The notes below the pieces were generated by a model. The model saw nothing but the letters and a program-made list of their open reading frames with translations. It did no database searches and was not told the origin of the DNA. A stretch of 34,421 nt of DNA from Coriobacteriales bacterium (GTDB lineage: Bacteria > Actinomycetota > Coriobacteriia > Coriobacteriales > Atopobiaceae): the NCBI GenBank assembly GCA_030533135.1, contig JAUNJR010000008.1, positions 1 through 34,421 of the forward strand, given 5' to 3'. A program made the position numbers and the translations under genes. Positions 1-34,421 of this stretch are shown piece by piece. The first letter of the stretch is position 1; each line of letters begins with the position of its first letter.

Positions 1-431
1 ACGCCTCCAAGGGCATGGACCTCTATGAGGCCATGGACGCCCTGTATCAGAAGTATGGTTACTACATCAACGGCATCGTGAACGCTTCGTTCCCGGGTGC
101 CGCTGGCGCCGACAAGATGGCTGCCCTCATGAAGAGCCTCCGCGAGGAGCCGCTGACCGAGATCGCCGGCCTGAAGGTCGTTGGCATGACCGACTTCTCC
201 AAGGGTCCCGAGATGCCGCGCGTCTCCGGCCTGCAGAAGGAAGCCCCGCAGTATCTGCCGCCCGCAAACGTCATCGAGTACGCGCTCGAGGGCGACAACA
301 AGATCATCTTCCGTCCGTCCGGCACCGAGCCCAAGATCAAGGCTTACCTGTTCGCCAAGGGCGCGACCCGCGCTGACGCCGAGGCCATCGAGGCCAAGCT
401 CCGCGCTGCCGCCGAGGAGATCTTCGCATAA
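1..431 (+). CDS. Phospho-sugar mutase (phosphoglucomutase/phosphomannomutase family), C-terminal part
   Basis: This is the 3' end of a gene that begins before the window; the frame is open from base 3. The product interconverts hexose 1- and 6-phosphates and so feeds sugar-nucleotide synthesis in the cytoplasm. The visible part is the last 142 or so residues. It carries the family's phosphate-binding loop, read as FRPSGTEPKIKAY near bases 310-348, which is the hallmark of domain 4 of alpha-D-phosphohexomutases. The catalytic phosphoserine and metal-binding loop lie outside the window, so glucose, mannose and glucosamine specificity cannot be separated. Two hairpins follow the stop codon. The family call is firm; the exact substrate is open. 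Confidence 0.9.
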   Translation, partial: ASKGMDLYEAMDALYQKYGYYINGIVNASFPGAAGADKMAALMKSLREEPLTEIAGLKVVGMTDFSKGPEMPRVSGLQKEAPQYLPPANVIEYALEGDNKIIFRPSGTEPKIKAYLFAKGATRADAEAIEAKLRAAAEEIFA

Positions 432-463
432 GGTACTCTGATACATAAATATCAGATTAGAAG

Positions 464-499
464 GGGAGGGGCCCAGGCTACATGGCATGGGCCCCTCCC
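464..499 (+). terminator. Hairpin terminator after the mutase gene
   Basis: A 12-bp perfect G+C-rich inverted repeat (464-475 with 488-499) lies 32 bases after the stop codon and is followed by a short T-containing stretch. The T-run is weak, so termination may rely mainly on the stem. Confidence 0.6.
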
Positions 500-523
500 T
501 TAGGTTTACACTCCTTAGGTTTA

Positions 524-575
524 CAAAAGCGGCAGGCCCGCATGGCGTGTTTCCCATGCGGGCCTGCTGCTTTTG
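524..575. terminator. Bidirectional terminator
   Basis: A 22-bp stem (524-545 with 554-575) with one mismatch and an 8-base loop is flanked by CAAAA on one side and CTTTTG on the other. It therefore reads as an intrinsic terminator on both strands. It separates the mutase gene from the converging C39-like gene. Confidence 0.8.
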
Positions 576-592
576 AAGTCTGCTATATGAGG

Positions 593-1699
593 TTACTCCT
601 CTTCAACCGGGGCAACCTTCAGGGTATAGAAGACGTCTGCACCTGCCGCGATGGTGTCTGGATCCCAAGGGTGTTCGGTTACGGCGGTTGACGTCGGATC
701 GTACAGATTAATGGACCCGTCAAGGTTGCGGCCGATGGCGAGTGCCCAGTGTGCGTTGTCGGTCAATGTGCGCTCACGCAGCTGCACCAAAATGGCGGTG
801 CCGCTCTGGATGTTCTCAGAGAGGTTCTCTCCGGTTGGTGAGAACTCTTCGATTTTAAGACCAAGCTCTTCTGCGGCATCAAAGAAGAAATCGGGTTTGG
901 TGTCATAGACCTTGTCCGTAGCTTCTGCAGTCATAGCCTTCTTGGCCAGCGCGTCGGGTGTCTGGTCGGTCTTGCCGGTCAAGCCCATGTAGGCCATGGA
1001 CAGCGCGGTCGGGCCGGAGCCAGTCAAGCCCATGGGACCCTCACCGTAGGTCACATAGCCCCAACGGGTGTCCCAGATGAAGAGCTTGGGGTAGTAACCC
1101 TTGGTGACGGTGTCATTGAAGGCGGAGGCTCCCTTGGGGACGCTCTTGGTGGCGTAGGCATGCACATACTCGATGGCAGAGGACTCGCGCAGCGCGAGCT
1201 CAAGCAGCCTGGCATCGCCAACGGCGTCAGCGTTTTGAGCAATGGTGGCAAAAAGCTCGTTGCGGTCAAGCACACTCGTGAACTCCGCAGCCATGTCGGA
1301 CGATATGGCCAAAGAAACCCTGGTGTCCGTACCGTCATCCGGCTTCTTCTCTGCTGCGCGCTTATTGATGCACCCACGAATGGCACCAAAGCCAAAGATG
1401 ATGAGTGCAATAACCAGAGCAAGCCCCAGAATCATGAGGATAAGCAGCTTGGGATCATTGAGGGCGTTGCCAAGGAGACCGCCACGGCGCTTCCTGGAAT
1501 GGTTGTTAAGCTGATAGCCATTGCTCCGAGAGCGCCGATTACGACTGCTGCGATACTGCGACGAGCTGCCTCCGCGCGCCTGAACGCGACGTGTGCCGGA
1601 GCTTGTGATGGAGCCCGTATTTGAGATGCGGCTGTCTCCCGCACGCCCTTGATGGCGGCGCGAGGAGCCGCGCTGGCTGTCGGGTGTCGAATATGCCAT
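593..1699 (-). CDS. Membrane-anchored C39-like peptidase-family protein with Cys-to-Ser change
   Basis: A 368-residue protein with three parts. Residues 1-80 form a basic Ser/Arg-rich cytoplasmic tail. A single transmembrane helix spans about 85-107. The outer domain, roughly 200-360, resembles the Peptidase_C39_2 fold. The family's nucleophile motif is normally G-C-G-P-T; here it reads GSGPTALSM, with Ser228 where Cys is expected. The downstream His (His317 in AHWALAIG) and Asp (Asp334 in LYDP) are retained. It may be a pseudoenzyme, a binding domain, or an enzyme using Ser. GGAGGG lies 5 bases before the ATG. The gene is divergent from argR and ends at a bidirectional terminator. The fold call rests on motif spacing, not on a search. 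Confidence 0.75.
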   Translation of the reverse strand: MAYSTPDSQRGSSRRHQGRAGDSRISNTGSITSSGTRRVQARGGSSSQYRSSRNRRSRSNGYQLNNHSRKRRGGLLGNALNDPKLLILMILGLALVIALIIFGFGAIRGCINKRAAEKKPDDGTDTRVSLAISSDMAAEFTSVLDRNELFATIAQNADAVGDARLLELALRESSAIEYVHAYATKSVPKGASAFNDTVTKGYYPKLFIWDTRWGYVTYGEGPMGLTGSGPTALSMAYMGLTGKTDQTPDALAKKAMTAEATDKVYDTKPDFFFDAAEELGLKIEEFSPTGENLSENIQSGTAILVQLRERTLTDNAHWALAIGRNLDGSINLYDPTSTAVTEHPWDPDTIAAGADVFYTLKVAPVEEE

Positions 1700-1937
1700 G
1701 GTTTCCCTCCACAGTAAGGCTGTCAGTGGTAGTCAACACACCATCATATTGCACTCTTTATCGTTATGGCCGTGAAAATGGGTCAAAGGTGTAACAGCTG
1801 CAAGGACCTTACGCCGTTCACATATCGAGTGTTTACGAATGGCAAACCATCGAAAGCAGCATGCATTATTCTGCAAGAAACTGCTAAGGTGATGCGTGCA
1901 AACGATAGTATGAGCTGAAATTGGCAGGTGGTATCCA

Positions 1938-2381
1938 ATGGCAGGGAAACGTAACAGCAGGCAGGACGCCATTCGGGAAATCGTAAGATCTCAAGCTGTT
2001 CGCACGCAGCGTGAGCTCGTGGAAAGGCTCGAGAAGCTTGGATACCAATGCACACAGGCCACGATCTCACGGGACATCATGGATATGGGGCTGCGAAAGC
2101 TTCCCGAAGGTATCTACGTCCTTTCTGAGGACCTTCATCTTCAGCGCATGTTTTCCGAGTTTGTGACGAGCGTGGAGCGGGCAAACAACCTCGTTGTCGT
2201 CAAGTCCTTGCCAGGCACGGCACCAGGTGTTGCGGCGGCCGTTGATGCTGCGGCACTGCCTGAAGTCGTTGGCTCCGTTGCGGGAAACGACACGATGCTC
2301 GTGGTCTCGCAGAATGACGAGACTGCTACCACACTTGTCAATCTTTTCAATACGGTGCGCGCATCTCGCGAAGAGCGTTAA
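1938..2381 (+). CDS. argR: Arginine repressor ArgR
   Basis: A 147-residue protein, the usual ArgR length. It is a cytoplasmic hexameric regulator that binds ARG boxes when L-arginine is present. The N-terminal winged helix (about 1-70) contains the recognition-helix signature TQATISRDI around residues 39-47. The C-terminal arginine-binding and oligomerisation domain shows GTAPGVAAAVD (93-103) and GNDTMLVV (116-123), both typical of the family. AGGTGG lies 6 bases before the ATG. No arginine biosynthesis gene is adjacent, so it probably acts in trans. The intergenic region to the divergent C39-like gene has no ARG box clear enough to claim. Confidence 0.95.
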   Translation: MAGKRNSRQDAIREIVRSQAVRTQRELVERLEKLGYQCTQATISRDIMDMGLRKLPEGIYVLSEDLHLQRMFSEFVTSVERANNLVVVKSLPGTAPGVAAAVDAAALPEVVGSVAGNDTMLVVSQNDETATTLVNLFNTVRASREER

Positions 2382-2402
2382 CAGACTCACAAAAGAACGG
2401 GA

Positions 2403-2428
2403 CCCAAGATCGGATTTCTGATCTTGGG
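2403..2428. terminator. Terminator between converging argR and PBP genes
   Basis: A 9-bp perfect stem (2403-2411 with 2420-2428) closes an 8-base loop, 21 bases after the argR stop. The flanks have no long T-run, but the position between two converging genes fits a shared terminator. Confidence 0.6.
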
Positions 2429-2467
2429 CCCTGTTGTCAGGCGTTTAAGCGACTGCTACGAATCGAC

Positions 2468-4555
2468 TTACTCTTCAGTCCATTCGTCCGTTGTCTCTTC
2501 AGTCCACTCGTCCTCAGTCCAGGTCTCTTCCGGAACCTCTTCCTCGACGACCTCTTCGGTGAACAGGTCCTCTTCCTCCTCCTCATACCAATAGTTGTAG
2601 TAGTACCCAGAGTTGACGGAAGAATCGGTAGACGTAAAGGTCCACTCACTGTTGTCCTTGTAGGTGGGTGTGACGCCACAGTCGGGGAAGCTCTCCCAAC
2701 CAGACGATGAGTACAGCTTCTCGGCGAAACGTCCCCAAACCGGAACTGACGTCTGGTAGCCGTGGCCCTCGTATCCGTACACGTAGATCATTGATTCCTC
2801 GAGGTAGCCGCACCACACGGCGCAGGCCATGGATGGGGTGTATCCGACGAACCAGAGGTCGCGTGCGCCAGAGGACGTACCAGACTTGCCAGCCATATCA
2901 ACGGGGATGTTGAAGTTGTACGAAAGGATGGCGGCCGTACCAGCGCCGCGCACGGTGCCCTTCAGTACGTCGGTTACGGCCTCAGCGACCTCAGGAGCCA
3001 GAACCTGCTCGGGAGTGTCAACGTGCTCATAGATGACGTTGCCGTTGCGGTCCTCGATGCGGGTGATGGCCACGCCTTCGCGATGGACGCCATCGGCGGC
3101 CAGGGTGGCATAGGCCTCAGCCATCTGCACCGGCGGGATGCCTGCGGAGCCCAGCGCCACAGAAGGATACGGCGGCAGGTCCACATCGATGCCCATGGCA
3201 TGGGCGGTAGCGATGACGTTCTCAATGCCAACGGCCAAGGCGACCTGGGCGTACGGCGTGTTGAGGGACTCCTCGGTGGCATAGCGCAGCGTTACGGTGC
3301 CGTAACTGGCATTACCGTAGTTCTGGACCTCCCAGTCATCGGTAATTTTCAGCGGTGAGTTTGCGTTCAGCATGATTGAGGGGTTCATGCCTTGGCTGAT
3401 GGCCGTGGCAAGGGTGAACATCTTCATGGATGAGCCAGGCTGGCGCCGTGCCTGCGTTGCGGTGTTGAACTGGCTGACCTCGTAGTCACGACCGCCAACG
3501 ATAGCCTTGATGTAACCGGTCGATGGCTCAATCGCCGCCAAGCCAAACTGCAGGTTCGGGTCTCCGACGACGTCAAGCTGCTCTCTCACGGCCTCTTCAG
3601 CATACCGCTGCCACGTGGTGTCCAGCGTGGTATAGACATGCAGACCGCCCTGCAGGATGGTGTTGTAGTCAAAGTCCTCAAGCAGCAGCGACTGCACATA
3701 GTCAGAGAAGTATGGATACGGGCCCACAGGATCGAGGTATGCACCGTGGTTAAGCACGAGCTCCTCGTTCACAGCCTCGTCGTACTGTTCCTTTGTGATG
3801 TCGCCCGCGTCAAACATGCGCATAAGCACGACATTGCGGCGCTTGGTCGCCAGGTCGGGGTTGACTGTGGGGTCATAGGCAGAGGGTGCCTGGGGAAGAC
3901 CGCAGAGCAACGCGGCCTCGGAAAGCGTCAGGTCGCTTGCGTTCTTGTTGAAGTAGTTGATGCTTGCGGCCTGAATGCCGTAGGCGCCGTCGCCGTAGTA
4001 AATGGTGTTGAGGTACATCATCAGGATTTGGTCCTTGGTGTACATCTTCTCCATTTGGATGGCGATATAGGCCTCGCGGACCTTACGCTTCAAGGAGTAG
4101 TCAAACTGCTCGTCAGACAAGACCGTGTTACGTACCAGCTGCTGCGTGATGGTGGAAGCGCCTTCGGAGCTACCGGAGAGCTGCGCAATGACGGCACGGA
4201 TGATGGCCTGCGGGTCGACACCGTTGTGCTTGTAGAAGCGAATGTCCTCGGTGTCAACCGAAGCAGTCAGAACATACTGGGAGACCTGGTCCATGTCGAT
4301 GATGCGACGGTTCTGCAAGTAATACTCAGCAATGACCGTGCCATCCGCGGCATAGATCGTTGTAGGCTCAGGAACCAGGTATGCGTCAGCAGACTGGTAG
4401 TCGGGAAGGTCCTCGAGCCAGTTGTTGACCATCATGGTCAACGAGAAGAGCAGAGTCGCCATGAGAAGCATCTGGAAGGCGATGAACCCAGCGATGGAAA
4501 AGGCGACGACATGCGTACGTGCGTGCGCGCGGGCTCTGCGTTGGCGAACGCCCAT
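2468..4555 (-). CDS. Class A penicillin-binding protein (glycosyltransferase/transpeptidase)
   Basis: A 695-residue bifunctional murein synthase. It polymerises lipid II and cross-links the stem peptides outside the membrane. Residues 1-14 are Arg-rich and are followed by one signal-anchor helix (about 16-45). The GT51 domain shows the EDIRFYKHNGVD motif with Glu103 as the likely catalytic base, then ASTITQQLVRN. The transpeptidase domain has SSMK with nucleophile Ser375, an SLN motif in EESLNTPYAQ, and K557-S-G-T, a common variant of KTGT. The C-terminus is an unusual tail of about 45 residues made mostly of Glu, Asp, Thr and Trp. AGGAGG lies 5 bases before the ATG, and a TATAAT box 35 bases upstream suggests its own promoter. 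The family is certain; the paralogue name is not. Confidence 0.95.
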   Translation of the reverse strand: MGVRQRRARAHARTHVVAFSIAGFIAFQMLLMATLLFSLTMMVNNWLEDLPDYQSADAYLVPEPTTIYAADGTVIAEYYLQNRRIIDMDQVSQYVLTASVDTEDIRFYKHNGVDPQAIIRAVIAQLSGSSEGASTITQQLVRNTVLSDEQFDYSLKRKVREAYIAIQMEKMYTKDQILMMYLNTIYYGDGAYGIQAASINYFNKNASDLTLSEAALLCGLPQAPSAYDPTVNPDLATKRRNVVLMRMFDAGDITKEQYDEAVNEELVLNHGAYLDPVGPYPYFSDYVQSLLLEDFDYNTILQGGLHVYTTLDTTWQRYAEEAVREQLDVVGDPNLQFGLAAIEPSTGYIKAIVGGRDYEVSQFNTATQARRQPGSSMKMFTLATAISQGMNPSIMLNANSPLKITDDWEVQNYGNASYGTVTLRYATEESLNTPYAQVALAVGIENVIATAHAMGIDVDLPPYPSVALGSAGIPPVQMAEAYATLAADGVHREGVAITRIEDRNGNVIYEHVDTPEQVLAPEVAEAVTDVLKGTVRGAGTAAILSYNFNIPVDMAGKSGTSSGARDLWFVGYTPSMACAVWCGYLEESMIYVYGYEGHGYQTSVPVWGRFAEKLYSSSGWESFPDCGVTPTYKDNSEWTFTSTDSSVNSGYYYNYWYEEEEEDLFTEEVVEEEVPEETWTEDEWTEETTDEWTEE

Positions 4556-4589
4556 GCAAACCTCCTAGGGGACGATACAGACATACAGC

Positions 4590-4595
4590 ATTATA
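4590..4595 (-). promoter_or_regulatory. -10 box for the PBP gene
   Basis: A perfect TATAAT on the minus strand lies 35 bases before the PBP start codon. No good -35 box is seen at 16-18 bases, so the call rests on the -10 element and its position. Confidence 0.45.
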
Positions 4596-4704
4596 CGTTG
4601 ACCGCGGCTCATCCCTACAGCCGATACGCAATGAGCACATGTGTGAAAGGTTTAGGAGGACTGAAGATTCGGCGTACGCACTGCGACGAAGGCCATAGGG
4701 CTCC

Positions 4705-5715
4705 CTAGTCGATCTGGTAGTGCAGGCCAAGCAGTGACCGGGCGCGCTTGCGGGCACGAGCAAGAGCTCCCACCTGCGAATGTAGCGCCCCCTTGAGTCC
4801 ATCGTTGATGCGCTCGGAATCACAGACGAAGCTGTAGTCAATGCGGTCCACAATGCGCCTGATGCACTCCTTGACTGTTGGGTCTTGAGGGTCAAAGCCC
4901 TCGAGCAGCGCCTTTATGTGCCAGCATCCACGATTGTAATGGCCTTCGATGATGCGCGGCGCCGTGACGCCATACCCACTCAGGATGTCGTCCATCTCGA
5001 TCCAGCGATCTGCGAGGATGGTCGGATCGCCCACCACGCGGGCCTTTCCTGCGCTGAAGTCGCGGTAGTAATAGAGGCACTCGTCCACGTAGACGATGCA
5101 GCATGCCTGCACGAGCGTTTCCATGAGCCAAGGGTTGTCAGCCCAGCCTGCCCCTGGAATCTCGCGCATGCGGATGTTACAACCATCGATGAAGGCCCTG
5201 AGGTAGATGGCGGACCAGATGCTCGGATGGTGGAAGAGGAACTCCGCATCGTCTGCCAGCGCAAAGGGTGCGTCAACCGTAGCAATGCGATGCAGGTACG
5301 GTGCTGGCTCAAAGCGCTGCTGTGAGGTATCGGGGTTGACAATGTCCCAAAACGCCGCCTTTACGATGTCTGGGTTGTCGTTTTCGGCTGCCGCTGCAAG
5401 GAGCTTCTCGTACATGGTGCGATCGATATAGTCGTCAGGCTCGACAATGCCTACGTAGAGGCCAAGCGCCTCATCAAGTCCTCGGTTGACGGCACTCCCG
5501 TAGCCACCATTGTCTTTATGAATGACGTGGAGGCGCTCGTCATGGGCGGCCCAGGCATCAGCGATGTCGCCGGAACTATCGGTTGACCCGTCGTCTACAC
5601 AGATGACCTCAATATCTTGGACGGTCTGTGCGGTGAGCGATGCCAGGCACTGCCCGACATATCGCTCGACATTGTAGATGGGCACGATGATGCTGATGAG
5701 GGGCGTGGTATCCAT
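4705..5715 (-). CDS. Family 2 glycosyltransferase
   Basis: A 336-residue GT-A fold glycosyltransferase, probably adding sugars to a lipid-linked surface glycan on the inner face of the membrane. The N-terminus has ISIIVPIYNVERYV, then DDGSTDSS for nucleotide binding, and EPDDYI as the DxD-like metal site around residue 92. The C-terminal half carries no predicted membrane helix. The open frame could begin at a TTG at 5721, but GAAAGGG ends directly against that codon, while the ATG at 5715 has 6-base spacing; the ATG is preferred. The gene is divergent from the GH25 lysozyme gene and precedes the PBP gene in the same direction. Donor and acceptor sugars cannot be read from the sequence. Confidence 0.88.
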   Translation of the reverse strand: MDTTPLISIIVPIYNVERYVGQCLASLTAQTVQDIEVICVDDGSTDSSGDIADAWAAHDERLHVIHKDNGGYGSAVNRGLDEALGLYVGIVEPDDYIDRTMYEKLLAAAAENDNPDIVKAAFWDIVNPDTSQQRFEPAPYLHRIATVDAPFALADDAEFLFHHPSIWSAIYLRAFIDGCNIRMREIPGAGWADNPWLMETLVQACCIVYVDECLYYYRDFSAGKARVVGDPTILADRWIEMDDILSGYGVTAPRIIEGHYNRGCWHIKALLEGFDPQDPTVKECIRRIVDRIDYSFVCDSERINDGLKGALHSQVGALARARKRARSLLGLHYQID

Positions 5716-5864
5716 GGGCAACCCTTTCGTTGGGCGTCATGGGGGAGGGTGTCTGGTCGATTCTAGCAAAAGCGCACCCTCGTCCGAGTTGCGGTCTTAG
5801 CCTGTACGTACCCATCCCATGAGTTCAGTGTCACGCAAATCCTATGGTGACGCATCGTCCTCGG

Positions 5865-5870
5865 TATAAT
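5865..5870 (+). promoter_or_regulatory. -10 box for the GH25 lysozyme gene
   Basis: A perfect TATAAT followed by an A-run lies 40 bases before the start codon, in the divergent region shared with the GT2 gene. The matching -35 is poor, so an activator or relaxed -35 use is possible. Confidence 0.5.
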
Positions 5871-5910
5871 AAAAAACCTTTAGGAAGGTAGATATACGAC
5901 GGGAGGGTTC

Positions 5911-7950
5911 ATGGCCACCGTTCGCAAGCAAATCGTGCGCATCCTCTTCTGTACGCTTCTTACTCTGGGTGTTATCTCCACGGTCGCGTTGGCCGATGAC
6001 AACACGGAGGGCTTTGGCGTCAACAGCTTCCGTTACCAGGACGGAGAGCGCGCTGCAACCGAGTATGTCGAGGGAACCGATGAGGACGAGCTCAGCGCAC
6101 AGGCGCAGTTCGTCATGTGGACGCGCAACTCCAAGGGCAATTACGTCAGCAGTAACGGCAAGGAGATTCCTGGGGCCCTGCGCCGCGGCATCGACGTCAG
6201 CGAGTGGAACGGCACCATCGACTGGGCAAAGGTCAAGAATGACGACGTGAGCTTTGCCATCATCCGTTGCGGCGGCACATTCATGACGTCGCGCAAGCAG
6301 TACGGTGACGACGAGTTTCTGCGCAACTGCCAGGAGTGCGAGCGTCTGGGTATTCCCTACGGCGTGTATTTCTTCTCGACGGCCAAGAACGTCTCCGACG
6401 CCAAGAAGGAAGCGGCCTTTACGCTGAACTGCCTTAAGGGGCTCAAGCCCACGATGCCTATCTACTATGACCTTGAGTGGGAGGACCTGGCCTCGACCAG
6501 TAACCGGAAGATGTTTGCCGACATCTCCACGACCTTCTGCGAGGCCATCGCTGCGGCGGGTTACACCCCTGGCGTGTATGCGAGCACCAGCTGGTGGGAA
6601 AACTACCTGACTGACCCCTGCTTTAATCGTTGGACCAAGTGGGTTGCCCAGTACTACAGCAGGTGTGAGTATGAGGGTGACTACGATATTTGGCAGTGCA
6701 CGTCGGTTGCTACCATCAAGGGCATCAGCGGGTCGAATAACGTCGACCTCAATTTCGACTTCCGTGGTACGTGGGGCCCCGGTGGCGAGTGGGTGAAGAG
6801 CGGCTCAACCTGGAAGTATAAGTATGAGGACGGTACCTACGCCTCTGGCAACTTCGTCAATATCGATGGTGCCGTCTACTGCTTTGACTCAAACAACAAC
6901 GCCCTGAAGGGCTGGCACAGGATCAACGGGAAGTACTACTACTTTGACGCGACGACGCGCATCATGCAGCGCGGCTGGATGCAGCTGGATGGCGTGTGGT
7001 ACTGGATGAATTCCGGAACGGGCGAGATGGCGACCGGCTGGACGGAAGTCGATGACGTGTGGTACTACTTCGACCCGACGAATGGCGCCATGAAGCAGAG
7101 CACGATTTTCGAGGTCAACGGCAAAAAGTACCTTGCCAACGAGAGCGGCGCCTGCCTTGAGGATTCGTGGGTCAAACTGAACGGCAAGTGGTATCTCACC
7201 AATTCGTCCTGCGCACTGCGTTCGGGCTGGGTGACCATCGGCAACGTCAAGTACTACCTCGATCCCAAGACCTATGCCATGAAGGCGTCTGAGAGCTTCA
7301 AGGTTGATGGCCAGACCTATACGGCAAACGCTTCTGGTGTGGTTGGCTACCTCACGGGCTGGGTGCAAGCTGATGACGGCCGCTGGTGGTATAGCAACGG
7401 TGACGGTACCTACCTCAAGAACACGTTCAAGACCTTCGGAAAGACGAAGTACTACTTTGACGGGTCGGGCTGGATGGCCACGGGCTGGAAGAAGATCAGC
7501 GGCAAGTGGTACTGGTTCTCCGACTCTGGCGCGATGGCCACAAACCGCTGGATCTCCGGCACCTACTACGTCGGCTCCGACGGCGCCATGCTGACCTCCA
7601 CGACCACGCCCGACGGCTACAAGGTCGGCGCTGACGGAGCGTGGCTGGGCAACGAGGGCTGGCGCAAGTCCGGGGACCGTTGGTGGTACAGCTATGGTGA
7701 CGGTACCTGGGTGGCTAACCAGTTCAAGAAGATCGGCAAGGCCACGTATTGGTTTGACAAGTCAGGCTGGATGGCCACGGGCTGGAAGAAGATCAGCGGC
7801 AAGTGGTACTGGTTCTCCGACTCTGGCGCGATGGCCACAAACCGCTGGATCTCCGGCACCTACTACGTCGGCTCCGACGGCGCCATGCTGACCTCCACGA
7901 CCACGCCCGACGGCTACAAGGTCGGCGCTGATGGAGCGTGGATTCGCTAG
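5911..7950 (+). CDS. Secreted GH25 lysozyme with choline-binding-type repeat tail
   Basis: A 679-residue exported muramidase that would cut the MurNAc-GlcNAc bond of peptidoglycan. A signal peptide (about 1-28, ending in TVALA) precedes a short linker. The GH25 domain runs from about 90 to 285. It shows GIDVSEWNG with Asp95, and YYDLEW with Asp187 and Glu189, matching the catalytic acids of the Cpl-1 type. From about residue 287 to the end there are tandem aromatic repeats of the form GW-x-x-x-x-G-x-WYYF-x-x-x-G-x-M-x-TGW, the cell-wall/choline-binding type. One repeat carries a Cys pair (codons at 7153 and 7210). The last two modules come from a recent 297-bp duplication. GGGAGG precedes the ATG. 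Ligand choice (phosphocholine) is inferred from the neighbouring genes. Confidence 0.93.
   Translation: MATVRKQIVRILFCTLLTLGVISTVALADDNTEGFGVNSFRYQDGERAATEYVEGTDEDELSAQAQFVMWTRNSKGNYVSSNGKEIPGALRRGIDVSEWNGTIDWAKVKNDDVSFAIIRCGGTFMTSRKQYGDDEFLRNCQECERLGIPYGVYFFSTAKNVSDAKKEAAFTLNCLKGLKPTMPIYYDLEWEDLASTSNRKMFADISTTFCEAIAAAGYTPGVYASTSWWENYLTDPCFNRWTKWVAQYYSRCEYEGDYDIWQCTSVATIKGISGSNNVDLNFDFRGTWGPGGEWVKSGSTWKYKYEDGTYASGNFVNIDGAVYCFDSNNNALKGWHRINGKYYYFDATTRIMQRGWMQLDGVWYWMNSGTGEMATGWTEVDDVWYYFDPTNGAMKQSTIFEVNGKKYLANESGACLEDSWVKLNGKWYLTNSSCALRSGWVTIGNVKYYLDPKTYAMKASESFKVDGQTYTANASGVVGYLTGWVQADDGRWWYSNGDGTYLKNTFKTFGKTKYYFDGSGWMATGWKKISGKWYWFSDSGAMATNRWISGTYYVGSDGAMLTSTTTPDGYKVGADGAWLGNEGWRKSGDRWWYSYGDGTWVANQFKKIGKATYWFDKSGWMATGWKKISGKWYWFSDSGAMATNRWISGTYYVGSDGAMLTSTTTPDGYKVGADGAWIR
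6770..7947 (+). repeat. Choline-binding-type repeat tract of the GH25 lysozyme
   Basis: About 390 codons of tandem roughly 20-residue aromatic repeats encode the wall-binding tail. The tract ends with the cap TPDGYKVGADGAW. The same type of cap closes the two other repeat proteins of the window, at 19416-20876 and 32360-34408. Confidence 0.85.
7471..7941 (+). repeat. Recent 297-bp tandem duplication inside the lysozyme gene
   Basis: Bases 7471-7644 recur at 7768-7941 with one difference in 174 (C at 7635, T at 7932). The offset is 297 bases, or exactly 99 codons, so the frame is kept. The intervening 123 bases are less similar to their counterpart. The pattern fits a young in-frame duplication or gene-conversion tract. 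Confidence 0.95.
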
Positions 7951-7967
7951 ATTCTCATAGTGAACCG

Positions 7968-8013
7968 AAAGGGTCGCCCCCTGCGCCAAAGCTGACGCAG
8001 GGGGCGACCCTTT
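7968..8013 (+). terminator. Terminator after the lysozyme gene
   Basis: A perfect 18-bp stem (7968-7985 with 7996-8013) with a 10-base loop begins with AAA and ends with TTT, 17 bases after the stop. It is a strong intrinsic terminator. Confidence 0.9.
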
Positions 8014-8071
8014 ATGCCTCCGTCACTCCATATGAGAATTGTTCAATGGTCTTCTTATGCTGCCTTGTAAT

Positions 8072-8117
8072 TGAACGTTCATTCAGGTAGGATTCTTTCG
8101 GTATTGCTGAACGTTCA
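8072..8117. promoter_or_regulatory. Twin palindromic operator candidates upstream of the CDP-choline fusion gene
   Basis: The perfect 10-bp palindrome TGAACGTTCA occurs at 8072-8081 and again at 8108-8117, with centres 36 bp apart. The second copy lies only 3 bases before the Shine-Dalgarno GGAGG. I saw no other full copy in the window. Two identical dyads immediately before a gene whose product starts with a winged helix suggest autoregulation. This is inference. Confidence 0.6.
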
Positions 8118-8129
8118 TTTGGAGGACGC

Positions 8130-9902
8130 ATGTCTCTGACCAAGAACGAGTTCCAGATTCTGGAGGTCCTCTCCAGCGTGCCCGAGCGCTTTTCTCAGCG
8201 CAAGCTGGCGACCGCTTCTGGTCTTTCGCTGGGTACTGTTAATGCGACGCTCGCTCAGTGCACGCAGAAGGGGCTTTTGGATGGCTACACGGTAACCGAT
8301 AAGGGTTACGAGGAGCTTGAGCCATACACCGTTGACAATGCGGTCATCATGGCCGCTGGTTTGTCTTCTCGCTTTGCTCCCATCTCTTACGAGAAGCCCA
8401 AGGGCCTGCTCCGCGTCAGGGGAGAGGTGCTCATCGAGCGCCAGATTGAGCAGCTGCTTGAGCGTGGCATCTCAGACATTACCGTGGTCGTGGGCTATAA
8501 GAAGGAATACTTCTTCTATCTGCGTTCCAAGTACGGCGTCCGCATTGTCGTGAACCCTGACTATGCCACCAAGAACAACGTTTCCACCCTCTGGCGTGTC
8601 CGTCATCTGCTGGGGAACACCTACATCTGCAGCTCGGACATCTACTACGAGGAGAACCCCTTCAAGCGCCACGTGTATCAGGCCTACTATGCATCCGAGC
8701 ATGTGGACGGCCCCACTAACGAGTGGTGCATGACCACGAACAAGGCTGGCCGCATCACCAAGGTGGTTATCGGTGGGTCTAATGCCGACATCATGCTGGG
8801 CGAGGCGTACTTTGACCGCACCTTTTCACGCGATTTCGTGGCGCTCCTCAAGTCGGAGTACACAAATCCCGAGACCGATTCCAAGCTCTGGGAGGACCTC
8901 TACGTCGAGCACATCAAGGACTTTGACATGGTCATCAAGCTCCATCCACGGGGCACCATCCATGAGTTTGATAGCCTTGATGAGCTTCGCGGCTTCGACC
9001 CCGATTTCATTCAGAACGTCGACTCGGACATCTTCAACAACATCGTGTCGGTCCTCGGGTGCGACCGCTCCCAGATCCACGACTTCTACCCGCTGGTCGA
9101 CAGCCTCACGAACCTGTCGTGCCACTTTGCGGTGGGCGACGACGAGTATGTCTACCGCCATCCTGGCGTGGGCACCGAGAAGATGATTGACCGCGCTGGT
9201 GAGGAGGCCGCCCTGCGCCTGGCGAAGGAGCTCGGTCTTGACTCCACCTTTGTCTACGAAGACCAGAAGAAGGGCTGGAAGATCTCGAGCTTCGTCAAGA
9301 ACGCGCGTCAGCTTGACCCGCATGACCCCGTCCAGCTTGAGCGTGCGATGACCATGTGCCGCCAGCTGCATGAGTGTGGCGCGACGTTGGAGCGCAAGTT
9401 TGATTTCTGGGACGAGGGCCTGCATTACGAGGACCTGCTGCTTGAGTTTGGCCCCATCGATGTTCCGGGCTACTACGAACTCAAGGAGAAGGTTGGTCGC
9501 CTGCGCGCCTACGCCGCACAGGATGGCTACGAGCCCTGCATCTCGCACAACGACTTCTTCTACCTGAACTTCCTGCTGGATGAGGATGACAACCTCAACC
9601 TCATCGACTGGGAGTATGCGGGTATGAGCGACCCGGCTAACGACTTCGGCACCTTCTCTGTGTGCTGCGAGCTCTCGGAGGACGAGGCCAACCAGGCCAT
9701 CGACTTCTACTTTGGCCGTCCGGCCACCTTCGAGGAGCGCAGGCACTTCTGGGTGTTCGTCGTGCTTGCTGGTTGGTGTTGGTACGTCTGGTCGCTCGAG
9801 AAGGAAGAGGAGGGCGACAACATCGGCGAGTGGCTGTACATCTACTACAGCTATGCGGTTGACTACGTCGACAAGATCCTTTCCTGGTACGAGCAGGCCT
9901 AA
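8130..9902 (+). CDS. Winged-helix / nucleotidyltransferase / choline-kinase-like fusion (LicC-LicA type)
   Basis: A 590-residue protein with three domains. Residues 1-65 look like a MarR-type winged helix, LTKNEFQILEVL to GYTVTDKGYEEL. Residues 70-300 are a sugar-phosphate/choline-phosphate cytidylyltransferase, with the signature AAGLSSRFAP followed by KPKGLL (75-94). Residues 310-585 resemble choline kinase: SHNDFFYLNFL with His473 and Asp475 (Brenner-type motif), then IDWEYAG with Asp493 and Glu495. It would phosphorylate choline and make CDP-choline, the LicA and LicC steps of phosphocholine decoration. It is followed after 36 bases by a BCCT transporter, most likely in one operon. GGAGG precedes the ATG. 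Other small amino-alcohols such as ethanolamine remain possible substrates. Confidence 0.87.
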   Translation: MSLTKNEFQILEVLSSVPERFSQRKLATASGLSLGTVNATLAQCTQKGLLDGYTVTDKGYEELEPYTVDNAVIMAAGLSSRFAPISYEKPKGLLRVRGEVLIERQIEQLLERGISDITVVVGYKKEYFFYLRSKYGVRIVVNPDYATKNNVSTLWRVRHLLGNTYICSSDIYYEENPFKRHVYQAYYASEHVDGPTNEWCMTTNKAGRITKVVIGGSNADIMLGEAYFDRTFSRDFVALLKSEYTNPETDSKLWEDLYVEHIKDFDMVIKLHPRGTIHEFDSLDELRGFDPDFIQNVDSDIFNNIVSVLGCDRSQIHDFYPLVDSLTNLSCHFAVGDDEYVYRHPGVGTEKMIDRAGEEAALRLAKELGLDSTFVYEDQKKGWKISSFVKNARQLDPHDPVQLERAMTMCRQLHECGATLERKFDFWDEGLHYEDLLLEFGPIDVPGYYELKEKVGRLRAYAAQDGYEPCISHNDFFYLNFLLDEDDNLNLIDWEYAGMSDPANDFGTFSVCCELSEDEANQAIDFYFGRPATFEERRHFWVFVVLAGWCWYVWSLEKEEEGDNIGEWLYIYYSYAVDYVDKILSWYEQA

Positions 9903-9938
9903 CTACGTTCTTCTAACGGACATCGGAGGTATTACGCA

Positions 9939-11492
9939 ATGAACGAGCAGCAGCTAAAAACGGCGGACAAGAGCAGAATCGACTGGATGATTACCCTTGT
10001 CCCGTTCGTTCTCATCATGGGCCTGGCACTCTATCTGTTCGTCCTTCCCGAGCAGGCCAACGTGGTCATCTCCCAGGTGCGCTTCTTCTTCGGCGACACG
10101 TTGGGCAGCTACTACATCATCATCGGCATCGCCTTCCTGGCGATATCTGCCTTCCTGTGCTTCTCCAAGTACGGTGACATCGTCCTAGGCGAACCGGACG
10201 AGAAGCCGCAGTACAACTTCTTTACCTGGGGCTCCATGATGTTCACGTGCGGCCTGGCCGCGGACATCCTGTTCTACAGCTTTGCCGAATGGGTCATGTA
10301 CGCGACCAACCCGCATATCGCCGAGATGGGCGGCTCCATCACCGAGTGGGCAGGCGTGTTCCCGCTGTTCCACTGGAGCTTTATCCCTTGGTCGTTCTAT
10401 CTGGTTCTTGCGGTCGCCTTTGGCTTCATGGTGCACTGCAGGAAGCGTGACAAGCAGCGCTATTCCGAGGCATGCTTGCCGGTTGTCGGCGAGAAGAACG
10501 CTCACGGCCTGCTTGGCCGCATCATTGACCTCTTTGCCCTCTTTGCGTTGCTCGCGGGCACCGCGACGACCTTCTCGGTTGCCACTCCCTTGATGGCCGA
10601 GATCATCGTGACCCTGTTTGGCATCAAGGTCTCCCGCACCATCGTCACCATCGTCATCCTTCTCATTACCTTCGCTGTGTATACCTATGACGTTCTTCAT
10701 GGCATCAAGGGCATCAGCTTCACGGCGAAGCTCTGCATCTACCTGTTCTTTGGCCTGCAGCTTGCCTTCCTGCTCTTTGGTGGTCAGGGCCGCTTCATCA
10801 TCGAGAACGGCGTCGAATCTCTGGGCAAGATGATCCAGAACTTCATCGGACTGAGCACTTACATGGATGCTGGCAGGACGAACAACTTCCCGCAGGACTG
10901 GACCATCTATTACTGGGCGTACTGGATGGTGTGGTGCATCGCCGCTCCGTTCTTCATTGGCAACATCTCCAGGGGCCGTACGATCAAGCAGACCGTCCTA
11001 GGTGGCTACATCTTTGGTGTCGGCGCCACGATCAGCTCGTTCGTCGTGCTTGGCAACCATAGCCTCGGCCTTCAGGCTGCCGGCTCCGCGGACTTCATCG
11101 GACAGTATGCGGCGGATGGAGACCTCTACGCCCTGATCATCAAGATTGTCCAGACCATGCCCGCTGATGGACTGTTCCTTGCCTGGATCATGATTACGAT
11201 GATTGCATTCTATGCGACGAGCTTTGACTCGATTGCCTATACCGCAGCGTGCTACAGCTACAAGAATCTTGCTGAGGACGAGAAGCCGCACACGATGATT
11301 ACGTTCACGTGGTGCCTCCTTCTGATTGCCCTGCCGCTCGGCCTGGTGTTCTCCGAGAGCAGCATGAACAACATCCAGAGCGTCAGCATCATCAGCGCGT
11401 TCCCCATCGGCATCATCATGATCGTGATGATATGGAGCTTCTTCAAAGACGCCAAGAAGTACATGGAGGAGAAGGGCTTGACCAAGAAGTAG
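9939..11492 (+). CDS. BCCT-family transporter, probable choline importer
   Basis: A 517-residue membrane protein with 12 hydrophobic segments, the standard BCCT length and layout. The family signature is clear around residues 318-350: DWTIYYWAYWMVW, then PFFIGNISRGRTIKQ, which contains the Trp box of the substrate site. BCCT carriers import choline, betaine or carnitine using Na+ or H+. The gene sits 36 bases after the choline-kinase-like fusion with GGAGG before its ATG, which points to choline uptake for CDP-choline synthesis rather than osmoprotection. It would replace the LicB permease of the classical lic loci. A terminator follows. Substrate is inferred from context. Confidence 0.92.
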   Translation: MNEQQLKTADKSRIDWMITLVPFVLIMGLALYLFVLPEQANVVISQVRFFFGDTLGSYYIIIGIAFLAISAFLCFSKYGDIVLGEPDEKPQYNFFTWGSMMFTCGLAADILFYSFAEWVMYATNPHIAEMGGSITEWAGVFPLFHWSFIPWSFYLVLAVAFGFMVHCRKRDKQRYSEACLPVVGEKNAHGLLGRIIDLFALFALLAGTATTFSVATPLMAEIIVTLFGIKVSRTIVTIVILLITFAVYTYDVLHGIKGISFTAKLCIYLFFGLQLAFLLFGGQGRFIIENGVESLGKMIQNFIGLSTYMDAGRTNNFPQDWTIYYWAYWMVWCIAAPFFIGNISRGRTIKQTVLGGYIFGVGATISSFVVLGNHSLGLQAAGSADFIGQYAADGDLYALIIKIVQTMPADGLFLAWIMITMIAFYATSFDSIAYTAACYSYKNLAEDEKPHTMITFTWCLLLIALPLGLVFSESSMNNIQSVSIISAFPIGIIMIVMIWSFFKDAKKYMEEKGLTKK

Positions 11493-11512
11493 CCTGGACA
11501 AAGAGTTATCGT

Positions 11513-11552
11513 GCAATCGCCGCACAAAGTCTCATCTTTGTGCGGCGATTGC
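11513..11552 (+). terminator. Terminator after the BCCT gene
   Basis: A perfect 17-bp stem (11513-11529 with 11536-11552) with a 6-base loop is followed by TATTCTTATT, 20 bases after the stop codon. It ends the fusion-transporter operon. Confidence 0.9.
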
Positions 11553-11619
11553 TATTCTTATTCAACATTGTGGGTTGATTATCGTTCGCGTTGCCTAACG
11601 GTGCGCGATGGGAGGACAT

Positions 11620-12021
11620 ATGAGGCGCGTAATCACATACGGAACCTTTGACCTGCTCCACTATGGGCATATTAACTTGTTGCAACGTGCAAAGGCTTTG
11701 GGAGACTACCTTATCGTTGCCCTCTCGACGGACGAGTTCAATTGGAATCAGAAGCAGAAGCGCTGCTACTTCTCGTATGACGAGAGGAAACGGCTTCTTG
11801 AGGCCATCCGCTATGTCGACCTGGTGATTCCCGAAGAGTCTTGGGAGCAGAAGCGTACGGATGTGCACGAGTACCACGTCGATACGTTTGTCATGGGCAA
11901 TGACTGGGAAGGTAAGTTTGACTTTCTCAAAGAAGAGGGCTGCGAAGTGGTCTATCTCCCCAGGACACCTGAGATCTCGACCACCCAGATCAAGCGCGAC
12001 CTCGGTGGCACAGAGGAATAG
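11620..12021 (+). CDS. tagD: Glycerol-3-phosphate cytidylyltransferase (TagD-like)
   Basis: A 133-residue protein close to the length of Bacillus TagD (about 129). It would make CDP-glycerol from CTP and glycerol 3-phosphate in the cytoplasm. The N-terminus is RVITYGTFDLLHYGH with the catalytic HxGH at 14-17, and the C-terminus has RTPEISTTQIK, the usual ISTT signature. An ATG at 11608 lies before GGAGG (11611-11615), while the ATG at 11620 lies 4 bases after it and starts as family members do, so 11620 is chosen. The gene stands alone between the BCCT terminator and a converging licD. No TagB/TagF polymerase is seen nearby, so the user of CDP-glycerol may be one of the LicD proteins or lie elsewhere. 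Confidence 0.92.
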   Translation: MRRVITYGTFDLLHYGHINLLQRAKALGDYLIVALSTDEFNWNQKQKRCYFSYDERKRLLEAIRYVDLVIPEESWEQKRTDVHEYHVDTFVMGNDWEGKFDFLKEEGCEVVYLPRTPEISTTQIKRDLGGTEE

Positions 12022-12080
12022 CTGTCGCTTCGCTGCGCCTTTTCCGCCCTCATTACTAGGAGCTGGAAGTTGGTGTGATA

Positions 12081-12914
12081 TTACTGCTCAGGACCAAAGC
12101 CGTTGGTCCACCAAGCGTCAAGTTGGTGGTTGATTCGCTGGTCTTCGGGTGGGAGCTGCATGTAATCGCCGTACCAATTGTGGAGACGCTGCTCCCAGCA
12201 CGACATGACGGGAAACTCGTAGCCCTCAAACTCCATCATGACGGTTTTCTCGAACTGTTCGATGGGCATGCGATCCTCTCCGTGGGAAAGCGATGCAAGC
12301 GAACCGACCGTGCCGGTCGATCCGTAGGGTACCGACAACTGCACCGACTTAAGTCGCTTTGTCCAGTACATGCGGAAGGGGTAAGACCTGAGGATGGGAC
12401 GGGTAACAAGGCATGCCGTCGCGACAGCGCGATTGGGAATGGCCTTCCAACGCCACAGGCCAGCCGTTAGCATCTGCTTGGGGAACCAGGCTTCTTGGCA
12501 AAGCGCAAGTCCGTCCTGCAGGTCATCCGGGTTTCCATCGATGGGAAAGATATCGACCCAGATGTAGTTCCGCCCGGGAAGATTCATGGTCGTGTGGTTG
12601 ATCTCCGCGCGAAGTGTTACGAACCGCACATGAGAGGAAACCTCCAGAGGAAGCCCGAAGTATCCTTGGAGCTCCGTATCCTCCTTCTTGAACGTGTCAC
12701 TCATGGACAGCATCTTCTCGAAGTCCGGGCGAGGCATACAGACGTCAACGTCATCGTCCCAGGGAATAAATCCTTTATGCCGCACAGCGCCAATGATGGT
12801 GCCATAATCCAGCGAGTATCTCAGGCCATGCTCCTTGCAAAGGTCATCGAACATTCTCAGCGCTCGTAAACCTTCAAACTGCTTCTCTCGCAAAGTCAGC
12901 ATGCTCTTTGCCAT
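12081..12914 (-). CDS. LicD-family phosphotransferase (first of three)
   Basis: A 277-residue protein of the LicD/fukutin nucleotidyltransferase-fold family, which moves a phospho-alcohol such as phosphocholine from its CDP form to a glycan. The signature GTIIGAVRHKGFIPWDDDVD spans residues 38-57. The Asp cluster (53-57) is the metal site. A later motif, NYIWVDIFPIDG, is also typical. The frame stays open to 13163, but that extension overlaps the divergent flippase gene and has no family similarity. The ATG at 12914 has AGGGG about 7 bases upstream and starts the conserved region, so it is chosen. Phosphocholine as the transferred group is inferred from the neighbouring fusion and transporter genes. 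Confidence 0.9.
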   Translation of the reverse strand: MAKSMLTLREKQFEGLRALRMFDDLCKEHGLRYSLDYGTIIGAVRHKGFIPWDDDVDVCMPRPDFEKMLSMSDTFKKEDTELQGYFGLPLEVSSHVRFVTLRAEINHTTMNLPGRNYIWVDIFPIDGNPDDLQDGLALCQEAWFPKQMLTAGLWRWKAIPNRAVATACLVTRPILRSYPFRMYWTKRLKSVQLSVPYGSTGTVGSLASLSHGEDRMPIEQFEKTVMMEFEGYEFPVMSCWEQRLHNWYGDYMQLPPEDQRINHQLDAWWTNGFGPEQ

Positions 12915-13078
12915 GTGATACCCCTGACGCCACCGTCCTTCATCCGTACAAGCGCATGATAGCGCAGGGGCTGAAAACTGCAAGGGCAGCCCAAGCGGCT
13001 TGAGATTTCGTGGCTTTTCTGAAAGCGCTGCAGTAGTGCCATAATAAGCCCCACGACATACTGTAGTGAGGACTGCCT

Positions 13079-14341
13079 GTGAAGGATCAAACGCGTAGCA
13101 ATTTGAATCTTGGAGCCGTATTCTGGAACTCTGCCGGAAGCTTTGCATCCGCGGCTCAGTCATTCGTGTTCTTGATTGCGGTTACCCGAGTTATGGGTGC
13201 CGAGATCGCGGGTGATTATTCCATCGGTGCCGCAATTGCACAACTTATGTGGACGGTTGGCCTGTTTGATCAGTCCTCCTTTCTTGTCACGGATACAGAG
13301 GGCCGATTCACATACGAGCAGTATCTCTCGTTCAAAATCTTCTCGTGCATCGTCATGGTGATTGGCAGCATCCTGTATGTTTTCTCGTTTGGCTACTCGC
13401 TAGAGAAAAGCATCCTCGCGCTGTGGCTCTGCGCGTTTAAGCTGGTCGATGCGTTTGCAGGGTACTACTACTCCGTCTTCCAGAAGTTCAACCGTCTTGA
13501 TGTGTCAGGTTTCACCATGTTTGTGCAGAACATCACGGCTATGGTGGTGTTCGTTCCGAGCGTGGTCATTACGAGGGACGTGACTCTCAGCGTTGCCTTT
13601 GCAACGGTCGCTATGGCTGTGGTCACCTTGGGCCTGTATCAGCTGCACCTGAAAGAGATCGAGCCCATTGGGAGTCCCGATTTCAGCCTCGCTCCGCTCG
13701 TCGACCAGTTTTTCCAGCTGCTTCCGCTTTTCTTGGGCAACTTTCTCTATTCCTACCTTGCAAACGTGCCCAAGTACGCCATCGAGCATGTTGGCACGAA
13801 CACGCTTCAGACATACTTCAACGTACTCTTCATGCCATCATTTGCCATCAACCTGTGCGTGCGGTTCTTCCTGCGACCCGCCGTCACCGTTCTCTCAACT
13901 TACTGGAGCGAACAGAACATCTCGGGGTTTGTTGGTCTCATCGCCAAGCTGCTTGCTGGAGTTGTTGGCGTCACGGCAATGTTTATGTTTGGCGCCTGGC
14001 TTGTGGGAATCCCCGTGTTGAATTTCGTCTTTGGAGTGGATTTGTCAGAGCACGTCGCCGTCCTCGTTCTTCTGCTGTTCGCCAGTGGCGTGATGGTTGC
14101 CGCGGATGTGCTCTTCTATCCCATCGTTATCTTCAGGAAGCAGATTGCCACTGTCGTGACCTACGGCATCGCTCTGGCATTTGGTTACCTGCTTGCTGAT
14201 GGCTTCGTCCTGTCTGGAGGCATGATCGGAGCATCGTTGGTGTACTTTGTCGAGGCGCTCATCGTGCTCCTGCTCTTTTTGGGCATCACCTGCTACATGG
14301 TCTTCAAAAAGAACGTGTTGCCAACGGGAGGGGAGGCTTAG
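13079..14341 (+). CDS. Polysaccharide flippase (Wzx/MATE-like)
   Basis: A 420-residue integral membrane protein with about 12 hydrophobic segments spread over its whole length. It resembles polysaccharide-repeat flippases of the MOP superfamily. The N-terminal part NSAGSFASAAQSFVFLIAVTRVMG, read here in two overlapping pieces around residues 17-40, and a long alternating loop-helix pattern support this. It would move lipid-linked oligosaccharide units to the outer face. The start is GTG with GAGGA 7 bases upstream. The stop codon overlaps that of the converging second licD gene. It lies between two licD genes, so the cargo is probably a LicD-decorated glycan. Confidence 0.85.
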   Translation: MKDQTRSNLNLGAVFWNSAGSFASAAQSFVFLIAVTRVMGAEIAGDYSIGAAIAQLMWTVGLFDQSSFLVTDTEGRFTYEQYLSFKIFSCIVMVIGSILYVFSFGYSLEKSILALWLCAFKLVDAFAGYYYSVFQKFNRLDVSGFTMFVQNITAMVVFVPSVVITRDVTLSVAFATVAMAVVTLGLYQLHLKEIEPIGSPDFSLAPLVDQFFQLLPLFLGNFLYSYLANVPKYAIEHVGTNTLQTYFNVLFMPSFAINLCVRFFLRPAVTVLSTYWSEQNISGFVGLIAKLLAGVVGVTAMFMFGAWLVGIPVLNFVFGVDLSEHVAVLVLLLFASGVMVAADVLFYPIVIFRKQIATVVTYGIALAFGYLLADGFVLSGGMIGASLVYFVEALIVLLLFLGITCYMVFKKNVLPTGGEA

Positions 14342-15201
14342 GCCTCTATTACGTTGATCCCGTCGCCAAAATCGAGTATGGCTGGTGCATGGGTGTAACG
14401 TTCATCCTCAGGTGGCAGGGTCATGTAATCACCGAAGTGGTTACGCAGGTAACCGTCACAGTCGTGCGGGGCAAAGACCCTCATATCATCAAAGGTGACC
14501 TCTTTCACGGGAAAGAGAGTGGCGTCGTCATGCTGTCCGTAGGCGGTGTAGCATACCGATGTCCAATTACCTTGACCATCGGCGTCTTGGAATGCACGAA
14601 AGACCTTGTCGCGCATCTGAGGTGTGCTCCAGAGCTGCGCAACGGTGAAGTGAGCAACAAGGCAGCCGGCTTTCAGAAGGGGTTTGAACGGCGCCTTCTT
14701 AGGGATATGGGGTGTGCGGACATGCCGAAGATACGAGAGAGACTGCCAGAACCGGGCGGTTTTGACTTGCTTTGCAGCAACCTTTGGGTTTGAGTCGAGG
14801 CGACAGTAGGGGAAAACATCAATGAAGATGCCTTCGTGAGCGTCGTTGCCCTTCAGCTCGCCAGCAGAGAAGCAGGTTCCTTCCTTGACGAGCTTGGCGC
14901 TAAATATCGCTTGGTTGGGATTGTTGTCAGGGGTGTAGAGTCCATATCCGTCTGGAAGCACCTGCGGCGCGATCTCAAGAAACCGTACGTAGTCGTCGTA
15001 TGGCATTCCAACGTCGATGTCATCGTCCCACGGAATGAATCCACCGTGCCTGACTGCCCCCAAGCAGGTTCCACTGTCAATGAAGTAGGTCAGACCTTGC
15101 TCTCGGCAGACTCGGTCAAAGACGCCGAGAAGTTCGCGCTGTACTTCCTGCAGACGCTCAAGGGAGTTGCCAGGGTATTTAACCTGCCGCTTGTCACTCA
15201 T
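14338..15201 (-). CDS. LicD-family phosphotransferase (second of three)
   Basis: A 287-residue LicD protein. The core motif GTCLGAVRHGGFIPWDDDID covers residues 44-63, with the metal-binding Asp group at 59-63. GIFIDVFPYCRLD follows in the middle, and the C-terminal FGDYMTLPPEDER is also seen in the first LicD as YGDYMQLPPEDQR. The frame is open to 15330, but the ATG at 15201 begins the conserved part. Its Shine-Dalgarno is weak (GTGAG), so the start is the least certain point. It converges with the flippase gene with overlapping stops and is divergent from the GT4 gene. Which acceptor it uses, and whether phosphocholine or another group is moved, cannot be told. Confidence 0.9.
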   Translation of the reverse strand: MSDKRQVKYPGNSLERLQEVQRELLGVFDRVCREQGLTYFIDSGTCLGAVRHGGFIPWDDDIDVGMPYDDYVRFLEIAPQVLPDGYGLYTPDNNPNQAIFSAKLVKEGTCFSAGELKGNDAHEGIFIDVFPYCRLDSNPKVAAKQVKTARFWQSLSYLRHVRTPHIPKKAPFKPLLKAGCLVAHFTVAQLWSTPQMRDKVFRAFQDADGQGNWTSVCYTAYGQHDDATLFPVKEVTFDDMRVFAPHDCDGYLRNHFGDYMTLPPEDERYTHAPAILDFGDGINVIEA

Positions 15202-15334
15202 GTTTCTCACAGACCTTCCACACCGTGGTCGCATGATTGACAATTCTACAATGTCTGAGTGACGTTTGGGAGTAAGGGGCCAGCTCGGGAATACGGGGTG
15301 ACGCACCGTCTGTGTGCTGATGAGCTCCAAGACC

Positions 15335-15340
15335 TATAAT
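15335..15340 (+). promoter_or_regulatory. -10 box for the GT4 gene
   Basis: A perfect TATAAT lies 35 bases before the GT4 start in the divergent region with the second licD. No clear -35 is seen, the same situation as at the PBP and lysozyme promoters. Confidence 0.45.
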
Positions 15341-15375
15341 GTGGTCCAATCGCCAACACGTTCAGACGGAGCGCC

Positions 15376-16533
15376 ATGGAACGGCACCACTACGCCATAT
15401 TCTCTGCTCGTTTTGCACCCGAGGTGGGTGGTGTCGAGACGTTCACGAGCCATCTTGCGCATAACTTGGTGGACCAGGGCGATCAGGTGACTGTGGTTAC
15501 CAGTGCCATCTCGCGTCCAGCGGGTTGGGAGGTGCTTCCCGATGAGGTGGACCTCCTCAGGCTTCCGAGCCACTCGCTCATGGGTGGCAGGCTCCCGCTC
15601 GTTCGCCCGACGCGCCGCTTCTCTCGTTACATAGCAGAGCTTGCCTCATCAGGAGTGGACCGTGTGCTGGTTAACACGCGGTTCTATGGGCTCTCGCTCG
15701 TGGGCCTTTGGTTTGCTTCCAAGATTGGCGTGCCTGCAGTTGTGCTTGACCATGGATCGGCTTACCTGACACTTGGCAATACCGCTGCCGATGCTGTTTT
15801 GCGCTCCTACGAGCATATGATGACGTTTTTGGGAAGGCGTTACCATTTTCTCTATGCCGGCATTTCGAAGGCAAGCACAACGTGGCTTCAAACGTTTGGT
15901 ATCCATACCGATTTGGTAATCAACAACGCTATCGATGCTGCTGCCTTCAGGCGGGAGGCTTCACCACGAGATTTTCGCCGCGAGTTGGGCGTAGGTGATG
16001 GCGAGACACTCGTGGTTTCGGTAGGGCGTCTCTCTCCAGAAAAGGGCTCTTACGAGCTTGTTGAGGCCGCTCGCATGCTCGGTGATCGCGTGAAAGTGGC
16101 CCTTGCAGGCGAGGGGCCGCTTCGGGAAAAGCTCGAACACGACCTGCCGGCAAACGTGGTGCTGTTGGGCAACTTGGGGCATGCCGATCTTTCCGCTCTC
16201 TTGCGGGATGCAGACTTGTTCTGTCTTCCTTCGCGATCTGAGGGGTTCTGTACGTCCTTGCTAGAGGCTGGCGCATGGGGGCTCATGCCAGTCATGACCC
16301 ACGTAGGCGGGACGGATGAGGTCATGGGATATCCGGCACGATTCGGGGCGTATCTTGATGACATGAGAGCGGCTACCGTGGCTGCTAAGATTGACGATTT
16401 GCTCCTGTCTGGGAACGTGGGACATTTATCGGCGCTCCAGCAGCATGTTGAGCAAGCCTGTTCATGGCCAAAGACAGTCGAGTCGCTCAGGCTGGCTTTC
16501 GAAGCGGGCGGGGCGGCAAGTGGTGCTGACTAA
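15376..16533 (+). CDS. Family 4 glycosyltransferase
   Basis: A 385-residue GT-B fold retaining glycosyltransferase. The N-terminal acceptor domain opens with FSARFAPEVGGVETF, the glycine-rich loop of GT4 enzymes. The C-terminal donor domain has SVGRLSPEKGSYELVEA, then SRSEGFCTSLLEAGAWG, in which the two Glu form the usual E-x7-E motif that binds the donor nucleotide sugar. It is probably cytoplasmic or membrane-associated and adds a hexose to the surface glycan precursor. GGAG lies 5 bases before the ATG. It faces the DUF2304/GT2 pair across a 60-base gap with no obvious hairpin. Specificity is unknown. Confidence 0.9.
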   Translation: MERHHYAIFSARFAPEVGGVETFTSHLAHNLVDQGDQVTVVTSAISRPAGWEVLPDEVDLLRLPSHSLMGGRLPLVRPTRRFSRYIAELASSGVDRVLVNTRFYGLSLVGLWFASKIGVPAVVLDHGSAYLTLGNTAADAVLRSYEHMMTFLGRRYHFLYAGISKASTTWLQTFGIHTDLVINNAIDAAAFRREASPRDFRRELGVGDGETLVVSVGRLSPEKGSYELVEAARMLGDRVKVALAGEGPLREKLEHDLPANVVLLGNLGHADLSALLRDADLFCLPSRSEGFCTSLLEAGAWGLMPVMTHVGGTDEVMGYPARFGAYLDDMRAATVAAKIDDLLLSGNVGHLSALQQHVEQACSWPKTVESLRLAFEAGGAASGAD

Positions 16534-16593
16534 CAACCTAGCTCGCCCAAACGCCCGAAGCAGATAACAAGGTGAAGCCGACGCAACAGGCAA

Positions 16594-16923
16594 TTAGCCC
16601 TTCTTCTCAAGCGCCATTTCCTGTGCCAGCTCTGTGACCTTGTGTTTGAGCAACGAGATCTGCATGGTGTTGTGGAACTCCTTGACCAGCAAGATGGCAA
16701 TGAGTCCACAGAACACGAAGTTGCTGGTTGCCTGGAATCCAAACAAATGCGAGAAGAAGCTTGCGATGCGCGGGAAGATGGCAATGAGGAGCAGGAGTCC
16801 CGACAGCAGCACCCAGAAGATGGAATCCTCGATCTTGATCTTTGCCTTGCGAATCTGGCGGGCCATGCCAAAGAACGTAATGGCTGAACCGACGACGCAG
16901 AGCAGACGCAGGGTGAGTGACAT
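16594..16923 (-). CDS. DUF2304 small membrane protein
   Basis: A 109-residue protein with three hydrophobic segments (about 4-20, 36-55 and 66-83) and a charged C-terminal helix LLKHKVTELAQEM that may form a coiled coil. Its length, topology and position match the DUF2304 family, which is commonly found just after a dolichyl-phosphate-mannose-synthase-like GT2. It follows such a gene with an 11-base gap, and AGGAG lies 8 bases before the ATG. It may act as a membrane partner or regulator for that enzyme. No catalytic motif is visible and the role is not known. Confidence 0.8.
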   Translation of the reverse strand: MSLTLRLLCVVGSAITFFGMARQIRKAKIKIEDSIFWVLLSGLLLLIAIFPRIASFFSHLFGFQATSNFVFCGLIAILLVKEFHNTMQISLLKHKVTELAQEMALEKKG

Positions 16924-16934
16924 GTGCGTGACTC

Positions 16935-17615
16935 CTATCTAAACCATTGGAACATGAGGATGGAGAAACAGGTGCGTAGCATGTAACGCACGATGTTGGG
17001 TAGATCCAAATAGCTCTGGCCTCCTTGGCGCTCCTCCATATGTGCAGGCACCTCAATCACTTTGGCGCCCTTGCGGGCCAGCATGGCCACCGTGTCAGGC
17101 TCAGGTGAGAGGTCAAAGCCCGTGGCAAAGTCTTCGATGAGGCGACGGTTATACATGCGCATGCCCGAGGTGGGGTCGCCGATGGTTGTACCGGTAGTGG
17201 CCTTGATGAGCCACGAGATGAGCCGTGAACCGATGCCGCGCGCACCGACCGGCGATTCGCCGTTTTCGGTTCGGGAGGCGATTACGATGTCTGCGTTCTG
17301 CTCCTGCATAGCCTGTGCCATCACAGGAATGTACTGCGGCAGGTGTTGCCCGTCGGCATCAAACTGAACGACGGCATCATAGCCATGGCGCTGGGCATAC
17401 TTCATTCCGGTCTTGAAGCCCGAGGTCAAGCCGGTGTTGATGGGCAACTCCACATGGTTGATTCCCTGCTCTTGGCAGATGGACTCCGTGCGATCCTTTG
17501 ATCCGTCATTAATGACCACATAGTCGACATCGGGACACGTAGCCACTAGCCCTGCAACCGTGTTCTGGATGCAGTCTTCCTCGTTGTATGCGGGAATAAC
17601 CGCCAAGACCCTCAC
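16935..17615 (-). CDS. GT2 polyprenyl-phosphate sugar synthase (DPM1-like)
   Basis: A 226-residue glycosyltransferase of the dolichyl-phosphate mannose/glucose synthase type, which loads a sugar on a polyprenyl phosphate carrier at the inner membrane face. The order is VLAVIPAYNEEDCI, then VINDGSKDRT, then QFDADGQHLPQYI, where DADG is the DxD metal site. GDPTSGMRMYNRR follows, as in most family members. There is no long C-terminal membrane domain; the adjacent DUF2304 protein could supply one. The start is GTG with GAGGAG 5 bases upstream. The two genes form an operon on the minus strand. The sugar and the final acceptor are unknown. Confidence 0.9.
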   Translation of the reverse strand: MRVLAVIPAYNEEDCIQNTVAGLVATCPDVDYVVINDGSKDRTESICQEQGINHVELPINTGLTSGFKTGMKYAQRHGYDAVVQFDADGQHLPQYIPVMAQAMQEQNADIVIASRTENGESPVGARGIGSRLISWLIKATTGTTIGDPTSGMRMYNRRLIEDFATGFDLSPEPDTVAMLARKGAKVIEVPAHMEERQGGQSYLDLPNIVRYMLRTCFSILMFQWFR

Positions 17616-17727
17616 GCTGACTCCTCTTCACCGACATTGGTACACCCATGATAGCCTAGCAGGGTCATTTTCTGTTGGTGGATGCTCGACGTATACTAAC
17701 AGAACGCCCGAGAGCGGACGTTGCCTC

Positions 17728-17756
17728 TTGGGCGTGGTGGTAAAGACCAATAGAAT
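17728..17756 (+). promoter_or_regulatory. Candidate promoter of the third licD gene
   Basis: TTGGGC (17728-17733) and TAGAAT (17751-17756) are 17 bases apart and end 21 bases before the licD start. An imperfect hairpin (17705-17714 with 17725-17734) overlaps the -35 and could be a control site. A second -10-like TATACT lies at 17692-17697. Confidence 0.4.
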
Positions 17757-17777
17757 GAGTGCAAAGGCTGGTGCCAT

Positions 17778-18893
17778 ATGGGCTTTCTGGCAAAACTGAA
17801 GCAGTTCCTGCCTCCGTCGTCGCGTTCCTTCCACGCTATGTATCGCGAGATGGTGGAGTCAAATTGGATTGTTAAGGACACGGGGCTGAAGCTCTATGAC
17901 ATGGACTACCAGTTCAATGCCCGGCTTGACCGGCTCGAGCGGCAAATTGCGACCCATGACACACACCTCAAAATGCTTGCCTGGGCCAACTATCGGAGGG
18001 CTGGCGAGTCACTCGACGATGCCAAGCGCCGTTTTTTCCACGACCTTCCCCAGGCCACTGGTGCCTCGAGGCTCCTGCAGTTGGCGACGTTGCAGCTTCT
18101 GAGTGAGTTCGATGCGCTGTGCAAGGAGCATCACCTGGATTATTGGGCATCTTGCGGGACCGTGCTGGGTGCCGTCCGTCATGGCGGGTTTGTCCCCTGG
18201 GATGACGACATCGACCTGGGCATGTTTCGCGAGGACCTTCTCAAGCTCATTGCGGCTGTGGAGGAGAGCGAGCGGTATCGCGTTACGGTGATCTACGACC
18301 GCTGGTTCATGTGCCGCCAGGTTCGCTTCAGGTATCTTGATGACTCCCTGCCGTGCTTCTTGGACCTGTTCATCTATGACTACACGAAGACCGCGGATGT
18401 CGAGCTTGTGGAGCGGCGTCACTTTGAGATGCGCGATCGTCTTGAAGCCGAGGCAACGTCTTCCCCTGCCGTGGCGCATTGGACGCATGACAACGCATCG
18501 ATTTCTGCCGATGACGAGCAGGCCCGTCCCATCAGGGAGCTCTTTGATCGCTACCTGGCAGAGCAGCAGTCAGGGGAGGGGCTCATGCTGCCCACCGCAA
18601 AGGGAGCACAGGGTATGGCATGGGCAGTGGACAACATGGAGGACCGCTGTGGCCGCCGGTGGCGGGTCTGCAGCCTTGACGAGGCCTTCCCCATGACATC
18701 GCTGGACTTCGAGGGACGTCAGATTCCAGTGCTCAGGAACTATGAAGTGTTCCTGGACGAGCTTTACGGAGATTACCTGTCCCTGCCTGACGATATCAAT
18801 GGCCACGACATCGTGCACCTTGATGAGGGCGTTCTGGACGCGCCTGAGACGCTATCAGCGTTGGAGCATCTTGTCTCGGGCGCAGGTGAGTGA
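17778..18893 (+). CDS. LicD-family phosphotransferase with N-terminal extension (third of three)
   Basis: A 371-residue LicD protein. The motif GTVLGAVRHGGFVPWDDDID lies at 127-146, about 85 residues further in than in the two other LicD proteins of the window. The extra N-terminal part (1-100) is charged and mostly helical in appearance, with no signal peptide. LPCFLDLFIYDYT replaces the usual IDVFP region, and LYGDYLSLPDD closes the domain. The Shine-Dalgarno is weak. The extension may bind a partner or the acceptor. A shared bidirectional terminator separates it from the converging carrier-protein gene. Transfer of phosphocholine or another CDP-linked group is inferred from the family and context. 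Confidence 0.88.
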   Translation: MGFLAKLKQFLPPSSRSFHAMYREMVESNWIVKDTGLKLYDMDYQFNARLDRLERQIATHDTHLKMLAWANYRRAGESLDDAKRRFFHDLPQATGASRLLQLATLQLLSEFDALCKEHHLDYWASCGTVLGAVRHGGFVPWDDDIDLGMFREDLLKLIAAVEESERYRVTVIYDRWFMCRQVRFRYLDDSLPCFLDLFIYDYTKTADVELVERRHFEMRDRLEAEATSSPAVAHWTHDNASISADDEQARPIRELFDRYLAEQQSGEGLMLPTAKGAQGMAWAVDNMEDRCGRRWRVCSLDEAFPMTSLDFEGRQIPVLRNYEVFLDELYGDYLSLPDDINGHDIVHLDEGVLDAPETLSALEHLVSGAGE

Positions 18894-18925
18894 AACTGAG
18901 GCAAGCGGGCACCCTGACCGATAAC

Positions 18926-18962
18926 AAGCGGCCCTCCCGATGAGATATCGGGAGGGCCGCTT
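18926..18962. terminator. Bidirectional terminator
   Basis: A perfect 16-bp stem (18926-18941 with 18947-18962) with a 5-base loop lies between the converging third licD and carrier-protein genes. T-rich sequence follows on the plus strand. Confidence 0.9.
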
Positions 18963-18983
18963 TGCTGTTGTTTTTGATACGTA

Positions 18984-19229
18984 TTAGTCTTCGTCAATCA
19001 GGCGCTGAACCATATCGCGCATGGCGGCTGCACTGTTGAAGTTCTCCGGGATGACGTCCTTGGCGGGAATGGAGATGTCGAACTCGTCATTGAGTGCGCT
19101 GATGATGGACAGGATGTCAAAGCTGTCCAGCACACGGTTGTCCACGAGTGCCGTCTCGGTCTCGTAGTCCACGTCCTCCTCGACATCCTGCAGGATTTCG
19201 ATGATGTCCTCAAGGGTGATTTCGTCCAT
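18984..19229 (-). CDS. Acyl/D-alanyl carrier protein (DltC-like)
   Basis: An 81-residue acidic, helical carrier protein. The phosphopantetheine site is Ser36 in LDSFDILSII, where the DSF form is used by D-alanyl carrier proteins (DltC) and many discrete carriers instead of the DSL of fatty-acid ACP. It would hold an activated amino or acyl group as a thioester for the MBOAT enzyme. The ligase, SGNH and MBOAT genes lie upstream on the same strand, but a repeat-protein gene on the other strand sits between ligase and carrier. GGAGGA lies a few bases before the ATG. The partner relation is inferred; a stand-alone ACP for other pathways is possible. Confidence 0.85.
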   Translation of the reverse strand: MDEITLEDIIEILQDVEEDVDYETETALVDNRVLDSFDILSIISALNDEFDISIPAKDVIPENFNSAAAMRDMVQRLIDED

Positions 19230-19317
19230 GGGTTCCTCCTAGGCTGTTGGAATCTAACGATACCCATGATAGCGCGTGGTGGCTCCAGGAGCGTCGTTTC
19301 TCACATGTAAGAAAATT

Positions 19318-19333
19318 CATCTGTAAACAGATG
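19318..19333. promoter_or_regulatory. Short inverted repeat upstream of the repeat-only exported protein
   Basis: CATCTGTAAACAGATG has 7-bp perfect arms around two A bases, 83 bases before the start codon of the repeat protein. It lies in the divergent region shared with the carrier-protein gene and could be an operator. No regulator is identified. Confidence 0.35.
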
Positions 19334-19415
19334 CTTCGGTAAGCCCTTCCACATGCTTTGGTAGTATGGTGTGGTTGCGTTGAGAGCTCGTACCTGCATT
19401 AAAGGAGTGATCAGT

Positions 19416-20876
19416 ATGTATGCAAAAGATGCTCGTTTGTCGCATCGTGTCGCGTGCGCGTTCGTGACCGTAGCGATGGCGACCTCGGTCTTTGCTGCGC
19501 TTCCCACATTTGCGCAGGCAGAGGACGAGGCTGTCGATCCGGTCGAGGCAGAAGAGGTCGTCGAGGACGTTGACGTCGTCGACGAGGTCGAGGCTGTTGA
19601 CGAGGCTGAGGCTGCCGAGGACGTCGAGGACGTCGCGGTTGTCGAAGAAGAGGTCGAGCTGACCGCCTCTGCCGTGGAAGAGGAGCCGGAGGACACCTAC
19701 GAGCTCACGGTTGCTGCTCCTCCCCAGGTTGGCTGGGTCAACGACGGTGTGGGCTGGAAGTACTACGACCAGAATGGTGCTCAGCAGTATGGCTTCGTCC
19801 TGTCCAAGGGCAAGTATTACTACCTGGACGAAGAGACCGGCTATATGAAGAGCGGCACGACGTTCACCTCTGGTGGCAAGAACTACATCTGCGACGCCGA
19901 CGGCGTGTGCCCCAACAGCACGTGGGTCAAGCTTGGCAGCTTCTGGTACTACACCGGCGTCAATCATGGTGACCTGTGCTACGGCTGGATCAAGGTTGAC
20001 GGCAAGAACTACTGGCTGGATGACACTGGCGTTCTGCGCATTGGTAAGTTCACGGTTTCAGGCAAGACCTACATTGCCGACAACAGTGGCGTTTGCACCC
20101 CCAACGCATGGGTTAAGTATGGCACCGAGTGGTACTACACCGATGCCAACTGCGCCTGCAAGACTGGTTGGGTTCTGTACAAGGATGACTGGTATTATCT
20201 GAATCCCGATAATGGCGTCATGGTCACCGGCTGGCTGACCACCGATGGTGGCAAGACCATCTATTACCTGAACGACTCGGGTGCCATGGCTAACGGCTGG
20301 AAGAAGATCTCTGGCGACTGGTACTACTTCAGGGATTCCGGCGCGATGGCAACCGGCTGGATCATGGACGAGGAAATCTGGTATTACCTCGATCCTTCCC
20401 ACGGCAGCAACCCGTCAAATGCGGGTGCCATGATCAGCAACAAGAAGTTCAACGACGGCAAGAACGACTACATTGCCAAGGCAAGCGGCGAGTGCCCGAA
20501 GGACGAGTGGATCAAGTATGACGGCCAGTGGTATCGCACTGATGCCAACTGCATGATCCGCAAGGGTTGGTACCAGGTTGATGGCGACTGGTACTTCTCT
20601 GACAGCAACGGCAAGATGCTCTCGAGCTGCGTCTTCACTGACTCCAAGGGCAACCTCTACATTGCCAGCGCCAGTGGTGCCTGCCCCGCCAACACGTGGG
20701 TCAAGCTCAGTGGCTACTGGTACTTCGCTGGCGACAGCTGCGCACTGCGTACCGGCTGGGTGCAGTACAAGGAAGACTGGTACTACCTGGACAAGACTGA
20801 CGGCCATATGCTGACGAGCACCACCACGCCTGATGGCTATGATGTGGATGCCAATGGCAAGTGGATCAAGTCGTAG
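19416..20876 (+). CDS. Exported choline-binding-type repeat protein without catalytic domain
   Basis: A 486-residue exported protein. A signal peptide (about 1-33, ending TFAQA) precedes an acidic Val/Glu/Asp/Ala tract of about 70 residues. The rest is choline-binding-type repeats from GWVNDGVGWKYYD to the cap TPDGYDVDANGKWIKS. At least four modules hold a Cys pair, three of them with exactly 18 residues between the Cys. No enzyme domain is seen, so it may be a wall-bound structural or adhesion protein. AAAGGAG lies 8 bases before the ATG at 19416; the frame is open from 19371, but the shorter start gives a proper signal peptide. It interrupts the Dlt-like gene group on the opposite strand. 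Confidence 0.9.
   Translation: MYAKDARLSHRVACAFVTVAMATSVFAALPTFAQAEDEAVDPVEAEEVVEDVDVVDEVEAVDEAEAAEDVEDVAVVEEEVELTASAVEEEPEDTYELTVAAPPQVGWVNDGVGWKYYDQNGAQQYGFVLSKGKYYYLDEETGYMKSGTTFTSGGKNYICDADGVCPNSTWVKLGSFWYYTGVNHGDLCYGWIKVDGKNYWLDDTGVLRIGKFTVSGKTYIADNSGVCTPNAWVKYGTEWYYTDANCACKTGWVLYKDDWYYLNPDNGVMVTGWLTTDGGKTIYYLNDSGAMANGWKKISGDWYYFRDSGAMATGWIMDEEIWYYLDPSHGSNPSNAGAMISNKKFNDGKNDYIAKASGECPKDEWIKYDGQWYRTDANCMIRKGWYQVDGDWYFSDSNGKMLSSCVFTDSKGNLYIASASGACPANTWVKLSGYWYFAGDSCALRTGWVQYKEDWYYLDKTDGHMLTSTTTPDGYDVDANGKWIKS
19725..20873 (+). repeat. Choline-binding-type repeat tract of the repeat-only protein
   Basis: About 380 codons of aromatic tandem repeats, alternating standard 20-residue units with longer Cys-containing modules near 19870-19990, 20063-20170, 20460-20570 and 20643-20765. 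Confidence 0.85.
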
Positions 20877-20914
20877 ATGGTGTAGCGCCTTCTCCTTCCG
20901 TTTGACGTAACAAC

Positions 20915-20949
20915 GCGCCGCCCTCAAACAGCTTGTTCGGGGGCGGCGC
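20915..20949. terminator. Terminator between converging repeat-protein and ligase genes
   Basis: A 9-bp all-G+C stem (20915-20923 with 20941-20949) encloses a 17-base loop that can itself pair weakly. CCTTTGTGT follows on the plus strand. It lies between two converging genes. Confidence 0.75.
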
Positions 20950-21017
20950 CTTTGTGTCTCGCAGTGTCGCGTTAGCCAAGTGGAGGACCTCCATCACTTG
21001 GCAAGGCTCACGTGGTT

Positions 21018-22541
21018 CTAGCGTTTGATGCGGCAGACAGCTTCAAGTGCGCGTCGGTCGATCTTCCCGTTCTTAGTCAGGGGCATCTCGTCAATCTGGT
21101 GCGTCCGGTTGGGGACCATGTACTGTGGCAGCGTCTCCTTGAGGCAGCTTGTGAGTTCACCCTTCTCAAGGGTTCCCACATAGATCAGGTGCAGGCGTTT
21201 ACGCTGGCCATCATACAGGCAACAGGCTCGATCAACTCCGTCTACTGCCTGTGCCGCCGCTTCGATGTCGCCGAGCTCGATGCGCTGGCCCAGATGCTTG
21301 ATCTGATGGTCCTTGCGCGAGGCATACACCAGGTTTCCTTCTTGGTCGTATGAGGCGAGGTCGCCCGTGCGATAGATGGTCTCCATCCAACGGCTGTTGA
21401 GGGGGTTTTGAACAAAGGCAGCTGCGGTTAGGTCGGGCCTTCCCAGATAGCCCAGGGCCAGCGAGGTGCCGCTCACGCAGATCTCGCCTTGAACGCCAAC
21501 CTCCGTGACCAGCTGGTCCTTATCGTCGAGCAGGAACACCTTCTCATTTGGGAAGGGGCGCCCCATGGGGATGACCTCGTCCTTCGCGTATGCGCGCTCG
21601 ATGGTCTGATAGGTGCAGTTGCAGGTGATTTCGGTCGGCCCGTAGAGATTGACGAAGGTCGCCGTGGGCAGCGCCTTCTGCCATACGCCGAGCTGCTTGG
21701 GCGGCATGACCTCGCCCGAGAACATGACCAGACGGATGTGCTCGGGCATCCGGTAGTCAAATCCGTTCATGATGGACACGAAGCACATGGCGCTGACGGC
21801 CCAGATGAGGACCGTGGCGCTGGTGTCGCACAGGTAGTCCATGAGCATCGTCGGCTGTGAGAAGAACTCGCGAGGCACCAGTCGCATGGTAGCGCCCGTG
21901 TTCAGCATGGAGTAGATGTCCTTGACTGAGACGTCAAAGTCAAAGGGCGCCTGGTTTGCGATGACATCGTGCTCCGTGATACCAAAGATGCCATCAAGCT
22001 GGGGAATGAAGTCGATGACGGAGCGATGAGAGACCACCACGCCCTTAGGGGTTCCCGTGCTGCCACTGGTGAAGTTGCAGTACAGCGGATCAACGTCGAT
22101 GGCCTGAGCACGGAGCGCCTGGAGCGTGTCAGAATCCGATTCGGTGCACAGCGCCTCGTCTACCAGCGCAACCTCCCATGGCGTATCGGCGAAGAGCTCG
22201 CGGGCGTGCGTCTCGTTGGCCGCGTCGGTCAGGATGACGGCGGGGGAGAGGGCCTCGCAGATGGCCTGCACGCGCACCTCGGTTTGACGGACGTCAATCA
22301 CGGAATAGAAGCATCCAGCCTGCACGGCTCCAAGCATGCAGGCCAAAGCTGCCGTGCTCTTCTCGAGATAGAGGGCTACTGCTTGGCGAGGCTGCGAACG
22401 GCGGGCAATCCAGGTGCCGGCCTGACGCGAAGCTTCAAGCAGTTGGGAGAAGGTCAAGGAAGAGGTGGTGTCAGCGACAGCGATTTTGTCGGGGACGTGA
22501 GCTGCGGTCTCTTCCAGCCAGCTGAGAACATTTGTGGCCAT
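21018..22541 (-). CDS. Amino-acid adenylating ligase (DltA-like)
   Basis: A 507-residue AMP-forming ligase, the length of DltA. It would adenylate an amino or other acid and load it on the carrier protein. Core motifs are in order: FTSGSTGTPKGVVVSH (A3, ATP loop), NLYGPTEITC (A5), YRTGD (A7), and KNGKIDRRAL with the catalytic Lys (A10). In the MFSGEVMP segment Ser275 stands where D-alanine-specific DltA enzymes have Cys in FCGE, a residue linked to D-Ala selectivity as I recall, so the substrate may differ. AAGGAG precedes the ATG. Upstream on the same strand are the SGNH and MBOAT genes, after a 232-base gap that holds a nested inverted repeat. A stand-alone NRPS-type adenylation domain is the alternative. 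Confidence 0.9.
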   Translation of the reverse strand: MATNVLSWLEETAAHVPDKIAVADTTSSLTFSQLLEASRQAGTWIARRSQPRQAVALYLEKSTAALACMLGAVQAGCFYSVIDVRQTEVRVQAICEALSPAVILTDAANETHARELFADTPWEVALVDEALCTESDSDTLQALRAQAIDVDPLYCNFTSGSTGTPKGVVVSHRSVIDFIPQLDGIFGITEHDVIANQAPFDFDVSVKDIYSMLNTGATMRLVPREFFSQPTMLMDYLCDTSATVLIWAVSAMCFVSIMNGFDYRMPEHIRLVMFSGEVMPPKQLGVWQKALPTATFVNLYGPTEITCNCTYQTIERAYAKDEVIPMGRPFPNEKVFLLDDKDQLVTEVGVQGEICVSGTSLALGYLGRPDLTAAAFVQNPLNSRWMETIYRTGDLASYDQEGNLVYASRKDHQIKHLGQRIELGDIEAAAQAVDGVDRACCLYDGQRKRLHLIYVGTLEKGELTSCLKETLPQYMVPNRTHQIDEMPLTKNGKIDRRALEAVCRIKR

Positions 22542-22616
22542 AAGGCTCCTTGCATTGCGGTCTTGCGGTTCGTACTACGGGATAAGGATATCCCATGGCT
22601 GCTTGTTTGGATATTG

Positions 22617-22731
22617 ACGCAGTTTCGGAGACTTCAATTGCAGATAACGCAGTTTGGGAGATTTCGACGTCATTTGTGCTCTGAAATCTCCCATACTGCG
22701 TATGAAACTTCTCAAGTCTCCATAAGTGCGT
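22617..22731. repeat. Nested inverted repeat with four related units
   Basis: Four units of about 18-20 bases occur: ACGCAGTTTCGGAGACTTCA (22617-22636) and ACGCAGTTTGGGAGATTTCG (22647-22666) on the plus strand, then their inverted relatives at 22682-22701 and 22714-22731. The inner pair differs at only two of 20 positions. The outer pair is looser. The block can fold as one long hairpin on either strand. It fills the gap between the SGNH stop and the ligase start. It may be a dispersed intergenic element, or a structured leader of the ligase transcript. Confidence 0.75.
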
Positions 22732-22773
22732 AAGCGTGCGCGCCACGCAATGATGCGCAAGCGCTCTGAGGCC

Positions 22774-24189
22774 CTATCGGAGCGAGACGGTCTGGTAGTG
22801 GCGGCGCTCGACTTCCGTTGCGCCTGGTTGGCGGGCAAGAATGCGCACGTTACAAGCCTGATAGCGGGCAAGATCGTTCGGAATTACGTAGGTAGCATCC
22901 GCCGACCAGTCACGAAGCGTAGTCCACTCTCCAGACTCGCTGTCTTGCATTTCGTAGGCATACTCGACCTGAACGTTTGAGCCCTGGTAGGAGATGGCCT
23001 CAAGGCTCAGCGTGTCTCCCTCTGGCGTTTCCTCAACGTAGACATAGTAGATGCCCGATAAGGAGGCCAGGTAGTCCTCCCACTCGTTATACGAATAGAA
23101 GAACCCACCCATGTCTTCGTGGGCTTCGGCACGATGTACGATGTCGGCAAAGATGGGGGTAAACCGCTCGGCCCCCTGCATGTTCAGATGCGTTGCGTCG
23201 ATGAAGTCGCTTTCCCAGATGTCGTAGACGTCCGCATGAGCCATGTTGAAGTCGAGGTATATGCCACCCTGCGAGGTGACCATCTGCTCGACGATTGCCA
23301 TGTCAGTGGGATAGGCGTCTGCAATGCTGAGAACCTCGAAGCGCGGATGTGGTGCCGCAAAGACGACGAGCTCAACGCCACGCTCGTTACAGAGCTTGCA
23401 GATGCCTTCAAGTCCGCGCAGCTCGCTTATGTTGAGGCCCTTACCGCCAAGTCCCAGATAGGCAAGATGGTTCACGCCAATGTGGTTGGCACCAAGCACC
23501 TCTGCGTTCAGTTGGCCCGTGTAGTTGGCATAGCCTTGCCCAAGCGGATGCCAGGTGCTGTCAATGCGCGCCTGCGCCTCGAGCGGCGTGTCGCACTCAA
23601 GGCGGTTACGGATATTGTTGGCGATGGCGCTTGGCGTGTAATTTACGTGGCTCAACGTGAAGGGCATCAGAAACGCCAGGGACGAGACCTTCCCCACATA
23701 GTCAGGATTGAGTATCAGCCTCGTGTAGCCCGTTACCTGTTCGCCAAGCGGTCGTCCATTGAGCATGGCCTGATAGAAGGCCATGTTGCTGTTGGCCCAC
23801 GGCTCTTCGGCAAGCTGCGTGTACGAGGTTCCCAAGATGACCCGCCGTACGGGATGCTCGTCAAGCACCGTCCGCAGGGCCTCGAGGGAGCTCTCAAGAG
23901 ACTGGCCGGGGCTTGCCAGGCAGAAGGAGTGTGTGCTCAAAGTGCTGTCGATTGGTCCGGGTTGGAGCGAGTCCTGTGCTACGGATGAGCCGATAACGAC
24001 CGTGTCAAACTGCTCTCCTGCTGCCGTAGCCTGCCGATACTCAAACCACACGGAGTCAGAGTTGGACCCGTACGGCTCGAGGGCGAGCGTCAGGGCGACG
24101 TCGATGGCCACCAACGCCGCGACAAGGACAAGAACACCGAGAAGGGTCCTCCAAAGAGGAGAGGGACGGCTCGCATCAGAAGTTGGCAT
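22774..24189 (-). CDS. SGNH-hydrolase-like membrane protein (DltD/AlgJ-like)
   Basis: A 471-residue protein with one N-terminal membrane helix (about 13-38) and an outer SGNH-type domain. The block I motif is VVIGSSVAQDSL (GSS at 67-69) and the C-terminal catalytic pair is DATHLN, with Asp331 and His334. Proteins of this type work with MBOAT acyltransferases: DltD in D-alanylation and AlgJ/AlgX-like proteins in O-acetylation. About 120 residues after the SGNH core form an extra beta-rich region (YYVYVEETPEGDTLSLEA). The frame is open to 24327, but the ATG at 24189 has GGAGGAGG upstream and gives a clean signal anchor; it overlaps the MBOAT stop by 14 bases, showing tight coupling. The transferred group is unknown. 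Confidence 0.83.
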   Translation of the reverse strand: MPTSDASRPSPLWRTLLGVLVLVAALVAIDVALTLALEPYGSNSDSVWFEYRQATAAGEQFDTVVIGSSVAQDSLQPGPIDSTLSTHSFCLASPGQSLESSLEALRTVLDEHPVRRVILGTSYTQLAEEPWANSNMAFYQAMLNGRPLGEQVTGYTRLILNPDYVGKVSSLAFLMPFTLSHVNYTPSAIANNIRNRLECDTPLEAQARIDSTWHPLGQGYANYTGQLNAEVLGANHIGVNHLAYLGLGGKGLNISELRGLEGICKLCNERGVELVVFAAPHPRFEVLSIADAYPTDMAIVEQMVTSQGGIYLDFNMAHADVYDIWESDFIDATHLNMQGAERFTPIFADIVHRAEAHEDMGGFFYSYNEWEDYLASLSGIYYVYVEETPEGDTLSLEAISYQGSNVQVEYAYEMQDSESGEWTTLRDWSADATYVIPNDLARYQACNVRILARQPGATEVERRHYQTVSLR

Positions 24190-25765
24190 ACAGGAACCCA
24201 CCTCCTCCATTGGCCGTGAAGTCAAAGGCGTAGAGCACAAGCGCCGCCAGCACGCCATAGAGGCAGCACCGCAGCACCGGATGCCAGCCCAGGACCCGTG
24301 CGCGCACGTCGATGCCCTTTTCGGCATACCAGCTCACAATGAATACGACGACACAGGCTACGAGGGCGATGCGCGAAATGCCAAAGAGCTCAGCGCCTTC
24401 GATGCTGCACAGGGCGAGTGCCTGACGGAACGGAAGTGGCGCAAAGTTGAAGATCGTGGCGTGTAGGCAGATGAACGAGTCGGTCAGGCTGCTCACACAG
24501 TCGAAGTAGCGGCCCACGTTGACTATGCAGAACGTGCGCACCACCGCGAAGACGTGGAACCACACGGCATCATCGGAGATGCGCAGGCGCGTCTTCAGCG
24601 AGGAAAACGTAGGAGCCAGCAGATCGGAGACTGCCACGATGATGCCGTTATAGAGACCCCAGCCGACATAGTGCCAGTCAGCGCCATGCCAGATGCCAAC
24701 CATCAGAAAGACGAGGATATTGGCCACGCAGGCAGGAAGCGTTCGCCCAGCGTGGGTACCAAGATGCCCCTTGGCCCATTTGCCAAAGCTCTGCATGGGC
24801 TTGGTGAGCGCGATGGGATAGAAGATGTAGTCGCGCATCCATGAGCCAAGCGACATGTGCCACCTGCGCCAGAAGTCGGCCAGCGATACCGAGAAGTACG
24901 GCTGACGGAAGTTCTGCGCCATCTGAATGCCAAAGAGCTCAGAGACACCTTCGACGATGTCGATACCGCCAGAGAAGTCTGCGTACATCTGGATGGAGTA
25001 CAGCAGCACACCGTACAGCACGACCGATCCTGGGATGCCGGGCGTCACGTTGCCGAAGACCATGCCCACGTTGTGCGCAAGCACGTTTGCGATGGTCAGC
25101 TTCTTGAAGAGGCCATAGCCAAGGCGCAGCAACCCCTTGCGCATGCCATGCGCGTCTGCATAACGCGAGGCAAAGAGCTGTCCCGACAGATGGTCATACC
25201 GGCCAATGGGGCCCTGAATGATTTGCGGGAACCACGAAGCAAACAGAAGGAATCGCAAGTAGTTCTCTTCCGGTGGATACTTCGCGTTGTAGGCATCGAT
25301 CAAGTAGCCAATGCATTGGAACGTGTAGAACGAGATTCCCAGCGGCAGCAGGATTCCCAGACTCTTGGGGGATTCTGCGGCTCCGATGTTGAAGAGGATG
25401 ACGTTGAGGTATTTGAAAAAACCAAGGATGAGCAGAGGTAGGATCAAGGTGATCCAGAACGCGTGCCACCGGCGCTTCGTGAAGCGCTCCTTGATGGCCT
25501 TGCGCTCGGCACGGTCGCGTGTTGCCTTGCGCTCAGTCTTGGCCTGTGCGTCAAGCCTTGCCAGCCACTGCGCTCCCGCCCAGATATCTGCCGAGGTCAG
25601 GAGCAGCAGAAGAAGTGTCTGCCAGCTTCCTGCGCAGACGTAAAAAGCCAGGCTTGCTGCCAGCAGCACATACCACTGTGCCTGGGGGCGCCAGCGTCCC
25701 ACGGCATAGTAGACGCACAGTGCCGCGACAAGCAAAAGCATAAACTGTATCGAAAGCAGTTCCAT
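24176..25765 (-). CDS. MBOAT-family O-acyltransferase (DltB-like)
   Basis: A 529-residue multi-spanning membrane protein of the MBOAT family, which passes an acyl or aminoacyl group across the membrane to an outer polymer. Key parts are LLPLGISFYTFQCIGYLIDAY, read here around residues 160-180, FADFWRRWHMSLGSWMRDY-like sequence (ADFWRRWHMSLGSW in fact), and VGIWHGADWHYVGWG with the expected catalytic His360. The frame is open to 25882, but the ATG at 25765 begins the first hydrophobic helix as in relatives; its Shine-Dalgarno is weak. It is the first gene of the group MBOAT-SGNH-ligase on the minus strand. The ligase and carrier genes favour a DltB-like over an acetylation role. Confidence 0.9.
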   Translation of the reverse strand: MELLSIQFMLLLVAALCVYYAVGRWRPQAQWYVLLAASLAFYVCAGSWQTLLLLLLTSADIWAGAQWLARLDAQAKTERKATRDRAERKAIKERFTKRRWHAFWITLILPLLILGFFKYLNVILFNIGAAESPKSLGILLPLGISFYTFQCIGYLIDAYNAKYPPEENYLRFLLFASWFPQIIQGPIGRYDHLSGQLFASRYADAHGMRKGLLRLGYGLFKKLTIANVLAHNVGMVFGNVTPGIPGSVVLYGVLLYSIQMYADFSGGIDIVEGVSELFGIQMAQNFRQPYFSVSLADFWRRWHMSLGSWMRDYIFYPIALTKPMQSFGKWAKGHLGTHAGRTLPACVANILVFLMVGIWHGADWHYVGWGLYNGIIVAVSDLLAPTFSSLKTRLRISDDAVWFHVFAVVRTFCIVNVGRYFDCVSSLTDSFICLHATIFNFAPLPFRQALALCSIEGAELFGISRIALVACVVVFIVSWYAEKGIDVRARVLGWHPVLRCCLYGVLAALVLYAFDFTANGGGGFLYANF

Positions 25766-25938
25766 ATGAGACCAAAAACAGCAGATGAGAGTATGGGGGC
25801 TATAGAGACAATACCCAAGGATAACCCATTCGAAGTTGCCTTGATGGTCTGAGTGCGTAATTGCGCAGCTCCTCACAACCATCTCCCATAGTTATCGTCT
25901 ATAGTTGGCAAAATAGAGCTCTTCACGATACGAGGCAT

Positions 25939-28053
25939 ATGGTGTGGATTCAGTTTTTTATAGCTACGGCAGCCGCGACACTCGTGGTGATGTTGCCTGG
26001 GCTCGGTCTGCTCATGCTCCTTGGATCAGATCACATTGAGAGTTGTTGCCTGGCGCCATCTGTTTCTGTGGCACTAATTGCCGTCCTCTGCATCGCGTAT
26101 GGGGAACTTGGCTTATTTGCCAATTGGCAAACGGTTTTGCTACCACTTTGCATCATTTCGGTGCTTTTACTCGCAATCAGTCTGATACGTGTCCAGCGAT
26201 CGACCGGCATGCCCAAGCACGATGCGGGCAAAAGACGTGAGTCGCGTGTACTTCTACTCTATTTGATGGTCGCCTTTGCCGTTTCGGTGTGGTTCTTTGT
26301 GCGGACGCTCAACGGCCCGTCTTCCTTTAGCCAGGAACACGACAACCTTCATCACCTGCTGATAATCAAAGGATTCCTTGAGACGGGGGACTTATCTACG
26401 CTGCACGTGAATGCGTACGCGACAAAGGTAATGATGGGTGAGATGACACCGACAGCGACGGGCCAGTCATTCTATCCTTCAGCTTGGTATGACGTTGCAG
26501 CCTTGGTGGCGAGCCTCGTACGATGTGATGTGGCCATGGCTCAGAATGCAACGATCTTGGTGTTCCTTGCCTTGGTGGCTCCACTTTCTTCGTATGTGTT
26601 TCTATCCTGGCTCTTCTCTGAAAACCGTGTTGCCCTGCTTTCTGGCGCGGTACTGTCCTTAGCGTTTTCCGCCTTTCCTTGGCAGCTGCTCATCTTTGGG
26701 ACCCTTTATCCAAACTTCGGGGGGTACTGTCTCATTCTTGCTGCATCGTTTGCCTTCGTTCGCATGGTCGAATCAGAAAAAATACAACGAAAGGCAGCGT
26801 ATGCTCTCATCTTCTTGTTGAGCGGTGTTGCGTTGGGGTTCATGCACCCAAACGCTGTTTTTTCAACAGCCATCCTGCTGTTTCCGTACTGCCTCTTTAC
26901 GGTGCACAAAGCTGCAGCATTGCATGCTGGCACAAAAGCAGAGAGTCCCGCAAAGCGGTGGATTCCTACGGCGCTCTTTGCCGCATTGTTTGTCGTGGTG
27001 TGGGTAGTTCTGTACAAAGCGCCTGCCCTGCAACGTGTCGTTACCTTTAATTGGCCCCCGTTCTCGTCGATTCGTGGCCAGCTGCTTAATGTCATATTGC
27101 TTGCGTTTAAAACGGGCCATGCTCAGCCATTGCTCAGTATCCTCGTTTTGATGGGGCTCATCTCTTGCGTTCATACGAAGCGTTTTAGCTGGTTGTCGCT
27201 TTCATACTCCCTGTCGTTCGTGATTTGTTTCTACAACGGAATCGCGGCAAATAGTCTGCGAAATCTTCTTTCGGGCTTTTGGTACAACGATCAATATCGT
27301 ATTGCCGCAACCATGGCTCTCGTTTGCCTGCCGCTGGCATGTCTGGGGTCATCGTTGCTCTGGGATGTGGTTCAGCGCATTGGCCGTGCTCTTGCCTACC
27401 TTGAAGAAAACGCTTCATGGGGCATGCGTGGCATTGCATCATTCCTTATCATGCTTTCAGTTTGCCTCTATCTTCCGACCCTGCAGCTACCTGATGGTCG
27501 TTGGTATGAGACAGCTTTTGGTGCCATCGAAGACTCGCTGCGTAAGGTCAACGACATGACGAGCATCATGGCGCCTGAAGAGTATGAATTCATGGCAGAA
27601 GTCGCCCAAACAGTCGAGCAGGGTGCTCTTATCATCAACCAACCGCACGACGGTAGCGTTTTCGGACATATTGTCTACGATTTGAATCTCTACTACCTGC
27701 TTACCAGTACACCTTCGGTTGGCTATGAAACATTTGAGAGCCGCATGGTTCGTACAGGGCTCAACAAATACGCTACGAGTTTCATTGTGCATGACACAGT
27801 GAATTCGCTTGACGCTGACTATGTGTTGCTGCTCGACCTGGATGGCAAGCGTTCTGACGACAGATACTGGTATGGTCACTATTACGAGAATGACTGGGTG
27901 GGTATTAACGCGGTTACGGATGACACGCCTGGCTTCGAGGTGGTCTTGAGCCGTGGAGACATGAGGCTTTACCGCGTTGTCCGTTACAATACAGCGGAGA
28001 ACACCCCTACGCTCCACTTGAATACCGAGGGGGAGAGGACACATGACACTTAA
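25939..28053 (+). CDS. Large multi-spanning membrane protein (DUF6541-like)
   Basis: A 704-residue protein with about 13 hydrophobic segments up to residue 540, then a soluble C-terminal domain of about 160 residues. The start, with WIQFFIATAAATLVVMLPGLGLL, read around residues 3-25, and the early PG-LGLL turn resemble the actinobacterial DUF6541 family. The layout recalls GT-C glycosyltransferases: an acidic loop SFSQEHDNLHHL lies after the third or fourth helix. It may add a lipid-linked sugar on the outer face. The frame is open to 25861 (TTG), but GAGG just before the ATG at 25939 (or GTG at 25942) supports the shorter form. The gene looks richer in A+T than its neighbours and overlaps the next gene by 11 bases. 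Confidence 0.7.
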   Translation: MVWIQFFIATAAATLVVMLPGLGLLMLLGSDHIESCCLAPSVSVALIAVLCIAYGELGLFANWQTVLLPLCIISVLLLAISLIRVQRSTGMPKHDAGKRRESRVLLLYLMVAFAVSVWFFVRTLNGPSSFSQEHDNLHHLLIIKGFLETGDLSTLHVNAYATKVMMGEMTPTATGQSFYPSAWYDVAALVASLVRCDVAMAQNATILVFLALVAPLSSYVFLSWLFSENRVALLSGAVLSLAFSAFPWQLLIFGTLYPNFGGYCLILAASFAFVRMVESEKIQRKAAYALIFLLSGVALGFMHPNAVFSTAILLFPYCLFTVHKAAALHAGTKAESPAKRWIPTALFAALFVVVWVVLYKAPALQRVVTFNWPPFSSIRGQLLNVILLAFKTGHAQPLLSILVLMGLISCVHTKRFSWLSLSYSLSFVICFYNGIAANSLRNLLSGFWYNDQYRIAATMALVCLPLACLGSSLLWDVVQRIGRALAYLEENASWGMRGIASFLIMLSVCLYLPTLQLPDGRWYETAFGAIEDSLRKVNDMTSIMAPEEYEFMAEVAQTVEQGALIINQPHDGSVFGHIVYDLNLYYLLTSTPSVGYETFESRMVRTGLNKYATSFIVHDTVNSLDADYVLLLDLDGKRSDDRYWYGHYYENDWVGINAVTDDTPGFEVVLSRGDMRLYRVVRYNTAENTPTLHLNTEGERTHDT

Positions 28054-29053
28054 AGAAAAGCTGTTTGGCGCCATGGTTGGCAATCGGGTTGGCCATGCGC
28101 TGATTGCCGCCAACCGCGACTTCCATGCCCCTCGCTCTAACGAGCGCCAACTTAATCACGAGTATTCCTTCACGGATCGCAGTACCGGGTCAGACAAGCT
28201 GTGCGTCATCCTCGCGGGCTATAAGCCTGAGCTTTGGGACGTCGTCTTTGGGCGCATCGCCGCGTTTATTCCGCAGGGCATCGATGTCTGCATCATGACG
28301 AGCGGCCTTGTCAACGAGCGCCTTCAGGCCATCGCACAAGAGCACGGCTGGTCGTACCTCTCGACGTCTGACAACCATCTGTGTCTTGTGCAGAACATCG
28401 CCATCGACTGCCATCCTCATGCCCAGTGGATCTACAAGCTTGACGAGGACATGTTTGTCACCCAGGGCTTCTTTGAGAAGATGCTCGAAACCTATGAGCA
28501 TGTCCAGAATGAGACCATGTATGAGCCCGCCTTCGTGGCACCGCTCATTAACGTCAATTGCTATGGACACCTGCGCCTGCTTGATAAGTGCGGCCTGCTG
28601 GACGACTTCCGCGCGACGGGCTTGACCAACATGAAGCTGACCGACGGCCTGCATCATAGCGTCGAAGTGCTGAAGGACCCCCGCGTAGCCCGCTATCTCT
28701 GGGGTGAGACTCAGCCGGTGCTGGCGGACATCGACGCACTAACGGAGCGGTTCTCGGCAGAGCCCCTCTCGTTCAGCATCTGTCCGACGCGCTTCAGCAT
28801 TGGTGCCATTCTCTTTACCCGCGCAGCGTGGGAGGAGTTTGGCCACTTCCCGCTGACCTTTGTGGGCGGTCCCTATGGACTGGGTGACGACGAGGAGCAT
28901 ATCTGTCATTACGCTACCTTCACGGGCCGCGTGATGGTCGTGAACGAGAACGTGGTCGTGGGTCATCTGGGCTACGGTGGCCCTCAAACGGCCGAGATGA
29001 CCCAGTATTTCATGGACCATACGGCCCAGTTCGAGCTGCCTACGGAGCATTGA
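28043..29053 (+). CDS. Probable GT-A type glycosyltransferase of unrecognised family
   Basis: A 336-residue soluble protein. It has a Rossmann-like opening (LCVILAGYKPELWDVVFG at about 53-70) and KLDEDMFVTQGFFEKML near 132-148, which looks like the DxD metal site of GT-A enzymes. A later GGPYGLGDDEEHICHYA region resembles the acceptor-side acidic motif ED/DD of inverting enzymes. There is no signal peptide or membrane helix. The gene overlaps the previous one by 11 bases and is followed after 6-15 bases by the next, so the three form an operon. GAGAGGA precedes the ATG. I do not recognise the exact family, and other nucleotide-sugar enzymes are possible. Confidence 0.6.
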   Translation: MTLKEKLFGAMVGNRVGHALIAANRDFHAPRSNERQLNHEYSFTDRSTGSDKLCVILAGYKPELWDVVFGRIAAFIPQGIDVCIMTSGLVNERLQAIAQEHGWSYLSTSDNHLCLVQNIAIDCHPHAQWIYKLDEDMFVTQGFFEKMLETYEHVQNETMYEPAFVAPLINVNCYGHLRLLDKCGLLDDFRATGLTNMKLTDGLHHSVEVLKDPRVARYLWGETQPVLADIDALTERFSAEPLSFSICPTRFSIGAILFTRAAWEEFGHFPLTFVGGPYGLGDDEEHICHYATFTGRVMVVNENVVVGHLGYGGPQTAEMTQYFMDHTAQFELPTEH

Positions 29054-29068
29054 AGAGAGGTGCCTGAC

Positions 29069-30964
29069 GTGGCGACGCAACCAACCGTCAAGATCATAGT
29101 CTCGTGCCACAAGGAGTTTCCCATCCCATCGTCTGATGTGTACCTGCCTGTTCAGGTGGGTGCCGTAAATGCTGCGCACGTGCTGCCAGGTATGCAGCCA
29201 GACAACGAGGGTGAGAACATTTCCGATCGCAACTTCACGTTCTGCGAGCTCTCTGCCCAGTATTGGGCGTGGAAGCATCTTGATGCGGACTATGTTGGGC
29301 AATGCCATTACCGGCGCTATTTCTGCTTTGGCGATGCTGCGGGCGAGACCGACGACCATGCGCAGGTCGTGGTTCCGCAGCTGAGCGAGGACACGGCACA
29401 TAAGCTGGGACTCGACGACGGCGACCATATTCGCCAGGAGGTCCTGAAGGCCGACATCACGACGGCCCATTGGTGGGACGTTCGTGGCGTCAAGACGCCT
29501 CGTGGGGCAAGTCGCGACGTTGCGGAGCACATGATTTCCTACGGCATCTACTCAGAAGCCGATCTTGCGCTGCTCAAGGAGATTGTGCGCGAACGCCAGC
29601 CAGAGTACCTCGAGGACTTGGAGGCTTACCTTTCTGGTGACAAGTACCTGGGGTACAACTGCTTCGTGATGAGGCGGAAGGCCTTTGACGCGCTCTGCTC
29701 GTTCGAGTTTGACGTGCTTCTGGAGTTTGACCACCGCACCTCCTACGAGGGTAGGACGCGCAACCAGCGTCGAATTTGTGGCTACATGGGCGAGGTCCTG
29801 TACAGTGTGTTCATTCGGCGCGTGACCCGCATGGGAACGTTCACCATTCAGGAGCGCCCGCTCGTGTTCTTTGATGCCGTGACGCCATGCCTGAAGGTCG
29901 AAGACGCGCGGACAAGTGTGAGCCAGCCTCCAGTGCAGCTGGTTTGGAATGCCACGGGGCTCTTCTTCCCGGATAACTGGACGCCCGAGCAACGCGAGAC
30001 CATGAGTTACGTGCTGCCAGCATCGCTGGCCGTCAGCATGAGGAGCCTCTTCGAGCACGTGAACGCCGATCGAACGTATCGCGTCTCGCTCATCGTGCGT
30101 CCCAACTTCCTCTTCGCCCGCTTCTGGAACGCCATCGGTCCCGTACCCAAGAACGTGAAGATCGAGCTGACCACGTGGGTTCCCGCTGGATCATCTGCCC
30201 TTGGTGAGCTGGGTCAGGATGTCGTGCTCGACAACCTGCCAGTGTTGCTGCCGTATATCTTCCCGGATGTCGACGCCAAACTGGTGTGGGTCGACGGTCT
30301 GGTCGTGTTCCAAGACGACCCGGCAACGTTGGTGTCTGCCTGCAGCGACGGTCTGGGTATTGTGGCTACTGAGGGCATTCGCCTGCAGAAGGAGCTCTGG
30401 CGCCCCGGCTCGTTTGGTGACGTTGACCGCTCATGGATTGCGGCAATAGAGCGCTACGCTGACTCGCGTCTGGCTGTGGTCGACTTGGCTGGTGCCCGGA
30501 AGCGCTGGACGCTGGATCAGGTGCTCGAGGTCATGGGTCGTCCGGGCTTTAGCCAGTTCCAATGGGGGCCACGCGCGGAGTCGTTCACCTGTGACGTAGT
30601 GCTGTCGGTGCTCGGTGCCGCGACGCTTCCGTATGCGCTGGCATACCCGTCGCTGCACATCGAAGACACGCAGCATTGGGGCAGTGCCGAGGCTGTGACG
30701 GCGTGGGAACGCGCGGAGAAGACGGGCGCCATCCTCATCGAGGACTGTCCGGTGCCCTCAACCAACGTCGACTTCAGCTACAACGAGGCATGGTGGGAGG
30801 TCGCGCGCACCACGCGCGGCTACGAGAACCTTCTCATGCATGCAAGTAGCGACTTCGCCATTGCCACGCAGGTCCGCCTGCGCGACAAGCTGCTCCCCAA
30901 GGGCTCCAAGCGTCGCCAACTTGCTGGTCGCGTCTTGCGGATTGTCAAGGACACGTTGCGATAA
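29069..30964 (+). CDS. DUF4422 glycosyltransferase domain fused to a GT8-like domain
   Basis: A 631-residue protein with two halves. The N-terminal part (about 5-235) matches DUF4422, a predicted glycosyltransferase family: KIIVSCHKEF, then DNEGENISDRNFTFCELSAQ in its early part, with WAWKHLDADYVGQCHYRRYF next. The C-terminal half (about 335-600) resembles GT8: KLVWVDGLVVFQDDPATL at the donor site, VVDLAGARKRWTLDQ, and a final SFNVDFSYNEAWW-like end (read NVDFSYNEAWW). The GT8 DxD is not intact, reading VDGL. The frame is open from a GTG at 29060, but GAGAGG sits against that codon, while the GTG at 29069 has 8-base spacing and is preferred. It is the last gene of a three-gene operon. Sugars are unknown. 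Confidence 0.78.
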   Translation: MATQPTVKIIVSCHKEFPIPSSDVYLPVQVGAVNAAHVLPGMQPDNEGENISDRNFTFCELSAQYWAWKHLDADYVGQCHYRRYFCFGDAAGETDDHAQVVVPQLSEDTAHKLGLDDGDHIRQEVLKADITTAHWWDVRGVKTPRGASRDVAEHMISYGIYSEADLALLKEIVRERQPEYLEDLEAYLSGDKYLGYNCFVMRRKAFDALCSFEFDVLLEFDHRTSYEGRTRNQRRICGYMGEVLYSVFIRRVTRMGTFTIQERPLVFFDAVTPCLKVEDARTSVSQPPVQLVWNATGLFFPDNWTPEQRETMSYVLPASLAVSMRSLFEHVNADRTYRVSLIVRPNFLFARFWNAIGPVPKNVKIELTTWVPAGSSALGELGQDVVLDNLPVLLPYIFPDVDAKLVWVDGLVVFQDDPATLVSACSDGLGIVATEGIRLQKELWRPGSFGDVDRSWIAAIERYADSRLAVVDLAGARKRWTLDQVLEVMGRPGFSQFQWGPRAESFTCDVVLSVLGAATLPYALAYPSLHIEDTQHWGSAEAVTAWERAEKTGAILIEDCPVPSTNVDFSYNEAWWEVARTTRGYENLLMHASSDFAIATQVRLRDKLLPKGSKRRQLAGRVLRIVKDTLR

Positions 30965-30978
30965 GTACTTTTTCTTAC

Positions 30979-30988
30979 GGTCGCGACC
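30979..30988. promoter_or_regulatory. 10-bp palindrome upstream of tyrS
   Basis: GGTCGCGACC is a perfect palindrome 97 bases before the tyrS start. A weak -10-like TATACC lies at 31004-31009, which would put the palindrome at the -35 position. It could be an operator or chance in G+C-rich DNA. Confidence 0.3.
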
Positions 30989-31084
30989 TTCCTGCGCTAT
31001 TCTTATACCTTGTGCGACTGGGCATCCGCCCTCGCATATGAAATCCTATGGGTCTTGAGGCCCCAACCGTTGGAGGTAAGTTCG

Positions 31085-32305
31085 TTGCTGCCAGTCGAAG
31101 AACAGCTGAAGGTCATCACGTCCGGCACCATGCAGATCGTGCCGCTGGACGAGCTCAAGAAGAAGCTTGAGAAGGGTGTGCCCCTCAACATCAAGCTGGG
31201 CGTGGATCCTACCTCGCCCGACCTGCACCTCGGCCATGCCGTGCCGCTGCGCAAGATGCGCCAGTTCCAGGACCTCGGCCATCATGTGACGCTCATCATC
31301 GGCAACGGCACCGCTCTCATCGGCGACCCGTCCGGCCGTGACTCCACTCGCCCGCCCCTCACCGAAGAGCAGGTCGAGTCCAACGCCAAGACCTACGTCG
31401 AGCAGGCCATCAAGGTGCTGGACCCGGAGAAGACCACCATCGTGCACAACGGTGACTGGCTGAAGCCGCTCGACCTGCAGAAGATGCTGCACCTCATGTC
31501 GCAGTTCAACGTGGCGCGCATCCTCGAGCGCGAGGACTTCCACAACCGCTACGAGAACCAGCAGTCCATCGCCCTGCACGAGTTCATCTACCCCGTGCTG
31601 CAGGCGTATGACTCGGTGGTCATCAATGCTGACCTTGAGATGGGCGGCAACGACCAGATCTTCAACCTGCTCGCCGGCCGCGACCTGATGCGCGCCGAGG
31701 GCATGGAGCCCCAGGTGGCGCTTACCGTGCCCCTGCTGGTGGGTCTGGACGGCCACAAGAAGATGTCCAAGAGCTACGGCAACTACGTGGGCCTCACCGA
31801 CGAGCCCAACGACATGTTCGGCAAGCTCATGAGCATCGCCGACGAGATTGTCCCCCTGTACTTCCGCCTGTGCTCCACCCTCACCATCGACGAGATCGAT
31901 GCCATCGAGGCAGAGTTCAAGGCTGGCACGGCTGACCCGTATGCCCGCAAGCGCCAGCTTGCCCGCAACATCGTCGATCTCTATCACGGCGCCGGCGAGG
32001 GCCAGAAGGCTCAGGATGCCTTTGACGCACAGTTCAAGAAGGGCGAGATGCCCGAGGACACTCCCGAGTTCGAGGCATCCGCTGTCGTCGAGCTCAATGA
32101 CGAAGGCCTCATCTATCTGCCTAAGCTGTTGGTTTCCGTGGGCATCGCCAAGACTGCCGGTGAGGCGCGTCGTCTGATTGACGGCGGTGGCGTCAAGGTT
32201 GCCGGCAAGGCGCTCACTCCCAAGGTGTACAACGTCGATCCCGCCCCGTTTGTGGCAGGCGTGGCGCTGCAGGCCGGCAAGAAGCGCTGGGCCAAGCTGG
32301 TCTAA
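31085..32305 (+). CDS. tyrS: Tyrosyl-tRNA synthetase
   Basis: A 406-residue class I aminoacyl-tRNA synthetase that charges tRNA-Tyr in the cytoplasm. The HIGH motif is HLGH at 48-51, inside KLGVDPTSPDLHLGHAV, and KMSKS is at 226-230. An S4 RNA-binding domain fills the end (about 340-406, with ARRLIDGGGVKVAGK). The length and the KMSKS form agree with the TyrRS type common in many bacteria. The frame is open from a TTG at 31010, but the TTG at 31085 has GGAGGT with 7-base spacing and is taken as the start. No T-box leader features (no GGUGG-type antiterminator bulge) are seen upstream. The repeat-tailed MBL gene follows after 54 bases. Confidence 0.96.
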   Translation: MLPVEEQLKVITSGTMQIVPLDELKKKLEKGVPLNIKLGVDPTSPDLHLGHAVPLRKMRQFQDLGHHVTLIIGNGTALIGDPSGRDSTRPPLTEEQVESNAKTYVEQAIKVLDPEKTTIVHNGDWLKPLDLQKMLHLMSQFNVARILEREDFHNRYENQQSIALHEFIYPVLQAYDSVVINADLEMGGNDQIFNLLAGRDLMRAEGMEPQVALTVPLLVGLDGHKKMSKSYGNYVGLTDEPNDMFGKLMSIADEIVPLYFRLCSTLTIDEIDAIEAEFKAGTADPYARKRQLARNIVDLYHGAGEGQKAQDAFDAQFKKGEMPEDTPEFEASAVVELNDEGLIYLPKLLVSVGIAKTAGEARRLIDGGGVKVAGKALTPKVYNVDPAPFVAGVALQAGKKRWAKLV

Positions 32306-32359
32306 CCCCAAGGGGTTGATGACAACACAGTGGCTTGTCGGTCAGTTACAAGGATTGTC

Positions 32360-34408
32360 ATGAGAAGAGTCGTCACGATGGTGATGGCTCTTCTTGTCAT
32401 GCTGGGCGTTCCCCATGGCGTGGCGCGCGCGGCATCTGATGAGGCTCGTATCCACGTGCTGACGTTCTCAAACTATGAAGAGGCCATCATAGTCGAGAGC
32501 GACGGTCGGTTTGGCATCGTGGACTCGGGCGAAGATGATGATGCCCCCGATGGAAGCGATAAGCGATATCCCTTCCGGACGGGGACGTACGTCGGGGCTG
32601 GCCATACTGCTGAGTTCATCTCATATCTGCAAAGCCTCGGTGCCACGTCGGACAATGTCGAGTTCTATATCGGGACTCACGCCCATAGCGATCATGTGGG
32701 CTCTGCAGACGAGGTGATTCGTGCGTTCTCTCCGGAACGTGTGTACACGCCCGACTATCGAGATAGCTATATCTATGATTCCGCACGGCTTTGGGACAAC
32801 CAATACAACTTTGATCGGATGGCCGAAGCTGCGCAGGAGGTCGGAGCTTCCTTCATCACGAGCTTGTCGTATGACGCACCGGTAGATCCAGGTGACGGCG
32901 ATACGGGTTACCCCTCCTTCGATCTTGGTTCTGCCGAAATAACCATCATGAACTGGGAGAACCATCCGCTTTCAAAAGGGGCTTATTCAGACGCGAACGA
33001 CTATTGCTGGGGCGTTCTCGTGTCCTGTGGGGGAAGCACCGCCTTTCTCGCTGCTGACATCAACAATTATGGTGGTGACGAGGATAGGCTTGCGTCGCAG
33101 CTTGGTCACGTCGATGTGCTGACACTGGCACACCATGGATCGTATGGTTCTAACTCGGGTGGATTTCTGAATGCCCTTTCACCTGGTTATGCAGTCCAGA
33201 CCGCTCCTTTCTCTGAGATGCCCTCGGCAACGGTTAACACGCTCCTCTCGTTGGGAAGTCACATCTACGTTGCTCCGGAATGCGCGGAACAAGGCAAGAG
33301 AGCCATTGTTATAACCTTGTCAAGTGATGGCGTTGCTGCCGACGCTTTGACAAGTCCGTCGACCATGACGTTTAGGGAGAGTTGTGGCTCTTTTGACGCG
33401 GTTGCCTTTGTTGATGGTGCCCCAACCTCATATGAAGGCACATGGACTTCCCCAAAGGGCCGCGTGTATTACTTTGACAACAGCCCTTACGGAGAACTCG
33501 ACAGCTCGCCCGGTGCTTCTACCACCAATGGGTGGAACCACAACAGGCGTGGTTGGTGGTGGAGAAACTCCGACGGCACCTATCCCACGAATTGCTGGAA
33601 GCTGATTGCGGGGAAGTGGTACTACTTCAACGCCTCTGGCTATATGATGACCGGTTGGCTCAAGTATTCCCGGTACTGGTACTATCTCGATGCCTCCGGG
33701 GCCATGGCAACAGGGTGGCGAAAGGTCGATGGTTCTTGGTATTACCTAGACGCCTCACGTGGCGGGGCCATGGTGACGGGATTTTTCACCATTGGCTCGA
33801 AACGCTATGTGGCAAGGCCTGATGGCGTGTGTCCGGTATCTGGCTGGGTGAGGCAAGGCTACAGCTGGTTCTTTACCTCGCCTTCATGCACCATCGTTAC
33901 CGGCTGGGCCAAGTCAGGAAAGTCGTGGTACTACCTTGACCCTTCCAACGGCGGTGCTATGGTCACGGGCTGGATTAAGGTAAAGAACATCTGGTACTAC
34001 CTTGACCCTTCCAACGGCGGTGCCATGACGACCGGCTGGAAGAAGTTCGATGGCAGCTGGTACTGGTTTAACGCGTCGGGCGTGAGGCAAAAGGGCTGGG
34101 CCAAGGTGGGCAAGTCGTGGTATTACCTTGATCCCGCCCATGATGGAGCTATGGTAATAGGCTGGCTCAAGGAAAAGAGCGCCTGGTATTACCTCAACTC
34201 CTCGGGTGCCATGGTAACTGGCTGGAAGAAGCTCGATGGCAACTGGTACTGGTTCAATGCATCAGGTGTCGCGCAAAAGGGCTGGGCCAAGATCGGTGGT
34301 TCGTGGTACTGGTTTGACAGCGACAGAAAGATGCTGGCAAACGGGTGGACCCCCGATGGCTGCTACGTCAACGCAAACGGTGCGTGGGTCAAGGGCAAGA
34401 CTCGATAG
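32360..34408 (+). CDS. Secreted MBL-fold hydrolase with choline-binding-type repeats (Pce/CbpE-like architecture)
   Basis: A 682-residue exported protein. A signal peptide (about 1-24, ending GVARA) precedes a metallo-beta-lactamase-fold domain (about 27-330). Metal ligands are readable: THAHSDH with His107, His109, Asp111 and His112, then Asp233 in AADINNYGG, and His258-His259 in LAHHGSYG. From about residue 360 to the end there are aromatic choline-binding-type repeats, including one Cys-pair module (about 33797-33905), closed by TPDGCYVNANGAW. The pneumococcal phosphocholine esterase Pce has the same MBL-plus-repeat layout. The LAHHGS motif also resembles ComEC-type MBL domains, so phosphodiesterase or nuclease activity cannot be ruled out. 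AAGGA precedes the ATG at 32360; a GTG at 32330 would spoil the signal peptide. Confidence 0.88.
   Translation: MRRVVTMVMALLVMLGVPHGVARAASDEARIHVLTFSNYEEAIIVESDGRFGIVDSGEDDDAPDGSDKRYPFRTGTYVGAGHTAEFISYLQSLGATSDNVEFYIGTHAHSDHVGSADEVIRAFSPERVYTPDYRDSYIYDSARLWDNQYNFDRMAEAAQEVGASFITSLSYDAPVDPGDGDTGYPSFDLGSAEITIMNWENHPLSKGAYSDANDYCWGVLVSCGGSTAFLAADINNYGGDEDRLASQLGHVDVLTLAHHGSYGSNSGGFLNALSPGYAVQTAPFSEMPSATVNTLLSLGSHIYVAPECAEQGKRAIVITLSSDGVAADALTSPSTMTFRESCGSFDAVAFVDGAPTSYEGTWTSPKGRVYYFDNSPYGELDSSPGASTTNGWNHNRRGWWWRNSDGTYPTNCWKLIAGKWYYFNASGYMMTGWLKYSRYWYYLDASGAMATGWRKVDGSWYYLDASRGGAMVTGFFTIGSKRYVARPDGVCPVSGWVRQGYSWFFTSPSCTIVTGWAKSGKSWYYLDPSNGGAMVTGWIKVKNIWYYLDPSNGGAMTTGWKKFDGSWYWFNASGVRQKGWAKVGKSWYYLDPAHDGAMVIGWLKEKSAWYYLNSSGAMVTGWKKLDGNWYWFNASGVAQKGWAKIGGSWYWFDSDRKMLANGWTPDGCYVNANGAWVKGKTR
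33430..34405 (+). repeat. Choline-binding-type repeat tract of the MBL-fold protein
   Basis: About 320 codons of aromatic repeats. Several units have the longer form ending WYYLDPSNGGAM-V/T-TGW, with nearly identical copies around 33925-33975 and 33985-34035, a sign of recent unit duplication. Confidence 0.85.
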
Positions 34409-34421
34409 CCGACCCCCCGGT

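Follow-up and report, generated by a model that had tools for sequence, protein, structure and literature searches.

A winged helix-LicC-LicA fusion protein with a conserved operator at its own promoter, a probable trigger enzyme of the CDP-choline pathway

Introduction

Few regulators double as enzymes of their own pathway, and these have been well studied, as exemplified by NadR and BirA. BirA consists of a winged helix domain (wHTH) and biotin protein ligase, an enzyme of its own pathway, and sits as a dimer on two spaced inverted half-sites over the promoter. NadR of Enterobacterales consists of an HTH, an NMN adenylyltransferase, and a ribosylnicotinamide kinase; NAD restores its DNA binding, ATP releases it, and orthologues without the HTH occur in other lineages (PMC12421817).

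LicC and LicA of the lic1 locus of Streptococcus pneumoniae and Haemophilus influenzae are two distinct proteins, neither of which has a DNA-binding domain. A single chain with both activities, LicCA, was reportedly found in Treponema denticola by Kent et al. in 2004, a study cited in PMC7368946; to our knowledge, LicCA has no wHTH and feeds phosphatidylcholine synthesis. In PntC and PntC-AEPT of Treponema (6pd1), a LicC-like cytidylyltransferase is likewise fused to another enzyme.

Here we analysed a stretch of 34,421 nucleotides from a Coriobacteriales bacterium (the window), which encodes a protein with the domain order HTH-LicC-LicA. Its enzyme domains are clear homologues of LicC and LicA of lic1 with matching active sites, and the new element is the wHTH, the fusion of LicC with LicA alone being already known. 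Like NadR, it has an HTH, a nucleotidyltransferase, and a kinase in this order, for two consecutive salvage steps, and, by inference, control of pathway and transporter genes; NadR too has HTH-less orthologues elsewhere (PMC12421817). Unlike NadR, it has unrelated enzyme folds for choline and CTP instead of NR, NMN, and ATP, a MarR-type winged helix, and half-sites about 31 bp apart, and with LicC and LicA as enzyme domains it is not a member of NadR. From BirA it differs in the enzyme, and BirA has a single enzymatic domain; from PntC and PntC-AEPT it differs in that these act on 2-aminoethylphosphonate and have no wHTH. The fusion protein works like NadR and BirA and belongs to neither. No description of a wHTH-LicC-LicA protein was found in the open-access literature, which is weak evidence of novelty, limited to open-access sources.

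Results

Domain architecture of the fusion protein

The open reading frame starts with ATG and is preceded by the ribosome-binding site GGAGG at 8121-8125. Its features were as follows.

8130-9902, forward strand: wHTH-LicC-LicA fusion protein of 590 residues (80 relatives with the same architecture)
8130-8327, forward strand: winged helix domain, residues 1-66 (Pfam MarR_2 and HTH_24, AlphaFold2 pLDDT)
8328-9011, forward strand: LicC-like CTP:phosphocholine cytidylyltransferase domain, residues 67-294 (match to 1jyk)
9021-9884, forward strand: LicA-like choline kinase domain, residues 298-585 (match to 4r77)

With the whole chain as query, the Pfam family NTP_transf_3 scored 45.4 (cut-off 27), with NTP_transferase also over its cut-off, and APH and Choline_kinase scored 38.5 (cut-off 23.2) and 32.9 (cut-off 29). 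The AlphaFold2 model built from a 52-sequence alignment had a mean pLDDT of 92 and was used instead of the single-sequence prediction, which was poor (pLDDT 39) except for the wHTH. The three-part chain was present in all 80 relatives kept (the best 80 of 109), which matched from residue 1-3 to residue 585-590, and since all of them share it, a chance fusion or an assembly artefact was excluded. The preliminary description had placed a wHTH, a cytidylyltransferase, and a choline kinase in one 590-residue chain; this was borne out by Pfam, the matches to 1jyk and 4r77, the AlphaFold2 model, and the relatives, and the boundaries proposed there (1-65, 70-300, and 310-585) were correct within a few residues. 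No other such enzyme was found in the 87%-complete genome of the window at E ≤ 1e-20.

The winged helix, on which the preliminary description had staked its reading, was present in the structure prediction of the full chain, with pLDDT of 83-95 and the element order H-H-H-wing-H (helices at 5-16, 23-30, and 34-46, the wing at 50-55, and a helix at 57-66). Residues 1-72 alone scored over the curated Pfam cut-offs of MarR_2 (28.9 vs 27 bits) and HTH_24 (27.5 vs 21.9 bits), so that cut-off and predicted fold together place the domain among the MarR/HTH_24 winged helices. A sequence search with the wHTH only gave SlyA as the sole match, at E 0.28. The HTH core residues Q23, R24, S33, and G35 were conserved at 90% or more in the 52-sequence alignment.

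Active sites of the two enzyme domains

The best solved relative of the middle domain was S. pneumoniae LicC (1jyk; phmmer E 4e-39, residues 70-290), and that of the C-terminal domain was S. pneumoniae LicA (4r77; phmmer E 1e-23, residues 325-577). Comparison of the model with these structures (Foldseek, VIA-align) gave a Z of 31.9 and an rmsd of 2.0 over 228 residues for LicC, and a Z of 28.6 for LicA. In the cytidylyltransferase domain, R81, P84, K91, D170, E279, and D281 were invariant in the 52 aligned sequences, and the whole-domain homology together with the nucleotidyltransferase signature (GxxxR..P..K, metal Asp, ExD) makes it a member of LicC.

In the kinase domain, T327, H473-D475, N480, D493, E495, W551, and W554 were invariant in the same 52 sequences. 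By alignment, T327, D475, N480, D493, E495, Y496, W551, and W554 correspond to T29, D176, N181, D194, E196, Y197, W251, and W254 of LicA, which form its ATP and choline site (PMC4364537). The domain is a member of LicA by the Brenner motif HNDhX3N (H473, N474, D475, and N480), the IDWEY motif (I492-E495 and Y496), and the aromatic choline pocket. Tyr268 of LicA is replaced by Trp568, which is still aromatic, and Glu213 is replaced by Cys512 in the alignment with 4r77, a change that may alter the affinity for choline. Both enzyme domains look intact judged by their residues, and the use of phosphocholine and CTP, as well as enzyme activity, is inferred.

Gene neighbourhood

The fusion gene is surrounded by the following features.

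5911-7950, forward strand: GH25 lysozyme with choline-binding repeats, upstream of the fusion gene
7968-8013, no strand assigned: strong GC-rich inverted repeat with a T tract, read directly from the sequence
9939-11492, forward strand: BCCT (betaine/carnitine/choline) transporter (Pfam BCCT, E 1e-116)
12081-13163, reverse strand: LicD-family phosphocholine transferase
14338-15330, reverse strand: LicD-family phosphocholine transferase
17778-18893, forward strand: LicD-family phosphocholine transferase

The BCCT gene begins 37 bp downstream of the fusion gene in the same operon and takes the place of the LicB/EamA transporter of most relatives, in which the next gene was mostly an EamA transporter of the LicB type, often followed by LicD. 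With LicC and LicA fused, BCCT replacing LicB, and three LicD genes within 10 kb of the fusion gene, the locus belongs to the Lic-1 pathway, and the surroundings fit phosphocholine decoration of the cell surface. The GH25 lysozyme needs phosphocholine on the wall. The hairpin at 7968-8013 is likely, from its predicted form, the terminator of the lysozyme gene, separating it from the fusion operon.

An operator of two inverted half-sites

Repeated GTTCA and TGAAC were seen on reading the upstream regions of the relatives, and the pair they form is GTTC-N26..28-GAAC, with the half-sites about three helical turns apart. In the window, the pair occurs twice in tandem with a spacing of 32 bp start to start in both cases, and tandem operators were found in L008, L018-L021, L025, L038, and L051 too.

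8041-8076, no strand assigned: operator O1, GTTC-N28-GAAC, half-sites at 8041 and 8073
8077-8112, no strand assigned: operator O2, GTTC-N28-GAAC, half-sites at 8077 and 8109, abutting O1
8113-8116, forward strand: fifth half-site, GTTC, just upstream of the ribosome-binding site
8065-8093, forward strand: candidate sigma-70-type promoter TTGTAA-N17-TAGGAT, a consensus match only, between and inside the operators

The distance from GTTC to GAAC, start to start and within 250 bp of the gene, was 31 in 56 of the 81 upstream regions and 30-32 in 74 of them. The distance spectrum contained one sharp peak, at 31, and across 50 sets of dinucleotide shuffles no single distance was counted more than 3 times. 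The half-sites themselves numbered 317 in the 81 upstream regions, against 130 ± 10 expected. A second peak at 58 (31+27) came from loci with a third half-site, most of them in the Actinomyces group. Elsewhere in these loci, away from the 250-bp promoter region, the pattern was near chance level, with 63 matches in 990 kb vs about 45 expected. The spacer was only about 30% identical among 37 representatives with a distance of 31, which indicates that the half-sites and their distance are under selection, and as 31 bp is close to three turns, both half-sites lie on one face of the DNA.

The best-scoring -10 element was inside the operator in 55 of 74 cases, most often exactly 24 bp after GTTC, a position at which half-site 1 overlaps the -35 and half-site 2 closely follows the -10, near +1. 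This overlap with the promoter is partly forced and circular, given the similarity of the half-site's TTC to a -35 box. Most Actinomyces sites have half-site 1 over the -35, but in L003-L006 it is half-site 2 that forms it, so the geometry of the operator differs between lineages.

The fifth half-site has its partner GAAC at 8144-8147 inside the coding region (AAGAAC, codons Lys5-Asn6), and the pair spans 8113-8147 at 31 bp; the KNEF motif may produce it by coincidence. The short palindrome TGAACGTTCA (8072-8081 and 8108-8117) was considered as an operator and rejected, being not conserved across relatives; it is the junction of two abutting GTTC..GAAC pairs. The DNA at 8060-8125, which the preliminary description had named for gel shift, includes O2.

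Coupling of the operator to the winged helix

Seven of the 81 genes had no site within 250 bp upstream. In five of the seven (L022, L064; L046, L053, L061), the QR...SLGxVN motif of the HTH was broken; the enzyme scores were normal and both enzyme domains were intact. These five genes fall in two separate clades of the enzyme-domain tree, and their neighbours L009/L012 and L072 keep both the HTH and the site. In the other two, L007 and L023, the HTH was intact, the fusion gene was the third in its operon, and the site lay before the first gene, which was a lone choline kinase in L023. The operon of L007 is headed at 3370-5061 by a LicC-LicA paralogue of 563 residues without the wHTH, with two tandem operators upstream. 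Among 56 representatives at 85% identity, the association of HTH and site had a p of 3e-5. L052 had a site despite a deviation from the strict HTH motif (SLGTVS). In the related genome L109, an intact copy headed an operon in which a broken copy of the L053 type came third, and because the broken copy lies behind the intact one there, the L053-type case counts only weakly as a loss of the site.

The hold-out consisted of 48 further full-length proteins from Coriobacteriales, 35-88% identical to the first set. A site was present in 31 of the 41 with the HTH motif vs none of the 7 without it (Fisher p = 2.6e-4); the p-value is indicative, as the N-termini of the hold-out had been seen before its motif rule was set. 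Among the misses, h38, h71, and h75 had the site immediately before the first gene of the operon, and h27, h29, and h66 lay tightly behind other genes, inside operons. For h58, h81, h85, and h90, the HTH motif was present with no recognised site and no operon explanation.

At the sequence level, the protein qualifies as an autoregulatory enzyme, with a conserved operator at its own promoter that is coupled to the DNA-binding domain. That the enzyme controls its own operon had been suggested before, and it is supported by the operator frequency, its loss with the HTH in two clades, its displacement to the head of the operon in L007 and L023, and the hold-out. On this pattern, it is very probable that the fusion protein turns its own genes on and off, direct binding to DNA being inferred.

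Further sites

Extra sites were found before transporter genes, namely the ABC operon beside the gene in L003-L006, which ends in a wHTH-LicC gene, and an EamA-like gene in L074 and L075. In the genome of the window, the 10-base motif occurred at 8 places, comprising the 2 known operators, 5 places inside ORFs, and 1 intergenic place; this is about the chance number, and a wider regulon is therefore not claimed. The sole other intergenic match, GTTCA-N26-TGAAC at 4341-4376 of contig C188 of this genome (G000), had no obvious gene downstream and is possibly a chance match or a degraded locus. The regulon appears local because no gene follows this only other match. No GTTC..GAAC site was present upstream of the choline-binding lysozyme at 5911-7950, which for that reason is not claimed as a target.

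Spread of the family and its paralogues

The 80 relatives kept, the best of 109, belong to Coriobacteriia and Actinomycetaceae, and the family occurs in human-associated Actinomyces, Schaalia, Collinsella, Slackia, Olsenella, and relatives of Atopobium. In public annotation its members are only called ‘phosphotransferase’ or ‘NTP transferase domain-containing protein’. Actinomyces gerencseriae (L034), which carries the fusion protein and the site, reacts with anti-phosphocholine antibody (PMC10434233). Bacillota have a looser version with the wHTH: the Lachnospira eligens protein is 32% identical over 583 residues, and its operon also encodes a second NTP transferase and BCCT. A similar operon adjoins LicD on a plasmid of Lacticaseibacillus paracasei. 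The GTTC..GAAC operator was looked for and not found in the Bacillota relatives L195 and L196, which have the same domains, so the DNA signal is lineage-specific.

Diverged paralogues keep the head and often the site, and their gene setting varies. L103 (3008-6033) and L105 each encode a diverged paralogue of the wHTH-LicC-kinase type, which has a GTTC..GAAC site of its own and is followed by the ethanolamine permease EutH (Pfam 396 bits in L103); the paralogue is probably the CDP-ethanolamine counterpart. An ABC transporter operon at 7966-12314 of L003, found also in L105, L176, and L177, ends in a kinase-less wHTH-LicC (P0002, 295 residues), which could act on a substrate not requiring phosphorylation, e.g. 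2-aminoethylphosphonate. The gene at 2495-5161 of L187 and similar genes in L164, L186, L188, and L189 encode proteins of about 860-900 residues, of which the one scanned, that of L187, consists of four parts, wHTH-LicC-kinase-LicC. In L108 (1449-2801), a CTP-transferase-like domain is fused to an oxidoreductase of the GFO/IDH/MocA type, and the operon also contains a class-V aminotransferase, with a wHTH-LicC-LicA protein behind.

Discussion

We consider it probable that the protein is a trifunctional NadR-like trigger enzyme of the CDP-choline (Lic) pathway, which represses its own operon via the wHTH. What was observed is the architecture, the conserved catalytic residues, and an operator of defined spacing that is coupled to the HTH; the binding, the dimer, the sign as a repressor, the ligand, and the substrates are inferred, with no binding, expression, or enzyme data. 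In the proposed mechanism, choline would be imported by the co-transcribed BCCT transporter, or by LicB/EamA in most relatives, and phosphorylated by the C-terminal domain, and the middle domain would convert phosphocholine and CTP to CDP-choline, with which the LicD transferases would decorate the cell surface. The N-terminal wHTH would bind the GTTCA/TGAAC half-sites. Those lying three helical turns apart on one DNA face over the promoter would be bridged by a dimer, with one dimer on each operator where two stand in tandem. This binding would repress the operon of the protein itself and, in relatives, the choline transporter operon as well. A pathway ligand occupying the enzyme domains would set the affinity for DNA; by analogy with NadR and BirA, CDP-choline would be the likeliest co-repressor, in which case choline shortage would derepress uptake and activation.

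The operator may be autoregulatory and the protein nevertheless a substrate-induced repressor or an activator, with choline or phosphocholine releasing it or making it activate, so that the pathway is on when choline arrives. The regulated genes include choline transporters, and genes for scavenging are often induced by the substrate; the -35 formed by half-site 2 in L003-L006 and the varying geometry leave room for this possibility, whereas most Actinomyces sites, with half-site 1 over the -35, fit repression. We hold this possibility to be real and still unlikely, in that the protein closest in architecture, NadR, is under feedback repression by its product (PMC12421817). Product feedback by CDP-choline is modestly favoured over induction by choline, by analogy alone, and nothing in the sequence decides between them.

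Two further explanations deny the wHTH its role at the operator. A different, unlinked regulator might bind GTTC/GAAC while the wHTH serves elsewhere, e.g. in protein-protein contact; binding data are lacking and wHTH domains can be structural, but across lineages the site goes with the HTH motif in cis and disappears when that motif does, a joint loss that a separate regulator leaves unexplained, and the pattern is near chance level elsewhere, which makes such a regulator improbable. Even less credit can be given to the wHTH being a decaying relic of a merely bifunctional LicCA enzyme: HTH-less or broken paralogues do exist (the first gene of L007, L106, L107, and five in the first set), yet in the window, as in most relatives, the core of the HTH is conserved and paired with the operator.

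Beyond the trigger enzyme of choline, the gene settings of the paralogues point to the re-use of the regulators for different amino alcohols, which is an inference. A family of wHTH-cytidylyltransferase(-kinase) trigger enzymes may have kept one head and the GTTC-N26..28-GAAC grammar while the enzyme was re-tuned among choline (LicB/BCCT), ethanolamine (EutH; L103 and L105), and perhaps aminoethylphosphonate or others (L108, L003/L176, and L187), several of its members sensing their own product to control surface decoration; we regard the case for and against such a family as evenly balanced.

The operator provides a ready DNA target and the natural paralogues with a broken HTH provide controls, so the idea of a trigger enzyme is directly testable. 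If it is true, the family would explain how these bacteria tune their host-mimicking surface phosphocholine to the supply of choline.
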